The translations under genes were made by a program, and so were the position numbers. A stretch of 64,000 nt of DNA. Source: Chlamydiota bacterium (GTDB lineage Bacteria; Chlamydiota; Chlamydiia; Chlamydiales; Parachlamydiaceae). The notes below the pieces were generated by a model, which was not told the DNA's origin, searched no databases, and saw nothing but the letters and a program-made list of their open reading frames with translations. Of the stretch, positions 1 through 64,000 are shown one piece after another. The stretch is taken from NCBI GenBank assembly GCA_013287915.1, contig JABDCX010000006.1, positions 1 through 64,000 on the forward strand, given 5' to 3'. Numbering within the stretch: position 1 is the stretch's first letter; the number at the start of each line of letters is the position of its first letter.

Positions 1-476
1 AGAGTGGCGGCTTCTGAAAGATCGACGGTCCATTGCTCAAACCCAATCTGGTCAATCTGTTGGAACAACTCAACTAGCGACCCTTCAATAATTTCGAGAT
101 AACTCCACAAGGCCTCGTTGATCTGCGCGAGCGCACTTTTCCAATCTTTTGGCGAAAGCGCAACATGCGGAAGTGTGGTCAGTCGCTTGACCCTCTTGAT
201 CACATCATCCACGGCATGGTTTAACCGATAGCCGTCATCATTTACAGCCGAAAGCTGCGGGGGGATATGGGGAAAGGCGTGTATCGCCCCTTCTAAGCGG
301 TGGCTCGTTTCTATCTCTTTGTTTGTCAAATAATTAGAAAGCTGATCCGCCATCGATTCCGTCAGAGTGGCGGCTTGTAGATGCTCGCACGATTGCCAAA
401 TCATTACTCGATCTCCATATTCAATAAGGATATCAAGATCAAGAAAATATGTATAGAGTCTTTCCTGCTTCATCAT
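1..476 (-). CDS. Hypothetical protein, 3' part cut off by window edge
   Basis: An open frame on the minus strand starts at tandem ATG codons (476 or 473; product begins MMKQERLYTY) and runs without a stop to base 1, giving at least 158 residues. The visible part is rich in leucine, acidic and basic residues, has no signal peptide or membrane segment, and looks like a helical cytoplasmic protein. I recognise no family. It is divergent from the zinc-ribbon/transaldolase pair, about 50 bases away, so the two promoters must lie back to back. The C-terminus is missing, so function and full length cannot be judged. Confidence 0.6.
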   Translation of the reverse strand, partial: MMKQERLYTYFLDLDILIEYGDRVMIWQSCEHLQAATLTESMADQLSNYLTNKEIETSHRLEGAIHAFPHIPPQLSAVNDDGYRLNHAVDDVIKRVKRLTTLPHVALSPKDWKSALAQINEALWSYLEIIEGSLVELFQQIDQIGFEQWTVDLSEAAT

Positions 477-525
477 TTATTTAATCTTGCCATCAAGAGG
501 GGGCAAAAGATACAATGGAGTTACT

Positions 526-900
526 ATGTCAGAAAAAGAACAAATGCTTCAGTTTAAGTGCCTCTCGTGCGGAAGCGATGTGGGTTTTTCGTTGTTTAAT
601 CTCGACGAAAAAATGCCGATCGACTGCCCCGATTGCAAGAGAAAATACCTCTTTAGCGATCAGAACCTGATTCGCCAGGTGAAAAAGTTTGCAGCTCTTT
701 GCAAGCAGATCCGTGAGTCAGAAGAGATCTTGGGACATGCCAATATCGGGATCGACGTTGGCGAACACCATGTCAAAGTCCCTTATAAGCTTCTCCTTTC
801 GCGACTGAATTCGAGCTTAGATCTCAGCATTGAGGGAAAGACCCTCTCCATTCAATTTCGCGTGGAACCCACAAAACTCCAATCAGGAGCTTCATCATGA
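526..900 (+). CDS. Small zinc-ribbon protein
   Basis: This encodes 124 residues from ATG 526, preceded by a GGAG at 517-520; a longer frame from 487 has no ribosome site. Cys12/Cys15 (CLSC) and Cys34/Cys37 (CPDC) form a classic four-cysteine zinc ribbon, followed by a mixed helical/strand region of about 85 residues. The stop codon overlaps the tal start (ATGA), so the two are translationally coupled. The ribbon suggests nucleic-acid or protein binding, but no family beyond the fold is recognised and nothing here links it to the pentose phosphate pathway except the coupling. Confidence 0.75.
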
Positions 901-1859
901 ATAAGCTTGAACAAATCCGCAAGATGACGACGATCGTTGTCGACACGGGCGATATCGATGCGATCAAAACCTTTCATCCGACCGATGCCACGACAAATCC
1001 CTCTTTGATATCTGCCGCTGCTTTAAAGCCACAGTACCAAAACCTGATCGAAGATGCGGTGGCTTATGCGAAAAAACACGGCACGACCCCGGGACAGCGT
1101 CGAGCGCTACTCTTGGATAGGCTTTTTATCAGTTTTGGCGTCGAAATCTTAAAAAATATTCCAGGCCGCGTTTCGACCGAAGTGGACGCACGCCTCTCCT
1201 TCGATGTAGAAGCGAGCATCCAAAAGGCGCGCGAGCTGATCCGCCTCTACAAGGAAGCTGGCATCGACAAAGAGAGGATCTTGATTAAATTGGCTTCGAC
1301 TTGGGAAGGCACTCTTGCTGCAAAGGTGCTGGAAAAAGAGGGGATCCATTGCAACATGACCTTGCTGTTCAGCCTGCCGCAAGCGATCGCCTGCGCGGAA
1401 GCAAGAGCGACCCTGGTCTCCCCTTTTGTAGGAAGAATCCTCGACTGGTACAAAAAGCAAACAGGAATCGCCAGCTATCCTCCTCAAGAAGACCCAGGCG
1501 TTCTTTCCGTGACTAAGATCTACAACTACTTTAAGAAATTCGACTACAAAACGGTGGTCATGGGCGCTAGCTTCCGCAATGCAGATGAAATCATCGAGCT
1601 GGCAGGTTGCGATCTTCTGACGATCGCTCCTCCCCTCCTCCAAGAACTTTCCTCAGCTGAAGGCACCATCACGCGCAAGCTCGATCCTGCCAATGCCAAA
1701 GGGCTCCCCATCGATAAAATCTCTCTAGATGAAAAAGCATTTCGCTGGCACATGAATGAGGATCCGATGGCAACTGACAAACTCGCCGAAGGGATCCGTA
1801 AATTTGCTGAAGATGCTGTGAAGTTGGAAAACACCATCGTGGCAAAATACAACGTGTAG
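897..1859 (+). CDS. tal: Transaldolase
   Basis: This 320-residue protein matches the TalB subfamily in length. Transaldolase moves a dihydroxyacetone unit between sedoheptulose-7-P and glyceraldehyde-3-P in the non-oxidative pentose phosphate pathway in the cytoplasm. The Schiff-base lysine is visible as Lys131 in [11 protein letters not shown], and the N-terminal TTNPSLI and CNMTLLFS motifs are typical of the family. The start overlaps the preceding zinc-ribbon gene by four bases and a small conserved gene follows after 7 bases, so the three probably form one transcript ending at the hairpin near 2186-2215. Confidence 0.96.
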
Positions 1860-1866
1860 GTTAAGC

Positions 1867-2184
1867 ATGATCTGGCATCCAGACGTTCCCAATCTTCCGA
1901 TCAAAAAGCCGAAAAAAATCGAAGATATCGAACAGATGGATCCCACGTTTCTCAACTCTTTGCCAGGCACGGAAGTGCAAGAGATGGTCGACGGTGCCGC
2001 CGAAGCTGTGGCAAAAGCTTTCAAACAACAAGTGCCAAACGGTACCCACGAACAGTGTCTTGAGATCGTTTCTGTGGCTCTCACCATCACAGGAAGCGGC
2101 ATCGGCGGCCAGGTCGGCAATGCGATGATCTCCCAAGCAGACAAGAATGCAGAAAGGGTGGCAAGCCTGTTTTTCCCTGAATGA
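1867..2184 (+). CDS. Conserved hypothetical protein downstream of tal
   Basis: This 105-residue soluble protein starts MIWHPDVPNL seven bases after the tal stop. It has a proline/lysine-rich N-terminus and a glycine-containing helical stretch (GSGIGGQVG) near residue 80. There is no signal peptide and no membrane segment. The tight spacing to tal suggests co-transcription. I do not recognise the family. Its stop codon lies directly before a repeat-like hairpin that separates it from the convergent symporter gene. Confidence 0.7.
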   Translation: MIWHPDVPNLPIKKPKKIEDIEQMDPTFLNSLPGTEVQEMVDGAAEAVAKAFKQQVPNGTHEQCLEIVSVALTITGSGIGGQVGNAMISQADKNAERVASLFFPE

Positions 2185-2185
2185 C

Positions 2186-2215
2186 AGGGACAAGGGACGT
2201 TAGGGACCTGTCCCT
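2186..2215. terminator. Hairpin of REP-like sequence between convergent genes
   Basis: AGGGACA (2186-2192) pairs with TGTCCCT (2209-2215); the stem extends inward through GG/CC with one bulged A. It begins two bases after one stop codon and directly abuts the stop of the opposing symporter gene, so it is placed to end both transcripts. The motif GGGAC is repeated three times inside it. A partial copy lies near 12906-12920. Confidence 0.5.
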
Positions 2216-3613
2216 TTACTCTGAGAGCACTAGCTTTTCTTTGGCGAGGATATGCACAAACAGCCTTGTTTCTGCGATCACTACGCCAGAGAGTGCGCAC
2301 AAGCCAATCAGGTTGGGGATAGCCATCAGGCCGTTGCAGATGTCGGAAATTTTCCAGACGATATCGAGCTCCAGGATAGCCCCTGGAATCACAATCAAGG
2401 TGAATAAAAAGCGGTAATAAGGGATGGAAGAGGCTCCAAAAAGATACTCGATGCATTTCTCGCCATAATAGGCCCATCCCAGTATCGTCGTGAAGGCAAA
2501 GAGCAGAAGTCCGATTGTGACGATGTATCCGCCCCATGAAAAGACGGAATTGAACGCGGCTAGGGTTAGCGTTGCTCCATTTATCAATTTCCCATCGGCT
2601 CCAGCAGTGCCAAACACATCTGTGACAGCTAACACGAGGCCCGTGGCGCTGCACATGACGATCGTGGCTAAAAAGCAACCGGTCATCGAAACGAGAGCTT
2701 GCCTTCCAGGAAAATCGGTCCTAGCTGCCGCAGCGGCAATCGAGGCGGTTCCAAGCCCGGCCTCACTGGTCATCAACCCTCGACTCACGCCGACTTGAAT
2801 CGCCATCAAAACGCCTGCTCCCATGAAGCCGCCAACAGCCGCCTGCCCGCTAAATGCGGATAAGACGATCATGGTAAGCGCGTCTGGGATCCGATCGATG
2901 TGGACAATTAAAATCGCACCGGCACCCAAAATGTAAAAAATCGCCATGAAGGGCACTAAGACGCTTGCCATCTTACCAATGCTCTGAATGCCACCGAGCA
3001 ACGTTAATCCTGTAATGATCGCAATGAGTGTCCCTGTGATCCACGTCTCGATGCCAAACATGCTCTTCATCACATCGGCGACAGAATTCGCCTGCAACAT
3101 GTTGCCGCCCCCAAACGCCCCAATTGCCCCGAAAATAGCAAAGCTGACCGCCAGCCACTTCCAGCCTAGGCCATATTCAATAAAATACATGGGGCCACCG
3201 CACATCTCACCGCGATCGTCTTGCCTGCGAAACTTCACAGCCAAAATCGCTTCGGCATACTTGATTGCCATCCCTATCAAAGCAGTCATCCACATCCAAA
3301 AGAGGGCTCCAAAACCACCGACAGTTAAGGCTGTGGCAACGCCAGCAATGTTCCCAATGCCAATCGTAGCCGCTAGTGCGGTCATCAGCGAGGCAAAATG
3401 GGTAATATCCCCCTCTCCATCTCCCGTCTTCTGGGATCCAAAAGCGAGGCGCAACGCGTAAGGCAGATAGCGAAACTGCAACCCTTTCAAAACGACCGTT
3501 AAATAGACCCCGATGCCGATGAGCAAAATCATCAGAGGAAGTCCCCACACCCACCGGTAGAGGAGATCGAGTGTCGACAGAATAAATGTATACGTTTGAG
3601 AATGGTCCATCAT
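2216..3613 (-). CDS. Sodium:alanine/glycine symporter (AgcS family), copy 1
   Basis: This encodes 465 residues with about ten hydrophobic segments, typical of the AGCS family (TC 2.A.25), which couples uptake of alanine or glycine to sodium entry across the inner membrane. The family signature is visible around residues 80-110 (GALFWMWMTALIGM then KYAE), followed by GGPMYFIE and TSEAGLGTASIAAAAA. The ATG overlaps the stop of the upstream paralogue (ATGA), so the two are a tandem operon. It is clearly related to the genes at 3610-5031 and 28755-30125. Substrate choice cannot be read from sequence. Confidence 0.9.
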   Translation of the reverse strand: MMDHSQTYTFILSTLDLLYRWVWGLPLMILLIGIGVYLTVVLKGLQFRYLPYALRLAFGSQKTGDGEGDITHFASLMTALAATIGIGNIAGVATALTVGGFGALFWMWMTALIGMAIKYAEAILAVKFRRQDDRGEMCGGPMYFIEYGLGWKWLAVSFAIFGAIGAFGGGNMLQANSVADVMKSMFGIETWITGTLIAIITGLTLLGGIQSIGKMASVLVPFMAIFYILGAGAILIVHIDRIPDALTMIVLSAFSGQAAVGGFMGAGVLMAIQVGVSRGLMTSEAGLGTASIAAAAARTDFPGRQALVSMTGCFLATIVMCSATGLVLAVTDVFGTAGADGKLINGATLTLAAFNSVFSWGGYIVTIGLLLFAFTTILGWAYYGEKCIEYLFGASSIPYYRFLFTLIVIPGAILELDIVWKISDICNGLMAIPNLIGLCALSGVVIAETRLFVHILAKEKLVLSE

Positions 3614-5031
3614 TCGGGAAGAGCTGGGGCTTTTTGCCGTGTTGACTTGCCCTTTTCTTGCTCAATTTGATGGAGGAACACACGCGTTTCAGCAACAATC
3701 ACGCCAGAGAGTAAAATCAAGGCAATTAAATTGGGAATCACCATAAAAGCATTTAAAATATTGGCAATGTGCCAAACCACTTCCATTTTTAAAGCGGCCC
3801 CTGGAATGATCAACAGGCAAAAGAGGATCCGGTAGACAATGACAGCTCGATCGCCAAAGAGGTATTCAAAACACTTTTCTCCGTAGTAGGCCCAAGCAAC
3901 CACTGTCGAAAACGCAAAGAGAATTAAACCAATCGATACGATGTACTGTCCCCCTGGGACTGCAGAGTCGAACGCGGCGATCGCCATCGTGGCTCCCGTA
4001 AGAACCTTTCCAGCCTCATCGACCTGGCCCTGCACCCCTGTCAGCGCCAAAACAAACCCGGTAATGGAACAAATAATGACGGTGGAGATCAGCGCTCCAG
4101 TCATCGTAATCATCGCTTGACGCCCAGGACAATCGGTACGCGCAGCAGCAGCAGCCATCGAGGGGATTCCCAGCCCGGCTTCATTGGAGAAAATGCTGCG
4201 CGCCATTCCGGTTTGGATACCCACCATCACCGTTGCACCCAGAAAGCCTCCAAATGCCGCTTGCCCTTCAAAAGCGCTCTTCACAATGAGCATAAACGCA
4301 GCTGGTAAGTGCTCCACATTCAACACCATGACGACTAGCCCAGCAATCAAATAAAAAGAGGCCATAATCGGAACAAGAACGCCTGAGACTTTGCCAATGC
4401 TCTTCACGCCGCCCAAAACGACAAAAGCGGCCAGCACACACAAGACAAGCCCAGTGATCCACGGGTTGACATCCCATACATTGTCGATCGCTTCAGCAAT
4501 GGCGTTCACTTGAACTAAATTGCCAGTTCCAATGGCTGCCAGCGCTCCAAAAATAGCAAAGAGCACGGCCATCCACTTCCACCCCACGCCCTTTTCGATG
4601 TACTGCATAGGGCCACCGCACATTTCCCCTCTTTCGTCAAGCTGCCGATACTTCACTGCTAAGAGCGATTCTGCATATTTCGTAGCCATTCCAAACAGAG
4701 CTGTCACCCACATCCAAAAAATAGAGCCAAGGCCCCCAATTGCGATGCCGGTAGAAATGCCGACGATAGTCCCAGTCCCGATCGCGCCGGCTAAAGAGGT
4801 CATTAAAGCTTGAAACTGACTGATATCGCCTTCAGCGGAATTTTGAGGTGGCAGGACGGTCTGCTTAAGAGCATACCACAAGTAACGGAACTGCATGCCA
4901 CGCAGCAGAACGGTCAGGTAGATGCCCGTCCCTGCAATGAGGATGAGCAACGGAGGGCCCCACACCCAATTCATCACTTTTTCTAAAAAACTTTCCAAAA
5001 TTGCGTTGTATTGTTCCATCAAACCGCCCAT
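3610..5031 (-). CDS. Sodium:alanine/glycine symporter (AgcS family), copy 2
   Basis: About 473 residues, ten or more membrane segments, first gene of a two-gene operon of AgcS paralogues. Signature stretches match copy 1: FWMWVTALFGMATKYAE, GGPMQYIEKG and SNEAGLGIPSMAAAAA. The start is uncertain: ATG 5031 (MGGLMEQY) has no good ribosome site, ATG 5019 (MEQYNAIL) has a weak GGCGGT ahead of it, and an in-frame TTG lies at 5040. The function is sodium-driven import of small neutral amino acids, inferred from family. The C-terminal tail is charged and extends past the last membrane segment. Confidence 0.9.
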   Translation of the reverse strand: MGGLMEQYNAILESFLEKVMNWVWGPPLLILIAGTGIYLTVLLRGMQFRYLWYALKQTVLPPQNSAEGDISQFQALMTSLAGAIGTGTIVGISTGIAIGGLGSIFWMWVTALFGMATKYAESLLAVKYRQLDERGEMCGGPMQYIEKGVGWKWMAVLFAIFGALAAIGTGNLVQVNAIAEAIDNVWDVNPWITGLVLCVLAAFVVLGGVKSIGKVSGVLVPIMASFYLIAGLVVMVLNVEHLPAAFMLIVKSAFEGQAAFGGFLGATVMVGIQTGMARSIFSNEAGLGIPSMAAAAARTDCPGRQAMITMTGALISTVIICSITGFVLALTGVQGQVDEAGKVLTGATMAIAAFDSAVPGGQYIVSIGLILFAFSTVVAWAYYGEKCFEYLFGDRAVIVYRILFCLLIIPGAALKMEVVWHIANILNAFMVIPNLIALILLSGVIVAETRVFLHQIEQEKGKSTRQKAPALPE

Positions 5032-5088
5032 ATTAGACAATGAAGCATTCTACTCGATCTCTAGTTTCGGAACAACGTTTTTTTATTT

Positions 5089-5159
5089 GAGCCTTTCCCG
5101 CTGTGCCTCTTCGACGATCCTCTGAAATCTTTTCGAAGAATTCACAGCGGGAAAGGCTC
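5089..5159. terminator. Long perfect inverted repeat, terminator-like
   Basis: A 17-bp perfect inverted repeat (5089-5105 with 5143-5159, arms GAGCCTTTCCCGCTGTG and complement) encloses a smaller one (TCTTCGA / TCGAAGA). On the plus strand it is followed by ATTTTTTA, on the minus strand by an A-rich run. It lies between two genes that are both on the minus strand, and the TGA stop of the antiporter gene overlaps its outer edge. It looks like a transcription terminator, but the U-tract is on the strand without an obvious upstream gene. Confidence 0.55.
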
Positions 5160-6351
5160 ATTTTTTAGCATAGAGCATGCGAAGAAAGAAAGGAGGGACC
5201 AAAGTCGTGACAGCGATGACAATGATCAAGGCTGCATAGAGAGACTCATCGAACACTTTTGTAGCTAAGCCCACGCCAGCAAAAATCAACCCAACCTCAC
5301 CTCGTGGAATCATCGCGACTCCAATTGCTGTTTGTACAAAACGGGACTCCTTGAAGAGGCAAAAACCAGACAACAGCTTGCCCAAAACAGCAACGACGAT
5401 CAATGAGCCACTTAAAAGCCAGATGGTTCCGGATGACCAATCGATCTCGCGCAGATTCAGCGAAAGCCCAATAGAGACGAAGAAAATGGGGGTAAATAGA
5501 TGCACAATGGGGCGCATTTGCTTTTCCACCCGCTGGACAAATTCCTTGGAGTCATTGAGCCAAGTCCCAACGGGCAGTTTGAACTGACGCGAGAGGGCCA
5601 GTCCCGCAGCAAAGCCGCCCAAAAGCTCTGGCGCCCCTAAAGAGTAAGCGACCCAGGCAAACAATAAAATGAGGGAGACGATCATTGTCGGCAAGAGACC
5701 TGGAATGGTGCTGTTCTCATCCCATTTTTTTATCGACTTTGAAATCAGCTTAGCTGCAATCGGAGCCAGGAGGAAAAAGAGGGCGATAAACAAGAGCACC
5801 CTGCCGGCATTCCAGGCATGAACGGAACCGCTGGTGGCAAATTCGTACAAGACTGCCAAAAAGACGATCCCAATGATATCGTCGAGGACAGCTGCGCCCA
5901 AAATGACTTGAGCTTCTGGACTTCCCTGTTGCTTCAAATCGTGAAGCACGCGCAAGGTAATGCCGATGCTGGTCGCTGTCAAGGTGCTTCCGATAAAGAG
6001 GCTTGTCAAAAGTGAAAGATCAAAGAGTGCATAACTAACGGCAAACCCCAATGCGAATGGGAAAACGACACCGCACACAGCCACAATTGCCGCTTTAGAG
6101 CCAGCACTCACCAAACGGCCGATGTCCGCCTCTAACCCAACTTCAAACAACAGGAGAATAATCCCCACCTGAGCCAATAGCACGACGGGATCGGACAGTT
6201 GAACGATGTTTAAAAGACTCGGGCCAATGATGATCCCAGCCAACAACTCTCCAATAACGGAGGGTGCTTGAAAATAAGCCGCAACTTCCCCCATGACACG
6301 TGCAGAAAAAAGGATCAACACGAGTTGAATGAGAAAAACATGCCCTTCCAT
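5158..6351 (-). CDS. Na+/H+ (or K+/H+) antiporter, CPA2/KefB-type
   Basis: This 397-residue protein has about 12 hydrophobic segments and no soluble C-terminal domain. It carries the cation:proton antiporter-2 pattern: GELLAGIIIGPSLL near residue 35, LLFEVGLEADI near 70, FVSIGLSLNL near 290 and IPRGEVGLIFAGVGLA near 350. Members exchange Na+ or K+ for H+ across the inner membrane and help set pH and ion balance. It may feed the sodium gradient used by the neighbouring AgcS symporters, an inference from position only. The trx gene lies just upstream on the same strand with a 21-base gap, so co-transcription is likely. Confidence 0.88.
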   Translation of the reverse strand: MEGHVFLIQLVLILFSARVMGEVAAYFQAPSVIGELLAGIIIGPSLLNIVQLSDPVVLLAQVGIILLLFEVGLEADIGRLVSAGSKAAIVAVCGVVFPFALGFAVSYALFDLSLLTSLFIGSTLTATSIGITLRVLHDLKQQGSPEAQVILGAAVLDDIIGIVFLAVLYEFATSGSVHAWNAGRVLLFIALFFLLAPIAAKLISKSIKKWDENSTIPGLLPTMIVSLILLFAWVAYSLGAPELLGGFAAGLALSRQFKLPVGTWLNDSKEFVQRVEKQMRPIVHLFTPIFFVSIGLSLNLREIDWSSGTIWLLSGSLIVVAVLGKLLSGFCLFKESRFVQTAIGVAMIPRGEVGLIFAGVGLATKVFDESLYAALIIVIAVTTLVPPFFLRMLYAKK

Positions 6352-6372
6352 GTGTGATCCTTCCTAATAAAT

Positions 6373-6696
6373 TTATGCAAGAGACGTGGTAATCAGCTTT
6401 TTTAGCGATTCTTTATCTCGTATGCCAACGACGCGGTTGACTTCTCTTCCATCTTTAAAGACGATAATCGTTGGAATCGACGTGACGCCCAGAGACGAGG
6501 TCGTTGCCTGTGCCTTTTCTATGTCGAGCTTAGCGATCGTCGCCTTTCCATTCATTTCAACCGACAGCTCGTCGATGATCGGAGCGATCATTTTGCAAGG
6601 ACCACACCAATCTGCGAAAAAGTCGACAAGAGTGACTCCCTTGCTGATCGTTTTTTGAAAATTTTCATCGTCTAGATATACAAGGTTACCTGCCAT
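6373..6696 (-). CDS. trxA: Thioredoxin
   Basis: A 107-residue thioredoxin with the intact active site WCGPCK near residue 30, the conserved cis-proline region SIPTIIVFKDG and the closing helix. It reduces protein disulfides in the cytoplasm using thioredoxin reductase. I chose ATG 6696 (MAGNLVYL) because GAGG lies six bases upstream; ATG 6702 overlaps that site and the further-upstream in-frame start is only a TTG. Length is standard for the family. Confidence 0.93.
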   Translation of the reverse strand: MAGNLVYLDDENFQKTISKGVTLVDFFADWCGPCKMIAPIIDELSVEMNGKATIAKLDIEKAQATTSSLGVTSIPTIIVFKDGREVNRVVGIRDKESLKKLITTSLA

Positions 6697-6805
6697 ATTC
6701 ATCCTCAAGTTAAGTGTGCTTAAAACCTCAACTTTACCAGGGAGAGTTCTTTTCTGAAAAGAGAGATTGTGTTATAGTCTACACCTTATCGAAAGGGATC
6801 AGATC

Positions 6806-7750
6806 ATGTCAGAAGAGCAAAAAAATTATTGGATATTAGCTTATTACGGATTCCACCCGATTGCCGATCCGCATGCAGAAGTCGCACGCCACAAAGCTTT
6901 CCTTGAGCCACGCGATGTCACGTGCCGCATCTACATTTCAGAGGAAGGGATCAATGGGCAAATGAGCGCCTTGCATACCCATGCTCAAGAATACATCGAT
7001 TGGATGAAATCGCGGGATGAATTTAAAGAGATTGCCTTTAAAATCCACGCGCACCACGAGCAAGCCTTCCCACGCAAGACGATCAAATATCGAAAACAGC
7101 TCGTCGCAATCGATGCTCCCGTCAACCTATCACAACGGGGCGAACACGTTTCTCCAACGCGCTGGAAGGAATTGCTCCAAACAGAAAAAAACAAGATTCT
7201 CCTCGACGTGAGGAACGAATACGAATGGAAAGTAGGGCGCTTTGAAGGGGCCGAGCTGCCACCTTGCGAAACTTTCCGCGAATTTGTCGCTTACGCCGAT
7301 CAGCTCAAAAAAACGGTCGATGCCGAAAAGACCCCCGTGATGATGTATTGCACCGGGGGGATCCGCTGCGAACTCTACTCCTCAGTCCTCAAAGAACGGG
7401 GATTTAACACGGTTTACCAACTCGATGGCGGCGTGATCGGCTACGGCCTCCAAGAAGGGAATGCGCATTGGCTTGGCAAGCTCTTCGTTTTCGACGACCG
7501 CCTCACAGTCCCTATCGATCCCCATGCAGCTGCTCCTGCGATTGGCACTTGTCACCACTGCAATGCCTCGAGCGAAAGCTACTATAACTGTGCCAACATG
7601 GACTGCAATACCCTCTTTTTATGCTGCCCAGAATGCTTGAAGGCAAACAAAGGTTGCTGCTGTCAGGCGTGCCTAGAAGCTCCACGCGTCAGGCCACACC
7701 ACGCTGAAAATGCTCATAAGCCCTTTAGAAGGTGGCAGAAAGGCCCCTAA
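6806..7750 (+). CDS. trhO: tRNA uridine-34 hydroxylase TrhO (rhodanese family)
   Basis: This 314-residue protein belongs to the YceA/TrhO family, which makes 5-hydroxyuridine at tRNA position 34 with oxygen. The N-terminal acylphosphatase-like domain (residues 1-100) carries YISEEGINGQ; the rhodanese domain (about 120-230) has YCTGGIRCE with the active-site cysteine; the C-terminus holds a cysteine-rich cluster (CHHC, CCPEC, CCCQAC) likely to bind metal. ATG 6806 follows AAGGGATC; the frame extends further up but without a ribosome site. Its last 26 bases overlap the convergent gene below. Confidence 0.93.
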   Translation: MSEEQKNYWILAYYGFHPIADPHAEVARHKAFLEPRDVTCRIYISEEGINGQMSALHTHAQEYIDWMKSRDEFKEIAFKIHAHHEQAFPRKTIKYRKQLVAIDAPVNLSQRGEHVSPTRWKELLQTEKNKILLDVRNEYEWKVGRFEGAELPPCETFREFVAYADQLKKTVDAEKTPVMMYCTGGIRCELYSSVLKERGFNTVYQLDGGVIGYGLQEGNAHWLGKLFVFDDRLTVPIDPHAAAPAIGTCHHCNASSESYYNCANMDCNTLFLCCPECLKANKGCCCQACLEAPRVRPHHAENAHKPFRRWQKGP

Positions 7751-8543
7751 TGAGCTCCAGCATTTTCTGCTTGGTGCTGTCGAGGACCACTGTCAAGCCA
7801 GGCTTGACACCCCGTTCAGAGAGCTCAAAGGCTTTCATGGTGTTGCAAATGCGACCATCGAGCCTCACGCCAAGACCGCGAATTCCCACCATGTTTCCCC
7901 AATCGCCAAACATCTCCAGCGTCATTTCGCAAGCTGTGATGAGAAACAAGACCTGGCGTCCTGGATTGGCGTGGACGATCTTGAGGATCTCAGCACCGAT
8001 GTAGTGGATTGTGGGGATCAGCAAGGGAACCACGCGCTCTTTGGGAAGGGCGTGCATGCATTTGCCAATGAAACACTGTTGGCAAACGGGATGGTTGGAA
8101 TCGGCAATACACTGATCTGTGAAGCGTCCTGAGGGGCATTCAAAAGGTTTATGGCAGTACGAAAAGCCGATCACGAAGATGGCATCTGGATTCTCTAATA
8201 GGTGCTTAAAGGCATCGACCGATTCGACGCCGTACAAAAAAAAGTCGCCTTCGCGGGTGTAGGGTTTTGTTTTGAGGGCTGATTTGATAAACGCACAAAA
8301 ATAGCGAAGAGGATGTTTGAAAATTTGCTTAAATACTTGCATCCCATGGTCTTTCGTGACCATCCACTTCAAACTCTTCCATTTGAGATGCTTAGCCGTT
8401 TCGGGGGTGATTCCTGGCATTTGTGGCAAGGTAGTCAATTCTTTCAGGGGATGGGTCTGGCGCGCCTGGCGTGCAGAAGCCTCCCAGGAAGCCTCATAGC
8501 TTTCCCACGACTGCCCCTCTTTCCATAGCTTTAACTTCGACAT
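7725..8543 (-). CDS. Cysteine-rich protein, possibly DUF116-like
   Basis: A 272-residue soluble protein. The N-terminal third is tryptophan- and lysine-rich. A central cluster near residues 130-165 has C-H, FECPSGRFTDQC, VCQQC and IGKC, suggesting an iron-sulfur or zinc site. A Rossmann-like region follows (VVPLLIPT, VLFLITACEM). Spacing of the cysteines recalls DUF116 proteins, but I am not certain. It overlaps trhO tail to tail by 26 bases and is 11 bases downstream of a small gene on the same strand, with which it may be co-transcribed. Confidence 0.72.
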   Translation of the reverse strand: MSKLKLWKEGQSWESYEASWEASARQARQTHPLKELTTLPQMPGITPETAKHLKWKSLKWMVTKDHGMQVFKQIFKHPLRYFCAFIKSALKTKPYTREGDFFLYGVESVDAFKHLLENPDAIFVIGFSYCHKPFECPSGRFTDQCIADSNHPVCQQCFIGKCMHALPKERVVPLLIPTIHYIGAEILKIVHANPGRQVLFLITACEMTLEMFGDWGNMVGIRGLGVRLDGRICNTMKAFELSERGVKPGLTVVLDSTKQKMLELIRGLSATF

Positions 8544-8554
8544 TCCGCTCTCTA

Positions 8555-8743
8555 TTACTCTGAGCGAGAGTCCATATCGAGCTTCTTCTCAATGATCTCT
8601 TTGGCTGTGGCCTTCACGGTGGCTAGCCCTTCTGAAAACCCCAGTAACCGCATGAGGTCGTCACAGTAGCACACTTCTGTGCTCAGCTGATCATTAATAG
8701 ACTCTAACATGGCTATTCTCTTGAGCAACTGTGCTTTAGTCAT
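8555..8743 (-). CDS. Small hypothetical coiled-coil protein
   Basis: This encodes 62 residues from ATG 8743, which is preceded by a strong GGAGGGGAG ribosome site; a longer frame to 8842 has none. The product begins MTKAQLLKRIAMLESINDQL, a heptad-like leucine pattern suggesting a short coiled coil, and has a CYCDD motif in the middle. There is no signal peptide. It sits 11 bases upstream of the cysteine-rich gene on the same strand. No known family recognised. Confidence 0.65.
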   Translation of the reverse strand: MTKAQLLKRIAMLESINDQLSTEVCYCDDLMRLLGFSEGLATVKATAKEIIEKKLDMDSRSE

Positions 8744-8947
8744 GACTCCCCTCCTTTGGTTATTGGTTTCGGAAGGAATCGAGCAAGTCGCATGCCAAGT
8801 GCCGTGTTTTGACCAAATACATTTTAATATACTGATTATCAATATATTATGAATTTGTAACCGGCAGCCTCTACTCTCGCAGTTTCAGGCCCATTCTGCC
8901 ATATTTTTTGGTTGCCGTCGATCAAATAATCGCTTATTGTGACTCGT

Positions 8948-9508
8948 ATGTCAAAACTGTACAAAGCGTATAAGTGGAAAAATGGGATTCCCTATGGGAT
9001 CCAGCCGTTCGAAGGGCAACCAGAAGGGCCCTCTTACAAAGTAATTTCAGATCCTTATTTCAAACGGATTTCAATCGAACAATATGATAATGAACATTTT
9101 ACAAAAATTATCTACGATTCGGCTCTTTTTGACTTCAGGCACCTTCGGGCGACAGAGCAAATCGCTTGGGAAAAACGGGAGATCTCTCCAACGGTAACGG
9201 AAATTCGAAACCAGGACGATCGGCTCATCTTAGTAGAAAACTACACCTTTGAGGAAAACCGTTGCCGTTTGTGCGAGATCCGTTCCCCTCTTGGAGTGCT
9301 GCTAGCAAAGCAACAAATGCTCTACACTGCCTTAAACGACCCGTTCAATGGAGTTGTCCTCTTTGATATAAATGGACAACCTGTCATCCAAAAAACGTAC
9401 GAGCTCGACGAGACAACGGGAGAATTCACCCGTCTTCTCGCCGAGTCGTGGGACATTGCCTTATTTAACTACAGCGCGGTTCTTCGTGAGGTTAAAGTCG
9501 TTCTCTGA
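8948..9508 (+). CDS. Hypothetical protein
   Basis: A 186-residue protein from ATG 8948 (MSKLYKAYKW); an in-frame GTG at 8939 is an alternative. It is rich in aromatic and charged residues and predicted mostly strand, with alternating polar/hydrophobic runs such as KVISDPYFKRISIEQY and FNGVVLFDINGQPV. There is no signal peptide or membrane segment. Its last 48 bases overlap the end of the lipoprotein gene on the other strand, which is unusual. I do not recognise it; the repeated strand pattern faintly resembles the MORN-type neighbour. Confidence 0.6.
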   Translation: MSKLYKAYKWKNGIPYGIQPFEGQPEGPSYKVISDPYFKRISIEQYDNEHFTKIIYDSALFDFRHLRATEQIAWEKREISPTVTEIRNQDDRLILVENYTFEENRCRLCEIRSPLGVLLAKQQMLYTALNDPFNGVVLFDINGQPVIQKTYELDETTGEFTRLLAESWDIALFNYSAVLREVKVVL

Positions 9509-10435
9509 AATGGGCGATCCCGTGTAATACCAATCGGTTTTTACCGTATCTCCCACGTAGGTAGTACTAGGACCGTGCAAGCGCCCTTCATGCCAAGACA
9601 CCTCTTGAACGATCTCGTTTCCATCGCGGTAACGCCTTTCCACACCATGCTTTTGACCATTGAGGTAGGGCACTTCAGTATATTTTTCCCCGTTTTGATA
9701 GAGTGTTGTCATCCCATTCTGCTTGCCATCCGCCCACATTTCGACGCTGTGCGGTTCGCCAGCGGGATAAAACGTCTTCTTTTCGCCATGAAACGCACCA
9801 TTTTGATAGGAGATAGATTCACGTGGAGAACCATTTGGGAAGTAGGTTGTGCGCAAGGCGAGTTGCCCCCCGCTGATCGCATCTGTCGAAAGCAACTGCC
9901 CATAGTCGTCGCGGATCAATCGGGTTCCTTCTGAATTGTCCACTGTGGCATCGCGCTGGTTATTGATCGTAAAGTAGTCCCCTTGCAGGATCAATTCTCC
10001 ACTTTTTTGTTCGATGCTCTTTGGCGTTCCATTCAGGTACCAGTTCGATACGGCATTGATCCCAGGAGCTGTTTCGAAAATCGTTTCCTGTTTTGGAGTG
10101 CCATCGAGAAAATACAACACTTCTTTTGCGACGGTGCCATTTTGATACGTTTCCCTTTTCTCGATTTGCGAGCTATGGGGATAAGAATAGGTCGTGTCGC
10201 CCTCTAAAACGCCTGCATTGTACGATTTTGTCACTACGACGCCATCGGCCAACGTGGTCACGACTTGACCATCCTGCCCAGAAGATGCCCAAAAGTCACT
10301 AGGAACAGCAACGCCATAGCGGTGCACGTAGGTGGCATTAACAACAGGAACTTCCTCCTCACAACACTGCTGACCACAGCTAACTGCCAACACGGCAAGT
10401 GCGTAGAGACTTATTATTTTCATGCTTTTCATCAT
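9461..10435 (-). CDS. MORN/YwqK-type repeat lipoprotein
   Basis: About 324 residues. The N-terminus is a lipoprotein signal (hydrophobic run ending LAVSC), so the mature protein should be lipid-anchored after Lgt and LspA action. The body consists of repeats of the form YxNGxxHGE/K (NGTPKS, NGAFHGEKK, DGKQNGMTTLYQNG, LNGQKHGVE, EGRLHGPST), the antitoxin-YwqK/MORN pattern. ATG 10435 follows GAGGGTAA; an ATG at 10450 overlaps the pheT stop. Chlamydia also has a hypothetical next to pheT (CT476 from memory), so this is probably its counterpart. Function unknown. Confidence 0.82.
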   Translation of the reverse strand: MMKSMKIISLYALAVLAVSCGQQCCEEEVPVVNATYVHRYGVAVPSDFWASSGQDGQVVTTLADGVVVTKSYNAGVLEGDTTYSYPHSSQIEKRETYQNGTVAKEVLYFLDGTPKQETIFETAPGINAVSNWYLNGTPKSIEQKSGELILQGDYFTINNQRDATVDNSEGTRLIRDDYGQLLSTDAISGGQLALRTTYFPNGSPRESISYQNGAFHGEKKTFYPAGEPHSVEMWADGKQNGMTTLYQNGEKYTEVPYLNGQKHGVERRYRDGNEIVQEVSWHEGRLHGPSTTYVGDTVKTDWYYTGSPISENDFNLTKNRAVVK

Positions 10436-10446
10436 CTTACCCTCGT

Positions 10447-12831
10447 TCATTTTGGAGCAATCGACGCAAGCATTCTAGCATGCTCGACATCGACAGTTCC
10501 CTGTTCAATTGTTTTACTTTTGTCTCGATAGACAAAGCGAATCGTAACATTCTTCAACCCTTTTCCCAATTTGTCGCTGCGGTAAATATCGCGGACTGTG
10601 ACCTTTTCTAACAAAAGAGAAGCGGCCTGTTTAATCTGGTGCAACAAAGCGTCAATCTGTACATGGTCTGCGAGCGTTAAAGTCAAATCTCTCTCAGAAG
10701 AAGGGAATGGACAAATCTCCTCCATCAGCTCTAAGGGAGGACACTTGCTGAATAGGTCGTGCAGGTTAATTTCACCATAATAGATTGGTTGAGGGACGTC
10801 CAACCGCCTAACGACTGACGGATGCACTTCTCCGAATGAACCGATTTTAAGCTCTCCTGAGTATACGTCCGCTTGTCTTCCAGGGTGCAAGGAGTGAAGC
10901 GCTCCCATTTTAAACTGTACATCAGGCACTCTCAAGGCTGTGAGCAAATTCTCTATGATCCCTTTCACATCGTAAAAATCGTAAGGAACAGCCTTGCGCT
11001 CCCAATGCTCTGGACGCGACATCCCACTTAAGACAATAGCGACAACGGACTGCTCCCGATACGCTTCTCCATCTTTAAAATGAATCCGCCCCACTTCAAA
11101 CCCGGCGATGTTATGATTCTGGTGATCCCAATTGTATTTCACAACACCTAAAAGACCTGGCAAAAGGGACGTGCGCAAGATCGATTGTTCAATCGATGTG
11201 GGGTTCAGCACCTGGACCCACCCCTTCTTGGATGCCTCTGTTGGTTGAACGACATTCAGCAGAGAAGGACCGATCAAATCGCAGTTAAGAAATTCTTGAA
11301 GCCCTTCGGCAATCAACTGATTGCGCACCTTTCTTTCAAAAACAAAGATAGGGGCATGGGGAATCTGGGAGGCTGTGTAGCGGCAATCAGAAGTCGAAAT
11401 ATTGCCATACCCATAAATGCGGGCCACTTCTTCAATCAGGTCTATTTCCCCTTGTAGATCGTTCCGGTAAGTAGGAACGGTAACGGAGAAGCGGTCACTG
11501 CCTTCCAAGCGGCTTTTGAACCCGAGCCGACCAAACATGCTCTCCACCTCGCTCACACCCAACTGAGTTCCCAATAAGGCATTGATCTTGCCTAAGCGGC
11601 AAAACAGTTGATGTTCTGGGAAGGGGCGTTCAGACACCTCCACAACCCCTTTAGCCAAACGGCAAGGTGTGACCTGCTGAATAATTTGGCAAACCCGGTC
11701 TAATACTACACGAATCGCATTCGGATCGGTGCTGCGTTCAAAACGGCGAGACCCTTCTGTCATCAAACCCAAGTGCTTACCTGTTCGACGGACATAAATG
11801 GGGGAAAAATAGGCACATTCGATCAAGACGTTCTGCGTCACATCACTCACCTCTGAATTAGCGCCCCCCATCATGCCACCGATAGCGATCGGCTTGCTCT
11901 TGTCGCAAATGAGCAAATTCCCCGTATCGAAGATCCGCTCTTTCCCATCCAATGTAACGAGCTTCTCCCCCTTTTGCGCCTCGCGAACGACGATGTGATG
12001 CCCTTCGATCTTGTCGTAATCAAAAGCGTGTAGAGGATGCCCATATTCGAGCATGACGTAGTTCGTTGCATCGACGACCTGATTGATCGAACGGATGCCA
12101 GCGGCTTCTAGACGGCGCTTTAACCATTCAGGAGAGGGGCCGATTTTCACCTCTTTGAGGAGGCGACAGCCATAGCGCGGACACCCTTCTGGAGAGAGAA
12201 CGCTTACAGCGATCTCTTTTGCGATCGGCAAAGTTTCGTCTTCCACCACGACCGGAGGCTTTAATTTCACAGGCAAGCCTGTCGCGGCAGAAAGCTCGCG
12301 GGCTACACCTAAAAGACTTGCACAATGCCCCAGGTTAGGGGTCAAAGAAATTTCAAAAATCTCATCCGCAAAAAGAGAATTTACGTCGATTCCGACTTTT
12401 ACCTGCTCACCTAGCTCAATGATCCCTTGAGAATCTTCCCCAAGACCCAACTCGTCTGGAGCACAGAGCATCCCACACGATTCCACGCCGCGGAGTTTGG
12501 TCTTCTTAATTTTAAACTGCTTCCCATCGGCATCGGTCAACGTCGCATCGATGCGGGCAAACGCTGTTTTAAGACCGGGGCGGCAGTTGGGCGCTCCGCA
12601 AACAACTTGAAACTCTTGCTGCCCATCAAACACGGTTGCAACGCAGAGCTTATCGGCTTCAGGGTGTTTTTTCGTGTCGCGCACCTCTGCCGTGACAACG
12701 CCGCTAAAACTCATCTGGGAACGCTCGATGCCATCTACTTCCAACCCAGCCAGAGTCAAAACCTTAGCAATTTCGGAGGAGGGCATCCGAATATCGATGT
12801 ACTCCTGCAACCAACTCAATGGAATTTTCAT
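10447..12831 (-). CDS. pheT: Phenylalanyl-tRNA synthetase beta subunit
   Basis: This 794-residue protein matches the usual PheT length. It charges tRNA-Phe together with PheS, which is not in this window. Domains read in order: N-terminal MKIPLSWLQEYI, tRNA-binding (EMAP-like) domain about 40-150 with CGAPNCRPGL, B3/B4 editing domain about 200-390, B5 domain, core fold, and a C-terminal ferredoxin-like anticodon-binding domain (FPSSERDLTLTL). The start at 12831 is where the conserved N-terminus begins. It is divergent from rpmG over a 164-base region. Confidence 0.96.
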   Translation of the reverse strand: MKIPLSWLQEYIDIRMPSSEIAKVLTLAGLEVDGIERSQMSFSGVVTAEVRDTKKHPEADKLCVATVFDGQQEFQVVCGAPNCRPGLKTAFARIDATLTDADGKQFKIKKTKLRGVESCGMLCAPDELGLGEDSQGIIELGEQVKVGIDVNSLFADEIFEISLTPNLGHCASLLGVARELSAATGLPVKLKPPVVVEDETLPIAKEIAVSVLSPEGCPRYGCRLLKEVKIGPSPEWLKRRLEAAGIRSINQVVDATNYVMLEYGHPLHAFDYDKIEGHHIVVREAQKGEKLVTLDGKERIFDTGNLLICDKSKPIAIGGMMGGANSEVSDVTQNVLIECAYFSPIYVRRTGKHLGLMTEGSRRFERSTDPNAIRVVLDRVCQIIQQVTPCRLAKGVVEVSERPFPEHQLFCRLGKINALLGTQLGVSEVESMFGRLGFKSRLEGSDRFSVTVPTYRNDLQGEIDLIEEVARIYGYGNISTSDCRYTASQIPHAPIFVFERKVRNQLIAEGLQEFLNCDLIGPSLLNVVQPTEASKKGWVQVLNPTSIEQSILRTSLLPGLLGVVKYNWDHQNHNIAGFEVGRIHFKDGEAYREQSVVAIVLSGMSRPEHWERKAVPYDFYDVKGIIENLLTALRVPDVQFKMGALHSLHPGRQADVYSGELKIGSFGEVHPSVVRRLDVPQPIYYGEINLHDLFSKCPPLELMEEICPFPSSERDLTLTLADHVQIDALLHQIKQAASLLLEKVTVRDIYRSDKLGKGLKNVTIRFVYRDKSKTIEQGTVDVEHARMLASIAPK

Positions 12832-12953
12832 AACATCAGAAACCTTAAAATTAATGGGTCTAAGCATACGAAATCCCCAATAGAACGCAAGAAAAATTGT
12901 CAGAAGGGACGGCAGGGACCTTTTTTCTCTTTTCAGCAAAAGACTCAATAGGG

Positions 12954-12959
12954 TACAAT
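12954..12959 (+). promoter_or_regulatory. Likely -10 box for rpmG
   Basis: GGGTACAATG places TACAAT 37 bases before the rpmG start, in the divergent pheT/rpmG region. The -35 region is poor (TTTCAG at 17 bases). Called from consensus alone. Confidence 0.4.
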
Positions 12960-12995
12960 GCTCCTCATTAAGCCTAAACTGCAGGAGACATTCTC

Positions 12996-13151
12996 ATGGC
13001 AAAAAAACGTGAAAAGATTAAGATGAAGAGCTCTGAGAGCCCTTACCACTACTACACAGAAAAAAACAAGTCAAACACTCCTGAGCGTATTGCAAAGAGA
13101 AAGTTCGATCCTCTCTTGCGCAAGCACGTAGAGTTTAAGGAATCTAAGTAA
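12996..13151 (+). CDS. rpmG: Ribosomal protein L33
   Basis: A 51-residue basic protein starting MAKKREKIKMKSSES, with the L33 body YHYYTEKNKSNTPERI and FDPLLRKHVEFKESK. It lacks all cysteines, so it is the zinc-independent form. GCAGGAG lies 8-10 bases before the ATG. It precedes the Lol genes, the same order as in Chlamydia (CT150-152 from memory). Confidence 0.95.
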   Translation: MAKKREKIKMKSSESPYHYYTEKNKSNTPERIAKRKFDPLLRKHVEFKESK

Positions 13152-13185
13152 CCCGACTTGCACCCAACGAAACGGAGGGTTATAG

Positions 13186-15243
13186 ATGTTCGAGCTGTCC
13201 ATTGCACGTCGGTATCTGTTTCCCCGTTGGCGTCAAATTTCCGTTTCAATCATCAGCATCCTGTCTACCCTTGTGATCGCTTTAGTCGTGTGGCTGATCG
13301 TCGTCTTCTTCTCTGTCAAAGACGGCCTTGAGTCTGGTTGGATCAATACCATCGTTGCGCTCACGGCGCCTGTCCGCGTCACTCCAACTGAGCACTACTT
13401 CAAATCGTACTACTACTTAGCCGACACGATCAGCAACAGCTCAAACTACACAGTCAAGACGCTTGCAGAAAAAAAAGACGCGCCCCTCACCGATCCCTAC
13501 AACCCCGAAGAAGATGAGGAGATCCCCTCGTTTTGGCCACATCCCGATCGCTTGCCAGACGGCTCTTTGATCGACCCTGTCAAACAGGCCTTTGCTCTTG
13601 CAAGCAGTTTGCCCGGAGAAAGCCGCCTCTCTGTTTCTGACTACGAAACGGCTGTTGCAAACCTCACTATCCATTTAGACGCGCTCCATGCGGTCACTTC
13701 CAATACGGCGCAAAGACAAACGCTTGAACAGGTGGTTTACCTAGGTAGTCTAGATCCTTCGGCTCGCGCCGTCTCCCGCATTTTGTTGCCCCCTGCCGCT
13801 CCTGATGTCGCGCATATGCTCAACCAATTGTTGGCCACGCACCCTTCTGCCGAACAACTATTGGCCTTTTTCAACGCCTTTCAAATTACAGAGCTCCAAA
13901 CACCCACAGCAGGATGGAAGCTGCCTCCACTACTCCTCCCCTCTCAAGCCCGCTGGAAGGGGATATTTCTCCCTCATTACAGAGGAGGCAACAGGCTCTT
14001 CGTTCCCGTAGAGAGCAATAATACCCACACCCTCCTAATCAAATTTCAAAAGAGCGGTATCGCAGCAGAAGCAGTCGATATCGCAATTGAGAACGGACAA
14101 GTTTCTTTTGCAACTGCTACAGAAAACTTCAAATTTTCGATCAACGACATTCCCCTTTTTCTGGAAGGAGATGTGACGATACCAGCCTCTATAGCGAAAG
14201 AGCATCTCAAAGAGACCTCTCATCTAGGCGACATTCCCGTCTCGGCCAAACTATTAATCCAGGGAAGCGAGCTCAATGGAGAAATTCGCTTAAATTCCCT
14301 CCCCATTGCAGCAATTGTGCCAAGCCGTTCAAACGGCTGGAGTGGGATTGTCAATGTCTCGCCTAAACAAGAAGCTCTCCTTTGGCCCAGCAACAGCTCG
14401 ATGACCTCCCCCATCTTGCTTCCCAAAGTCTTTAAAGAAGCGGGCGCTCTCATTGGCGATAAAGGCTATTTGACCTACTACTCACCAACCCCTAGTGCTG
14501 TGCAAGAGCAAAGAATCCCCGTTTTCATCGCAGGCTTCTACGACCCAGGAATCATGCCGATCGGCAGCAAGTACGTCATCGGCCCTAAAACGCTTGTCTC
14601 AGAAGTGCACGGCGCTATTCCCAACGAACAAGCCACTTTCAGCAATGGAATCAACATCCGCTTCGATGACTTTAAAAATGCCCCGCATGTCAAAAACCAG
14701 CTCAAAGAAGCGTTTGAGGCCGCAGGCATTGCTCCCTACTGGAAAATCGAAACTTACCAAGAATTCGAATACACAAAAGACCTCATCCAACAGCTCAGCA
14801 GCGAAAAAAACCTCTTTTCCCTCATCTCGTTGATCATCATCATCGTCGCATGCTCTAATATCATCTCCATGTTGATTATCCTCGTGAACGATAAAAAAAT
14901 TGAAATCGGGATCCTCCGTTCAATGGGAGCTACGTGGGCACATATCGCCACAATCTTTGGATTCTGCGGCATGGTCATTGGAGCCCTGGGCAGCCTGATT
15001 GGCATCGGAGCTTCCATTTTGACGCTGCACTACATCAATGAACTTGTCGATTTCTTAGGTCGCCTCCAAGGGTACGACCTATTCAATCCAGTTTATTACG
15101 GATCGGTCCTGCCCACCCAACTGAGCGTAGAGGCGTTGGCTTTGGTATTTGTCGCAACGGCGATCATCTCCCTTTTGGCAGGAATGGTACCGGCGATTAA
15201 AGCCAGCTTACTGCGTCCTTCAGCCATCTTACGAGCGGAGTAG
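13186..15243 (+). CDS. lolC: Lipoprotein-releasing ABC transporter permease (LolC/LolE-type)
   Basis: 685 residues. One membrane segment near 20-45 (ISVSIISILSTLVIALVVWL) and three near the C-terminus (about 555-680) give the MacB/FtsX permease topology. The region between, about 500 residues, should lie in the periplasm and is far larger than in E. coli LolC or LolE (about 400 residues in total). With LolD it would extract lipoproteins from the inner membrane for delivery outward. GGAGGGTTATAG precedes the ATG. It is the only permease here, so the complex may be a homodimer (inference). Confidence 0.88.
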   Translation: MFELSIARRYLFPRWRQISVSIISILSTLVIALVVWLIVVFFSVKDGLESGWINTIVALTAPVRVTPTEHYFKSYYYLADTISNSSNYTVKTLAEKKDAPLTDPYNPEEDEEIPSFWPHPDRLPDGSLIDPVKQAFALASSLPGESRLSVSDYETAVANLTIHLDALHAVTSNTAQRQTLEQVVYLGSLDPSARAVSRILLPPAAPDVAHMLNQLLATHPSAEQLLAFFNAFQITELQTPTAGWKLPPLLLPSQARWKGIFLPHYRGGNRLFVPVESNNTHTLLIKFQKSGIAAEAVDIAIENGQVSFATATENFKFSINDIPLFLEGDVTIPASIAKEHLKETSHLGDIPVSAKLLIQGSELNGEIRLNSLPIAAIVPSRSNGWSGIVNVSPKQEALLWPSNSSMTSPILLPKVFKEAGALIGDKGYLTYYSPTPSAVQEQRIPVFIAGFYDPGIMPIGSKYVIGPKTLVSEVHGAIPNEQATFSNGINIRFDDFKNAPHVKNQLKEAFEAAGIAPYWKIETYQEFEYTKDLIQQLSSEKNLFSLISLIIIIVACSNIISMLIILVNDKKIEIGILRSMGATWAHIATIFGFCGMVIGALGSLIGIGASILTLHYINELVDFLGRLQGYDLFNPVYYGSVLPTQLSVEALALVFVATAIISLLAGMVPAIKASLLRPSAILRAE

Positions 15244-15245
15244 TG

Positions 15246-15923
15246 ATGAAAAAACATCCCCAAATCCTCCAAGCGTGCAACATCCACAAACGGTTCAAAA
15301 AGCCTCTCGATCTTTACTTACTCAAAGGGATCGACCTGACGGTGAAACGGGGCGAATCGGCAGCGATTGTCGGCAAATCGGGGCAAGGAAAAAGCACCCT
15401 TCTCCATATCCTTGGCACGCTGGAATCCTCGACCACTGGAGATCTTCTCATCGGAGGAGAAAAGGTCTCCTTCATCAACAAGAGTCGCATTCGCAACAAG
15501 CAGCTCGCGTTTATTTTCCAATCGTTCCACTTGTTCGAAGATTTCTCCGTTCTCGACAACATTTTGATGCCTGCTAAAATCGCTCGTCAGGACACGCATC
15601 CTGGATCAGACGCGCATCAAAAAGCCATGGAAGACCTAGTGGCAGTCGGCCTTGAAAAACGTGCCCATTTCCATGCGAAGCTGCTGTCTGGTGGAGAAAA
15701 GCAACGCGTCGCTATTGCTAGAGCCCTTTGCAATGATCCAGACTTAATTTTTGCAGATGAACCTACGGGCAATTTGGACGACGAAACTTCCGCGCAAATC
15801 CAAGAGCTGCTCCTTAACTGTGTGAAAAAAAACAACAAAGCACTCGTAGTAGTTACCCACGACACCGCTTTCGCTAATAAGTGCCACACCTGCTACAACC
15901 TGGAAAATGGGATCCTGTTGTAA
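15246..15923 (+). CDS. lolD: Lipoprotein-releasing ABC transporter ATPase
   Basis: A 225-residue ABC ATPase with Walker [11 protein letters not shown]-loop [14 protein letters not shown], signature [15 protein letters not shown], Walker [14 protein letters not shown] and switch histidine VVTHD. It belongs to the LolD/MacB branch by size and signature. It starts two bases after the permease stop (ATG 15246; an overlapping GTG at 15243 is less likely), so the two form one transcription unit that supplies energy for lipoprotein release. Confidence 0.94.
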
Positions 15924-15991
15924 GAGTCTTTCCTTTTTTCTTTCCTCGAAATCTCTGAATCTGCTAATGTTAATACTTCCTCACGCGGTAT

Positions 15992-16066
15992 CGGAGCATA
16001 GCGCAGTTTGGCTAGCGCGGCTGCTTTGGGAGCAGTAGGTCGGGGGTTCAAATCCCTCTGCTCCGA
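15992..16066 (+). tRNA. tRNA-Pro (anticodon TGG)
   Basis: A full cloverleaf can be folded: acceptor CGGAGCA with TGCTCCG, D-loop GCGCAGTTTGGCTAGCGC, anticodon stem GCTGC/GCAGT with loop TTTGGGA (anticodon TGG), and T-arm GGGGGTTCAAATCCCTC. CCA is not encoded. It lies between lolD and lgt and is followed at once by a terminator hairpin. Confidence 0.97.
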
Positions 16067-16079
16067 TCCTTTTTTATCC

Positions 16080-16110
16080 GCTCCTATCTCCGTTGGGATA
16101 GGAGCTTTTT
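16080..16110 (+). terminator. Terminator after tRNA-Pro, overlapping the lgt ribosome site
   Basis: GCTCCTATC (16080-16088) pairs perfectly with GATAGGAGC (16097-16105), followed by TTTTT. This is a good intrinsic terminator for the tRNA. The 3' arm contains AGGAG, the only ribosome-binding site for lgt, whose ATG is at 16112. Confidence 0.85.
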
Positions 16111-16111
16111 A

Positions 16112-16990
16112 ATGAACCACTTAATTCCACTTTCTTGGATCTATTGGGATCCGCCCAAAGAAGCTTTTACCATTCCAGGGATCAACCTTTCCGTTGCCTG
16201 GTACGGCATCTTATTTGCGGTTGGTTTTTTGCTCGCCTATTGGATGATCATCCCGATCTTTCGGCAGTTTATCCTGGAACATCACTCTAAACTCTCTCGA
16301 CCAGCTGCAACCGCTATGGCGACCCAGGCAGCTGACACCCTCATGTTGTACGCTGTCATTGGGACAGTGATTGGGGCGCGATTAGGGCACATGCTCTTCT
16401 ACGATTTCTCACTCTTCATCCACCATCCTCTCGAATTTTTTATGATTCGCCATGGAGGCCTAGCCAGCCATGGAGGTACTGTCGGGGTGATGATTGCGAT
16501 CATTTTCTTTTTAAAACGGATCCAAAAGAAGTCTCTACCCGAGCTGACTTATATTGACCTTCTCGACATCATGGTCATCCCCACCGCAATTGTTGCGTGC
16601 TGCATCCGCCTGGGCAATTTTATCAACCAAGAGATTCTAGGAACGGCCACCTCACTGCCTTGGGGGATCATTTTTGGTCATCCCGGCGATGCCTCCACAC
16701 CCATCCCGCGCCACCCTGCCCAGCTGTACGAAGCCCTTCTCTATGCCGCAACATTTGCGATCTTGTTCACTCTTTGGTACAAAGCTAAAGATTCTTTGAA
16801 AAAGGGGACCCTCAGTGGTCTTTTTTTCATCTTTGTGTTTGGAGGACGTTTCCTGATCGAATTCGTCAAGGAACCTCAAGGAGGTATTTTCGATGAATCG
16901 TTCCTCCAGGTTGGACAATACTTGAGCATCCCCTTCATCCTGCTCGGCATCTATCTCCTGTGCTTACAACCAAAAAAAACTCTCCGCTAA
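16112..16990 (+). CDS. lgt: Prolipoprotein diacylglyceryl transferase
   Basis: A 292-residue integral membrane protein with seven predicted membrane segments. Lgt moves diacylglycerol from phosphatidylglycerol to the lipobox cysteine of prelipoproteins. The signature region RHGGLASHGG (about residue 112-121) with the essential histidine, the IRLGNFINQEI motif and the RHPAQLYEA segment are all present. Its substrates in this window include the MORN-type lipoprotein and the RND adaptor. The ribosome site AGGAG is inside the upstream terminator hairpin, so read-through and hairpin opening may control expression. Confidence 0.95.
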   Translation: MNHLIPLSWIYWDPPKEAFTIPGINLSVAWYGILFAVGFLLAYWMIIPIFRQFILEHHSKLSRPAATAMATQAADTLMLYAVIGTVIGARLGHMLFYDFSLFIHHPLEFFMIRHGGLASHGGTVGVMIAIIFFLKRIQKKSLPELTYIDLLDIMVIPTAIVACCIRLGNFINQEILGTATSLPWGIIFGHPGDASTPIPRHPAQLYEALLYAATFAILFTLWYKAKDSLKKGTLSGLFFIFVFGGRFLIEFVKEPQGGIFDESFLQVGQYLSIPFILLGIYLLCLQPKKTLR

Positions 16991-17058
16991 TCAAAATGCA
17001 ACGCAAAGTTTCAAAGATGCAAAATCGTAAAGGCGCAGACTCACTGTATCGAATCCGC

Positions 17059-17086
17059 TTGAACTATAAGAAAAATAATTTACAAT
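17059..17086 (+). promoter_or_regulatory. Promoter of the 1300-residue surface-type gene
   Basis: TTGAAC (17059-17064), 16-base spacer, TACAAT (17081-17086), 31 bases before the ATG. A small hairpin CCTCT...AGAGG (17090-17108) in the leader includes the GAGG ribosome site, and a similar sequence is kept in the decayed copy at 21036. Confidence 0.55.
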
Positions 17087-17116
17087 AGGCCTCTAAATTT
17101 CATAGAGGAGCGCCAT

Positions 17117-20100
17117 ATGTCTGTCCAACTTAACAATTTTTCCATCTCAGCCGGACTTAACTTTTTTGCCAAGCAGGCTGTTCATGCAGCAGACAGATTA
17201 ACCGAGCTTACCTTTCATGTTCTAGACGGGACGACAACGAGCCTTGGACGATTGGTGCCCGATTTCCGACCAAAGTCGGTGGGGGACGTGGTGCTTCAAA
17301 CAAAGAACACCGGAAGCGCTTTGTTCGACACCCCTGAAGGGGATGTTTTGATCGAGATCACCCAAAATGAACAAGGACGATATACGTTCCTGGCGACAGG
17401 AGAGGATTTAGAGCCGGTAATCTTTGCTGAAGGAAAAAAGAAGACAAGTCGTGCTGTTTGGGAAGTGATGGTGTCAACCTATTTGCAAAAGATTGTAGGC
17501 AGCTCATCACGGGTTGATTATGGGGTGAGTGCCAGCCGTTGGACGGGAGAGAAGTTTGCGGACCTTAAGGAGAAATATTCGGCGGAAGGCCTTTTGCGCA
17601 AAAAGGGTGACGAGGTGATACTGAAATTGCCTGATGAACCTTTGATGACTTTCAAGGGTCCTCAGGCCAACTTGAAGGCTAAGATTGTATTAAAGCACTT
17701 CTATCAAAGTCGAAAAACACCAATGGAAGAGGAGCAATCGAAGCATTGGGATTTTCTGAACCGCTTGTTTATCGGTTACCTTTATTTTTCTGGATATGCG
17801 TTAGCTCCTTGGGTAAATGATCATGTCCTGCTACCCCACCAAAGAACCCAAATAGCAGAAGAAAAGGCGCAACGGATGACTGCAGATGGTTATTTGGATG
17901 AGCATGAGTTGAGGGAAATGGCGCAAAACCCAATATTGCGCCAGCATGTGACTGACATGGCAGAGGCGCAAGCAGATGGCGGTGATGCCACACTTCTTTC
18001 TCAACTAGAAAATGTCACCTTTCAACCAAACGGCTACACACAAACTTACGAATACGATGGAAAAAGTTATAAAGATAGCCATGCGTTTTCAACGGAAAAA
18101 GAGACTCACAGCCGCAAGATTTGCCCAAAGGAGGGCTATTGCGAAGAGTTCATCACAGAAAAAAGCAAAACCACTCTCACCTATACGCAAAAAAAATATG
18201 GCGAAGACAAAATCGACGTACAAACAGCGTCCTTCAAAAAAGATGGAGATGAATGGAAGTTAGTCAGGAAAGAGGAATATGAGGAAGCCCGCGTCTTTAA
18301 GCTAGCCGATAGAAGTTTTGCATCGACAATATTCGAGCAATCCAGGCAGATTGCTGTCAAAACTGCGACGGCATGCGTTGCCGCAGCATTGACAGGGCAT
18401 AATCCAAAAATAGCCGTGCTCGCTTCCTTGTTTACAGTCGTCAGCCGTTCTCGTGGGATTGCTGTGCTACCACCCGTATCAGAAACGCATCAAGTCAAGG
18501 AAATCAAGTCTGGTCCGGGAAATTCCATGATGAGAAAAACCGCGCCAATCACCTTGCTCAATCCTTTGCCGAACCTTTCCGTTGAGCCGGGTTCCGCGCT
18601 TAATTACCTCATCAATTTACCGTCCTATTGCCAGCTGTCCAGCCCGAATGCAAACCTAGAGCTTTCAATTCAACAAGCAAGTGGCGCACCGGCCCCTAGC
18701 TGGATTTCAATGAACATGGGTGACATTACGTTTGATAGTTCGCTGTATTTGGGTCCGCATACTTCTTATAATGTCTATGTTTCAGGCAAATATGCTTATG
18801 TTGGAACGTCTGGTGGTATTATAGTTGTCGATATCAGCAATCCAACTAGTCCTTCAGCAGTGGGTTCATTTCCGTTGACAGGGGGGCCACAACTCGTATT
18901 TGTGAGTGGAAATTATGCTTACATAACTAGTGTAGGACAAAGTTTCTCGTATGTGGTTGATGTCTCAAATCCCTCAAATCTTACTTTGGTAGATACTGTC
19001 AATGCTGGAAGTCATACTTTTCAACAAATGTCTGGCGCTGGTAATTATTTGTACTTCGCAGAGGAAGATATCACTTATCGCTCTAGTTTAAATATATCGA
19101 GTCTTAGCAATCCGGTATCCCCGGCTCAAATTGGTTCATTGGGCGGTCTTGTTTTCAATAGTCCAATACTGACTGTTGTGGGTGATTATGTTTTCCTAAG
19201 TGTACTACAAGACGTAACCGTTTTACCAGCTTGTGCCATGGTTAATGTCAGTGTACCATCAAAACCTGTTCTGATTACAACAATTCCACTAACAGGTGAT
19301 TTTAGCTCAGCTTCCATGAAAGGAAATTACCTTTTTATAACAGCACAGGGGGTGTTAAACATTTACAATCTCACTACCGTTTCTAATCCCGTCTTAGTTC
19401 AAAGCATTTATGTTCACTCAATTGGTGCAATGCATTTAGATGGAAATTATCTTTATATATCGGGATATCCAGGCGTAACAGTCATCGATATCACAAATCC
19501 GCTTATGCCAAAAATAGTCAAATCTATTTCCACTCCTGGAGGTATTTCTAATGAATTATTTGTTAGCGGTAACAACATTTTTGTTGCGGATAATCTAGCA
19601 GGGCTTACGATTTTCAACGCACAGCAAAGAGTTTTATCCGGAACGCCACAAGCATCAGATCGCGGTTTGTTGCTTTTGAATGTGACTGCTACGAATGATG
19701 TTGGCGATACCCTTGTGGATTCGATAGCCGTTCATGTGGGCGATATTAACGTTGCCATACCCATACCCAACCAGCAGGTGTATGTGGGTAATTCGATCAC
19801 GCTCACTCTCCCTGAAGGGACATTTGAATTCCCCAACGCAAATTTCACCTATTCTGCCGGATTAGCTGGAGGATTTCCATTACCTTCCTGTATCACCTTT
19901 GATTCAGCCACGCGCACATTCCAGTGCACACCGCGCTCAGGAGATCAGAATACATATGTCATACAAGTAGCAGGTGATGATGGCCATGGGGGAATAGTTT
20001 CGACGACATTTGGTTTAACCGTAATCGATGGAACGAAATACGCCCCGGTCGTACTCAATCCATTACCCGACGCGCCCGCAACCGTTGGCGTTCCATTTTT

Positions 20101-21019
20101 TATGCAAATTCCGGCGGACACCTTTAAAGATCTCAATGGTGAGCAATTGACAATCACCGTGAACCAAGGTGGTGGTATGCCGCTTCCTCAATGGCTGAAA
20201 TGGAATCCGAAATTGCTAACTTTATCCGGGACACCAGGTCCTTTCGACACCAACACGTATGCGGATCGAATAGTCACTATTAACGTATGGGGAAAAGATA
20301 ATGATGGTAGCGCCAAGACCAGTTTCACAATCTCTGTCGGAGGTGAATCCTTTTGGGCAGCATTTATAAAAATTGGATTTGGCACAGCATCAGCAGTGGG
20401 TACTGCTTATGGGCTGTGGAAGGAAAGAGCGTTGATTTGGAATTACCTTTGCAAGAAAAAATATAGAGGTGAGCCTGAAAAAGCCATTGTGAATCAACAC
20501 TATAGCCATGTAATAAAACTTGAACGCAAAAAGGTGAAAGAGATTACTGTATTTTCGGGCGGCAAGCCTTTGCCACAATTGAAACCCTTACCGGATGGTC
20601 TGAGTTATAAGTTTGGTGAGCTAAGCGGCACTCCAACTGATTCTGGCGACAAGCCTTTGCCACAATTGAAACCCTTACCGGATGGTCTGAGTTATGAGTT
20701 TGGTGAGCTAAGCGGCACTCCAACTGGTAAAGATTTAGGCCGCTTTATCGTACGTGTCTTTGATCATGATGGATATATCTATGAAGAATTTGATTTGATC
20801 ATCAAGAAGAGTGAAAGCGATTCTGACCCTGATCCGGAAGATCAGTTCTCTTGTATTGAAGCAATAAGGAAAATGATCTTTCATCCTTTTGTTTCTGGTT
20901 CACCAAGGAGAGACGGTGACGAGGAAGGTGGAAAGGGTTGCTTAGGCAGGGTAAAAAAACATCTACCCACAGAATTTCCCATGAGAAATTTAAGAAAGCA
21001 TGAAAGCGACAATACATAA
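17117..21019 (+). CDS. Large surface-type protein: LVIVD propeller within Ig-like domains
   Basis: 1300 residues, no known family over the full length. Residues 1-410 are lineage-specific, with no classical signal peptide; a hydrophobic stretch lies near 415-450. From about 474 an Ig-like (He_PIG) domain begins, reads up to PSWISMN (about 528), is interrupted at about 548-835 by seven repeats of the LVIVD type (GNYLYISG ... VIDITNP), and resumes with RVLSGTP. Two further Ig-like domains follow (about 880-975 and 977-1075), then a membrane segment near 1080-1105. A final Ig-like tail has a 29-residue tandem duplication (1149-1206), and the C-terminus is charged. Such domains are usually extracellular and adhesive; a surface role is inference. 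Confidence 0.85.
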   Translation: MSVQLNNFSISAGLNFFAKQAVHAADRLTELTFHVLDGTTTSLGRLVPDFRPKSVGDVVLQTKNTGSALFDTPEGDVLIEITQNEQGRYTFLATGEDLEPVIFAEGKKKTSRAVWEVMVSTYLQKIVGSSSRVDYGVSASRWTGEKFADLKEKYSAEGLLRKKGDEVILKLPDEPLMTFKGPQANLKAKIVLKHFYQSRKTPMEEEQSKHWDFLNRLFIGYLYFSGYALAPWVNDHVLLPHQRTQIAEEKAQRMTADGYLDEHELREMAQNPILRQHVTDMAEAQADGGDATLLSQLENVTFQPNGYTQTYEYDGKSYKDSHAFSTEKETHSRKICPKEGYCEEFITEKSKTTLTYTQKKYGEDKIDVQTASFKKDGDEWKLVRKEEYEEARVFKLADRSFASTIFEQSRQIAVKTATACVAAALTGHNPKIAVLASLFTVVSRSRGIAVLPPVSETHQVKEIKSGPGNSMMRKTAPITLLNPLPNLSVEPGSALNYLINLPSYCQLSSPNANLELSIQQASGAPAPSWISMNMGDITFDSSLYLGPHTSYNVYVSGKYAYVGTSGGIIVVDISNPTSPSAVGSFPLTGGPQLVFVSGNYAYITSVGQSFSYVVDVSNPSNLTLVDTVNAGSHTFQQMSGAGNYLYFAEEDITYRSSLNISSLSNPVSPAQIGSLGGLVFNSPILTVVGDYVFLSVLQDVTVLPACAMVNVSVPSKPVLITTIPLTGDFSSASMKGNYLFITAQGVLNIYNLTTVSNPVLVQSIYVHSIGAMHLDGNYLYISGYPGVTVIDITNPLMPKIVKSISTPGGISNELFVSGNNIFVADNLAGLTIFNAQQRVLSGTPQASDRGLLLLNVTATNDVGDTLVDSIAVHVGDINVAIPIPNQQVYVGNSITLTLPEGTFEFPNANFTYSAGLAGGFPLPSCITFDSATRTFQCTPRSGDQNTYVIQVAGDDGHGGIVSTTFGLTVIDGTKYAPVVLNPLPDAPATVGVPFFMQIPADTFKDLNGEQLTITVNQGGGMPLPQWLKWNPKLLTLSGTPGPFDTNTYADRIVTINVWGKDNDGSAKTSFTISVGGESFWAAFIKIGFGTASAVGTAYGLWKERALIWNYLCKKKYRGEPEKAIVNQHYSHVIKLERKKVKEITVFSGGKPLPQLKPLPDGLSYKFGELSGTPTDSGDKPLPQLKPLPDGLSYEFGELSGTPTGKDLGRFIVRVFDHDGYIYEEFDLIIKKSESDSDPDPEDQFSCIEAIRKMIFHPFVSGSPRRDGDEEGGKGCLGRVKKHLPTEFPMRNLRKHESDNT
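20564..20726 (+). repeat. 87-bp tandem duplication inside the large surface-type gene
   Basis: Bases 20564-20639 recur at 20651-20726 with a period of 87 bases (29 codons) and a single substitution that changes Lys to Glu. The unit encodes KPLPQLKPLPDGLSY and the LSGTPT end of an Ig-like half-domain. Near-identity means the duplication is recent. Confidence 0.9.
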
Positions 21020-21035
21020 GGTTAGTTTACGAAAG

Positions 21036-21150
21036 ATCTCTAAATCTAATAGAGGGGTGTCTGTATCATTTATCAATTTTTCCATCTCAACCAGACTTAA
21101 ACTTTTTTTGCCAAATAGGCACTTAGTGCTGCGGATCGATTGACGCCCAC
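21036..21150 (+). pseudogene. Decayed copy of the 5' end of the large surface-type gene
   Basis: The sequence follows the leader and first about 30 codons of the gene at 17117: leader CTCTAAAT..AATAGAGG, then the shared block CAATTTTTCCATCTCA, then ACTTAAACTTTTTTTGCCAA against ACTTAACTTTTTTGCCAA in the intact gene. The reading frame is broken by small indels and the start codon is lost. It lies just after the stop of the intact gene, so a tandem paralogue once followed it and was deleted or decayed. Bases 21151-21250 show nothing more than a degenerate GCGTTTTTGCAACTTTGC repeat. Confidence 0.8.
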
Positions 21151-21300
21151 TTCCTCTCTGCGTTTTTGCAACTTTGCATTTAAATCATAATAGTAAATTA
21201 TTTTTTCTTTTAAGACTCTCAGACACAATGTCAATTTTTGTTTGATTTTTAATTGTCAAATCTAAGAAAATGTCCTCATCATCTTGTCGTGGTGGTTCTT

Positions 21301-22602
21301 ATGCAAATAAAATTCCTGTTTCTCTCGCTTCTGATCGCGACGGCTTCTTTAAGAGCAGCACCCAACATGGATCACCCGCTCACAATCTGCGAACTCGTCG
21401 ACATTGCCCTGGAAAACCATCCTGCAACAAAAAAAGCGTGGTGGAACGCCAACCGAGCTGCTTCTGCTTTGGGCTCTGCGAAAAGCGCCTACTATCCTCA
21501 AATCGATATGAGTGCCGATATCCGCAACGGCGTTGATTTTAAATTCATCAACGGTCCAGATACCTCTTACACCATTGTGGGAGCCAATCTCCTTCTTTCG
21601 ATGATGCTCTACGATTTTGGTCAAACAAGTGCAAACGTCAGTTCTGCCAAAATGGGTTTGCTTGCTGCTAACTGGCAAAACGATTGGACAATCCAAAAAG
21701 TGATGGTAAAGGTCTTGGAAAATGCCTATGGCACTCTCCACGCTCAAGAAACGTACGAAGCGTCCTTAAGCGCTCTCGCAGACGCGGCAAAAGTACTCGA
21801 AACCGCTCAAGAGCTGAACCGCGCGGGGTTAAGTCCCATCGCCGATGTGTACACGACGCAGTCGACCTACGCGGTCATGCACATGGACGTGATTCAACAA
21901 CGCGCACAACTCGAAATTCAGGTGGCAAAACTCGCTTCCAGCCTTGGATTATGCGCTACAACACTTCTAACGCTAGCGCCCTTTGATTCGTTGCCAGCTC
22001 CGACGTGCCAACAAACAGAGGCTTTGATCCAGTTGGCATTGGAGCAACGCGCAGATTTGATGGCGCAGCAGGCACGGGTCGCTGCCATGGCTTATAACCA
22101 AAAACGAACAACCGCTGCCAACTATCCCACAATTAGTTTTGCAGGAAGAGGCGGAGCAAACCACGCATTTCAAGACAACACAGAGGCGGGTCAATACATG
22201 GTCTCCTTGAACTTGGAAGTCCCGCTCTTTACTGGCTTTGAACTCATGTACAACAACCGACAAGCTTACGCGGATACACAGCTTACGTTAGAAGAGTGTG
22301 CCGAGCTGCAACTAGACATCGCTTTGGAAGTGTTAACTCATAGCCGAACTCTGCAGGCTGTCCAAGAAATGCTGCCAGATGCAGAAGCAAATTTAATCAG
22401 CTCTCAAAAAGCGTATGAAAGCACTTTAGAACGTTACAAAGCCGGTAAGGAAGGTATCGCAGAGGTGTCATTCAGCCAAAGACAACTCGCCGCAGCACGC
22501 GTCCGCTACAGCGAAGTGAAAACGCGCTGGCTAGTTTCGTTGGCCAATCTCGCTTATGCTACAGGGACGCTCAATCAAGACATGGAGTCATCATGCAATT
22601 AA
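21301..22602 (+). CDS. TolC-like outer-membrane efflux protein
   Basis: 433 residues from ATG 21301; the first about 20 (MQIKFLFLSLLIATASLRAA) form a signal peptide, which decides the start over an upstream TTG. Two TolC/OEP repeats are visible (LTICELVDIALENHPATKKAWWN and LIQLALEQRADLMAQQARV), with long helical stretches ending YKAGKEGIAEVSFSQRQLAAARVRY. It should form the outer-membrane channel of the tripartite pump encoded here. It overlaps the adaptor gene by 10 bases. No clear ribosome site is seen. Confidence 0.9.
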   Translation: MQIKFLFLSLLIATASLRAAPNMDHPLTICELVDIALENHPATKKAWWNANRAASALGSAKSAYYPQIDMSADIRNGVDFKFINGPDTSYTIVGANLLLSMMLYDFGQTSANVSSAKMGLLAANWQNDWTIQKVMVKVLENAYGTLHAQETYEASLSALADAAKVLETAQELNRAGLSPIADVYTTQSTYAVMHMDVIQQRAQLEIQVAKLASSLGLCATTLLTLAPFDSLPAPTCQQTEALIQLALEQRADLMAQQARVAAMAYNQKRTTAANYPTISFAGRGGANHAFQDNTEAGQYMVSLNLEVPLFTGFELMYNNRQAYADTQLTLEECAELQLDIALEVLTHSRTLQAVQEMLPDAEANLISSQKAYESTLERYKAGKEGIAEVSFSQRQLAAARVRYSEVKTRWLVSLANLAYATGTLNQDMESSCN

Positions 22603-23675
22603 AACCATTCATTTTTACAGGCATTGCTTGCGTCCTTCTTGCAGGCTGCGAAACTGGTCAAAACGGCCTTCAAAGAGCAGAGCCTCCCGCTATTCCCGTG
22701 GTTGCTGCGACTCCATCTGTCCAAGACATCACCGTCTACTTGGAATCAATTGGTACCCTCTTGGCCGCAGCCTCCGTGGAAATCCGCCCCCAAGCATCTG
22801 GCATGATTAAGGAAGTGTTTGTCGACGAAGGTCAGTGGGTCGAAAAAGGAACTCCTCTTTTTGAGATCGATGAAATGCCCTATTTGACGAAAGTCCAAGA
22901 AGCAGAAGCGCAGCTCAAAAGCGACGAAGCTGACTTGACAGTGGTGCAAAAAAAATTGACTCGTCTCCGCTCGTTAGTCGATAAGGATTACATCTCAAAA
23001 GCCGAGTGGGAAGGGCTCGAGGCTCAAGAAGAGAAGGCAAATGCTTCACTTCAACTCAATAAAGCCCGCTTAACCTATGCCAATATCGACCTTGCGCATT
23101 GCACAGTCCGCTCTCCCCTCAAAGGCCGCATTGGTGCCATCAACGCACTTGCAGGCGAAATCGTCGCAGCGGGACAAGCGGAGGCTCTCACAACAGTCAC
23201 CAACATAGATCCATTGATTGTGGAGTTTGCCCTTACCGAAAAGGAGTTTTCCTTGGTCCCTAAAGATCAATTGACAATGGAAGTGCAAGCAACGTGTTCA
23301 AAGGAGCCCTGCAAAACGGGTTCTATCACCTTTCTGGACAACGAATTTGATCCCAAAACTGGCCTGCTGTTAGTGCATGGCGTACTTGCAAACCCCGACT
23401 ACGACTTGCGCCCTGGTCAAACCGTACATGTCAAGATGCCTGTAGCTCTTCAAACCGACGTTCTCCTCATCCCTCAAAAAGCGATCCGCTATAGCCAACA
23501 AGGCCCTTTTGTCTATGTCGTGAAACCCGACATGAGCGTCACTGTGCGACAAGTAAAACTGGGCGCCGAACGCGGCTTGGATCAAATCATCCTGGAAGGA
23601 CTTGAATCCAGCGAACAAATCATTCTAGATGGCCACTTGAGGCTATCAGAAGGCACTAAGGTGGAGTTAAAATGA
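22593..23675 (+). CDS. RND efflux periplasmic adaptor (membrane fusion lipoprotein)
   Basis: 360 residues of the AcrA/MexA family. The signal ends in lipobox LLAGC (Cys about 20), so it is lipid-anchored. The biotinyl-lipoyl halves (VEIRPQASGMIKEVFVDEGQWVEKG near 60-85 and CTVRSPLKGRIGAINALAGEIVAAG near 170-195) flank a helical hairpin of about 80 residues. A beta-barrel and C-terminal domain follow (LRPGQTVHVKMPV, VLLIPQKAI). It joins the inner-membrane pump to the TolC-like channel. Both gene junctions overlap (10 bases upstream, ATGA downstream). Confidence 0.94.
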   Translation: MQLKPFIFTGIACVLLAGCETGQNGLQRAEPPAIPVVAATPSVQDITVYLESIGTLLAAASVEIRPQASGMIKEVFVDEGQWVEKGTPLFEIDEMPYLTKVQEAEAQLKSDEADLTVVQKKLTRLRSLVDKDYISKAEWEGLEAQEEKANASLQLNKARLTYANIDLAHCTVRSPLKGRIGAINALAGEIVAAGQAEALTTVTNIDPLIVEFALTEKEFSLVPKDQLTMEVQATCSKEPCKTGSITFLDNEFDPKTGLLLVHGVLANPDYDLRPGQTVHVKMPVALQTDVLLIPQKAIRYSQQGPFVYVVKPDMSVTVRQVKLGAERGLDQIILEGLESSEQIILDGHLRLSEGTKVELK

Positions 23676-26600
23676 ACTTATCTTCGCCCTTTATCAACCG
23701 TCCGGTCATGACCACATTTGTGATGCTCACGATCGTCCTTGCTGGATTGACAGCTCTGTCGCGCTTGCCTGTCAACGACCTGCCGACCATCGAACACCCG
23801 CACATCCACATCATGGCAGGATACACGGGAGCCAGCTCAGAAACTGTCCTCAACCAGGTCACGATCCCCCTCGAAAAAGAGCTCACTCACGTGAAAGGGG
23901 TGGAGGAAATGGCTTCGAAAAGCTCTCCAGGGATGTCGAATATTTCTCTTTCTTTTGACTTGTCAAAAGATATGGACGAAGCGGTACGCGATGTGCAAGC
24001 AGCCTTAAACCGAGCTGAGGCGCATCTGCCTAAAGACCTCGAACCTCGCCCCGCATATGAGCTGAAACAAGATTCGCAAGATCCGATCATGTGGTTCATG
24101 TTGACATCGGATGAGAAAACGATTGGAGAACTGCGCAGCTACACGGATGCCTTCATTCTACCGCGGCTAAGCAGGCTGGAGGGCGTTGCTCAAATTGTAG
24201 TATACGGCGCCAATAAATCGGTCTGGCTGCGCCTCAATCCTGAAATCATAGCAGCGCGTCAAATCGGATTTAACCAAGTGATGGATACCATTAGACAGCA
24301 CACCTCGCAAATGCCTCTTGGCACTATCCAAACAAGCATTAAGCGGTTATCGATTGAATTGTCGGGTACAATCCATGAAGCGAAAGAGCTCGCAAACTTG
24401 AAAATTGGCAACACGCCTGTTCGGATCAAAGACATTGGCGAAATTTCTGAAAAATCGGCACATGAACGGGAGTTCCATTTCGTCACGCCGAAAAAATCGT
24501 CGATCGCACTCATCCTGGGGGTACAAAAGGTAAGCGGTGGGAACACCGTTGCCATTGCAAAATCGGTCAGAGGCGTTTTGGATTCGATCAAGCAATCCCT
24601 TCCACCTACGATGCTGCTCCACCTGTGGTTTGATAAATCGGTCTGGATCGAAGAGTCTCTGCACGACGTCCAATGGTCGCTTCTCTTCTCCTTTATCCTG
24701 GTCGTGTTGGTCATCTACTTTAGTTTGGGACGCCTTGCGGAATCGATGATTTCCAGCGCAGCTCTTCCCCTCTCTTTGCTCGGAACCTGCATCATCATGT
24801 ATCTGGCCCACTTCAGCCTCGACCTGCTCTCCCTACTCGCCCTTACCTTGTCGGTAGGGTTTGTCGTCGACGACGCGATCGTCGTATTGGAGAACATTGT
24901 ACGCTGGCAAGAAAAGGGAAATTCCCCCCGTCAAGCAAGTTTGATCGGTTCTAAGCAGATTTGCTTTACCATTCTTTCGATGACGCTCTCTTTAGTGGCT
25001 GTATTCATTCCGCTCCTCTTTATGTCAGGAACGAATGGGCGCCTGTTTCGCGAATTTAGCATTACACTTGCAGTTGCGATCTTAGTCTCGGGCTTTATTT
25101 CCCTTTCACTCACTCCCATGCTGTGCAGCCGCTACCTAACAGCACATCGGGGGCAAAACAAGCTCCAGTATGCGATCGACAATGCAAATGCATGGGCGAT
25201 TGGTTTATATGGAAGAACGTTAAAAATCTGCCTGCGCTATCCTAAGTCAATCCTCTTGTTCGCTCTTTCGTGCATGGCAGCAACGGTTTTCCTCTTCTCG
25301 AAACTCCCCGTTAACCTCATCCCACCTGAAGATCGCGGTTTTTTCTTTACTGTCGTCAACTTACCAACGGGGATGGATTCGCCATCGATTGGGGCAAAAC
25401 AAAAAAAACTGGATCTCCTCGTTCAGCAAAACCGGAGCATCGAGAGTTTTCTTAGCTTAAATTTCGACGGCAATTTGTTGTATCTTGTCCGCTTACTTCC
25501 GATTTCCCAGCGGCCGCCTCAACAGCAGATCATTGGAGAGATCCAACAGCTGATGGATGCAATTCCCGGCACGATGACGTTCATTCAGCCCTATCAGCTC
25601 ATCAATCTCGATATCGACTTTGGCAATGCAGGACAATACGAATTGGTCGTGCGGGGGCTTGATTTCGATACCGTTGAGAAGGCGACAAATGACCTGACCA
25701 ATCTGTTAAAGACACATCCAGAAGTTACTTTTGCGCAGCACTCTCTCAAACACGACGCGCCCATGCTCACTCTGCATATCAACGAAGACCTGGCACACAA
25801 GCTCGGGTTTGATAAACAAAAACTTCAAGGGTTGTTGCAAAATGCATTTGGCCAAGCATCGGTTGGGACGTTGCAAAAAGGGGCAGAACAGGAGAACATT
25901 TACATGGAACTCCTTCCTGAATTTCAAAATTACACAGATGCTCCAGGCTCCCTCTACCTGACAACGGAAAGCGGCAATTTCGTCCCCTTTAAATCGTTGG
26001 CTACCTGGGAAGAAAAGCTGGGATCGCCTGACCTCGTGCGCAGAGAGCAATTACCTGCCGCAAGCATCCGCTTTTCGCTCTCAGACGGGATTGCTCCAAA
26101 CAAAGGCTTAGAACTCGTCGAGAACATTGCTCACAACCAATTGCCTGGCGATACTTCAGGGGGATTGGTAGGTTCTGCCAAACTCATCTCATCGACAATT
26201 CGCGATACGTTGCTGTTGTTGTTAGCAGCAGCTGTCGTCATGTATATCGTTTTGGGAATCTTATACGAAAGCTTCATCCATCCCCTGACGATCCTCTCCT
26301 CGATCCCCTTTGCTGGCTTAGGCGGGATTCTAACGCTCTTTCTCTTTGGCGAGCCTTTGTCGATCTTTAGTGCCGTGGGCTTCTTGCTCTTGATCGGGAT
26401 CGTCAAAAAGAACGGGATCATGATGGTCGACTACGCGATCGAAGCGCAAAAGGAAGGCAGCAATGCCGTCCAAGCGATTTACGACGCCTGCCTGATCCGA
26501 TTCCGGCCTATTATGATGACGACCGTAGCAGCCGTCATGGGCGCCGTCCCGATTGCAATTGGCTTTGGAGATGGCGCGGAGATGCGCAGAGGACTTGGCC

Positions 26601-26734
26601 TTGTGATTGTAGGCGGATTGCTCTTCTCACAGGTTCTCACGTTGTTTGTGACACCCATCATTTATCTAAGCTTTGAACAGCTCGCTGCAAAGCTTGGAAA
26701 AAACAAGCAAAGCTTGCCCGAGTTGGAAGGCTAA
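23672..26734 (+). CDS. RND multidrug efflux pump, AcrB family
   Basis: 1020 residues with the AcrB layout: one membrane segment at the N-terminus (SPFINRPVMTTFVML), a large periplasmic loop, six segments, a second large loop and five or six more. The proton-relay aspartates are present in GFVVDDAIVVLEN and the partner lysine in KKNGIMMVDYA. It drives proton-coupled export of small molecules; which ones cannot be read from sequence. It is the last gene of a TolC-adaptor-pump operon with overlapping starts and no local regulator gene. Confidence 0.95.
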   Translation: MNLSSPFINRPVMTTFVMLTIVLAGLTALSRLPVNDLPTIEHPHIHIMAGYTGASSETVLNQVTIPLEKELTHVKGVEEMASKSSPGMSNISLSFDLSKDMDEAVRDVQAALNRAEAHLPKDLEPRPAYELKQDSQDPIMWFMLTSDEKTIGELRSYTDAFILPRLSRLEGVAQIVVYGANKSVWLRLNPEIIAARQIGFNQVMDTIRQHTSQMPLGTIQTSIKRLSIELSGTIHEAKELANLKIGNTPVRIKDIGEISEKSAHEREFHFVTPKKSSIALILGVQKVSGGNTVAIAKSVRGVLDSIKQSLPPTMLLHLWFDKSVWIEESLHDVQWSLLFSFILVVLVIYFSLGRLAESMISSAALPLSLLGTCIIMYLAHFSLDLLSLLALTLSVGFVVDDAIVVLENIVRWQEKGNSPRQASLIGSKQICFTILSMTLSLVAVFIPLLFMSGTNGRLFREFSITLAVAILVSGFISLSLTPMLCSRYLTAHRGQNKLQYAIDNANAWAIGLYGRTLKICLRYPKSILLFALSCMAATVFLFSKLPVNLIPPEDRGFFFTVVNLPTGMDSPSIGAKQKKLDLLVQQNRSIESFLSLNFDGNLLYLVRLLPISQRPPQQQIIGEIQQLMDAIPGTMTFIQPYQLINLDIDFGNAGQYELVVRGLDFDTVEKATNDLTNLLKTHPEVTFAQHSLKHDAPMLTLHINEDLAHKLGFDKQKLQGLLQNAFGQASVGTLQKGAEQENIYMELLPEFQNYTDAPGSLYLTTESGNFVPFKSLATWEEKLGSPDLVRREQLPAASIRFSLSDGIAPNKGLELVENIAHNQLPGDTSGGLVGSAKLISSTIRDTLLLLLAAAVVMYIVLGILYESFIHPLTILSSIPFAGLGGILTLFLFGEPLSIFSAVGFLLLIGIVKKNGIMMVDYAIEAQKEGSNAVQAIYDACLIRFRPIMMTTVAAVMGAVPIAIGFGDGAEMRRGLGLVIVGGLLFSQVLTLFVTPIIYLSFEQLAAKLGKNKQSLPELEG

Positions 26735-27235
26735 TGAGGACCTTAGCTTCCTAAATATTTCAAATGACTTCCACCACAGAGCCCACAGACTCGGCTTTAG
26801 GTTTTTTTGTTCATATAAAAAGGCAAACAGAAAAATTTATGCGTTAATTGTCCATGGAATTTTGATGGAAAATAAGCCTCTTTGCGTCTTTGCGCCTTTG
26901 CGTTTAAACCGTAAGACTATAGGAAGACAGTCATGTGCAAATTATACGCTCTAAAGGTCGTGAAAACCAGCTGTGAGTTTTTTTCAACGCAAAGGCGCAA
27001 AGACGCAAAGAGACTCAATAGGCTATACTTTACACGGAGAAAATGTATTTTCTAAGCTCTGATAAAACTACCGATCATGAAAAAATTGAGTGGATGAATG
27101 GATTTCTCGAGTGGCTTCCATTAAAAAATTACCTAAAGTCGAGACAGAGCGCACAGAGGATAGTGATTGAGTTTAACTCTACAAAACACTCTCTGTGAGC
27201 TCTGTGTGCTCTGTGGTGGAAATTGAGACCACCTT
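26735..27235. repeat. 501-base gene-poor region with nested inverted repeats
   Basis: Two inverted repeats are nested here. The inner one is a perfect 27-bp pair (26878-26904 with 26986-27012) built of CTTTGCG/CGCAAAG units. The outer pair is 20 bp with one mismatch (26769-26788 with 27203-27222), built on CCACCACAGAGC / GCTCTGTGGTGG. Another CAGAG/CACAGAG copy lies near 27143-27158. No convincing gene is inside; a 51-codon frame at 27043-27198 has a GGAG but ends inside a repeat. Confidence 0.8.
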
Positions 27236-27670
27236 CTAGAACGGCATTTCATCCTGATTTGAGTAAGGACCTACACCCACCTGCGCCACTTCTGCAAAAC
27301 CCGTTGGGGTTGCTTGTGATTGCTGATGTTCTTGTTGAGCGGGACGCTCTTGGCCTCCACCAAACGGACTGAATCTGACGATTTCGGCTGTCAGCTCTAG
27401 AGAAACTTGTTGCTTCCCTTCTTTGTCTGTATAGATTTCTGGAGGACGGCCCATTTCACCGATGACGATAAGGGCTGAACCTTTTTTCAGATGTGGTAAC
27501 AGTTTATCAAAACGGTCGCCCCATAGGGTTATGCGCCACCACACGGTCTCTTCTTTTCCACTTCTCTTAATGGTTGTGGCCAATGACAACGAGGTCACTT
27601 TTTGGCCAGATGCTGTAAAACGCGACTCAGGATCCCTTCCTAGCCTGCCGGCAACTTGAATAACGATCAT
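27236..27670 (-). CDS. ssb: Single-stranded DNA-binding protein
   Basis: 144 residues. The OB fold is visible (MIVIQVAGRLGRDPESRF, then VTSLSLATTIKRSGKEETVWWRITLWGD), a glutamine/proline-rich linker follows, and the protein ends in the acidic DEMPF tip that recruits repair and replication proteins. ATG 27670 follows GAGGATACAG. It protects single-stranded DNA in replication, recombination and repair. Confidence 0.95.
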   Translation of the reverse strand: MIVIQVAGRLGRDPESRFTASGQKVTSLSLATTIKRSGKEETVWWRITLWGDRFDKLLPHLKKGSALIVIGEMGRPPEIYTDKEGKQQVSLELTAEIVRFSPFGGGQERPAQQEHQQSQATPTGFAEVAQVGVGPYSNQDEMPF

Positions 27671-27765
27671 CTGTATCCTCTTGACTTGCTTTGAAACCCG
27701 TGATTGATTCAAAGTCAGCCGCTGCACGGGTGCAACGGCTGACATACTTAACCTATGACCAGGGC

Positions 27766-28113
27766 TTAATCGCCGCGGTGGCCATAGCCTCTGTCTGAAC
27801 GGCCACCTTCACGACCGCCGCCGCCGCCTCGGAAATCACGACGTGGGCCACTTCCCACAGGTCGGTCCGTACGCTCTTGTGCCAAGCTCACACGCATATT
27901 GCGATCGAGGTGGGGCTTTTCATTAAGACCTTCAATCGCCGCATTTGCTTCTTCAGCCGAGCCCATCTCCACAAAGCCAAATCCTTTCGAACGGCCTGTA
28001 TTGTCGGACACGATTTTTACTGATAATACTTTACCAAATGCTTCAAACACTGGTCTTAAGGACTCTTCTGTTGCCTTCCATGAAAGGTTGCCAACAAACA
28101 GCTTATTCTTCAT
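27766..28113 (-). CDS. RRM RNA-binding protein with glycine/arginine tail
   Basis: 115 residues: one RRM domain (1-80) with RNP2 LFVGNLSW and RNP1 KGFGFVEM intact, then a glycine/arginine-rich tail (GGGGGREGGRSDRGYG). Proteins of this kind in cyanobacteria and other bacteria bind RNA and often respond to cold. A GGAG lies 10 bases before the ATG. It is 95 bases upstream of ssb on the same strand. Confidence 0.93.
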   Translation of the reverse strand: MKNKLFVGNLSWKATEESLRPVFEAFGKVLSVKIVSDNTGRSKGFGFVEMGSAEEANAAIEGLNEKPHLDRNMRVSLAQERTDRPVGSGPRRDFRGGGGGREGGRSDRGYGHRGD

Positions 28114-28459
28114 AAAATTAACTCCATAATTTAGAACATTGTTTTTTCAGTGCATATCCTTGTGATATACTTGCTCTCTTGCATGCGATTTTAAAAGGAA
28201 ATAAATGGAGTTAAGATTCGCAAACCCTGAACAACCGAAGATTTATATCCAACACGGGTGGCAAAGTAGATTTACCAGGCTCCCGATTAGCACTTGCAAA
28301 TGCTAACAATTACCTCACATAAGACATACACTTGACACTATCATCGCAGATTTCGCAATAAATATCAAATGTTTTCTGAAAATTCTTTTGTGGACAAAAA
28401 ATGGGGAGAGGCGCTAGATCTTGTGCCAGGTAACTATTTATTTTTAGGAGGTCCTTTTT
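28114..28459. other. 346-base region without a recognised gene
   Basis: This AT-rich divergent region must hold the promoters of the RRM gene and the small membrane protein. A TTGACA is present at 28332-28337 but no good -10 box sits 16-18 bases after it. I saw no tRNA, riboswitch or strong terminator. Frames here are short and lack ribosome sites. Confidence 0.5.
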
Positions 28460-28708
28460 ATGGTATGTCAACAATGTTGTTGTAAAAGAAAAGCGTTGTG
28501 CGTTGCAGGGATCATTTTCCTCGTCGTCGCGCTGGCTCATCTCTACCGCATTTTCTACCCGTTTTCCATCGTTATCAATGGCTTTACTGTCCCACACGAA
28601 GTGAGCATCGCTGGAGCGATCGTATTCGGCCTACTTTCCCTTTGGATGTTCTTAACAGGCTGCAGAACGTCAAATTCTGGCAGTGGCGAAGGGTGCTGCC
28701 GCAAATAA
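28460..28708 (+). CDS. Small cysteine-rich two-segment membrane protein
   Basis: 82 residues with a near-perfect AGGAGGT ribosome site about six bases before the ATG. The N-terminus has a cysteine cluster (CQQCCCKRK), followed by two hydrophobic segments (about 12-32 and 50-66), and the tail has TGCRTSN and GCCRK. Cysteines lie at both ends, so both would be on the same side of the membrane. No family recognised. An intrinsic terminator follows within 10 bases, so it is a single-gene unit. Confidence 0.72.
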   Translation: MVCQQCCCKRKALCVAGIIFLVVALAHLYRIFYPFSIVINGFTVPHEVSIAGAIVFGLLSLWMFLTGCRTSNSGSGEGCCRK

Positions 28709-28715
28709 CCAAACG

Positions 28716-28750
28716 CCCGTTCGGAAGTTCTTCTGAACGGGACTTTCTTT
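28716..28750 (+). terminator. Intrinsic terminator
   Basis: CCCGTTC (28716-28722) pairs with GAACGGG (28735-28741), with further pairing of GAAG and CTTC-like bases in the loop, then ACTTTCTTT. It ends the small membrane-protein transcript just before the convergent symporter gene. Confidence 0.75.
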
Positions 28751-28754
28751 ATAG

Positions 28755-30125
28755 CTAAGAGGGAGATTTTGCTGGTTCGAGGAGCTCTTCTGGCTTTTCG
28801 ACTGCGTCGTTTTCTGGCTTGAGATCAAAGCTGAGTTCTTTGCGCAAAAGAAAAATCCCAACGCTATTGATCAGCAGCAAAAATCCGCCTGCAATAGCCA
28901 TGATCGCTTGAGCAAGAGTCGTGTCGAAATATGAAAAAAAGATCAATGAGATGCTTGCATACGCATAGTAAATTCTCTTTCCATAAACAGGCATGAGCTG
29001 TGCTGCACACTTGAGACCTACGCAAAAATAGGCATTGATCGTAGCATACCCGACCAAAAACAAGAATAAGGGCATGAAGAAATTCATATAGGGGAAGTAT
29101 TGTGCCAGAGCCGATTGGACGACTTGAGTCGCATCATTGACTTGGTGCCAAGTTCCAGTGATCAACGTGATCATCACACTTGTCGTGCAAATCAAAAAGG
29201 TGTCCATGAAGATCTCAAAAATGACCAACAGCGCCTGCTTTTCGGGGACCTGCACACTGCTCTCTGAATGGAGCACAGAGGCATATCCAATCCCAATATC
29301 GCCAGAATAGCACCCGCGGCGCACTCCATGGGAAACCGTAGCCATCATCCCGCTGCCGATAAATCCACCAATCGCTGCGTGCTCCGAAAAAGCGGAAGAG
29401 ATCACAAGGCCAAAAACCGTGGGCAGCTGATCGAGATTTTGAAATAACACCCAAGCGCCCATACTGATGTAAGTGACGACAAACACGGGGATCAAAGCGC
29501 TCGCAATCGAGCCTACGCGGCTCACCCCGCCGCTCCCAGCAAATAACACAAGAGCTAACAAAGAAAACGCGACGGTTGTCAAATCCCAACCCCAGTTTGT
29601 CGCAATTGTCTTGGTCACAACCCCAAATTGAAAAATCTCGACTCCGTAAACACAGAGTAAAATGCAAACGAGTGCCGGCACCCAAGGGCGGTCCAATGCG
29701 CGGCGCAGGAAGAACATGGGGCCGCCGTTATAGCCGCCATTGCCGTTATCGATGCGGTATTTCACCCCTAAATAGACTTCTGAATATTTGACTAAGGAAC
29801 CGGCTATTGCAGTCATCCAAATCCAAAAAAGAGCTCCAGGGCCGCCAATCTGTATCGCCGTGCAGACTCCCACGACATTACCGACGCCAACGCTCCCGCC
29901 AATGCAGGCAAAAAAGGCCTTAAGCGGCGAGATCCCACGGTCGGAAACAGGGTCTTTCTTCAGAAAGGAAATAAACGTCTTCACTGCTGTGGGGAGATTG
30001 CGAAACTGAGCGCCTCTCGATTGGATTGTCAAAAAAATCCCAAGAAAGATCACAGTTGGAACGCCAAAGTATCCCCACAAAACGTTCTCAAACGCAAGAA
30101 CGTAGTCGATAATCGAATCTAACAT
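28755..30125 (-). CDS. Sodium:alanine/glycine symporter (AgcS family), copy 3
   Basis: 456 residues with about ten membrane segments and the AGCS pattern GALFWIWMTAIAGSLVKYSE and GGPMFFLRRAL. It is more distant from the two tandem copies at 2.2-5.0 kb than they are from each other: the SNEAGLG/TSEAGLG region is replaced by SGDIGIGYASVLHSE. That suggests a different substrate or an older split. It imports a small amino acid with sodium, inferred from the family. The tail is acidic and proline-rich. Confidence 0.88.
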   Translation of the reverse strand: MLDSIIDYVLAFENVLWGYFGVPTVIFLGIFLTIQSRGAQFRNLPTAVKTFISFLKKDPVSDRGISPLKAFFACIGGSVGVGNVVGVCTAIQIGGPGALFWIWMTAIAGSLVKYSEVYLGVKYRIDNGNGGYNGGPMFFLRRALDRPWVPALVCILLCVYGVEIFQFGVVTKTIATNWGWDLTTVAFSLLALVLFAGSGGVSRVGSIASALIPVFVVTYISMGAWVLFQNLDQLPTVFGLVISSAFSEHAAIGGFIGSGMMATVSHGVRRGCYSGDIGIGYASVLHSESSVQVPEKQALLVIFEIFMDTFLICTTSVMITLITGTWHQVNDATQVVQSALAQYFPYMNFFMPLFLFLVGYATINAYFCVGLKCAAQLMPVYGKRIYYAYASISLIFFSYFDTTLAQAIMAIAGGFLLLINSVGIFLLRKELSFDLKPENDAVEKPEELLEPAKSPS

Positions 30126-30188
30126 GTATCTTCCTAAAATTTAAATATTACTCATTAATTATAAATAAAAAATTAATTAAAGTCAATT

Positions 30189-31865
30189 TCATTTACGGAG
30201 AATTTCGATTTCTGCTTGTATTTGCTCATCTTCGACCCGTTTAAACAGGATTTCTGGCTCTAAAAGGGGCTGTCCACTTGGGATTTTCCTCTGGAAGATC
30301 TGGTCCCAGCCTCGTTCTTCAAATGAGTCTTTAAACCCTAAAAGGGCCCACACTTTGAGGGCTGTCGCAGGGATGATTGGGTAGGCCAACAAAGCCAAGT
30401 TCTTAAGACACTCTAAACAGCACGCAATCGTGGTTTCCATGGTTCCACGGGTCTCCTCGCTCTTGGCATCTGCCCACGGCTTTTTGCTATCAAAATAGAC
30501 GTTGCCAAGCTGTGCGAGTTCCATTAAAAGCTGGGAGGCACGACGGAGCCGGAATGTGCTATAAGCCTCTTGGGCCTGGCTGACGACGCTATTCATCTGC
30601 TCTAAGAAAACACGGTCGACCTCGCTTAAAGTGTCCCTTGGAGGCACTTTCTGCCCGCACTGCTTTTTTGCAAAGACGAGGACGCGGTTGACCAAATTTC
30701 CAAACTTACCCGACAAATCGCTGTTGCAACGGCTTTGAAAGTCTTTCCAGGTAAACTCTGAGTCCGCTGTTTCTGGGGCGTTTGCTGCAATGACATACCG
30801 GATCTGATCGGCTGTAAAAGAGTGGAAAAACCGGTCGAGGTCGATCGTCCAGTTGTCCGATTTGCTAAATTGACGCCCTTCGAGATTGTAAAATTCGTTT
30901 GCAGGAAGTTCGTCGACGAGCTTGTAAGGCTGGTTTTGCCCCATCGTCATGGCAGGGAAAATGACAGCATGGAAAGGGATGTTGTCTTTGCCGATGAAAT
31001 GGACAAGCTTGACTTGAGGATCACACCAGTACTTTTTCCACAGCTCGGGGTCCCCATGCTTTTGAGCCCACTCGATCGTGGCTGAAATATACCCAATAGG
31101 AGCGTCAAACCAGACGTAAAGCACTTTCCCCTCACTCCCAGGGAGCGGAACCGGAACCCCCCAAGTCATGTCTCTCGTGATCGCACGCGGGCGCAATTCA
31201 TCGATGTACCCTCTTACAAAGTTAATCACGTTTGGCTTCCAATCCTTTGTCTCCAACCACGCTTTTAACTTCTCCTTAAACCGATCGAGAAGCAAAAACC
31301 AGTGTTTGGTAGGCTTGCGGACCAATTTTGAACCCGTCAATTTAGAGCGCGGTTCAATGAGATCTGTGGCTTCATAAGCAGCGCCGCACTTTTGGCACTC
31401 ATCTCCACGCGCTTGGTCGTAGCCGCATTTCGGACAGGTTCCAACGACGTAACGGTCAGCTAAAAACTTGTTTTCAGCCTCCGAATAGAGCTGATCTGTG
31501 ATCCTCTCTTCGATGTAACCGTTATGAAAAAGGTCTAGGAAGTATTGTTGAGTGGTTTTGATGTGTCCAGGCCACGTTGTGCGGGAATAGTGATCAAATG
31601 AGATCTCAAGCTGCTGAAAGAGCGTCTTGATCAAAGCGTGATTGAGATCAACGTGCTGCTGAGGGGTTCTACCAGCCACTTCAGCGCTCATCGTAATCGC
31701 TATGCCATATTCGTCAGAACCACAAATATAGAGAACATCATTCTTCATCAGCCGTTCAAAGCGGGCATAACAATCTGCAGGCAAATATGCCCCTGCAATA
31801 TGTCCAAAATGCAAAGGTCCATTTGCATAGGGTAGAGCTGAGGTAATTAAGATTTTCTTATTCAT
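30189..31865 (-). CDS. metG: Methionyl-tRNA synthetase
   Basis: 558 residues, class I synthetase of the zinc-containing type. The HIGH motif appears as HFGH, the KMSKS motif as QFSKS, and a zinc knuckle as CPKCGYDQARGDECQKC near residue 140-160. The C-terminal helical anticodon-binding domain is present and there is no extra tRNA-binding domain. ATG 31865 begins MNKKILITSALPYANGP, the conserved N-terminus; the frame extends upstream only into the previous gene. The first 8 bases overlap that gene's end. Confidence 0.96.
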   Translation of the reverse strand: MNKKILITSALPYANGPLHFGHIAGAYLPADCYARFERLMKNDVLYICGSDEYGIAITMSAEVAGRTPQQHVDLNHALIKTLFQQLEISFDHYSRTTWPGHIKTTQQYFLDLFHNGYIEERITDQLYSEAENKFLADRYVVGTCPKCGYDQARGDECQKCGAAYEATDLIEPRSKLTGSKLVRKPTKHWFLLLDRFKEKLKAWLETKDWKPNVINFVRGYIDELRPRAITRDMTWGVPVPLPGSEGKVLYVWFDAPIGYISATIEWAQKHGDPELWKKYWCDPQVKLVHFIGKDNIPFHAVIFPAMTMGQNQPYKLVDELPANEFYNLEGRQFSKSDNWTIDLDRFFHSFTADQIRYVIAANAPETADSEFTWKDFQSRCNSDLSGKFGNLVNRVLVFAKKQCGQKVPPRDTLSEVDRVFLEQMNSVVSQAQEAYSTFRLRRASQLLMELAQLGNVYFDSKKPWADAKSEETRGTMETTIACCLECLKNLALLAYPIIPATALKVWALLGFKDSFEERGWDQIFQRKIPSGQPLLEPEILFKRVEDEQIQAEIEILRK

Positions 31866-32502
31866 GAGTTTCCTTTTCTGGAATGGAAAGTGTGATGATC
31901 TGAGGCGGTTTTTGCACGACCAATACCTCAAAATCGGTGTCTGGCACGCACATCCACCCTAATAACACCTTCTTATCTAAATCGACGTAGAGAGGGCCCG
32001 GTTTCTGATATACGTATTCTGGTTCGACCAGGCGCGGTTGCGGATTAGGCGAGGAAAACTCGGTTTGAAACTCATCGAGAGGCTGGTGGATTTGGCGTAA
32101 AATTTCCTGATGCTCGGGCGTTAAGCTCCCCCACGAGACGTAATGGCCAGGATACCGCTTTTGGAGAAACTTCCAATCGACCTCTAGCGTATTGTACCAC
32201 GTCAAAGCATCTGGAAAAATCCGCCCCGTTTCTCGACAAATGGCAGACTTTCGCACATCGAATAGCCAATTATCGTACTGATGCATGTTGTACATGAAGC
32301 GGAGCACCTTCTCAGCAGCATCTGAGGGGATTTCAGACCCGCGCCTCAAGGGCAAATGGGTGTAAGGAGAAAGAGCTTTGCTCCTTCGCATGATCCAAAT
32401 GTTGGCGACACACGCAGCCACTAACCCAAAAAAAACGATCACCAAAAAAAGTGAAAAATAGGCGAGCTCTTGTGAGGTCAGAGTTGCAAGCACGGAATAC
32501 AT
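31858..32502 (-). CDS. Hypothetical membrane-anchored protein
   Basis: 214 residues with one membrane segment near residues 15-38 (FSLFLVIVFFGLVAACVANIWI) followed by a basic RRSKAL. The rest is soluble and rich in tryptophan, tyrosine and proline, so it probably faces the cytoplasm. It lies between the omega-like gene and metG in the same operon. Chlamydia has no gene here as far as I recall. No family recognised. Confidence 0.75.
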   Translation of the reverse strand: MYSVLATLTSQELAYFSLFLVIVFFGLVAACVANIWIMRRSKALSPYTHLPLRRGSEIPSDAAEKVLRFMYNMHQYDNWLFDVRKSAICRETGRIFPDALTWYNTLEVDWKFLQKRYPGHYVSWGSLTPEHQEILRQIHQPLDEFQTEFSSPNPQPRLVEPEYVYQKPGPLYVDLDKKVLLGWMCVPDTDFEVLVVQKPPQIITLSIPEKETHE

Positions 32503-32522
32503 ATCATCCCGAATGAGAATCG

Positions 32523-32846
32523 TTACTCTCTCTCTTTCCGCTTCTTTCTCTCGAGACCTCGTTTTATAGCGGCTCTTTCGGATTCATCTGCGGAACGAGC
32601 AGTCACTTCGACATGGTTCAACACCTCTTCTGGAGGCAGTTCGAGAATCTCGTCGAATTGATCTTTATTATTGAGAATTTCATTCAATACTTGGATCGCG
32701 CGGCTATGGCTTTCCGTTTTCACTCGACAATCGCGTCCCGTAGAAATCATGTTAGCAGCAAGCTTAATGGCGTAATTGACCATTTCAAACTGACTCTTAA
32801 ATCGCTTGCGCACCTTTTCACTGGTGATATAATCCTTCAAATCCAT
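32523..32846 (-). CDS. rpoZ: Probable RNA polymerase omega subunit
   Basis: 107 residues. The stretch RFKSQFEMVNYAIKLAANMISTG, followed by a spacer and SRAIQVLNEILNN, matches the omega pattern (RF..V..AA.RAR.L..G then K...VAL.EI..G). It lies just downstream of gmk, the gmk-rpoZ order seen in many bacteria. AAGGAG is six bases before the ATG. The C-terminal 25 residues are very charged. In Chlamydia the gene at this position (CT031, from memory) was annotated hypothetical. The assignment rests on motif and context, not on a search. Confidence 0.7.
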   Translation of the reverse strand: MDLKDYITSEKVRKRFKSQFEMVNYAIKLAANMISTGRDCRVKTESHSRAIQVLNEILNNKDQFDEILELPPEEVLNHVEVTARSADESERAAIKRGLERKKRKERE

Positions 32847-32884
32847 TCCAGTCTCCTTGAATAAATAATATAGATGACGATATT

Positions 32885-33475
32885 CTATCTGATTTTGTGT
32901 TCTTCTGCAATCAGAATGCTGCGCAAGGCTTGATAAGCAATATTTAAATCGTCATTGACGATCCGATAATCGTAGTGTTCCTGGGCGCGCATCTCCTCGT
33001 GCGCCCACTGCACTCTCTGTTCGATCATCTCTTTGGATTCGGACTGCCTCATGAGGAGGCGCCTCTCTAATTCCTGGATGGAAGGGGGGCTAACAAAAAT
33101 GGTCGTGGCGTCAATTTTTCCTTTGAGTTGCATGGCCCCTTGGGTATCGATCACCAAAATCACGTGTTTCCCTTGATGCCGCTGCTCTTCGATCCACGTA
33201 CGGGATGTACCGTAATAAAAGCCATACAAACGGACATATTCTAAGAATTCCCCCTTGGCAATTTTGTGGGCAAAATCCTCTTCAGTCACAAAATGGTAGT
33301 GAACACCGTTGACCTCCCCAGGGCGAGCCGGCCGCGTTGTAAACGAGACGCTCGTGGCCACGCAGGAAAACTCTTCGACGATCCGCTGGACAAGGGTTGT
33401 TTTCCCCGTTCCTGCAGGGGCGCTCACGATGAACACCAACCCCCTAGCAAGTCCCCCTAACAATCGCGTCGACAT
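32885..33475 (-). CDS. gmk: Guanylate kinase
   Basis: 196 residues with the P-loop SAPAGTGKTTLV near residue 18-29, the GMP-binding TTRPARPGEVNGVHYHFV and the lid region. It phosphorylates GMP to GDP. It sits directly downstream of yicC (7-base gap), the yicC-gmk-rpoZ order known from many bacteria. Length is normal for the family. Confidence 0.96.
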   Translation of the reverse strand: MSTRLLGGLARGLVFIVSAPAGTGKTTLVQRIVEEFSCVATSVSFTTRPARPGEVNGVHYHFVTEEDFAHKIAKGEFLEYVRLYGFYYGTSRTWIEEQRHQGKHVILVIDTQGAMQLKGKIDATTIFVSPPSIQELERRLLMRQSESKEMIEQRVQWAHEEMRAQEHYDYRIVNDDLNIAYQALRSILIAEEHKIR

Positions 33476-33482
33476 ATCTTCG

Positions 33483-34373
33483 CTACTCTACATTTTGAAT
33501 CTGTTCCCTAATCCGCTCCAACTCGCTTTTCAGTTCGATCACAGAACGGGAGATCTCCACATCTTGGCACTTGGATCCAACCGTATTCGCTTCTCGATTC
33601 ATCTCCTGAAGAATAAATTCCATCGTCTTTCCCACGCTATCTTTTTCCGCATGCAACACTTCAAATGCCTGCTCCAAATGGGACTTCAAACGGGTGATCT
33701 CTTCTGCAATATCGATCTTTTCGGCAAATAAAGCAACCTCCCGCAACAACCGCTCATCTTCCGCGAGCGGCGCCTGGAGAATTTCGTGTAATCTTTGTAG
33801 TAACTTTTGCCGGTACCGGTCGCTTGCACCAGCCGCGCGCCCTTCGATGCTCTTGACAAGCACACGCACCGCCTCAAACCGGCTGCGGATATCAGCTAGC
33901 AAAGCGTTCCCCTCTTGGGTTTTCATCCCCATGCAGCATTGGATCGCTTCGTGAATAGCGCTCTTCAGAGCCTCCTGGTAGAGGTTAAGAGAAGCCCCTT
34001 CTTCGCTATAGACCATGAGATTCTCTTCCCTCAACAGAATTTGAACCAAGGAAGCATCATCAATCTGAATTCTTAAATCGTCTGCCAGCTGATGCCAAGC
34101 GGTTTTAATCTGTTTAGCCAAGCCACGATTGGGCGTGATGGCATATGGACTGGTTTCGTTGGGAACTGCCGTCACTTTCACTGTGACATACCCCCGCGCG
34201 ATCTTTGCCGCCACCCACTTTCTCACCTCAGCATCAAATTTGAGCAGAAACGAAGGGAGAAAAACTTGGATCTCCAAATGCTTCCGATTCACCGTCTGAA
34301 TCTCAACATCGAGCCTCCCCGCAGAAAACGGATAGCTCACCTTCCCATAGGCCGTCATGCTCTTTAACGCCAT
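33483..34373 (-). CDS. yicC: YicC/YloC family endoribonuclease
   Basis: 296 residues from ATG 34373 (MALKSMTAYGKV). The MTAYG start, the VEIQTVNRKHLEIQVFLPS region and the C-terminal GKTMEFILQEMNREANTVGSKCQD block are diagnostic of the YicC family, whose members act as RNA endonucleases. It precedes gmk on the same strand. Coordinates of the start follow the conserved N-terminus. Confidence 0.93.
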   Translation of the reverse strand: MALKSMTAYGKVSYPFSAGRLDVEIQTVNRKHLEIQVFLPSFLLKFDAEVRKWVAAKIARGYVTVKVTAVPNETSPYAITPNRGLAKQIKTAWHQLADDLRIQIDDASLVQILLREENLMVYSEEGASLNLYQEALKSAIHEAIQCCMGMKTQEGNALLADIRSRFEAVRVLVKSIEGRAAGASDRYRQKLLQRLHEILQAPLAEDERLLREVALFAEKIDIAEEITRLKSHLEQAFEVLHAEKDSVGKTMEFILQEMNREANTVGSKCQDVEISRSVIELKSELERIREQIQNVE

Positions 34374-34541
34374 CTTCCCACCCAACCCTATTACCAGGAA
34401 TCATAGCAAAGCATTGCCTCGAAAGCTAGTCCCATTTCTGCGGCCCAATGCTCAGCTTTTCAGAAACTGCCCAAAATTGATAATTTTAGCAAAAAAATCG
34501 CTCTCTATCACAGAATCTTGCGATTGACATGAAAATTTATC

Positions 34542-34570
34542 TTGAAAAGGTGGCAAAATTGTGTTATTTT
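34542..34570 (+). promoter_or_regulatory. Possible promoter of the AAA ATPase gene
   Basis: TTGAAA (34542-34547), 17-base spacer, TATTTT (34565-34570), 48 bases before the ATG. The surrounding 240 bases are AT-rich and otherwise empty. Confidence 0.35.
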
Positions 34571-34617
34571 GTGATAATCCGGAATTTAAGTCCTGATTTT
34601 CACGCTTTGAGGGTGCC

Positions 34618-35781
34618 ATGTTTGATAGAATGATGCAAAAGGAGCTAGAAAAGGCGGCAAAAACCTTTCCTATCGTCACAGTGCTAGGACCGCGCCAATC
34701 AGGAAAAACAACTTTGGTGCGACAAACATTTCCAGACAAAGCTTATATAAACCTAGAATCGATTCACATCAGAGAACTTGCTGCAAGCGATCCGGTTTCA
34801 TTTTTAGAGCAATATCCCGAAGGAGCCATTTTAGATGAAATCCAAGAGGTCCCCGAGTTGCTTTCGTATATTCAGGTTAGAGTGGACGATTCGAAACGGA
34901 AGGGTGAATTTATCCTCACCGGCAGTCATCAGATTGAACTTAACGCATACATTTCTCAATCGCTGGCAGGCCGAGTGATGATCCTCCATTTGCTCCCATT
35001 GAGTCTTGCGGAGCTAACGATGGCAGGCATTGAAAAGAGTGTGGATGCAATTCTCTATGAGGGATGTTACCCGCGTGTGCACTCTGATGGGTTAAATCCA
35101 ACAAAAACCTATGCAAGTTATGTGCGCACGTACATAGAACGTGACATTCGCATGATTTTGCAGGTTCATAACCTTGATCTTTTCCAAAAATTTTTAATCT
35201 TGGCAGCTTCTCGGGTAGGACAAATCTTCAATAAGGATAGTCTTGCAGGAGAAGTTGGCGTTTCTTCTAAAACGATTGGGCATTGGCTCTCGATTCTTGA
35301 GGCATGTTACATTGTATACCGCCTTCCGCCCTATTTTGAAAATTTTGGAAAAAGAGCGGTGAAATCTCCTAAAATTTATTTTTGCGATGTCGGTTTGGTC
35401 TCTTATCTATTGGGAATTGAAACAGTTGAACAGATGGCCAGGGATCCTTTGAGGGGTCATCTTTTTGAAAATTTAGTCGTTAACGAGTTGATGAAAGCCA
35501 GGTTTAATGAAGGATTGGATCCGCGTCTTTATTTTTATCAAATTACGGGAAGGAGCGAGATAGACCTCATTTACCAGAGGGGGCATGAATTGATCCCAAT
35601 CGAAGTTAAATCTTCAAGGACATTTAACCCTTCATTTATTTCCAATATGAAAAGCTTCATAAAGTTAGTTCCAGGCCGGTGTGTGAATCCACACCTGATC
35701 TATAGCGGTGATGAAGAGATGATGATAGGAGATGTCCAACTTTTAAATTACCGCCACACTGCAAAGATTATCCTAGGATAA
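34618..35781 (+). CDS. AAA ATPase with DUF4143 domain
   Basis: 387 residues. The N-terminal AAA_14-type domain carries Walker A LGPRQSGKTTLV near residue 24-35, Walker B-like GAILDEIQEV near 76 and sensor FILTGSHQ. The C-terminal DUF4143 domain (about 190-350) includes LLGIE, GHLFENLVVNELMKA and a PD-(D/E)XK-like EIDLIYQ...PIEVKSS, suggesting a nuclease-like fold. Such genes are common and mobile in bacteria and archaea; their role is unclear. GAGGGTG precedes the ATG. It is part of a lineage-specific insert between yicC and rnhB. Confidence 0.92.
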   Translation: MFDRMMQKELEKAAKTFPIVTVLGPRQSGKTTLVRQTFPDKAYINLESIHIRELAASDPVSFLEQYPEGAILDEIQEVPELLSYIQVRVDDSKRKGEFILTGSHQIELNAYISQSLAGRVMILHLLPLSLAELTMAGIEKSVDAILYEGCYPRVHSDGLNPTKTYASYVRTYIERDIRMILQVHNLDLFQKFLILAASRVGQIFNKDSLAGEVGVSSKTIGHWLSILEACYIVYRLPPYFENFGKRAVKSPKIYFCDVGLVSYLLGIETVEQMARDPLRGHLFENLVVNELMKARFNEGLDPRLYFYQITGRSEIDLIYQRGHELIPIEVKSSRTFNPSFISNMKSFIKLVPGRCVNPHLIYSGDEEMMIGDVQLLNYRHTAKIILG

Positions 35782-35878
35782 CAACTCAGACAACTTGAAC
35801 TGCAATTGTGCCCTAATCCATGGTTAATCGCTGTAGATGAGTATCATTTTTTTATCTTTCTTTCTGCGCGGCTAATTC

Positions 35879-37654
35879 TCACCTTTTTAGAAACGGCCCG
35901 GAATAATAACTTGCTTGGTCTGCTGAAAGTAAATCCTTGGGCTCCCCTTTGAATTTCTTCATGAATTCTGCCGCTTCCTCTATTGGGATCGCCTGAAATC
36001 TCGCCTTGTTCACTTTATCAGAATCTCTATAGAATAGCCGCTTATAGAGCGTTTCATCCACATCAGCGGCTTTCAGTTGCTGAAAATAATGTTGCGCTTG
36101 TGTAGAAGAAAGGAGTTCTTTGGGCTCCCCTTTGAATTTCTTCATGAATTCTGCCGCTTCCTCTATTGGGATCGCCTGAAATCTCGCCTTATTCACTTTA
36201 TCAGAATCTCTATAGAATAGACGCTTATAGAGCGTTTCGTCCACATCGGCGGCTTTCAGTTGCTGAAAATAATGTTGCGCTTGTGTAGAAGAAAGGAGTT
36301 CTTTGGGCTCCCCTTTGAATTTCTTCATGAATTCCGCTGCTTCCTCTATTGGGATCGCCTGAAATCTCGCCTCATTCACTTTATCAAAATCTCTATAAAA
36401 TAGACGCTTATAAAGCGTTTCGTCCACATCGGCGGCTTTCAGTTGCTGAAAATAATATTTTGTTTGTTCTTGTGAAAGCAAGTCCCTGGGCTCTCCTTTG
36501 AATTTTTTCATGAATTGCGCAACTTCCTCTTTTGGGATCGCTTGGAATCTTGCCTTATTCACGCCATCAGAATCTCTATAAAATAGACACCTGTAAAACG
36601 TTTCGTCCACATTGGCGGCTTTCAGCTCCTGAAAATAATGTTGTGTTTGTTTAGGTGAAAGCAAATCTCTGGGCTCCCCCCTGAATTTCTTCATGAATTC
36701 CGCAACCTCCTCTTTTGGGATCGCTTGAAATCTTGCCTTATTCACGCCATCAGAATCTCTATAAAAAAGGCGTCTATAATCTGTATCACCCAGATCGGCA
36801 GCTTTCAGTCGTTGAAAATAATACTGCGTTTGTTCGGGTGAAAGATCATTTCTTATTGCGCCTTGATATTTTTTCATGCATTGGGCAGCCCGTTCATTTG
36901 AAAGTGCCCTCACACGATTTTTATAAACTGAATCCTCGACATCGAAATGATCAAAAAGAGCCTTATAGGTATAGTCATGCAACCCGTTCTCATTCACATC
37001 CTGAGCAATGAATTCCAAAACCTGTTCCTCAGGCAATAGATTCAATACCCAAGCTCCATGCTCGTCCATCAAGCCCCTGACCTCTTCTAAGGAAAATGTG
37101 CTGGACCGTATCTGTTGCAAAGAGAGAGTTGCCGTATCTTCGGTTAGCTTTACACGATCTGCAGGAGAGGGTTCTAGTTTCTTTAATTGTGCTAATAAAA
37201 CCGCTAATTGGGAACGAGTCAGCGGTTTTGGAAGATCCTGTAATGTGAGTTTGGCTACATCTTCCGGAGCCAAAAAGGCATATTTAAATGCTTCCACATC
37301 TTCTGAATTTCTAATTTTCATCAATATTTGAGGATCACTCCCCTTGATTTTCTTTTGCAGCTCTTGATAACCACCCAGTTGATTCACTACAGAAAAAGGA
37401 ACATGAACAGGCAGTGCACTTTGTGCCACCGAAGCAATTTTCTGATGAACAGGAGAGGGCTTCGCAATTTCTTGGATTCTTTCTCCAAACTTTGCGCACC
37501 CATACGTCGCTAAAACGAGAAGAGGGGCTATCACAGTGAAATAAGAGGCAACGGCCGCAATTATCCATGGCTTCGTTTGCATGTCGTGCTTGTTCCAATT
37601 GCCGAGCTCACGATAAGCAGTGAAATATTCCCCACATATTGTAGATAATTTCAT
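35879..37654 (-). CDS. Membrane-anchored protein with 61-residue tandem repeats
   Basis: 591 residues from ATG 37654, preceded by GGAG; the upstream extension is asparagine-rich and lacks a ribosome site. A membrane segment lies near 27-50 (PWIIAAVASYFTVIAPLLVL). Then about 150 unique residues, then six or more repeats of 61 residues with the core RFQAIP.EE.AEFMKKFKGEP..LLS..Q...YFQ.LKAADVDETLYKRLFYRD. The last repeat is cut short (SADQASYYSGPFLKR), so the C-terminus may be a truncation. No known family recognised; the repeats look helical and suited to protein binding. Confidence 0.78.
   Translation of the reverse strand: MKLSTICGEYFTAYRELGNWNKHDMQTKPWIIAAVASYFTVIAPLLVLATYGCAKFGERIQEIAKPSPVHQKIASVAQSALPVHVPFSVVNQLGGYQELQKKIKGSDPQILMKIRNSEDVEAFKYAFLAPEDVAKLTLQDLPKPLTRSQLAVLLAQLKKLEPSPADRVKLTEDTATLSLQQIRSSTFSLEEVRGLMDEHGAWVLNLLPEEQVLEFIAQDVNENGLHDYTYKALFDHFDVEDSVYKNRVRALSNERAAQCMKKYQGAIRNDLSPEQTQYYFQRLKAADLGDTDYRRLFYRDSDGVNKARFQAIPKEEVAEFMKKFRGEPRDLLSPKQTQHYFQELKAANVDETFYRCLFYRDSDGVNKARFQAIPKEEVAQFMKKFKGEPRDLLSQEQTKYYFQQLKAADVDETLYKRLFYRDFDKVNEARFQAIPIEEAAEFMKKFKGEPKELLSSTQAQHYFQQLKAADVDETLYKRLFYRDSDKVNKARFQAIPIEEAAEFMKKFKGEPKELLSSTQAQHYFQQLKAADVDETLYKRLFYRDSDKVNKARFQAIPIEEAAEFMKKFKGEPKDLLSADQASYYSGPFLKR
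35936..36860 (-). repeat. 183-bp tandem repeats in the gene above
   Basis: The same landmark (GGGCTCCCCTTTGAATTT or a close variant) recurs at about 35941, 36124, 36307, 36490 and 36673, an exact period of 183 bases (61 codons), with a degenerate copy near 36856. The units nearest the 3' end of the gene are almost identical, the 5' ones diverged, so expansion has been recent and from the C-terminal side. Confidence 0.92.
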
Positions 37655-37766
37655 AACATACTCCAAAGTAATATTATTACAATTTTTATTATAGTTAGAA
37701 TTCAAATAATTTGATATTGATTAAATGATGAAAAATTAGATAAAAACACATGTAACAGATTAATAA

Positions 37767-38405
37767 CTAATATGTTGCGAGGGTTTTGAGGGGGGCGAAG
37801 GTGAGGCGGTGGATGGGGCAGGGGCCGTGGGTGGCGATCGCTTTTAGGTGCTCGGGGGTGCCATACCCTTTGTGCCTCTTGAAGCCATACTGGGGCCACA
37901 TGGCGTCGTAGGTGTCCATCAGGCGGTCGCGGGACACTTTGGCTAAGATGGAGGCGGCTGCGATCGATTGCGACTTGGCATCGCCGCGGATGATTTTAAA
38001 CGCGGGGATCTCTTTGTACTTGAGAGGCATTCCATCGACGAGCAAGCAATCGGGCTCGGTAGCGAGTAGGTCGATTGCCCCTTTCATTGCTAAAAGGGTG
38101 GCTTGGTAGATGTTGACTTGATCGATGGTTTCAGGAGAGACGGAGGCAATTCCGTAGACGACACCGATAGTGTCGACGATGCGGGCAAAGAGGTCTTCTC
38201 TTGCTTGGGGAGTGAGTTGTTTGCTATCGTCTATGCCAGTGAATAAGACGCCCTTGGGAATGTGACATGCAGCAGCAAAGACGGGGCCTGCGAGCGGCCC
38301 TCTTCCTGCCTCGTCCACTCCAGCGACTTGAATAAACCCTTCGCTCCACGCCTGCCTTTCGTAGGCAAGCAGGCGCCGGAGGCGGCTCTGTTCCTTGCGG
38401 TCCAC
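37767..38405 (-). CDS. rnhB: Ribonuclease HII
   Basis: 212 residues with VAGVDEAGRGPLAGPV, where Asp and Glu are catalytic, and the LLVDGMPL and AAASILAKVSRDRLMD motifs. It removes ribonucleotides from DNA and RNA-DNA hybrids. The start appears to be GTG 38405, eight bases after rplS; there is no ATG ahead of the conserved region. It is the last gene of the prfA-rnhB operon. Confidence 0.95.
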   Translation of the reverse strand: MDRKEQSRLRRLLAYERQAWSEGFIQVAGVDEAGRGPLAGPVFAAACHIPKGVLFTGIDDSKQLTPQAREDLFARIVDTIGVVYGIASVSPETIDQVNIYQATLLAMKGAIDLLATEPDCLLVDGMPLKYKEIPAFKIIRGDAKSQSIAAASILAKVSRDRLMDTYDAMWPQYGFKRHKGYGTPEHLKAIATHGPCPIHRLTFAPLKTLATY

Positions 38406-38413
38406 GCGAGGAA

Positions 38414-38836
38414 CTATTCAGCTGCTTGAGTCGATGTTGCTTCTTCCGCTTCGCCCTCTTCGACGGCTTCCGTTTCAGAGCGAGGTCCGGTACGTCCTCG
38501 GATCTTAGATGCTTTGCCAGATGTGCCACGGAGGTGGTACAGCTTACCGCGTCTGGTATGTCCTTCTTTCGCTACTTCGATCTTCGCGATGCGGGGGCTA
38601 TGCAAGAGAAACACTCTCTCCATCCCTTCTCCGTAGGCAACGCGGTGAACGGAAAACGTTTCTGACAACCCAGTGCCTTTTCGGGCAATCACGGTTCCTG
38701 TGAAAACCTGGATTCTCTCCTTTTCCCCTTCGATAATGCGCGTATGGACGCGTACCGTATCGCCCACTTTGAAAGAAGTGACTTTCTTCTTCTGCTGTTC
38801 GCTCTCTAGCTTTTGAATCAACGCTGATTTACTCAT
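38414..38836 (-). CDS. rplS: Ribosomal protein L19
   Basis: 140 residues with the L19 core ([26 protein letters not shown] and [11 protein letters not shown]-like [20 protein letters not shown]). The C-terminal 25 residues are an acidic alanine/glutamate tail beyond the usual L19 end. ATG 38836 follows GAGG; an ATG at 38842 overlaps that site. The start region overlaps the trmD stop, so the two are coupled. Confidence 0.95.
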
Positions 38837-39518
38837 GTTCATTTCCTCTTTGTTTAATCAAATCGGGTCGGACCCGTTCTGTTTTCTCGATCGCCTTTGC
38901 TTTACGCCACTTGGCGATCTCTTGGTGATTTCCACCCAATAAAACTTTTGGCACTTCTTGCCCTTCAAACACCTCAGGCCGCGTGTAATGGGGGCAGTCT
39001 AAAATCCCCTGTTCAAACGATTCCTCCACAGAGGCTAATTCGTGTCCCAACACCCCTGGAACAAACCGCACAACGGCATCGACGAGAACAATCGCTGCTA
39101 AGGCCCCATTCGTCAGAACATAGTCGCCGATGCTGATTTCTTCGTCAACCTCACTTTGCAACACCCGTTCATCGATCCCTTCGTAATGGCCGCATAAGAG
39201 GATCAAATGGGAGTGACTGGCTAGCTCACGGCATTTGGCTGCTGTCAAAACCTTTCCTTGCGGCGAGAGGTATACCACATGAGACTTTTCCTCTCGCACA
39301 CTCCGGACCGCTTTGGCCACCGGCTCTGGCATCATCACCATCCCCGGGCCTCCGCCATAAGGTCTGTCGTCGACCTTCCGGTGCTTATTATCGGCAAAGT
39401 CGCGGATATCGATCAGATTGATCTCGAGAAGCTGTTTCTTTCTTGCCTGCCCGATCATACTTTCGTCAAAGGGGCCTTGAAAGTAGGCAGGAAACAGCGA
39501 CAAGATATCAATTTTCAT
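38829..39518 (-). CDS. trmD: tRNA (guanine-37-N1)-methyltransferase
   Basis: 229 residues with the TrmD knot motifs: [38 protein letters not shown] and [15 protein letters not shown]. It methylates G37 of tRNAs and prevents frameshifting. It lies between rpsP and rplS as in most bacteria and its stop overlaps the rplS start. Confidence 0.97.
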
Positions 39519-39523
39519 CTGAC

Positions 39524-39859
39524 TTATGCTGCTGCCTTGCGACGTGCCGCCTTTCTCTTTGCAGACACTTTTGCCCGGTGCGCTACGATCTTTTGCGTGT
39601 GCGCCTTCACAACTTCTGGGGCGACTTTCGCAAGCATATTTTTTGCACAGTCGGAAATTTCTGCTCCTTGGCCAAGCCAGTGAGCCACGCGGGCAGAGTC
39701 GATAAATAGAGCTTTATCCAACTCGGTTTCAAAAGGATTGTACCATCCCAATGCTTCAACATACTTGCCGTCGCGTGGGGAACGCACATCACTTACAACT
39801 AAGCGGAAAAAAGGACGATTGTTGCGTCCATGCATCCGCATTCTGATTTTCAACGCCAT
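39524..39859 (-). CDS. rpsP: Ribosomal protein S16
   Basis: 111 residues starting MALKIRMRMHGRNNRPFFRLVV, followed by SPRDGKYVEALGWYNP and a basic alanine/lysine-rich tail. An excellent AGGAGG ribosome site lies inside the end of ffh, which overlaps this gene by 10 bases. Confidence 0.96.
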   Translation of the reverse strand: MALKIRMRMHGRNNRPFFRLVVSDVRSPRDGKYVEALGWYNPFETELDKALFIDSARVAHWLGQGAEISDCAKNMLAKVAPEVVKAHTQKIVAHRAKVSAKRKAARRKAAA

Positions 39860-41184
39860 AGGGATCCTCCTGCCATTTTTTCTAATACTTTAGAATTTGG
39901 CATGTTTTTAAAAAATTGTTTCGCATTCTTAAACGATTTCACCAACCGATTGACATCATCAATCAATGTCCCGCTCCCCTTCGCAACCCGTTTGCGCCGA
40001 GGCATAATCATTTCATCTAATTCCAATCGCTCTCCAGTCGTCATCGATTGGATAATCGCTTCCACTTTGAAGATCTCTTTTTCGTCAAAGTTCAACGATT
40101 TCAGTTCGCTCATCCCAGGCAGCATATTCAAAAGCCCTTTGAGCGATCCTAATTTCTTCACCATTTGAATTTGCTTGAGGAAGTCATCGTACGTGAACGT
40201 CGCATCGCGGAGTTTTTTCTCCATGCGACGCGCTTCCCCTTCTTCAATATGCTCTTGCGCCTTTCGCACAAGGTTAATCGTGTCTCCCATCCCCAAAATG
40301 CGGTGGGCCATCGATGTGGGGTTAAACAGTTGCAAATCATCAACCTTCTCCCCAATCCCTTCAAACAGGAGCGGCTTTCCAGTCACTTCACGAATCGAAA
40401 TCGCTGCTCCCCCGCGGGTATTGCCATCGAGCATCGTCAAAATCGTTCCCGTGATGGGCAACCGACGCCCAAATTCACTGGCTACGTTCACGGCATCTTG
40501 GCCCGTTGTTGCATTCGCAACGAAAATGACCTCAGGCTCTTCTAAAACGCCGTACACCTTCTCAAGCTGCTCCATGAGGGCTTGATCGATGTGCAATCTT
40601 CCTGCTGTATCGACAATCAGGAGGTCGAAACCATCCTGCTTTGCTTTGTGCAACGCATCCTTCGCGACCTTCACAGGATCGTGTTCTCCTGCAATCGAAA
40701 ACACTGGCACGCCAATCTGTTCGCCAAGCACTTTCAACTGATCGATCGCCGCAGGTCGTTGCAAGTCACAGGCAGCCAATAGGGGCACTTTGCACTGGCT
40801 ATTCTTTTTCAAATAGCGGGCTAACTTCGCACAATGGGTCGTTTTTCCCGAACCCTGCAAGCCACACATCATGATCACCGCTGGCTTGCGCTTTTTATCC
40901 AAATTCAGTGCGGCTTCTTCGCCACCCATCAAAGCAACGAGCTCATCATGGACAACTTTGGTAAACTGCTGCCCCGGCGTGACCGATTTTATCACCTCAT
41001 CGCCACACGCCTTCTCTTTAACCCGCTTAACAAATCCTTTGACAACGCCGTAATTCACGTCCGCATCGAGCAAAGCCAAACGGACGTCGGTGACAGCCTC
41101 TGCGATGTTCTCTTCGGTGAGGGTCTTCTTCCCTGCAACCTTCGACAACAAAGCACGCATTTTATCTGTTAAGGCACCCAACAT
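39850..41184 (-). CDS. ffh: Signal recognition particle protein Ffh
   Basis: 444 residues. The NG GTPase domain has G1 GLQGSGKTTHCAKLA, DTAGRLHID and TMLDGNTRGG; the M domain (from about 300) is shorter than usual, lacking most of the methionine-rich C-terminal extension. It binds signal sequences at the ribosome and 4.5S RNA. ATG 41184 (MLGALTDKMRALL) follows AGGAA; a GTG at 41205 is an alternative. The 4.5S RNA gene is not in the window. Confidence 0.95.
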   Translation of the reverse strand: MLGALTDKMRALLSKVAGKKTLTEENIAEAVTDVRLALLDADVNYGVVKGFVKRVKEKACGDEVIKSVTPGQQFTKVVHDELVALMGGEEAALNLDKKRKPAVIMMCGLQGSGKTTHCAKLARYLKKNSQCKVPLLAACDLQRPAAIDQLKVLGEQIGVPVFSIAGEHDPVKVAKDALHKAKQDGFDLLIVDTAGRLHIDQALMEQLEKVYGVLEEPEVIFVANATTGQDAVNVASEFGRRLPITGTILTMLDGNTRGGAAISIREVTGKPLLFEGIGEKVDDLQLFNPTSMAHRILGMGDTINLVRKAQEHIEEGEARRMEKKLRDATFTYDDFLKQIQMVKKLGSLKGLLNMLPGMSELKSLNFDEKEIFKVEAIIQSMTTGERLELDEMIMPRRKRVAKGSGTLIDDVNRLVKSFKNAKQFFKNMPNSKVLEKMAGGSLWR

Positions 41185-41223
41185 AGCCGTTCCTAAAAAA
41201 CTCACACGATCATACTTTAAAAA

Positions 41224-42072
41224 TCATTCAAACTCAAGGGAAAAAAAGCGCTCTCTGCCAGACCAATCTTTCTCTACCTTTTTCGAAGACCAAATAGGCG
41301 CTTTAAAAATCTCCAATAGGCGCTCACCCTGCCCATCTCCGATTTCAAACCAAACAAACGCGCCCCTGTTCAAATAATTTGGTAACATTTCACTCAAACG
41401 TTTGTAATATTCTAACCCAGTCTTACCCCCTACCAAGGCCGTTTTGGGTTCATGATCGCGCACCTCTCGATCCAGCAGGAGGTACTCTTCGGCCGTCACA
41501 TAGGGAGGATTACAGACGAGATAGTCGGCTTTTTTACCTGCAAGAGGGGTCAAGAGATCTCCCAAGAAACACTCCACATCCACCTCGTTGGAAGAGGCGT
41601 TCTGCTTCGCTATGGCCAGCGCTTTTGGACAAATGTCGACAAGGCTAACCTTTAACAAGGGAATCTTTTTTTTAATTGCAATCCCCAAACACCCAGAACC
41701 ACAACAGAGATCCCATAGGATTTGCCCTTCGGTCGTTTTGTGCGACAGCAATTGGATGATCTTATCGGCTAAAATTTCGGTTTCTGGACGGGGAATCAAT
41801 ACGTCGCGGTTAACCCTCAAGCGGCACTCTAAAAAATCGAGACTTCCGACGATATAAGCTAAGGGCTCCCCTTCCCCCCGACGCTTTAACCACGCACGAC
41901 TTTTTTGCAACTCGTCTTCTTCTAAAGGGCGGTCATGATCGAGATAGAGGTCCATGCGACCCATTCCCAAAACTGCAGCTAACAACTCCTCGGCTTGCCT
42001 ACGCGGACTCTCGATCTCTTTCTTTTTCAAGTAGTCTGCGGAGAGAGTCAGAATGTCGAGAAGGGTGTGCAT
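41224..42072 (-). CDS. prmC: Release-factor glutamine methyltransferase PrmC
   Basis: 282 residues with the N-terminal helical domain, the SAM motif DLCCGSGCLGIAI and the catalytic NPPYV. It methylates the glutamine of the GGQ motif in release factors, including PrfA encoded directly upstream. ATG 42072 lies 8 bases after the prfA stop region. The prfA-prmC pairing is widespread. Confidence 0.95.
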   Translation of the reverse strand: MHTLLDILTLSADYLKKKEIESPRRQAEELLAAVLGMGRMDLYLDHDRPLEEDELQKSRAWLKRRGEGEPLAYIVGSLDFLECRLRVNRDVLIPRPETEILADKIIQLLSHKTTEGQILWDLCCGSGCLGIAIKKKIPLLKVSLVDICPKALAIAKQNASSNEVDVECFLGDLLTPLAGKKADYLVCNPPYVTAEEYLLLDREVRDHEPKTALVGGKTGLEYYKRLSEMLPNYLNRGAFVWFEIGDGQGERLLEIFKAPIWSSKKVEKDWSGRERFFSLEFE

Positions 42073-42079
42073 GAGATGT

Positions 42080-43147
42080 TTATTCTGCTGTGAGCTTTTC
42101 TTGATAGAAATGAGCCACCAACGGCTGCACAATATCTTCTAGGTCCCCATTCATCACTTGATCGAGATTGTATTTAGTGAGATTGATCCGATGATCTGTG
42201 AGTCTATTTTGCGGGAAGTTGTAGGTGCGGATTCGCTCTGAACGATCGCCGCTGCCCACCTGCTGTGCACGTGTACTTGCAATTGCAGCTTGCTTTTTCT
42301 CCCGCTCGGCTTCAGCCATGCGCGCTTTCAAGAGCCGCATCGCTTTCTCTTTGTTTTTGTGTTGGCTCCGCTCCTCTTGGCAATAGACGACAATTCCCGT
42401 TGGAAGGTGCGTCAAGCGAACGGCGCTATCTGTTGTGTTGACGTGCTGCCCGCCCGCACCAGAAGAGCGGTAGGTGTCGACGCGCAGATCTTTGTCTTCA
42501 ACGACGACATCCGTATCTTCGTCTGGCTCTAACAGAACCGCAATCGTCACAGCTGACGTGTGGATTCTCCCTTGGGCTTCCGTCTCAGGAACGCGTTGGA
42601 CGCGGTGTGTGCCCCCTTCGTGTTGCAAGAAGCGATACACGTTGGGACCTGCCAACACCATCACGTATTCCTTAAATCCCCCTAGCTCTGATGGAGTCGA
42701 AGAAAGATGCTCATAGCGCCACCCCATCTTGTCGGCAAACAGCTTGTACATCCGGACGCAGTCGCCCACAAAGAGGGCAGCTTCATCGCCACCCGTGCCT
42801 GCGCGCACTTCCAAGATGGTGTTTCGGCTGTCATTGGGATCGGGTGGAACGAGCAAGCGCTCAAGCTGCTCTTGCGAAGTGGCGATCAACGCTTCGAGTT
42901 GTTGCGTATCTTCGCGAAGGACAGCTGCAAACTCGGGATCTTTCTCAGCAGAAAGGAGCTCTTTATTGTCGATGATTTGCGCTTTGGCACGTTCGATTGT
43001 TTCCCAAACGCGCTTCACTTCAGAAAGGTACGCATGTTCTTGCGTCAGCGTCCGGTACCTTTTCTGATCTGAAAAGACGTCTTGGGTGCCTAGCAGAGCC
43101 TCCAATTCATGAAGGCGTGCAAGCATCCCCTTGACTTTATTTTCCAT
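42080..43147 (-). CDS. prfA: Peptide chain release factor 1
   Basis: 355 residues. The GGQ motif is present ([18 protein letters not shown]) along with the [17 protein letters not shown] segment. It ends translation at UAA and UAG. It heads a long same-strand cluster (prmC, ffh, rpsP, trmD, rplS, rnhB) and follows rpmE by one base. Confidence 0.97.
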
Positions 43148-43148
43148 G

Positions 43149-43475
43149 CTACTTCTTCTTAGCGGACTTTTTTGCCTTCGCTTTTTCTTGAGCTTTTGCT
43201 TCCTGAGCTGCTTTCTGATCGGTTGCTTTTGATTGGGCGGCTTCGTAGCGCTTGTTGAACTTCACGATACGGCCTTCCGCGTCGACGAGCTGCTTGCTTC
43301 CTGTAAAGAGAGGATGTGAAGCAGACGATACAGACACGCGGTACATTGGGTACTGCTTCCCGTTGTATTCACCAACTTCTTCCGTCTTCAATGTGGAACC
43401 ACAGACGAATTTGTAATCTGTTGCCGAGTCTACAAACAACACCTGTTGGTATTTAGGATGGGTATTTTTTTTCAT
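43149..43475 (-). CDS. rpmE: Ribosomal protein L31 (cysteine-poor form)
   Basis: 108 residues beginning [23 protein letters not shown], with [25 protein letters not shown] in the L31 core. Only one cysteine is present, so it is not the zinc-binding form and resembles type B L31. A lysine/alanine-rich tail of about 35 residues is extra. It directly precedes prfA, as in Chlamydia. Confidence 0.94.
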
Positions 43476-43574
43476 GTGACACCTATTCTCCAGTGAAAAT
43501 TTAGATAAGATCCCATAGTATAGGACTGCACTCGATAAAAAACAAGCAAATATGTTAGACTGGATCCAAAAAAG

Positions 43575-44165
43575 ATGAAGAAATACCCCCTATTCCATTC
43601 CCATCTAGAGCTCTCCCATCACTACTGGGAACGACTTCTCCTTCCAGGAGACCATGCTATCGATGCCACCTGCGGCAATGGGCTCGACACCGCCTTTCTT
43701 GCCACTTGCCTCTTTTCTACTGAGAATCTCACAGGCACGCTCCTTGCCATCGATACCCAAGCAGAAGCCATCGAGGCAACTCAACGCCGCCTTGAAGAAA
43801 CCTTCGGAAACTCCGTTGTAGACCGCGTTTCATTCTTGCAGCAATGCCACAGCACCTTCCCCGCTTCTCTTCCTCCGATCAAATTGATCGTCTACAACCT
43901 TGGCTTTCTTCCCAAGGGAGATAAAGCACTCAAAACGCAAACCGAAACGACCATCGCCAGCCTTTCCAATGCCCTCCCCCTCATCCAACCCGGCGGCGCG
44001 ATTAGCATCACCTGCTACCCGGGCCATCCCGGCGGCAAGGAGGAGGAACTCGCCGTACGTAGCTTCGCTGCGAGCCTCAAAGATGGCGAATGGAGCTGCT
44101 ACTTCCACGAGCGCCTCAACCGCAGAAACGCTCCAAGCCTGCTCCTGCTCCAAAAGGCTCTCTAA
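43575..44165 (+). CDS. SAM-dependent methyltransferase, YtqB/rRNA-methylase-like
   Basis: 196 residues with SAM motif [16 protein letters not shown], the [18 protein letters not shown] stretch and a C-terminal [11 protein letters not shown], all features of the PF06962 (YtqB) family. Its substrate is probably a tRNA or rRNA; this is inferred from the family. It is divergent from rpmE. Confidence 0.88.
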
Positions 44166-44227
44166 AAACGTCCATATCTATTATATTATTAGTATCTTAG
44201 ATCAGTTTTTTGGATTTTTATCTGAAG

Positions 44228-45121
44228 TCAGTTAGCTTTCAAATCCAATGCTGTTTTTATAGTTTTTGCAAGATCGTCAGCATTTCCATTTCCCCAGTAA
44301 TGAAGAAATATCATTCTAGGGAATTCCATTGTCATATGATGGTGAATGGCAATAATATTTATACCACCCTTCCTGAGTGTTTTTAGAACGGGTTGCAATT
44401 CATTTTCTAAGACAGCGAAATCACCATCTACAATAGCATTTTCGTTTGTTCCAGCAAAGGCAGCCCACGTATTAACGCCCATATCACTGCTTAAGATAAC
44501 GTTATCCATTTTCACAGATCTTCCGAAAACAAACTTGACCATTCCTTCTTTACTTTGCCCCTTAATGCCGAAAATTTTCTCTAGGCTTGAAGGATCGATG
44601 GAGTTTTTGCTAGAAATAATGGGACCTCCAAAACTGTTTGCTGGAGAATTATTCTTTGACCGGATTTCTTTAACCATATCTAGCGCATTTTTCACACCAG
44701 CAGCTAAATCGCCGAGAGAGCCTTCTCCACCTATATGCATGAAATATATTTTTGGGATGTCATAGAAGAAATGATTGTGGAGTGCTGTGATTTGGAGATT
44801 GCTATTCAAAAGAGTGGACATGACTGGGTTTACTTCATCCTGCAAGAGAACTAAATCCCCCATAACCATAAATGTATTCTCATTCACCGAAGTAAAAGCG
44901 GACCAAGAAGTTAATCCCATAAACGGATCGAGTTGTGTGTTGTCCACAGAAATTTTAATATCATTTCTGGGAAAAGAAGCCTTGAAAACTTTTTCTTTTT
45001 CATTGTATGAACCCTTGAACCCTGTCAAAGATTCATACTTATCTAGTTGTTCATCAGCATAAAGGCTCGTTAGGAAAAGAGCACCTATTGTTAGATGAGT
45101 TAAGATTTTTACTTTAAACAC
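44228..45121 (-). CDS. Secreted protein with two DUF1259 domains
   Basis: 297 residues. The N-terminus has a signal peptide (LTHLTIGALFLTSLYA). Two homologous halves follow: the first has TALHNHFFYDIPKIYFMHI near 115-133, the second IAIHHHMTMEFPRMIFLHY near 260-280, with W-A/S-A-F-T/G-x-NE motifs ahead of each. The histidine clusters could bind metal. DUF1259 proteins (LppY/LpqO-like) have no known function. AGGAGG lies before the ATG. Codon use looks more AT-rich than the neighbours, hinting at transfer. Confidence 0.88.
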   Translation of the reverse strand: MFKVKILTHLTIGALFLTSLYADEQLDKYESLTGFKGSYNEKEKVFKASFPRNDIKISVDNTQLDPFMGLTSWSAFTSVNENTFMVMGDLVLLQDEVNPVMSTLLNSNLQITALHNHFFYDIPKIYFMHIGGEGSLGDLAAGVKNALDMVKEIRSKNNSPANSFGGPIISSKNSIDPSSLEKIFGIKGQSKEGMVKFVFGRSVKMDNVILSSDMGVNTWAAFAGTNENAIVDGDFAVLENELQPVLKTLRKGGINIIAIHHHMTMEFPRMIFLHYWGNGNADDLAKTIKTALDLKAN

Positions 45122-45435
45122 GATGTACCTCCTGTTTATTCACTAAGCTGCAATACATTCTTAACACTTTAGCTCATTTGCACTGATTTTTTATGCAAAG
45201 TCACGGTGCAAGAACATTCTTTCGCTGCTCCCGCAGCTCCTGGCTCAGCCTACATCTATTACCCCACGCTCCCTCGCTTCACTCGGTCGCGCGGGGCTAA
45301 TTCCTCAACGCAGCTGCCGCCGCTATGGCTCAAAATTACGATCCAAAAAGGTTCAATTTCTCAAAAGGGTTTTTGCCTTGCAAAAATATCTTTTACAACT
45401 TAAACTCATTGGCGCAAACCGTCAGGGAGAAGTCT
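45122..45435. other. 314-base region without a recognised gene
   Basis: It contains a GC-rich block (about 45210-45325) with CGCTCCCTCGCTTCACTCGG and alternating GC palindromic bits, bordered by AT-rich DNA. An open frame runs through it on the plus strand into the gene at 45436, but no ribosome site supports an earlier start. No RNA gene recognised. Confidence 0.45.
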
Positions 45436-45831
45436 ATGAGAGCTGTTGCTTGGGTTCTTCAGTGTTACCAACGCCTTCGCTACCCGGACATCTTGCCTTC
45501 GGATATCGCTGCCGATCTTGGTTTAGCGAAAGCGCGTTTTCTCAACTTTGACGATCTTTTCAATCTTCTCACAGACGAAAATTGCTCACTGAAAAGGCTT
45601 TCGCGGTTCATGCCGCGAGAAAAAGCGGAAGCCGTTTTCTCCCGCGCTCAGCGACAGGAGCGGTTTGGAAGAAGCGCCCTCTACTCTTACTACTTTAATG
45701 AAGGATGGCTCGAGTTCATTCTCCACTTCGATGAAGAAGCGCGCTTACGCCGCGTCTACTTCCAACACAAGCGGCTGCAAACCCAACAACGCGTGGAACT
45801 CGCTGTGATCAAGAATTTTTCAGGCAATTGA
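45436..45831 (+). CDS. Hypothetical protein convergent with aconitase
   Basis: 131 residues from ATG 45436, chosen because GGGAG lies 6 bases upstream; the frame is open back to 45325. It is helical and arginine/phenylalanine-rich (AVFSRAQRQERFGRSALYSYYF) without membrane segments. No family recognised. The last 36 bases coincide with the first copy of a 45-bp direct repeat whose second copy forms the end of acn. Confidence 0.65.
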   Translation: MRAVAWVLQCYQRLRYPDILPSDIAADLGLAKARFLNFDDLFNLLTDENCSLKRLSRFMPREKAEAVFSRAQRQERFGRSALYSYYFNEGWLEFILHFDEEARLRRVYFQHKRLQTQQRVELAVIKNFSGN

Positions 45832-45838
45832 GGGCGCT
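45794..45838 (+). repeat. 45-bp direct repeat, copy 1
   Basis: Identical over all 45 bases to 46454-46498. It contains the last 12 codons of the hypothetical gene including its stop. Similarity fades over the next dozen bases (8 of 12 alike). Confidence 0.95.
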
Positions 45839-45856
45839 GCGGGTTTTGGACGATTT

Positions 45857-46114
45857 TTATCTGTAAACATCTTTTCTGTGATCCACATTAATCACCGAAA
45901 CCAAAACTATTGAATCATAGATTTCGTAAACGATCCGATATTTACCTACACGCGTTCTATAGGCGTTTTCTTCTCCGGAAAGTTTGATACTGCCGTGATG
46001 ACGCGGATCGATTGCCAAAAGATCAATTCTTTCAGCAATTTTTTGCGCGATTTTCTTTTCAATCTTGGAAATGGCTTTTTGAGCTGACGGACGGATATTA
46101 ACAGTGTATTTCAT
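45857..46114 (-). CDS. RelE/ParE-type toxin
   Basis: 85 residues: MKYTVNIRPSAQKAISKIEKK, then IKLSGEENAYRTRVGKYRIVYEI and VINVDHRKDVYR, the standard RelE fold with the arginine/tyrosine/histidine residues used in mRNA cutting. It overlaps the antitoxin stop by 4 bases (ATGA). The module sits between two copies of a 45-bp repeat, so it is probably an insertion. Confidence 0.93.
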   Translation of the reverse strand: MKYTVNIRPSAQKAISKIEKKIAQKIAERIDLLAIDPRHHGSIKLSGEENAYRTRVGKYRIVYEIYDSIVLVSVINVDHRKDVYR

Positions 46115-46359
46115 TGCAAATCATCCAACCCCAGTTGCTTTTTAGCCTTTTTCCAAGGAATTGGAGTTTCGTTTTCTTCTCTAGCCTTTCTCAAGGCCCT
46201 TACATCCAATTCGTCTTCATATTCCTCAATGCTTTTGATGACTGAGCGAGTCAAAAAGTCTTTCATAGAAACTCCTTGCTTTGCACAAGCCATTTTCAAA
46301 TAGACGTACTCCCCGGCCGGAAAGTCAAAAGTAACTTTTTTGTATTGTTGCTTGTCCAT
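46111..46359 (-). CDS. Antitoxin partner of the RelE-type toxin
   Basis: 82 residues. The N-terminal half (KKVTFDFPAGEYVYLKMACAKQGVSMKDFLTRSVIKSI) looks like a ribbon-helix-helix DNA-binding domain; the C-terminal half is charged and ends in the toxin-binding region. It should bind its own promoter region and neutralise the toxin. Upstream lies a near-consensus promoter and an 8-bp palindrome. Confidence 0.9.
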   Translation of the reverse strand: MDKQQYKKVTFDFPAGEYVYLKMACAKQGVSMKDFLTRSVIKSIEEYEDELDVRALRKAREENETPIPWKKAKKQLGLDDLQ

Positions 46360-46386
46360 AGTAAACCCCCTTCAGGTTACAGTCAC

Positions 46387-46415
46387 ATTATAACAGGTTT
46401 ACAATTTACTGTGAA
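46387..46415 (-). promoter_or_regulatory. Promoter of the toxin-antitoxin module
   Basis: On the minus strand: TTCACA (46415-46410), 17-base spacer, TATAAT (46392-46387), 28 bases before the antitoxin ATG. It is the best promoter match in the window. Confidence 0.8.
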
Positions 46416-46428
46416 GCAGTAATTACAG

Positions 46429-46448
46429 ATTCCTGTGTTTACAGGAAT
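46429..46448. promoter_or_regulatory. Palindrome upstream of the TA promoter
   Basis: ATTCCTGT (46429-46436) and ACAGGAAT (46441-46448) form a perfect 8-bp inverted repeat with a GTTT loop, 14 bases upstream of the -35 box and just before the second 45-bp repeat. It may be an operator or a hairpin for read-through from the aconitase side. Confidence 0.5.
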
Positions 46449-46453
46449 CGTGA

Positions 46454-46498
46454 TGGAACTCGCTGTGATCAAGAATTTTTCAGGCAATTGAGGGCGCT
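46454..46498 (+). repeat. 45-bp direct repeat, copy 2
   Basis: Identical to 45794-45838. Read on the minus strand it encodes the last residues of aconitase (SALNCLKNS and stop at 46469). Confidence 0.95.
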
Positions 46499-48724
46499 AC
46501 CGGCTTTGAACCAAGCGATTTGGTTGGCGCTGTAGGTGTGGTTGAGTTTGATCTCCTCTTGAGTGCCGTCGGCGTGCTCGAGGTGAAGGGTGAGGGGCTT
46601 TCCAGGAGAAAAGGTGTCTAAGTCGGGGATGGAGACCCAATCATCTTCTCTGATTTTAGCGTAATCCTTTGGATCGGCGAAGGTCAATGCTAAGAGGCCT
46701 TGCTTTTTGAGGTTCGTTTCGTGAATCCGCGCAAAGCTCTTCACGATAATCGCACCGCCGCCTAAATGGCGCGGTTCCATCGCTGCGTGTTCGCGCGAGG
46801 AACCTTCCCCATAATTCTCATCGCCAATCACGACCCAGCCAATCCCCTCTTTTTTGTAGGCGCGTGCAATCTTTGCAAATGGCTCAATGGCTTTCGTTAG
46901 GAGGTTGATCCCTTTGCCAACCTCTTCCCGAAAGGCATTTTTCCCTCCGGTAAACATGTTTTCGGAAATGTTGTCGAGGTGCCCTCGGAACTGGAGCCAC
47001 TTTCCTGCTGGCGAGATGTGGTCTGTCGTACACTTCCCTTCGATTTTTGCAAGCACGCGCATGTGCTTAAGCTGCTCAGGGCTCCAGGGCTTGAACGGCT
47101 CGAGCAAATGCAAGCGACGGCTCGCAGGATCGACGATGATGGCAATTTTCGATCCATCTGTTGCTGGAGCTACGTAGCCCATTTCGCCCGGGTCAAAGCC
47201 GCGCTCGGGCAATTCTCTCCCTTTAGGAGGTTGTAATTTGACCACCTGTCCATTGTCATTCGTCAGGGTGTCAGTGATCGGATTAAACGCCAAATGACCA
47301 GCCAAAGAGAGGGCGATCACTATTTCGGGACTCGCCACAAAGGAGTGGGTCCCTGGATTGGCATCGTTGCGCCCAGCGAAATTGCGGTTATACGACGTAA
47401 GAATCGAGTTTTTATCTCCGAATGCAACATCGTGCCGTTTCCATTGTCCAATGCAAGGGCCGCACGCATTAGCCAACACAAGTCCCCCAATGGCTTCTAG
47501 AGAGTCGAGCTGCCCATCGCGTGCGATAGTAGCACGGATCTGCTCGGAACCAGGGGTGATCGTCAGAGGGCAGCGGGCCTTTAAACCATGCTGCACGGCT
47601 TGCTTGGCAATGCTAGCAGCGCGTTCAATATCTTCGTAACTCGAGTTGGTGCAAGAACCGATCAGAGCCACAGAGATTTTTTCAGGATACCCATTATCGA
47701 TGACAGCTTTTGCAAATTCCGATAGCTTCCACGCGCGATCCGGGGTATAAGGACCGTTGATGTATGGCTCAAGAGTGCTTAAATCGATATCGATCAGTTG
47801 ATCGTAGTATTGCTGAGGAGCCTTAAGCACCTCTGGATCGACGGTCAAGCACTCTGTAAGCCCATCAGCGAGCTCCGCAACCCATTCTCTTCCAGTCGCG
47901 CGCAAGTAATCTCCCATCCGGCTGTCATAAGGGAAAATCGAAGTGGTTGCTCCAATCTCGGCACCCATATTGCAAATCGTTCCTTTGCCAGTGCACGAAA
48001 TCGACCGCGCCCCTTCTCCAAAATATTCGATGATCGCTCCCGTCCCACCACTCACGGTCAAAATGCCCGCGACTTTCAAGATCACATCTTTGGCAGAGGC
48101 CCAGCCACTCATTTTTCCCGACAAACGGACTCCGATAATTTTGGGGAATTTCAGTTCCCAAGGCATCCCGGCCATCACATCGACGGCATCGGCACCCCCG
48201 ACCCCAATTGCAATCATCCCAAGGCCACCCCCATTTGGGGTGTGGGAATCGGTTCCGATCATCATCCCGCCGGGAAAGGCGTAATTCTCCAAAACGACCT
48301 GATGGATAATCCCGGCTCCGGGCTTCCAAAACCCAATGCCAAATTTGTTAGAGATGCTCTGGAGAAAATCGAACACTTCCCTGCTTTCATCTTTTGCCCG
48401 TTTGAGGTCGTCAACAGCCCCCGTTTCGGCTAAAATTAAGTGATCGCAATGGACCGTGGCTGGAACTGCTGTGCGAGGTTTGCCCGCTGAAGCAAATTGC
48501 AACAGCGCCATTTGTGCTGTGGCATCCTGCATTGAAATCCGATCTATTCTAAAATCGACATACGTTTTTCCCCGTACTGGAAGTTCTTTGATGGGATGGT
48601 AGAGATGCTCGTAAAGGATCTTTTCGGTCAAGGTCAGTGGGCGATTCACCTGCTTGCGAATCGCTTTTAACTTGGCGGGGAGCTCTTTGTAAAAGCGCTC
48701 GATCATCTCTAAATCAAAAGCCAT
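46469..48724 (-). CDS. acn: Aconitate hydratase, mitochondrial-type
   Basis: 751 residues. It converts citrate to isocitrate in the TCA cycle using a 4Fe-4S cluster. The cluster cysteines are in [11 protein letters not shown] and [10 protein letters not shown]; the swivel domain has [14 protein letters not shown]. Length and sequence style are nearest to mitochondrial aconitase, shorter than bacterial AcnA or AcnB. ATG 48724 follows AAGGAGATCCC. Chlamydiaceae lack this enzyme, so the gene supports an environmental chlamydia with a fuller TCA cycle. Confidence 0.95.
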
Positions 48725-48823
48725 GGGATCTCCTTTCAAGAGGAATACAGAGGCATAAATTTCATTGTGTTGATTGGGGTAATTTTATACAATCAACTGT
48801 TATCCGTTTTTAGAGAATTAACT

Positions 48824-49363
48824 ATGGCAGCCGCTCCACAAAAAATCCGAGAAGCCACTTTTCAGATGCTCTACAGCTTTGACCTCGGCAATAACACAGA
48901 AGACGCTATCGTCGAATTGATCAGCAAGGAACTCACCCTTCCAAAAAGCGTTGCCAAAACCGTCAAAGAACGGGTAAAAGCGATCCTGACCCACCTCAAG
49001 GAAATCGACGCCTTGATCGCTAAGGTGTGCCATTCGTATGAGTTCGAGAGGATCCACACAGTAGAAAGAAATATCTTGCGCTTAGGTATTTACGAACTTT
49101 TATACGATCCTTCTATCCCAGAAAAAGTGGTGTTTGCCGAGTGCATGCGCCTGGCAACAAAATTCAGTGCAGAAGAAGCGGGTGCATTCATCCACGCCAT
49201 TCTCGATGCTGTTGTAAAAACGCGTGCAGGGGAACCCCTCAACGATAAAAAACTCAAAGAAATCGCGAAAGCAGCTGAAAAGAGTGAACGGGAAATTCAA
49301 CATGTGATAGAAGCGTTAGGTGATAACAAAAGCAGCGGCAACCTAAAAAAATCAGATGAATGA
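48824..49363 (+). CDS. nusB: Transcription antitermination factor NusB
   Basis: 179 residues, all-helical, with REATFQMLYSFDLG, VERNILRLGIYELLYDPSIPEKVVFAECMRLATKFSAEEAGAFIHAILD, the typical NusB core. It binds boxA RNA with S10 in rRNA transcription. The C-terminal 40 residues are a charged extension. ATG 48824 begins the conserved region. It overlaps murB by 8 bases. Confidence 0.93.
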   Translation: MAAAPQKIREATFQMLYSFDLGNNTEDAIVELISKELTLPKSVAKTVKERVKAILTHLKEIDALIAKVCHSYEFERIHTVERNILRLGIYELLYDPSIPEKVVFAECMRLATKFSAEEAGAFIHAILDAVVKTRAGEPLNDKKLKEIAKAAEKSEREIQHVIEALGDNKSSGNLKKSDE

Positions 49364-50225
49364 GCCTCTTCCCTTCAAAACAGATGTCCCACTCGCTTCG
49401 TACTGCACATACGGCATCGGCGGACCCGCTGCACATCTCCTAGAAATTCACACGATCGAGGAAATGCAACAAGCTTTCCTCTACTGCCAGAAGCACAATC
49501 TTCGTGCGCTGATCATCGGCAAAGGCTCTAATTGCCTCTTCGACGATCAAGGCTTCAATGGCGCTGTCTTGATCAACAAAATCGATTTCCACGAAACGCC
49601 CTCTCCTGGCATTTTCCGCGTGGGAGCGGGATATAGTTTTTCTCTTTTAGGGGCGCAAACGGCACGGCAAGGATGGGCAGGGTTGGAATTTGCGTCAGGC
49701 ATTCCTGGCTCTGTTGGAGGGGCAGTTTTCATGAATGCTGGCGCTGGCGGCGGAGAAACAGCCACTCAACTGCAATCGGTCGAATTTGTCTCATTAAACG
49801 GGGAAAAACGCACTTTCTCAAAAGAGGAACTCTCCTTTTCTTACCGAAAGTCGTCGTTTCAAACGATGCAAGGTGCCATTGTAGCAGCCACCTTTGCGCT
49901 TACAAAAGATCCTCAGGCACGTCAAAGGCAGCTCGAAATCATTGCTAAGCGCACAGCCTCGCAACCCTACAGCGCAAAATCGGCCGGCTGCGTCTTTGTC
50001 AATCCCACAAATGGAGCGGCAGGAGCTTTGATCGACAAGTGTGGACTAAAAGGGATGAAGGTGGGCGGAGCTGAAGTGTCCGCTGTTCACGCCAACTTTT
50101 TGATCAATGCAGGCCAGGCAACTGCACGCGATATGCTCGCCTTGATCGAACGCGTGCAAGCACATGTAAAAGACACAACAGGCATTGAATTACACCCCGA
50201 AATCAGACTGATCCCCTATGAATGA
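49356..50225 (+). CDS. murB: UDP-N-acetylenolpyruvoylglucosamine reductase
   Basis: 289 residues, type II MurB. FAD-binding motifs YGIGGPAAHLLEI, IGKGSNCLFDDQGFNGAVL and EFASGIPGSVGGAVFMNAGAGGGE are clear; the catalytic serine region is in YSAKSAGCVFVNP and the final glutamate in LHPEIRLI. It makes UDP-MurNAc, the second step in peptidoglycan synthesis, in line with chlamydiae keeping this pathway. Both of its junctions overlap neighbours by the same eight bases, ATGAATGA. Confidence 0.96.
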   Translation: MNEPLPFKTDVPLASYCTYGIGGPAAHLLEIHTIEEMQQAFLYCQKHNLRALIIGKGSNCLFDDQGFNGAVLINKIDFHETPSPGIFRVGAGYSFSLLGAQTARQGWAGLEFASGIPGSVGGAVFMNAGAGGGETATQLQSVEFVSLNGEKRTFSKEELSFSYRKSSFQTMQGAIVAATFALTKDPQARQRQLEIIAKRTASQPYSAKSAGCVFVNPTNGAAGALIDKCGLKGMKVGGAEVSAVHANFLINAGQATARDMLALIERVQAHVKDTTGIELHPEIRLIPYE

Positions 50226-51045
50226 AGAACGGTACGACCTCCATTGCCATACGAACTGCTCTGACGGAACACTCACACCGCGCGAAATCTTGCATTTGGC
50301 AAAATCGATTGGACTGACGGGAATTTCCATCACCGACCACGATACGATTGCCGCCTACGACACGGCTCCTGAAATAGCGACAGCTCTCGGGATCACTCTT
50401 TTAACGGGCGTCGAGTTTTCCGCTTCCCACAAAGGGACAAGCATCCATATTTTAGGCTACGGCTTCCCCATCACAGCCCCTACAATCGCAGAGCTGTGTC
50501 AGCGGCATATTGTGCGAAGAGGGCACAGAAACGCTTTGATCTTAGAGCTCTTGAAAAAACACAAAATGCCCCTTTCCGTCGAAGATGTGACCCTCCCCTT
50601 TTCCAAATCGCTATCGACGATCGGCCGGCCGCACATTGCCCAAGCCATGGTCACAAAAGGATATGTGCCCACAATCAGCGATGCGTTTAAAAAATACATC
50701 GGCGAAGAACGCCCCTGCTACGCTGCAGGAACTCCCCACTCAATTGAAGTCACTCTAGAGGCCATCCATGCAGCGCAAGGCGTAGCCGTCATTGCTCATC
50801 CCCACCTCATCAACAATGGCGCTATCCTCGACGCTATTCTCAAAATGAACTTCGACGGCATTGAGTGCTACTACGGTAACTTCACAAACCAACGCAACAC
50901 GCGCTGGCTCGAAATCGCAAAAAAGAAAAAGTGGTTGATCACTGGGGGCTCCGACTTTCACGGCGACATGAAGCCCGCTCAAACCCTAGGCTCCTCTTGG
51001 ATCAATGGCGAGCTCTTCGCTCAAATCCAAGAACGGACCCGCTAA
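50218..51045 (+). CDS. PHP-domain phosphoesterase (RNase AM / TrpH-like)
   Basis: 275 residues of the PHP family. Metal-binding motifs: DLHCHTNCSDGTLTP at the N-terminus, ITDHDTI, GVEFSAS, AHPH and GGSDFHGD. E. coli YciV (RNase AM), of the same type, hydrolyses 3'-phosphorylated and short RNAs or adenosine bisphosphate. It overlaps murB by 8 bases, so is translated with it. Confidence 0.92.
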   Translation: MNEERYDLHCHTNCSDGTLTPREILHLAKSIGLTGISITDHDTIAAYDTAPEIATALGITLLTGVEFSASHKGTSIHILGYGFPITAPTIAELCQRHIVRRGHRNALILELLKKHKMPLSVEDVTLPFSKSLSTIGRPHIAQAMVTKGYVPTISDAFKKYIGEERPCYAAGTPHSIEVTLEAIHAAQGVAVIAHPHLINNGAILDAILKMNFDGIECYYGNFTNQRNTRWLEIAKKKKWLITGGSDFHGDMKPAQTLGSSWINGELFAQIQERTR

Positions 51046-51166
51046 AAATCGTAATACGATGACTGTTAATTAGTTATTTCAAAACCATACGATTTTAGCC
51101 AAAATTGGATAAAATACCCCCCGTATAATGTCCAATTTGGTGCAGGGGATGTATGTGCCTATCTAT

Positions 51167-51739
51167 TTATGATTCTTCTTCGGGATTGGCGAGGGAGAGG
51201 CGATCGACGACGAGGGTGAGGGGCGGAGAGCGCTCAGGGAACAGTAAGGGACCATCTATTGTGGCGATCTGGTCTGCCACTTCGGCATCGAGCAACTTCT
51301 TGCGCAGTTCTGGCTGTAATTGTCTTGCTGATGTGTTGAACTCCATCGAGCTTGAATTTTTGGCCCCCTTTACAGGGTTGAGCAAATAGAAACGGGTGTT
51401 GTCGCCGGTGGAAACGAGGATGACGTCCCTTGAGGTGTGTTGTAGCTTCCCTTTAACCCGAACGCGGATATCGTTGATCGTCAATCCCACGAGCTCCATC
51501 GCCACATTGACGGGGGAAAATGAAAACGGCTCGTTCTTTTTCCATTTCAGAACAACCTGTCCGGCGTTTTGGTTAAAAAGGATCTCCTGCACGCCATGGA
51601 TCTTACTAAATTGCTTTTGCAACAGATCGATGCATGTCTTTTTACAGTGAAGGGCTGTCCAAGTGACAGTCACACTTTCGACTTCAGCAGCCAAAGAACC
51701 GAACGCCGAAAAAAATAGAAAAAAGAACAAGTATATCAT
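51167..51739 (-). CDS. Secreted protein with HMA-like domain
   Basis: 190 residues. A signal peptide (MIYLFFFLFFSAFGSLAA) leads a heavy-metal-associated-like region: TVTWTALHCKKTCIDLLQKQFSKIHGVQEI, with a CxxxC in place of the usual CxxC. The rest has strand-rich stretches with no clear family. It may bind metal or another ligand in the periplasm. It is divergent from pyk. Confidence 0.8.
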   Translation of the reverse strand: MIYLFFFLFFSAFGSLAAEVESVTVTWTALHCKKTCIDLLQKQFSKIHGVQEILFNQNAGQVVLKWKKNEPFSFSPVNVAMELVGLTINDIRVRVKGKLQHTSRDVILVSTGDNTRFYLLNPVKGAKNSSSMEFNTSARQLQPELRKKLLDAEVADQIATIDGPLLFPERSPPLTLVVDRLSLANPEEES

Positions 51740-51792
51740 AATTCTTCAGTATAGGTCTTGATGAATTAAGCGCAATTAGTTATACAATTCTC

Positions 51793-53550
51793 ATGGTTCG
51801 GACGAAAATTATCTGCACAATTGGCCCAGCGGTGAGCTCTCTCGAGATGATCCGCGCGCTCGTCGATGCCGGGATGAACGTGGCTCGGCTCAACTTCAGC
51901 CACGGCACCCATGAAGAACACCTAGATATCATTCAAAAACTAAAAAAAGTGAGAGAAGAAAAAAAAATACCTCTCGCCATCATGCTCGACACAAAAGGGC
52001 CTGAGATCCGACTTGGAAAGATCAAAGAAGAGGCTCTCCACCTCAAAGCCGGCCACCGTTGGCTCCTAGTGAAAGAGACGATCGAAGGAGATTCTCATCG
52101 GGTCAGCATCACCCCTCCAGGTATTATTGAACAACTCAAAGTGGGAATGCGGGTCTTATTCGACGACGGCTATATCGCTTCTCATGTGGTTAAGACGAGC
52201 GATGCGGGTGTCGAAGTTGAAATCGAAAATAGCGGCCACATCAAAAGTGGAAAAGGGATCAATATTCCAAACACGTCTCTTGACCTACCTGTCGTCACGG
52301 AAAAAGATATCGCCGATATTCGCTTTGGGTGTGAACAAAATGTCGACATCGTCGCTGCTTCGTTTGTACGCTCCTCGGAACACGTCCTCATGATCAAACG
52401 GTTGCTGAAAGATGAAAAATGTGGCGACACGCTAGTCATTGCCAAAATTGAGAATAGCGAAGGGGTACAAAATTTCGACAGCATCGTCCAAGTGGCTGAT
52501 GGGATCATGATCGCACGGGGCGATCTTGGCGTCGAAGTGCCTTTGAGCCAGGTTCCAAAGCTCCAAAAAATGATGATCCGCAAATGTTATTTGGCAGGAA
52601 AACCCTCCATTACCGCAACGCAAATGCTCGAATCGATGATCAACAACCCACGTCCGACAAGGGCTGAGGCGTCCGATGTAGCAAATGCGATCTACGATAG
52701 CACCACAGCTGTGATGCTCTCAGGTGAAACGGCCATTGGCAAATACCCAATCGAAGCGGTCGCCATGATGCAAAACATCATCAAAGATGCCGAAGATGAT
52801 TTTGACTATCGCAATTTTTTAAATGTCCACGCCGGATTTGTCTATCACGACGTCCCTTCCGCCTTGACGCTCGCTGCCGTCAAAACAGCCTACAGCTCAG
52901 GTGCCAAGGCAATATTTGCCTTTACGAGCAGTGGGTTAACCGCACGTCTATTGGCGCGGTTGCGTCCCTCGATACCCATCATTGCCATGACGTCTAACGA
53001 ACGGTGTTATAACCAAATGGCTTCTAACTGGGGCGTGATCCCCTTTTTATCTAAACCGTACCATTCGATCACAGAGGCATTTGAAGGATTAAGCACCTAT
53101 GCGTTGCACAATCGCTTCGTTTCGAATGGGGATTTGGTCGTCGTCACCGCTGGGTCCCCGTTCGGGGTTTCAGGAACGACGAATATGATGATCGTCGAAA
53201 GCATTGGAAACGTACTCGTCCGGGGGGAAAGCGGCGTTGGACCGAGCCTCCACGGGAAAGTGATCATCGTCCTCTCACCCGAATCCCACTCTCCTGCAGA
53301 GGTGCGCGGCCACATCTTGACAATTGCCACCTGCAACGAAACCTATCTTCCATTTATCCAGGAAGCCGCTGGGATCATTCTGCAAAACCACGTCGACGAT
53401 ACGGCCTCTGAAAAGTACGTGCTGCAAATTGCGCAGGAGCTAAATAAAACGGCCATCGTGCGAGCCGATACGGCGATCACCACTCTCAAAGATGGGCAGC
53501 TCGTGACAATCGATCCTGCCAAAGCCCTCATCTACGGCAATATTGTCTAA
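51793..53550 (+). CDS. pyk: Pyruvate kinase
   Basis: 585 residues. The N-terminus VRTKIICTIGPAVSS, the active site MIARGDLGVEVP and KPSITATQMLESMI are standard. A C-terminal extension from about 485 (GKVIIVLSPESHSPAEV...ALIYGNIV) resembles the phosphohistidine swivel domain seen in Bacillus-type enzymes. It makes ATP from PEP in glycolysis. It meets rsmE tail to tail with a 4-base overlap. Confidence 0.96.
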   Translation: MVRTKIICTIGPAVSSLEMIRALVDAGMNVARLNFSHGTHEEHLDIIQKLKKVREEKKIPLAIMLDTKGPEIRLGKIKEEALHLKAGHRWLLVKETIEGDSHRVSITPPGIIEQLKVGMRVLFDDGYIASHVVKTSDAGVEVEIENSGHIKSGKGINIPNTSLDLPVVTEKDIADIRFGCEQNVDIVAASFVRSSEHVLMIKRLLKDEKCGDTLVIAKIENSEGVQNFDSIVQVADGIMIARGDLGVEVPLSQVPKLQKMMIRKCYLAGKPSITATQMLESMINNPRPTRAEASDVANAIYDSTTAVMLSGETAIGKYPIEAVAMMQNIIKDAEDDFDYRNFLNVHAGFVYHDVPSALTLAAVKTAYSSGAKAIFAFTSSGLTARLLARLRPSIPIIAMTSNERCYNQMASNWGVIPFLSKPYHSITEAFEGLSTYALHNRFVSNGDLVVVTAGSPFGVSGTTNMMIVESIGNVLVRGESGVGPSLHGKVIIVLSPESHSPAEVRGHILTIATCNETYLPFIQEAAGIILQNHVDDTASEKYVLQIAQELNKTAIVRADTAITTLKDGQLVTIDPAKALIYGNIV

Positions 53551-54254
53551 ACAGAAGAAGCCAAAGCGAGTGCGACCATCCCTGCTGTATCTGTCCTCAA
53601 CACATTCTCGTGCAAGCGAACGCCCTGAACGCCTCCCTGTTTCAAGAGGGAAACTTCTTTGTCGCTAAATCCGGATTCTGGACCAACAAAAAAGAATAGG
53701 GACTCTGGGACACCTTGTCGCAACACCGACACAAACGCAGGAGCTTCGACAGCAACGTCGCCGAAAAAAGAGCCTTCTGGAAAGGCTTTCCATGCTTTGA
53801 GACCGGGTTTCATCACAATTTTGGGAACGTACAATCTCCCACACTGTTTCATCGCGGCAATCAATTGCGCTTGCAAGCGGGTCTCTTGATTGGGAGAAAG
53901 TTCTTTCTTTTCGCTCAAATCGCCGGGAAATAACCACAACTCGGTCATCCCCAGCTCAGTTCCCTTTTCTGCAATGAATTCGAGTCGATGGACTTTAGGT
54001 AGGGCTTGAACGAGAACTAACTGCCTCTGCGATGGTGGTTCAGATAAGAGCTCATCTATCGAAAAAATCGCGCGTTCTTTTTCGATCGACTCGAGCCTTG
54101 CATGCGCCAGTAAGCCGTTTCCATTGACAACCTCTACGACATCTCCCACGCGTGTGCGCATCACCCGCACGGCGTGGTGAAACTCTGTCCCCTCAAGGGA
54201 AAAGTGGTTCCGATCAGCTGTGAGTGAATCTGTAAAATAGCGCTCTGAAGGCAT
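53547..54254 (-). CDS. rsmE: 16S rRNA (uracil-1498-N3)-methyltransferase
   Basis: 235 residues, SPOUT family: N-terminal PUA-like region (HHAVRVMRTRVGDVVEVVNG), then FIAEKGTELGMTELWLFPG, FFVGPESGFSDKEV and VRLHENVLRTDTAGMVALAL. It methylates U1498 of 16S rRNA. It is followed in the upstream direction by ybbR with a 2-base gap. Confidence 0.95.
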   Translation of the reverse strand: MPSERYFTDSLTADRNHFSLEGTEFHHAVRVMRTRVGDVVEVVNGNGLLAHARLESIEKERAIFSIDELLSEPPSQRQLVLVQALPKVHRLEFIAEKGTELGMTELWLFPGDLSEKKELSPNQETRLQAQLIAAMKQCGRLYVPKIVMKPGLKAWKAFPEGSFFGDVAVEAPAFVSVLRQGVPESLFFFVGPESGFSDKEVSLLKQGGVQGVRLHENVLRTDTAGMVALALASSV

Positions 54255-54256
54255 TT

Positions 54257-55498
54257 TTAATACACAACCGCTCGAATTTGATCGCCCTCAATCGTGCTCT
54301 TGATGTGCAATTTTTTTCCGCTTTCCAAAAGCAGTGTCATCCGCTGCATGTAATCGCGGAAGCGTTTGCGCAGCAACTCTTCTTGCCTTTTCGGAATGGA
54401 GCCGTGCACGGTCTCTTTGTTCGCGGCAAAGTTAGCGATCGAAAACGCAACGTAGGTGTCCTCCAATTCGCGGGGATTGATGAATTCCACGCTCCACGCC
54501 AACACCTCCCGTTTACTTTTAGGGGCAGAGGAGATCATGATCTCTAACGAGTTTCTGACGACGTCGATAAACAGGCGGCTTACATCCTTGACAAAGACAG
54601 GACGGGTCAAAATCGTCAATCCTTCCTTTTCTTGAATATCGTCTGTCAGCGCGATGTGAAGGTTTAGTGGGCTATAAATTGCCAAATCTTCTAAGGGATA
54701 AAACACCCGAACCGGAATTTCTTTGTCTAAAGGTAAAATCTCCTTCCTCAAGAAGTCCATGCGTAGGTTCTTAGCATCCGGGTCGTTGAGTTCCTCATGT
54801 GCGTTATTCCGAAACGGAATCGTGACCTGTTTCCATTTCTTAGGCAAGTAATAGCTAATTTCGTCGTTATGCCCTGAGCTCTTGAGAGCATCGATATCGG
54901 CTTTTGTAATATCTGTGAGGTCAAAGTTGAGGGTTAGCCCTTTCTCTTTCAAACGCTGTACTTCCTCTTCAGGACCACTGACAGTTTGAAAAAGGTGTTG
55001 TGGCCAAATGTCGAGGAAATCGTACCCAAGAGGGGGTGAACCACTTGGCATTTCAATTGTGACCGGGATTTTACCGGTGACCAGCTTGCTCAATTTGATC
55101 ACTAAATCGGCATGCCCCACTTGGTAGACGTGTTGATTTAAGTCGACATTGGGATTTAAACTGACCAGATTCTTCTTCGAGATCTTGACGACCCACTCAT
55201 CACTGTCGACAGAAGATGCGTCGAGAAGAACTTCGATATCGCCAGATTCTATTTCATCGACAACCCCTTTTGTCCCCACAAGTGAAAGGGTCACCCGTTT
55301 AGATAGCACGCCATTAGGTAACAACCCCGGAATGGTTTTATCTGCAGGAAGGTTAATCACCCGTATCGGAACGCCGGGAACTGTCTTTGTTGCATGAATG
55401 GATTGATTCACAAAGGCCCAAATGACCATGGCAGCAATCAAAGAGACGAGCTTGCGCTGCCAATTGCGCAAAAAGAACTGAGCAATTATTGATTCCAT
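54257..55498 (-). CDS. YbbR-domain protein (CdaR-like)
   Basis: 413 residues with one N-terminal membrane segment (LVSLIAAMVIWAFVNQSI) and three YbbR-like repeats (VPIRVINLPADKTIPGLLP; GKIPVTIEMPSGSPPLGYDF; KEIPVRVFYPLEDLAIYSP). YbbR/CdaR binds and controls the diadenylate cyclase CdaA, encoded just upstream with a 13-base overlap. Confidence 0.9.
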   Translation of the reverse strand: MESIIAQFFLRNWQRKLVSLIAAMVIWAFVNQSIHATKTVPGVPIRVINLPADKTIPGLLPNGVLSKRVTLSLVGTKGVVDEIESGDIEVLLDASSVDSDEWVVKISKKNLVSLNPNVDLNQHVYQVGHADLVIKLSKLVTGKIPVTIEMPSGSPPLGYDFLDIWPQHLFQTVSGPEEEVQRLKEKGLTLNFDLTDITKADIDALKSSGHNDEISYYLPKKWKQVTIPFRNNAHEELNDPDAKNLRMDFLRKEILPLDKEIPVRVFYPLEDLAIYSPLNLHIALTDDIQEKEGLTILTRPVFVKDVSRLFIDVVRNSLEIMISSAPKSKREVLAWSVEFINPRELEDTYVAFSIANFAANKETVHGSIPKRQEELLRKRFRDYMQRMTLLLESGKKLHIKSTIEGDQIRAVVY

Positions 55499-56289
55499 CG
55501 TTTAAACCTCTCTACAATATCGAAACGGGACTCAATAACAGATTTTGGAGGGTTAAAGACGCTGCGAATGATCCCTTTGAAACGGTCGATTTTAACGCCC
55601 CTTGTCATGATCCCATCCCGTGCAATCGACACCTTTCCTGTCTCTTCAGAAACGACGACGATCAGGGCGTCGGTCACTTGGCTGATCCCTAAACCTGCTC
55701 TGTGGCGCGTTCCCATCGACTTTGACAATTGGGTGCTATCGTCAGCCAAGGGCAAGATCGTAGCAGCAGACAAGATCGTGGTGCCCCGGATGATGACCGC
55801 CCCGTCATGAAGAGGGGTTGTCGTCACAAAAATCGATTCGAGTAATTCCGGCGAAAACTGCGCATTCAAGATGACCGCCTTATTCGCGTACTCATCTAAG
55901 GAATCTTGGTTTTCCAATAAAACCAAGGCGCCCACTCGCCTTTCAGACATGCGATAAATCGATTGGGTAATCAGATCCAAAAATTTGTCAAATTCGGTGA
56001 TCTCTCTGTATTTTTTCCCTTTGACACTAATACGCGACAAAGCCAAGCGCAAGTCGGGCTGAAAAATGATCAAAATGGCAATCACCGCAACATTGATAAA
56101 ATAGAGCATCAGCGTCTGAATGACCGGCAGATGGAACCCGCGAGAAACAATGTAGAGCAACAAAAATGCCGACAACCCTACAAGTAGGTCCATCGCTCTT
56201 GTATTCCAAAAAAAGGAGAGCAAATAATAAATCATGACGGCGATGATGATAATCTCAACACCAGGCACCATCAACTCAAAAAACTTCAT
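55486..56289 (-). CDS. cdaA: Diadenylate cyclase CdaA
   Basis: 267 residues with three membrane segments near the N-terminus and a DisA_N catalytic domain: LHDGAVIIRG and MGTRHRAGLGIS are the active-site motifs. It makes cyclic di-AMP from two ATP. ATG 56289 (MKFFELMVPGVEI) follows GGAG; the upstream extension lacks support. The pair with ybbR corresponds to CT011-012 in Chlamydia from memory. Confidence 0.95.
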   Translation of the reverse strand: MKFFELMVPGVEIIIIAVMIYYLLSFFWNTRAMDLLVGLSAFLLLYIVSRGFHLPVIQTLMLYFINVAVIAILIIFQPDLRLALSRISVKGKKYREITEFDKFLDLITQSIYRMSERRVGALVLLENQDSLDEYANKAVILNAQFSPELLESIFVTTTPLHDGAVIIRGTTILSAATILPLADDSTQLSKSMGTRHRAGLGISQVTDALIVVVSEETGKVSIARDGIMTRGVKIDRFKGIIRSVFNPPKSVIESRFDIVERFKRWNQ

Positions 56290-56436
56290 CCAAACTCCAA
56301 CGACAAAATAATGGTAGATCTTACCAGGCGGAAGGGGGAAAAGCAAGATACTAAAAGACAAAAATTCTATGCTCTTGCTATCAATGTGAAGGTTGTGCAA
56401 AGACAGGTATCAAACGTTTCATTTTTTGAGGTCGCA

Positions 56437-57468
56437 ATGAAAAAACCAATCCTCCTCATTTTCAGCTGGATACTCCTATTTACTTCCGTGATGGAGGCAC
56501 ATTTTTCCGATGATGCCCTTCTCTTTTCTGGCAATGTGAACCCCGCGCTTGCCCAACAGGTCGCTGCGTACGTCGGTGCTCCCATTGGCAAAGCGATGGT
56601 GAAACGGTTCAATGATGGGGAAATCCGCATCCAGGTTGAGGAAAATGTCAGAAATAAAGACGTCTTCATCCTGCAATCGACCTGTCTATCAGAGACGCAA
56701 AGCATCAACGACAGTTTGATGGAACTGTTCCTACTCATCCGCACGATGAAACGCGCTTCCGCAGCAAGTATTACAGCGGTGATCCCCTACTATGGATATG
56801 CGCGTCAAGACCGCAAAACGTCTCCGCGCGTTCCGATCTCCGCCGCAGATGTTGCCATGCTGCTCGAAATGGGTGGAGTCGACCGAGTCGTCACCGTCGA
56901 TTTGCACTGTGGACAAATCCAAGGGTTCTTCCACAACGTTCCTGTCGATAACCTCTACGCCTTTACCCTCTTTACCCAGTATTTCATCGATAAGAATCTC
57001 GAAAATCCCGTGGTGGTTTCCCCCGATGCAGGAGGGATCGATCGCGTGAAGCGCTTTATCGAAAACTTAGGTAAGCAAGGGATTTCCGCAGGGATTGCGC
57101 TGATTAGCAAGGAGAGGGAACGGCCTGGAGTTGTGGCTGCAATGCACCTCGTCGGGAGTGTCAAAGGATCAGACGCGATCCTAGTCGACGACATATGCGA
57201 TACAGGCGGCACCTTGATGAAAGCTGCGGAACTTCTCAAACAAGAGGGAGCCAAAAGAGTCTTTGTCGCCGTCACACACCCTATTTTCTCCAATAGCTCT
57301 CTTGATAAAATCAGCCACTCCTCAATTGAAGAGATGGTGATTACGGACACGATCCCCTTGCGTCAAACCCCGCCCTCCAATGTGCATTGCATCTCTGTTG
57401 CCCCCCTCTTAGGGGAAGCGATCCGCAGAATCCAATGTGGCGAATCTTTGTCTGAACTATTTAAGTGA
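56437..57468 (+). CDS. prs: Ribose-phosphate pyrophosphokinase with hydrophobic N-terminus
   Basis: 343 residues from ATG 56437, which has GAGG seven bases upstream. The core from about residue 22 is normal class I PRPP synthase: LLFSGNVNPALAQQVA, RFNDGEIRIQVEENV, PYYGYARQDRK, VDLHCGQIQGFF and the PRPP loop VDDICDTGGTLM. The first 20 residues (MKKPILLIFSWILLFTSVME) look like a signal peptide or anchor, which this cytoplasmic enzyme normally lacks. ATG 56491 would give the usual length but has no ribosome site. It lies between cdaA and cydA, which are adjacent in Chlamydia. Confidence 0.88.
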   Translation: MKKPILLIFSWILLFTSVMEAHFSDDALLFSGNVNPALAQQVAAYVGAPIGKAMVKRFNDGEIRIQVEENVRNKDVFILQSTCLSETQSINDSLMELFLLIRTMKRASAASITAVIPYYGYARQDRKTSPRVPISAADVAMLLEMGGVDRVVTVDLHCGQIQGFFHNVPVDNLYAFTLFTQYFIDKNLENPVVVSPDAGGIDRVKRFIENLGKQGISAGIALISKERERPGVVAAMHLVGSVKGSDAILVDDICDTGGTLMKAAELLKQEGAKRVFVAVTHPIFSNSSLDKISHSSIEEMVITDTIPLRQTPPSNVHCISVAPLLGEAIRRIQCGESLSELFK

Positions 57469-57475
57469 GGTTCTT

Positions 57476-58852
57476 ATGGATGTAGAGATTTTAGCGCGTA
57501 TCCAGTTTGCTTTGACGATCATGTTTCACTACATCTACCCTCCTTTAAGCATTGGCTTGGGACTGATTCTCGTCATCATTGAAGGGATCTATCTCAAAAC
57601 GAAAGAGCCGCTCTATCTGAAGATGGCAAAATTTTGGACAAAAGTCTTCGCGCTGACGTTTGCGATTGGGGTCGCAACGGGCATCGTGATGGAGTTTGAA
57701 TTTGGAACGAATTGGGCGACCTATTCCCGCTACGTCGGCGATGTGTTTGGAAGCGCCCTTGCAGCTGAAGGGGTTTTCGCCTTTTTTCTCGAATCGGGAT
57801 TTCTTGCGATTCTTTTGTTCGGATGGGACCGCGTCGGACCTAAAATGCATTTTTTCTCCACCTTGATGGTGTGCTTAGGGGCACACTTTAGTGCGATTTG
57901 GATCATCGTGGCCAACTCGTGGATGCAAACGCCTGCGGGCTTTCACATCGTCGGCGAAGGGCTGAATGCGCGCGCGGAGATCATCGACTTTTGGGCGATG
58001 GTCTTGAATCCTTCCTCCGTCGATCGTTTAATCCACGCGGTGATCGGCGCTTGGTTGGCAGGGGCCTTTTTAGTCATCAGCGTCTCCGCATACTACATGC
58101 TGAAAAAAAAGCATCACGAATTTTCAAGGCAATCGCTTAAGATTGGATTGACGGTCGCCCTCGTGGCTTGCGTCTTACAAGCGTTTTCTGGGGACAGTTC
58201 AGCAGAGGTCGTTGCCAAGCACCAGCCCATGAAATTAGCCGCTATCGAAGGGGTCTTTAAAACACAAAGGGAAGCGCCCTTCCACTTGTTTGGAATTGTC
58301 AACAAAGCCGAAGGGAGAGTGGATTACGCACTCTCGATTCCAAAACTCTTAAGCTATCTCTCCTATGGCGATACAAATGCAGAAGTCAAAGGACTCGACT
58401 CCATTCCAAAGGCGGATTGGCCCAATGCTCCCGTCGTCTTTCAGACGTATCGCCTGATGGTAGCCTTGTGGGCTGCGATGTTGATCGCTGCTATTTGGGC
58501 AACCATCTTATGGCGGCGAGGCACGCTCTACACTTCCCCTTGGATGTTGAAAGTTTTGGTTGTTTCCGTTCTGTTCCCACAAATCGCCAACCAAGCGGGG
58601 TGGGTAACAGCCGAAATGGGACGCTACCCGTGGATCGTGCATGGGTTATTGAGAATCTCCGAAGGGCTTTCGAAGACGGTGACAGCCCACCAGGTGCTCG
58701 GATCTCTCATCTTGTTTACAATCCTCTACATCGCGCTTTTTCTCGTTTTTTTATACCTCTTGAACGAAAAAATCAAGGCGGGTCCTGAAGGGACAGACCT
58801 TCCCACACACTACCATCAATTATCTACCTATGCGGAGGAGCTCCATGAGTGA
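57476..58852 (+). CDS. cydA: Cytochrome bd ubiquinol oxidase subunit I
   Basis: 458 residues with nine predicted membrane segments. [20 protein letters not shown] carries the haem b595 ligand histidine, the Q-loop is of the short type, and [19 protein letters not shown] is the conserved quinol-site region. It reduces oxygen with quinol at low oxygen tension. ATG 57476 lies 8 bases after the prs stop. It overlaps cydB by 8 bases. Confidence 0.97.
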
Positions 58853-59879
58853 TCTATTTTCGAGTTTGCAATTCACGTGGTTTTCTGCTTTCGTCATCCT
58901 AGTCACCGGTTATGCCATCCTCGACGGCTTTGACCTCGGCGTCGGCATGCTCCACCTCTTTTCGAAAAAAGATCAGGAACGACGCTTGATGCTCAACTCC
59001 ATTGGACCCGTCTGGGACGGCAACGAAGTATGGCTCGTAACAGCTGGAGGGGCTCTTTTTGCCGGATTTCCCGACGTGTACGCGACCTTATGCTCTGCCT
59101 TTTACGTGCCCATCATGCTGCTCTTAACAGGGCTCATCTTCCGCGCTGTGGCCATTGAAGTGCGCAGCAAGGCCCCCATGGCGTGGTGGCGTTGGACGTG
59201 GGACGTTCTCTTTAGCTTTGCAAGCTTGGTGATCGCTTTTGGTTTAGGGATTGTCATGGGCAACTTGATCCGCGGCATCCCCCTAGACGCAGAAAAGGAG
59301 TTTGCAGGAACTTTCTTTGATCTGATCGATCCCTATTCGCTCCTGATCGGTGTGATGACCACCGCCCTTTTCTTCATGCATGGAGCCATCTACATCTTGA
59401 TGAAGACCGAAGGGGAACTGCACGACAAAATGAGAAAGTGGGTCAATCCCGCCATTATCGCATTTATCATGTGCTACGCAACCGCCACGATGGCCACCCT
59501 CATCTACATGCCTCATATGGTGGAAGCAGTCAAGACGCGCCCCGCCTTCTTTCTGATCGGCTTGCTCAACATGCTCGCCATTGCAAACATCCCGCGCGAA
59601 ATCCACCATGGGCGAGACGGAAGGGCTTTCCTCTCTTCCTGCGCCAACATCCTCTTCCTCATGATGCTGTATGGGCTTGGGACCTTTCCCAACGCCGTGA
59701 GAGCGATCAATGATCCGGAACACTTAAGTCTCACGATCTTCAACTCCTCCTCATCCCTAGCTACGCTCGAAATCCTCCACATCATTGCCTTGATCGGCGT
59801 CCCCATGGTCATTGCCTACACCGTTGCCATCTATTGGATCTTCCACGGCAAAGTGAAACTCGACTCCTCAAGCTACTAG
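58845..59879 (+). CDS. cydB: Cytochrome bd ubiquinol oxidase subunit II
   Basis: 344 residues with eight predicted membrane segments. GYAILDGFDLGVGML and GPVWDGNEVWLVTAGGALFAGFP are the signature of CydB. GCGGAGG lies before ATG 58845. It pairs with CydA in the inner membrane. Confidence 0.97.
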   Translation: MSDLFSSLQFTWFSAFVILVTGYAILDGFDLGVGMLHLFSKKDQERRLMLNSIGPVWDGNEVWLVTAGGALFAGFPDVYATLCSAFYVPIMLLLTGLIFRAVAIEVRSKAPMAWWRWTWDVLFSFASLVIAFGLGIVMGNLIRGIPLDAEKEFAGTFFDLIDPYSLLIGVMTTALFFMHGAIYILMKTEGELHDKMRKWVNPAIIAFIMCYATATMATLIYMPHMVEAVKTRPAFFLIGLLNMLAIANIPREIHHGRDGRAFLSSCANILFLMMLYGLGTFPNAVRAINDPEHLSLTIFNSSSSLATLEILHIIALIGVPMVIAYTVAIYWIFHGKVKLDSSSY

Positions 59880-59908
59880 GATAATCTGCTTGATTTAAAT
59901 GAGAAATT

Positions 59909-59938
59909 ATGACAAACTACGCGTGGTTTTTATATAAA
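59909..59938 (+). promoter_or_regulatory. Possible promoter of the hypothetical gene at 59974
   Basis: ATGACA (59909-59914), 18-base spacer, TATAAA (59933-59938), 35 bases before the ATG. Called by consensus only. Confidence 0.35.
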
Positions 59939-59973
59939 ACTGAACGGTAATAACAACTGATAGGATTTAGAAA

Positions 59974-60783
59974 ATGACAGTCATACAAACAATGATCGAT
60001 CGCTGGAACACGGTTGTGCCTTTTAAATCGGAACAAATTCCTGAAGTTCAAGCCTACCTGCTCTCCTTAGCTGCAAAAGTAAAAACCATAGGCTCGATTC
60101 CTCTTCACTTGGGCCATGCTCTTGCTGGTACAGTGATTCACACTGTGACCTTTGGCAACTACTACAAAGGAGTGGGACCAGATCAATGGGCCCTTGCAAA
60201 ACAAGCGATTGAAAATGCCGACTTTGTTAGCCTGGTTGTTGGATCGACTTTGGCCTTCTACTCAGCGCAAACCTATCGCTCTTTCTGGCAGACACATTCA
60301 GAAATCGATGAAGAAAACACTTTTAAAAAGTTTTCATTTCCCGTTGCGTGTTTGCTGAAATTAAGCGATAAACTACGAGTCTTTGTTCCCTATATTTCTT
60401 CAACTGATACAGCACGCCTTATCGCAAAATCGAACGAAACGTTCGATACAAATAAAAATCCCACACCTGAAGATTACAAGAAAAACCGCAGTGAAGTTGC
60501 CTCCTTGCATCGATGGCAAGCCATTGGCAATTTAGTCCAGATCATGGCCTTTTATAGACTTAAGCAACAATACGCGTTCTGTACCATTCCCTACTACCTG
60601 TTATGTGCAGAACGCGTCCGGAACTTCTTTGCAATGGTACAAAATTATCGGACAACTCATATCAAGGAAGATCATTTTCAGGCTGGAGGTATGGAAGCCA
60701 CCTTCCAAAAATATTGCGATCGGAACGGAAAGTACATCGATTTTTCGATGTGGGGCAGAGCATTTGACGAAAGGAAGAACTAA
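59974..60783 (+). CDS. Lineage-specific hypothetical protein
   Basis: 269 residues, begins MTVIQTMIDRWNTVVPF. It has two moderately hydrophobic stretches (about 40-60 and 85-100) but no signal peptide, many aromatic residues, and a helical body. The style (N-terminal amphipathic helix followed by hydrophobic stretches) is reminiscent of chlamydial effector or inclusion proteins, but nothing specific supports that. No family recognised. It is followed by the repeat-rich gap and a MITE-like element. Confidence 0.65.
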   Translation: MTVIQTMIDRWNTVVPFKSEQIPEVQAYLLSLAAKVKTIGSIPLHLGHALAGTVIHTVTFGNYYKGVGPDQWALAKQAIENADFVSLVVGSTLAFYSAQTYRSFWQTHSEIDEENTFKKFSFPVACLLKLSDKLRVFVPYISSTDTARLIAKSNETFDTNKNPTPEDYKKNRSEVASLHRWQAIGNLVQIMAFYRLKQQYAFCTIPYYLLCAERVRNFFAMVQNYRTTHIKEDHFQAGGMEATFQKYCDRNGKYIDFSMWGRAFDERKN

Positions 60784-60866
60784 TAGTCTATAGCAAGACA
60801 AACTCTCTCTAATCAAACTGAAGAAAACTCGTTAGGACCAAGCTCGTTTTAACTCAGGTGTTCTGT

Positions 60867-60883
60867 CTTTGCGTCTTTGCGTT
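60867..60883 (+). repeat. CTTTGCG-type repeat
   Basis: CTTTGCGTCTTTGCGTT, the same unit as in the 27-bp inverted repeat after acrB. Eight bases later the MITE-like element starts. Confidence 0.7.
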
Positions 60884-60891
60884 AAAACCAC

Positions 60892-61072
60892 TTCAATGAT
60901 CCTAGAAACGGCAGTTCAAGATGATAAAGTGATGCAAGATTTTGAGTCAGAACTGCCTCAGGTGGGGGGCGATCATTCCCAAGTGGTGAAGGCGCCCCCC
61001 ACAAGAGGCGGTTGTGGCTCAAAAGATTGCGTCAATTTGGCGTCTTCAACTGCCGTTTCTAGGATGATTCAA
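60892..61072. mobile_element. MITE-like long hairpin, 181 bp
   Basis: Two 79-base arms (60892-60970 and 60994-61072) are inverted copies matching at 64 of 79 positions, with a 23-base loop. The terminal part is strongest (ATCCTAGAAACGGCAGTT perfect). The direct repeat TTCAA occurs at both outer ends and may be the target duplication. It carries no transposase. It lies at the end of the AbiEii-like gene, whose stop codon is inside the right-hand TTCAA. Confidence 0.78.
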
Positions 61073-61920
61073 CAGGTTTGAATTTTTTCAATCCAGTGCT
61101 GGAAAAAATCTTTTGACCACGTCCTTCGAATGGCCTCTTGGTCGCGAACATAGTGAATCGTGTCTTCGATCGCAGAGGCAACATCGAGCCTCTCAATGCG
61201 TTCTTGAGCAATTTTCAGAAATTCTGCTTTCGTTAAGCTTTTTTCTTGTCCGCTTAATTTGGAAAAAAGCGAGAGGTTTAAAGCGGTGTTCTTTCGAATG
61301 AACCATACTAAGTCATACCAATCACGTCCTTTGACCCTCCCTTTCCAGGCGCGATAAAAGGCGGCGTGGGTTTTGCAGGCAAAAAGGCACTCTTCATTGA
61401 CACATCTAATCGAGACAGCTACTGGTTGTGAGAGAAATTTTTGCTCATACTCATATCCCAAGGCAGGCTCTGTATCAATTTCAATTTTTATGCGGATTAA
61501 CGTTTCAGGGTGAACGCCTTTAAGCAGGTCTGTGTGCACCCCAATTTTTAAAAGCTCTTGGACAGTCGGGGTTTTTAAAAACGCAGATTTCACTGCCGTT
61601 TGAGTCTTTTTGTCCTTTTCTACAAAAGAAACGTCGAAACCAAAGGAGGAAAGCTCATTCTTCAGCGCTTCACCAAATGGCTGCCAACTCCATTGTGGAT
61701 TAGGCTCCAGGAGTGTAAAGTCAAGATCCTCTGAGAAGCGGTCGAGGCCATATAAAATCCGAAGAGCAGTCCCTCCATAAAATGCTGCGTGCTCAAAAAA
61801 CTTTCCACGCCAAAGTCCTACTAGGGCAATTTCTTGAAGAATTTCGCGCAAAGCCTGTTCATGATCCTGCAAAGAGCGATTTTGGTATCTTTCAAGCATT
61901 TGCTTAATTGCACTATTCAT
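61069..61920 (-). CDS. AbiEii-type nucleotidyltransferase toxin
   Basis: 283 residues of the AbiEii/AbiGii family. The nucleotidyltransferase motif is FYGGTALRILYGLDRFSEDLDF; RIKIEIDTEP and YDLVWFI follow. The type IV toxin acts as a GTP- or NTP-transferase and blocks growth on phage infection. ATG 61920 overlaps the end of the antitoxin gene by 8 bases. It is intact, ending at a TGA within the terminal repeat of the MITE-like element. Confidence 0.9.
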   Translation of the reverse strand: MNSAIKQMLERYQNRSLQDHEQALREILQEIALVGLWRGKFFEHAAFYGGTALRILYGLDRFSEDLDFTLLEPNPQWSWQPFGEALKNELSSFGFDVSFVEKDKKTQTAVKSAFLKTPTVQELLKIGVHTDLLKGVHPETLIRIKIEIDTEPALGYEYEQKFLSQPVAVSIRCVNEECLFACKTHAAFYRAWKGRVKGRDWYDLVWFIRKNTALNLSLFSKLSGQEKSLTKAEFLKIAQERIERLDVASAIEDTIHYVRDQEAIRRTWSKDFFQHWIEKIQTC

Positions 61921-62578
61921 GTTTTTGATGACTCCTGATTTGTATGAGGTATTTAACAGCGCTGTGGGGCCTAGCTTGATAGATTTCTCGCAATAGCTCA
62001 AGATTAAGAGTCTCTATATCATCCTCTTCAATTCGCAAGTCTTCAAATAGAGTTTCACAAAAGTGCTTTTTTGAAGAAAAACGCCCCCGTCGAAGCACTA
62101 ACAAATCGGTAAGCGCTTTTTCCTTCGTGGCAACCAATGCTTGGCTGTGCTCAGAAAATTTAATGAGAGTGATTCCTATTGGATATATTTGCATCGGGAG
62201 GTGATTATAGGTAAACAGTCCAATCGGGGTGTTAAACTCTCTTGAGCGTTGAGTTGTGATGTTTGTAACAGTATTGACCGCTTCTGGGATTAAGCGGTAA
62301 TATTGACAGGCCCACTCTAAGGAAACATACGAAGGACCATAAAGCATATTAGCAAGAACCTCTTTTGAATAGGGACGCCTTGCAAAATTCTGACCAAAAA
62401 TATATATCCCTTTTTTGACGCGGATCAGAGCCTTGATTTTTAAAAGGTGGTTGATCTTGAGTCTGGGGTTTTTATAGGTCTTCAAGCAATCCATGACAAG
62501 CCCATACTCTAATTCCTCGCCAGGCGCCTTTTCGAGCAAACGTGCTATCCCAGGGTCAATCCCCAAAAACCTTTCCAT
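61913..62578 (-). CDS. AbiEi-type antitoxin
   Basis: 221 residues. The N-terminal winged-helix part (KINHLLKIKALIRVKKGIYIFGQNF) and the YGPSYVSLEWACQYYRLIPE stretch are typical of AbiEi-like antitoxins. It would repress its own promoter and neutralise the downstream toxin. A TGTTA/TAACA palindrome lies just upstream of the ATG. Confidence 0.87.
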   Translation of the reverse strand: MERFLGIDPGIARLLEKAPGEELEYGLVMDCLKTYKNPRLKINHLLKIKALIRVKKGIYIFGQNFARRPYSKEVLANMLYGPSYVSLEWACQYYRLIPEAVNTVTNITTQRSREFNTPIGLFTYNHLPMQIYPIGITLIKFSEHSQALVATKEKALTDLLVLRRGRFSSKKHFCETLFEDLRIEEDDIETLNLELLREIYQARPHSAVKYLIQIRSHQKHE

Positions 62579-62590
62579 TTTTTACCTATA

Positions 62591-62609
62591 TGTTAGCCCA
62601 ACGTTAACA
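62591..62609. promoter_or_regulatory. Palindrome ahead of the AbiE-type operon
   Basis: TGTTAGCCCAACGTTAACA has TGTTA/TAACA arms and a nine-base centre, 13 bases upstream of the antitoxin ATG. AbiEi-type antitoxins bind inverted repeats in their own promoter, so this is a candidate operator. Confidence 0.45.
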
Positions 62610-62683
62610 TACTGGTTATTTTCACTAAAGAAAAAGCATGACCAGGAGTGTGTTATTAGCCGTTTTTGTAGTGGCAGTGGGGA

Positions 62684-63085
62684 CTAGCGGCGGCGTTTTT
62701 TGGCTTCGGCGATCTCGTCCGCGTGCTTCTTTTGATTTTGGGCGTCGATGACGGTCCAAAATTCCCTGGCGGCATCGGTAGCAGCTTCTAGGGCATATCC
62801 TTTAAACGAATCAAACCGGTTAATGTTAGAAGAAAAATCGTTGTAGTGCTCGGCATGCATGCCTGGTCTTGGCAAGGCAATTGTCTGCTGCAGTCCGCCT
62901 ACAGAGCGCTCTTCCTGAGGAAAACCAAGCGTCATGCGGCGGGTTTTGAGTTCCGCAAACGACCCATCAATGCTGCACACTTGCGCCGCGCTTACGTGAA
63001 CGGCTCCAGAAGCCTCTGAAATTGTCTCCAGACCTTCTACAGCTACGCACAAGCCTATACAGGCAAACAAAAACCCTATTTTCAT
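62684..63085 (-). CDS. Small secreted hypothetical protein
   Basis: 133 residues from ATG 63085, which follows AAGGAG. A signal peptide (MKIGFLFACIGLCVAVEG) is present, with two cysteines in or near it and one at about residue 37. The C-terminus is helical and basic (DAQNQKKHADEIAEAKKRRR). No family recognised. It is divergent from uvrA. Confidence 0.75.
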   Translation of the reverse strand: MKIGFLFACIGLCVAVEGLETISEASGAVHVSAAQVCSIDGSFAELKTRRMTLGFPQEERSVGGLQQTIALPRPGMHAEHYNDFSSNINRFDSFKGYALEAATDAAREFWTVIDAQNQKKHADEIAEAKKRRR

Positions 63086-63170
63086 ATGCTCCTTACATTG
63101 GAAGTCGATTGCAACCAACTCCACGATACTTTATACTCCTATTTTTCTTTCAATACAATTGTGAAATTCT

Positions 63171-64000
63171 ATGGATACAACCATTCGGCTAAAAAAAGTT
63201 AAAGTTCATAATTTAAAGGCCGTCGACCTGACTCTGGACGCGAACGCCCTCATCGTCTTTACAGGAGTGTCAGGATCGGGCAAGTCTTCAATTGCTTTCG
63301 ATACGATCTATGCAGAAGGACAGCACAGATATGTCACATCTTTAAGCACTTACGCTCAAAGACAGCTCGGAGATATGGCAAAGCCCGATCTAGAGCATGC
63401 AGATGGGATCTCCCCCACGATCTCCATCGAACAAAAATCGGCTGGCCGCAACCCGCGCTCAACCGTTGGAACGCTGACTGAGATCTACGACTATCTGAGG
63501 GTGCTCTATGCACGCATTGGGATTCCCCACTGCCCGGTGAGCGGAGAACCCGTCCTTCCACAAAGTCGGGAAAAGATCATTAAACTTGTACAAAACATTC
63601 CTCCAGGAACAAGGCTGGTCTTTTTGGCTCCCTATGCACGCAGCAAAAAGGGGGAATTCAAAGAAGATTTTGTCGACCTTCTCCGGAAGGGGTACACCCG
63701 CGCCCGCGTCGATGGGACAATGGTGGAATTGGGGGAAGCGCCATCGCTCGATGGCTCTGTCTCTCACGACGTCGATATCGTCGTCGATCGGCTCCTGGTC
63801 AACGCAGAGAACCATTCCCGTATTGCAGAAGCCGTCACAAATGCCCTTCATCTAGGCAATGGAATGATGAGCGTAAGCGACCAGGCAACGCTAGAAGAAA
63901 CCGAATTCTCGACACACGCTTATTCACCCAAATCGGGTCTGTCGTACTCCTCGTTAGAGCCGCACGATTTTTCCTTTAATAGCCCCTCAGGGATGTGCCC
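63171..64000 (+). CDS. uvrA: Excinuclease ABC subunit A, N-terminal part
   Basis: The frame is open from ATG 63171 to the window edge (276 codons). The N-terminal ABC half has Walker A FTGVSGSGKSSIAFD, YAEGQHRYVTSLSTYA, SPTISIEQKS and FSFNSPSGMC at the edge, all UvrA motifs. UvrA finds DNA damage and loads UvrB. Chlamydial UvrA proteins are known to be about twice the normal length; this cannot be tested here. Confidence 0.95.
   Translation, partial: MDTTIRLKKVKVHNLKAVDLTLDANALIVFTGVSGSGKSSIAFDTIYAEGQHRYVTSLSTYAQRQLGDMAKPDLEHADGISPTISIEQKSAGRNPRSTVGTLTEIYDYLRVLYARIGIPHCPVSGEPVLPQSREKIIKLVQNIPPGTRLVFLAPYARSKKGEFKEDFVDLLRKGYTRARVDGTMVELGEAPSLDGSVSHDVDIVVDRLLVNAENHSRIAEAVTNALHLGNGMMSVSDQATLEETEFSTHAYSPKSGLSYSSLEPHDFSFNSPSGMC

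Follow-up and report, generated by a model that had tools for sequence, protein, structure and literature searches.

The window analysed here is a stretch of 64,000 nucleotides from the genome of a Chlamydiota bacterium (1.8 Mb in 55 contigs, labelled G000 among the genomes compared). At 17117..21019 on the forward strand, which carries all of the features described below, the list of open reading frames, the translation and Pfam identify a gene for a 1300-residue protein, apparently a membrane protein with a nested propeller as its head. Pfam assigns it the LVIVD repeat (PF08309; 85.3 bits against a curated cut-off of 20.2, with four stretches above threshold) and the He_PIG Ig-like domain (PF05345; 88.7 bits in three stretches, of which residues 881-969 are the best). 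The source genome encodes four further full-length or near full-length paralogs, three on contig C3 and one on C10. By reading of the flanking frames, the neighbours (window 13186-16990 and 21253-26734) are LolC/E-like, LolD-like and Lgt-like genes and a TolC/MFP/RND efflux set.

The N-terminal region (aa 1-469; 17117..18523) matches no Pfam family over threshold and is found in no other of the 234 Chlamydiota genomes, being limited to the source genome. By reading, the start of the protein has no typical signal peptide. Toward the end of this region lies a hydrophobic segment, IAVLASLFTVVSRSRGIA (aa 432-449; 18410..18463), which is under the hydropathy cut-off in the window copy and over it in paralogs C3a and C3b; judged from sequence, it may be a membrane anchor or an internal signal-like sequence. 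In many of these proteins, paralogs and relatives included, a hydrophobic stretch followed by a small-x-small motif occurs just before the head, hundreds of residues from the N-terminus, and resembles an internal signal-peptide-like site. Three other large proteins of the source genome (L173, L174 and L175, on contigs C8, C12 and C4) have Ig domains and a membrane segment, and the C8 protein has its N-terminal domain in common with the window protein. An empty site, in the form of a paralog sharing this N-terminus but with its first Ig domain uninterrupted, was sought; the C8 paralog has a different, non-nested propeller-like region instead. At the end of contig C20, the 5' part of a paralog (L176, 1190-1630) may supply the start that is missing from the paralog cut at the beginning of contig C3 (L009, 1-3867).

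Following the N-terminal region are the first half of an Ig-like domain (aa 475-536; 18539..18724), running from strand A to the PSWIS strand, a seven-bladed LVIVD-type propeller (aa 537-835; 18725..19621), and the second half of the Ig-like domain (aa 836-877; 19622..19747), which holds its last three strands, from RVLSGTP to VHVGDI. The original prediction had proposed this nesting, with PSWISMN at about residue 528, VLSGTP at about residue 837 and seven LVIVD-type repeats between them. The motifs are indeed at residues 525-535 (PAPSWISMNMG) and 838-844 (RVLSGTP), and exactly seven blade motifs lie between them, starting at residues 557, 598, 642, 689, 736, 776 and 818. The limits first given for the module, 18535-19740, were right to within a few residues and can be improved to 18539-19747.

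To score the two halves, an HMM was built from the 22 intact Ig domains of the five source-genome paralogs (the window protein included), with the split copies excluded, and the pieces before and after each propeller were scored against it one by one. The piece on the N side of the window propeller matches positions 4-62 with 24.2 bits and the piece on the C side matches positions 54-94 with 18.9 bits, so that the two together cover the full He_PIG profile. The same division is seen in all five paralogs, the N pieces covering position 4 to 54-62 (18.6-27.7 bits) and the C pieces position 54 or 55 to 93-95 (16.1-25.4 bits), while the five propellers themselves score at most 0.8 bits. Among 2000 shuffles per piece, scores reached at most 6.3 bits for the window N piece, 7.0 bits for the window C piece and 10.7 bits over all pieces of the five paralogs; the best of 469 tiles of unrelated window proteins scored 7.3 bits. 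In the domain search for He_PIG halves that had been proposed with the prediction, Pfam He_PIG itself recognises the window C half alone at positions 54-95 (16.1 bits, E 0.016); it does not detect the window N half when that is scored on its own. The N halves of one paralog and of relatives do match Pfam He_PIG, at positions 1-61, and there the division is again at about position 55. The interruption falls at the tip of the hairpin that links the PxWLxF and LSGTP strands. Since the half-domain matches are complementary in all five paralogs and stand clear of the shuffle and tile controls, the splitting of a He_PIG Ig-like domain by the propeller is well supported, and the original observation is confirmed.

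A structure prediction over residues 470-880, the range originally suggested, is consistent with the same arrangement. The AlphaFold2 model, made with an alignment of 11 relatives, has a mean pLDDT of 88.8 and a pTM of 0.85, and a model of the more canonical relative L085 has a pLDDT of 90.7 and a pTM of 0.79. DSSP assigns 1 + 6x4 + 3 strands to the propeller part of the window model, at a pLDDT near 90. In model numbering (add 469 for the protein residue), Ig strands run up to 61-65 and are followed by a single strand at 69-74; on the C side, the propeller strands at 342-365 are followed by Ig strands at 368-373, 381-391 and 396-405. The ring is thus predicted to be sealed in its seventh blade, where one N-side strand (ITFDSS) joins three strands of the last repeat, and the LVIVD repeats are predicted to form a closed seven-bladed propeller; seven- and eight-bladed propellers were also what Foldseek matched in the PDB. 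The predicted chain ends leave the propeller side by side within the same blade, which in our reading would suit the tip of a hairpin as the site of insertion. We infer contact between the two Ig halves from the confidence of the model and its strand content. As the model is one confident unit with seven complete blades and Ig strands on both sides, it too supports nesting, and it answers indirectly the proposed check that the parts before and after the propeller join into one fold.

Two intact He_PIG domains follow the head, Ig-like domain 2 (19757..20023; 49.3 bits) and the membrane-proximal Ig-like domain 3 (20045..20338; 46.5 bits), both over the cut-off, and after them comes a predicted C-terminal transmembrane segment (aa 1079-1101; 20351..20419), a weakly hydrophobic stretch that hydropathy also finds at this place in each of the other four paralogs. 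This is the order that had been expected, two more Ig-like domains and then a membrane segment. Each of the other four paralogs has five intact Ig domains after the head where the window copy has two, so that the stalk varies in length and the head is retained. In Ig domain 2 of the window copy (window 19883-19933), cysteines at aa 925 and 937 are opposed across the hairpin and might form a disulfide.

We searched 234 Chlamydiota genomes with a profile of the entire module and found some match in 20 of them. Modules reaching both Ig halves are present in five (G000, G013, G017, G048 and G103) and fall into three families. The collected loci hold 43 modules reaching both ends, about 41 of them distinct; these counts rest on alignments that reach both ends, and the N-half alignments often run slightly into the propeller. 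The named relatives that carry the module are metagenome-assembled genomes (MAGs) designated 'Chlamydiae bacterium'. Loci L085, L250 and L260 each have two nested modules in tandem, which suggests that the composite is copied as one unit. Conservation of the split in about 41 modules and its duplication as a unit again support nesting. A variant may exist in G171 (L254:318-4409, forward strand): some 600 residues of repeats, double the length of the usual propeller, appear to lie within a single split Ig, and Cadherin_3 repeats come after it.

The LVIVD repeat is rare in the phylum, being over the Pfam cut-off in 7 of the 234 genomes. In 19 LVIVD-rich genomes from outside the Chlamydiota, none of the matches listed reaches the Ig halves. 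The one exception outside the phylum is a 3.9-kb contig of an 'Alphaproteobacteria' MAG, OFTM82, which resembles chlamydial genes of OFTM140 with about 67% DNA identity; because the two come from the same isolate series, the contig is likely to be taxonomically misassigned. A peptide-pattern scan with the five window paralogs recovered no relatives in genome contigs or viral contigs. The same scan with the G048 alignment recovered relatives in genome contigs and, among viral contigs, solely non-nested LVIVD proteins, and tblastn against phage records found nothing. The IMG/VR viral contigs L177 to L182 have LVIVD repeats without Ig halves, and in L177 the repeats lie behind an apparent phage tail-fibre N-terminal region. 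A tree of the propeller part does not group the nested modules as one clade: the largest pure nested clade holds 11 of 42, and the best split unites 26 nested modules with one non-nested sequence, although blade recombination and the short alignment limit this tree.

Some chlamydial proteins join such an ectodomain to a kinase. Two G035 proteins have a propeller-Ig ectodomain, then a transmembrane segment and then a Pfam Pkinase domain, an order in which the module would face the side where sensing takes place; in these proteins the profile detects the Ig C half alone, and the N half was read by eye. A non-nested LVIVD propeller protein of K940_chlam_7 (G069) also ends in a Pkinase domain. Receptor-kinase-like chlamydial proteins with a propeller or propeller-Ig ectodomain, and a Pfam protein kinase domain across the membrane segment from it, are found at L252:2305-6057 and L253:1509-5324 (both on the reverse strand) and at L033:742-3633 (forward strand).

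Taken together, these data are best explained by a membrane-anchored extracytoplasmic protein built as a head on a stalk, with a closed LVIVD propeller inserted in the hairpin tip of a He_PIG domain and binding outside the cytoplasm, to which we give a probability of about 0.72. The split domain, the propeller repeats, the Ig stalk and the conservation of the module are shown by the data above; the fold and the membrane topology are predictions from models, and the extracytoplasmic location and a function in binding or sensing are plausible extensions of them, as is a role as receptor or adhesin. On this explanation, one strand of the seventh blade would enter from the Ig strand before the propeller and three would leave into the following Ig strand, so that the ring would be sealed by its own ends and the propeller joined to the Ig domain by two strands. 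A head held by two strands should be unable to spin freely, and load on it would pass to the Ig domain; the double connection would keep the propeller in a fixed orientation relative to the stalk and could transmit strain to the membrane. The intact Ig-like domains would be the spacer between the head and the C-terminal membrane segment. The propeller face would most likely bind a partner outside the cytoplasm, whether on the host, on a neighbouring cell or in the bacterium's own envelope, and sensing is plausible for some members, given their kinase-tailed relatives.

Nesting itself could be questioned if an ordinary propeller merely stood between two separate Ig-like domains, each degenerate or truncated. 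Degenerate half-domains do occur in repeat proteins, and the C8 paralog and the K940_chlam_7 proteins show that a propeller-like region can be present without split Ig halves. We consider this explanation highly improbable, however, as the halves are complementary and not overlapping in five paralogs and about 41 modules, both are retained in tandem copies, the C half with its three strands cannot be an Ig fold alone, and AlphaFold2 is confident on both sides inside one unit (pTM 0.85). That the nested head is an enzyme or a metal-binding structure, and not a binding head, is suggested by the hydrolases found among PDB propellers of similar sequence, such as the haloalkylphosphorus hydrolase 5hrm, matched by profile with E 2.6e-8. 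This match spans about 107 positions, blades only, and no invariant catalytic set was seen. Blade sequences diverge widely among the paralogs, but the structural residues (G, Y, P, D) are retained, a pattern more in keeping with a scaffold whose surface changes than with a catalytic site, and an enzymatic head appears very unlikely.

The location of a nested binding head is a separate matter. Chlamydiae are intracellular, and the protein might be type III secreted and inserted in the inclusion membrane like an Inc protein, with the nested head in the lumen and the tails in the host cytosol. Hydrophobic segments flank the head on both sides, no N-terminal signal peptide is apparent by reading, and the kinase-bearing relatives could act in the host cytosol. 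The window protein nevertheless differs from Inc proteins in lacking their bilobed domain, the classic hydrophobic hairpin of two adjacent transmembrane helices, as some 630 residues separate its two segments, and a large beta-rich ectodomain would be an unusual cargo for the type III needle. We thus regard an Inc-like topology as unlikely and favor the membrane-anchored, stalked extracytoplasmic protein.

The component parts of this protein are known, and the arrangement of a propeller within an Ig domain is new. In a largely open-access body of papers on LVIVD, He_PIG, the insertion of propellers and Ig-like proteins of chlamydiae, we found no account of the nesting. With the LVIVD repeat proteins (PF08309, originally described in PMC2447325) the window protein shares the repeat sequence and the propeller, with Pfam matches above cut-off, but among the matches listed the propeller of the sampled non-chlamydial members is not set in an Ig domain. 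Both halves match the profile of the He_PIG or dystroglycan-type Ig domains (PF05345) and intact copies form the stalk, but in one copy about 300 residues intervene at the tip of a hairpin; alpha-dystroglycan 9c3c and 8uf4 gave weak profile matches. The closest known design, as an analogy, is the integrin beta subunit, whose hybrid domain carries the betaI domain as an insertion (PMC9856412) and must swing out for priming and outside-in signalling (PMC3857192). There, as we propose here, an Ig-like domain of a membrane receptor on a stalk hosts a globular domain that binds ligand, although the nested fold is betaI and not a propeller; we claim no homology, and the best 50 PDB matches from Foldseek include no integrin beta structure.

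A further parallel is found among giant viruses. Foldseek aligned the module over its whole length with a 'Putative Ig domain protein' of Pithovirus LCPAC404 (A0A481ZEV8, from BFVD; 426 columns, 22% identity, E 4.8e-27, rmsd 14.2), a protein from a giant virus metagenome bin in which nesting is a possibility raised by this structure alignment. Many beta-propeller and Ig-like proteins have been reported from another amoeba parasite, Babela massiliensis (PMC4378268), in passages that do not mention nesting. One might speculate that the Ig-nested propeller is a chlamydial invention, a mechanically coupled, integrin-betaI-like receptor head that serves stalked adhesins in some species and transmembrane kinases in others, exchanged with giant viruses in shared protist hosts, but we think this quite unlikely.

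Domain insertions that leave both folds intact are uncommon, and a large closed propeller set into the hairpin of an Ig domain, with the whole both conserved and duplicated as one unit, would be a clean natural case. The environmental chlamydiae would gain a lineage-specific family of large envelope proteins in which both head and stalk vary, such as one would expect where the bacteria meet their protist hosts, and the transmembrane kinase tails may offer a way to test for the use of receptor-like kinases by chlamydiae.

The C-terminal tail of the window protein (20420..21016), as read from the sequence, contains an Ig-like hairpin and a tandem duplication of recent origin and ends in a charged stretch; it has relatives in G048 and G013 proteins. 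The duplication is an in-frame repeat of 87 bp (window 20564-20737; 77 of 87 bases identical) that doubles an Ig-like hairpin, so that KPLPQLKPLPDGLSY occurs both at aa 1150 and at aa 1179.

What the first reader, a model, noticed from the sequence alone, without database searches (positions are those of the whole stretch)
60892..61072. MITE-like element with 79-base arms and a possible TTCAA target duplication
Arms match at 64 of 79 positions and end in a perfect 18-bp stretch. Many of the differences are C/T, which would still pair as G-U in RNA. No transposase is inside. It could be a non-autonomous element, and as RNA a very stable hairpin that may shield the 3' end of the toxin mRNA.
Basis: partly seen in the sequence, partly recalled or inferred. 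Interest (0 to 1): 0.65.

Follow-up and report, generated by a model that had tools for sequence, protein, structure and literature searches.

The report
Jumping hairpin that fits inside genes
This 163-base hairpin is one copy of a mobile DNA family in environmental chlamydiae that lengthens a gene by exactly 56 codons where it lands, so it can sit inside working genes without breaking them, much like the palindromic elements known from Rickettsia.

Summary
The hairpin is real and is a MITE: element 60901-61063, target duplication ATGAT (60896-60900, 61064-61068), not TTCAA. The window's genome (chlamydial) has 4 full copies; two relatives have about 100 and 350 terminal-repeat hits. Of 183 full copies, 155 have an exact 5-bp duplication, 154 of them WTNAW. 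A 1745-bp insertion sequence with the same ends, the same kind of duplication (TTGAT) and an IS1380-like transposase sits in a related genome.

Two unexpected properties. (1) 163 + 5 = 168 bp = 56 codons, and one + strand frame is open. Of 41 copies inside long reading frames, 30 lie in exactly that frame (about 19% expected), in peptide deformylase, PrmC and AroDE among others; PrmC relatives lack the insert. (2) The + strand hairpin is conserved as a single-strand, probably RNA, structure: 46 of 71 pairs show double compensatory changes, G-U is kept and A-C avoided, and a tandem G.A loop and apical loop are conserved. The hairpin core recurs with other terminal repeats in further chlamydiae.

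It resembles Rickettsia palindromic elements, but with duplications and a candidate transposase identified. The toxin-mRNA shield idea is unsupported. Why the RNA fold is kept is unresolved.

The parts
60901..61063 (+). MITE, 163 bp, terminal repeats CCTAGAAACGGCAGTT / inverse
   Evidence: model R1 matches 60901-61063 +, E 5.8e-34
60896..60900 (.). left target-site duplication ATGAT
61064..61068 (.). right target-site duplication ATGAT
60901..60916 (+). left terminal inverted repeat, shared with an IS1380-like element of genome G191 (one mismatch)
61048..61063 (-). right terminal inverted repeat
60902..61063 (+). open frame of 54 codons (LETAVQDDKVMQ...STAVSR); with the duplication the insertion adds 56 codons
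60938..60939 (+). 5' half of the conserved tandem G.A internal loop
61025..61026 (+). 3' half of the conserved tandem G.A internal loop
60974..60992 (+). conserved apical hairpin CATTCCC-NNNN-GGTGAAGG
61069..62001 (-). AbiEii-type nucleotidyltransferase (type IV toxin-antitoxin); its stop codon abuts the right duplication. Context, not part of the element
   Evidence: PF08843, E 2.2e-26
59974..60783 (+). neighbouring 269-aa reading frame of unknown function, convergent with the AbiEii gene. Context
   Evidence: no Pfam match

Best explanation
A non-autonomous transposable element of chlamydiae, moved in trans by an IS1380-like DDE transposase that acts on CCTAGAAACGGCAGTT-type ends and duplicates 5 bp at WTNAW (ends and duplications shown; trans-mobilisation inferred). 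Its length (163) plus the duplication (5) is a multiple of three and its + strand carries one open frame, so an insertion in the right orientation and phase adds 56 codons instead of stopping translation; copies landing otherwise in genes are mostly lost by selection (frame bias shown; selection inferred). Independently, the mobile lineage keeps the + strand foldable as a roughly 70-pair imperfect hairpin with a tandem G.A loop and fixed apical loop (shown). I infer that the constraint acts on transcribed RNA, for example on how the transcript of an invaded gene is read or cut, or on recognition by an unknown protein; that function is not shown.
For: Copies: 4 full ones in G000; terminal repeat in 22 of 232 phylum genomes, 353 hits in G150 and 101 in G059. 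Duplication: exact in 155 of 183, WTNAW in 154. Transposase: L092, 1745 bp, same ends, duplication TTGAT on both sides, 542 aa with PF13701 and best NCBIfam match IS1380; IS1380 elements give 4-5 bp duplications (PMC12116815, passages). Frame: 30 of 41 in-gene copies in + phase 2, p 8e-14 after correcting for target-site phase; 15 of 16 subfamilies of 163 nt open versus 0 of 5 of 162 nt. Empty sites: PrmC relatives match residues 40-213 and 271-373 but not the insert. RNA: 46 of 71 pairs with double changes, 0 of 500 shuffles; G-U:A-C is 27:2 in six subfamily consensuses versus 27:29 for recent private mutations.
Against: The NCBIfam IS1380 score (141.7) is below its cut-off (180). No transposase homologue in G000 (79.5% complete) or in G059, which has about 100 end hits. 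No sign of selection on the encoded amino acids: synonymous share 25% versus 27% expected, and stop avoidance is weak (4 of 269 changes versus 3.5% expected, p 0.04). In G150, 13 of 26 in-gene copies at the loosest threshold are not in the open frame. The G-U cells share ancestry and five columns dominate. Intergenic copies show no significant orientation preference (26 versus 16, p 0.16). No expression data.
Confidence: 0.8

Rival explanations
1. The hairpin is kept by DNA processes only: long quasi-palindromes are corrected by template switching or gene conversion between arms, which yields paired changes with no RNA-level selection.
For: Such correction would give double compensatory changes; some copies have perfect arms where others have the G.A mismatch (L108, L156).
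Against: It predicts no strand asymmetry, but G-U exceeds A-C 27:2 in consensuses while private mutations are 27:29. It does not keep specific mismatches or the apical loop constant while the stems change.
Confidence: 0.2
2. A DNA hairpin on one strand (single-stranded DNA during replication or transposition) is the selected form.
For: G.T is tolerated better than A.C in DNA too (recalled); ends and hairpin are coupled in one element.
Against: IS1380-type DDE transposition is not known to use single-stranded DNA (recalled); the core recurs with other terminal repeats.
Confidence: 0.15
3. A host-recruited regulatory hairpin that stabilises or shields the AbiEii toxin mRNA.
For: The element abuts the toxin stop codon.
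Against: The foldable strand is antisense to the toxin; the other three full copies of G000 lie elsewhere, one in frame in peptide deformylase; the folds differ by strand, -111.5 (+) versus -88.8 kcal/mol (-).
Confidence: 0.03
4. The insert is removed from mRNA or skipped by the ribosome (splicing or bypassing), so that the protein lacks the 56 residues.
For: Insertions in enzymes expected to matter to the cell, such as PrmC, peptide deformylase and AroDE, and a very stable hairpin.
Against: Removal would not need length 3n, an open frame or the right phase, yet in-gene copies are strongly biased to exactly those.
Confidence: 0.05

Closest known systems
Rickettsia palindromic elements (RPE), with the Wolbachia equivalent
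   Same: Hairpin of 105-146 bp (review PMC2229807) in obligate intracellular bacteria, with an open frame, found in frame inside conserved protein genes and also between genes (passages of PMC2229807 and PMC10969869).
   Different: For RPE the review's table gives target duplication '?'. Here terminal repeats, a 5-bp WTNAW duplication and an IS1380-like candidate transposase are identified; the phylum differs; no sequence relationship was tested.
IS1380 family insertion sequences (ISEcp1/ISEc9)
   Same: Ends of the form CCTAGATTC (ISEc9 IRL read as its complement, PMC12116815 passage; the variant CCTAGATTCGGCAGTT occurs in G023 and G036), 5-bp duplications, DDE transposase.
   Different: The window element has no transposase; the chlamydial transposase scores below the family cut-off; target WTNAW.
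Neisseria NEMIS/Correia elements
   Same: MITE of about 107-155 bp; transcripts form long stem-loops; [quoted passage not shown]
   Different: RNase III processing is proposed for NEMIS; nothing of the sort is tested here. Different ends.
ERIC/RU elements of enterobacteria; RUP of pneumococcus
   Same: Small mobile hairpin elements, some (ERIC) with open frames and intragenic copies; RUP shares ends with a resident IS, as here.
   Different: Ends mostly of the TA type, other or unknown transposases; RUP has stops in all frames.

Membership tests
MITE (bacterial, IS-derived) | short, no transposase, terminal inverted repeats | tested here: met
MITE (bacterial, IS-derived) | multiple dispersed copies with target-site duplication | tested here: met
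   183 distinct copies, 155 exact 5-bp duplications
MITE (bacterial, IS-derived) | autonomous element with the same ends | tested here: met
   L092 in G191, TTGAT on both sides; no transposase homologue found in the window's own genome
IS1380-derived | transposase passes the NCBIfam IS1380 cut-off | tested here: not met
   141.7 bits, cut-off 180; E 2.4e-41, best of five families. Filed as IS1380-like only
IS1380-derived | 4-5 bp duplication | tested here: met
   5 bp; family rule from PMC12116815
Rickettsia palindromic elements | palindromic element with an open frame, in frame inside unrelated genes | tested here: met
   30 of 41 in-gene copies in the open frame; genes
Rickettsia palindromic elements | sequence relationship to an RPE family | not tested
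   no RPE sequence was compared; works like an RPE, not filed as one
NEMIS | RNase III cleavage of the transcript hairpin | not testable with these tools
   none
Rfam RNA families | match at gathering score | tested here: not met
   only one tRNA in the window

The most novel reading that the evidence does not exclude
A mobile structured RNA: one hairpin core (tandem G.A module GCAAGAU-UUUGA / UCAAAAGAUUGC, about 130 nt) has been passed between at least three different sets of transposon ends across Chlamydiota, so that selection keeps an RNA (or single-strand) function separate from transposition, and in one branch the same molecule also became a coding-compatible gene insert.
Probability: 0.4. 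Interest if true: 0.85.

Novelty: new variant of a known kind. Interest (0 to 1): 0.7.

Why it matters
In-frame palindromic elements have been known in Rickettsia since 2000, and the review read here assigns them neither a target duplication nor a transposase. This family ties the same behaviour to defined ends, a defined duplication and a candidate transposase, which makes the mechanism testable, and it supplies many natural 56-residue insertions in conserved enzymes. It also separates two constraints on one short sequence: reading frame in the host gene and a conserved single-strand fold.

Tried and rejected
TTCAA as target duplication: rejected, since the copies obey the ATGAT-type rule at the element edge. 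Coding selection as the cause of the G-U asymmetry: rejected, because non-coding 162-nt families show it too (G033: 5-9 G-U on + versus 0-2 on the other strand over its 12 copies) and synonymous changes are not enriched. Strand-biased mutation as its cause: rejected by the private mutations (27 G-U, 29 A-C; G>A 38, C>T 22). Empty site at the window locus itself: searched only with the left flank (window 60400-60892) in 38 family genomes; no match outside G000 longer than about 30 bases, so it cannot be shown. Orientation bias of intergenic copies: none significant. Papers: searches listed none that described this element; I judged this from titles and abstract starts, and read passages of four papers.

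Full report
OBSERVATION. The inverted repeat is as described: 64 of 79 arm positions match and the + strand folds far better than any of 200 shuffles. The element itself is 60901-61063.

COPIES. The window's genome (G000, 1.82 Mb, 55 contigs, 79.5% complete) has four full copies, the other three 91-97% identical to the window copy, plus arm fragments and tiny palindromes made of little more than the two terminal repeats (two of 22 bp keep a WTNAW duplication). In the phylum, 22 of 232 genomes have the terminal repeat with at most one mismatch; G150 has 353 hits and G059 101. I collected 113 and then 183 distinct full copies; 96 of 113 and 155 of 183 have identical 5-bp flanks, and 154 of the 155 fit WTNAW. 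Among repeat pairs with such duplications the length peaks sharply at 163 (100 cases; 162: 19; 164: 7; some longer ones are composites of two copies).

TRANSPOSASE. In G191 two inverted CCTAAAAACGGCAGTT ends span 1745 bp, flanked by TTGAT on both sides, around a 542-aa reading frame with Pfam DDE_Tnp_1_4 and best NCBIfam match IS1380, below that family's cut-off. Relatives occur in 6 of 232 genomes, including G150 and G153, which carry many MITEs; none was found in G000 or G059. By eye only the terminal repeat, not the arms, is shared with the MITE. IS1380 elements such as ISEc9 have the same kind of end and 5-bp duplications (PMC12116815 and PMC2887853, passages).

CODING COMPATIBILITY. 163 + 5 = 168 = 3 x 56. 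With the left duplication included, one + strand frame is open in 76 of 78 copies of 163 nt but in 1 of 28 copies of 162 nt and 0 of 6 of 164 nt (one copy of 172 nt is open). By subfamily: 15 of 16 versus 0 of 5. From the flanks alone I asked whether a copy lies in a long reading frame (at least 40 codons open on each side, 200 in all): 41 of 183 do, and 30 of these are in + orientation and phase 2, the element's open frame (29 of length 3n). One sixth is expected at random, 19% after allowing for the phases in which such targets occur in 367 long reading frames (p 8e-14). The bias is strong in G059 (15 of 16, the sixteenth being in phase but 164 nt long) and moderate in G150 (11 of 22). Host genes named by Pfam include peptide deformylase (in G000 itself), PrmC, AroDE with two copies, an RND transporter, an aldehyde dehydrogenase, an Hsp70-like protein, BioY and an Omp85 protein; by eye also a TilS-like protein, for which Pfam gave no match. 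For PrmC, 29 of 31 genomes searched had some match (G152 only to the insert), and relatives align to residues 40-213 and 271-373 in two pieces with the insert missing; 23 of 26 fetched loci gave a full reading frame, none with the insert. An AlphaFold2 model of 350 of the 374 residues keeps the PrmC core at block means of 86-98 from residue 41 on, while the insert falls to 38-75, as expected of a tolerated surface appendage. The amino acids themselves are not conserved by selection: synonymous share 25% versus 27% expected, p 0.49.

STRUCTURE. In 24 divergent copies, 46 of 71 pairs have changes on both sides that keep the pair; 0 of 500 shuffles reach this and none of the slid controls comes near. 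Most of the recurrent non-canonical positions are those that an RNA would tolerate on the + strand: G-U pairs, a tandem G.A loop (the GA/GA form is the commonest), single G.A mismatches, and a constant apical hairpin; a conserved C.C mismatch is an exception. In six multicopy subfamily consensuses G-U:A-C is 27:2, while mutations private to one copy, which should be neutral, give 27:29 (Fisher 3e-5). Caution: these cells share ancestry and five columns dominate. The asymmetry also holds in the non-coding 162-nt families, so it is not a by-product of coding.

WIDER FAMILY. A covariance model of the whole element matches 21 of 232 genomes; one of the core without the ends matches 41 of 232. Any long hairpin scores somewhat on such models, so weak hits are not claimed. 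But elements with different ends, CTCGACTTTGTACAT (G032, G225, G181, G210) and CCCGAGTTTACAAGTT (G062, G036; a variant in G164), carry the same core at the same place. Seven such elements, one of them (G015) with yet other ends, match the type-A core consensus at 46-65 of 98 paired positions against about 25 in pair-preserving shuffles (0 of 5000 in six, 1 of 5000 in one; the alignment was optimised beforehand, which favours this). Two rows of uncertain type (L426, L428) were left out of that test. Read by eye, most of the first kind have 5-bp and most of the second kind 4-bp duplications; one is CTCAG, not WTNAW. Most of these have stops in the corresponding frame. This is the most novel part and the least secure.

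VERDICT. A MITE by every test made; IS1380-like by ends, duplication and relative; RPE-like in behaviour, not shown to be RPE by descent. What the conserved fold does is open. Nothing supports a specific role for the AbiEii toxin next door.

Noticed in passing
window 60859-60890: Just left of the element lies a short separate repeat (around TTTGCGTCTTTGCGTTAAA): 22-29-base matches in several chlamydial genomes, 13 in G153 and 2 more in G000.
   Followed up: no
window 61913-62578 (-): 221-aa frame overlapping the start of the AbiEii gene, placed like an AbiEi antitoxin (recalled arrangement), but without any Pfam match.
   Followed up: no
L023 1501-1522, L036 1501-1522, L029 1501-1528: 22-28-bp palindromes in G000 that consist of two terminal repeats overlapping each other; the two of 22 bp keep a WTNAW duplication: extreme deletion forms or excision remnants.
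   Followed up: partly
L012 (G000:C3:57708-57754) and L013 (G000:C1:61482-61526): Solo left arms of 45-47 bases; the first lies in a sequence that looks like a MORN-repeat gene by eye.
   Followed up: no
L097 2034-3815 and L183: Two in-frame copies in one gene: AroDE in G150, and a long frame of at least 867 codons in G059.
   Followed up: partly
L058: A 164-nt copy inside a frame open for about 500 codons on each side in G059: out of frame by length, so a broken gene or an unusual reading.
   Followed up: no
L456-L461: Weaker core-model hits with quite different ends and long hairpins in other chlamydial genomes; possibly further, perhaps unrelated, MITE families.
   Followed up: partly
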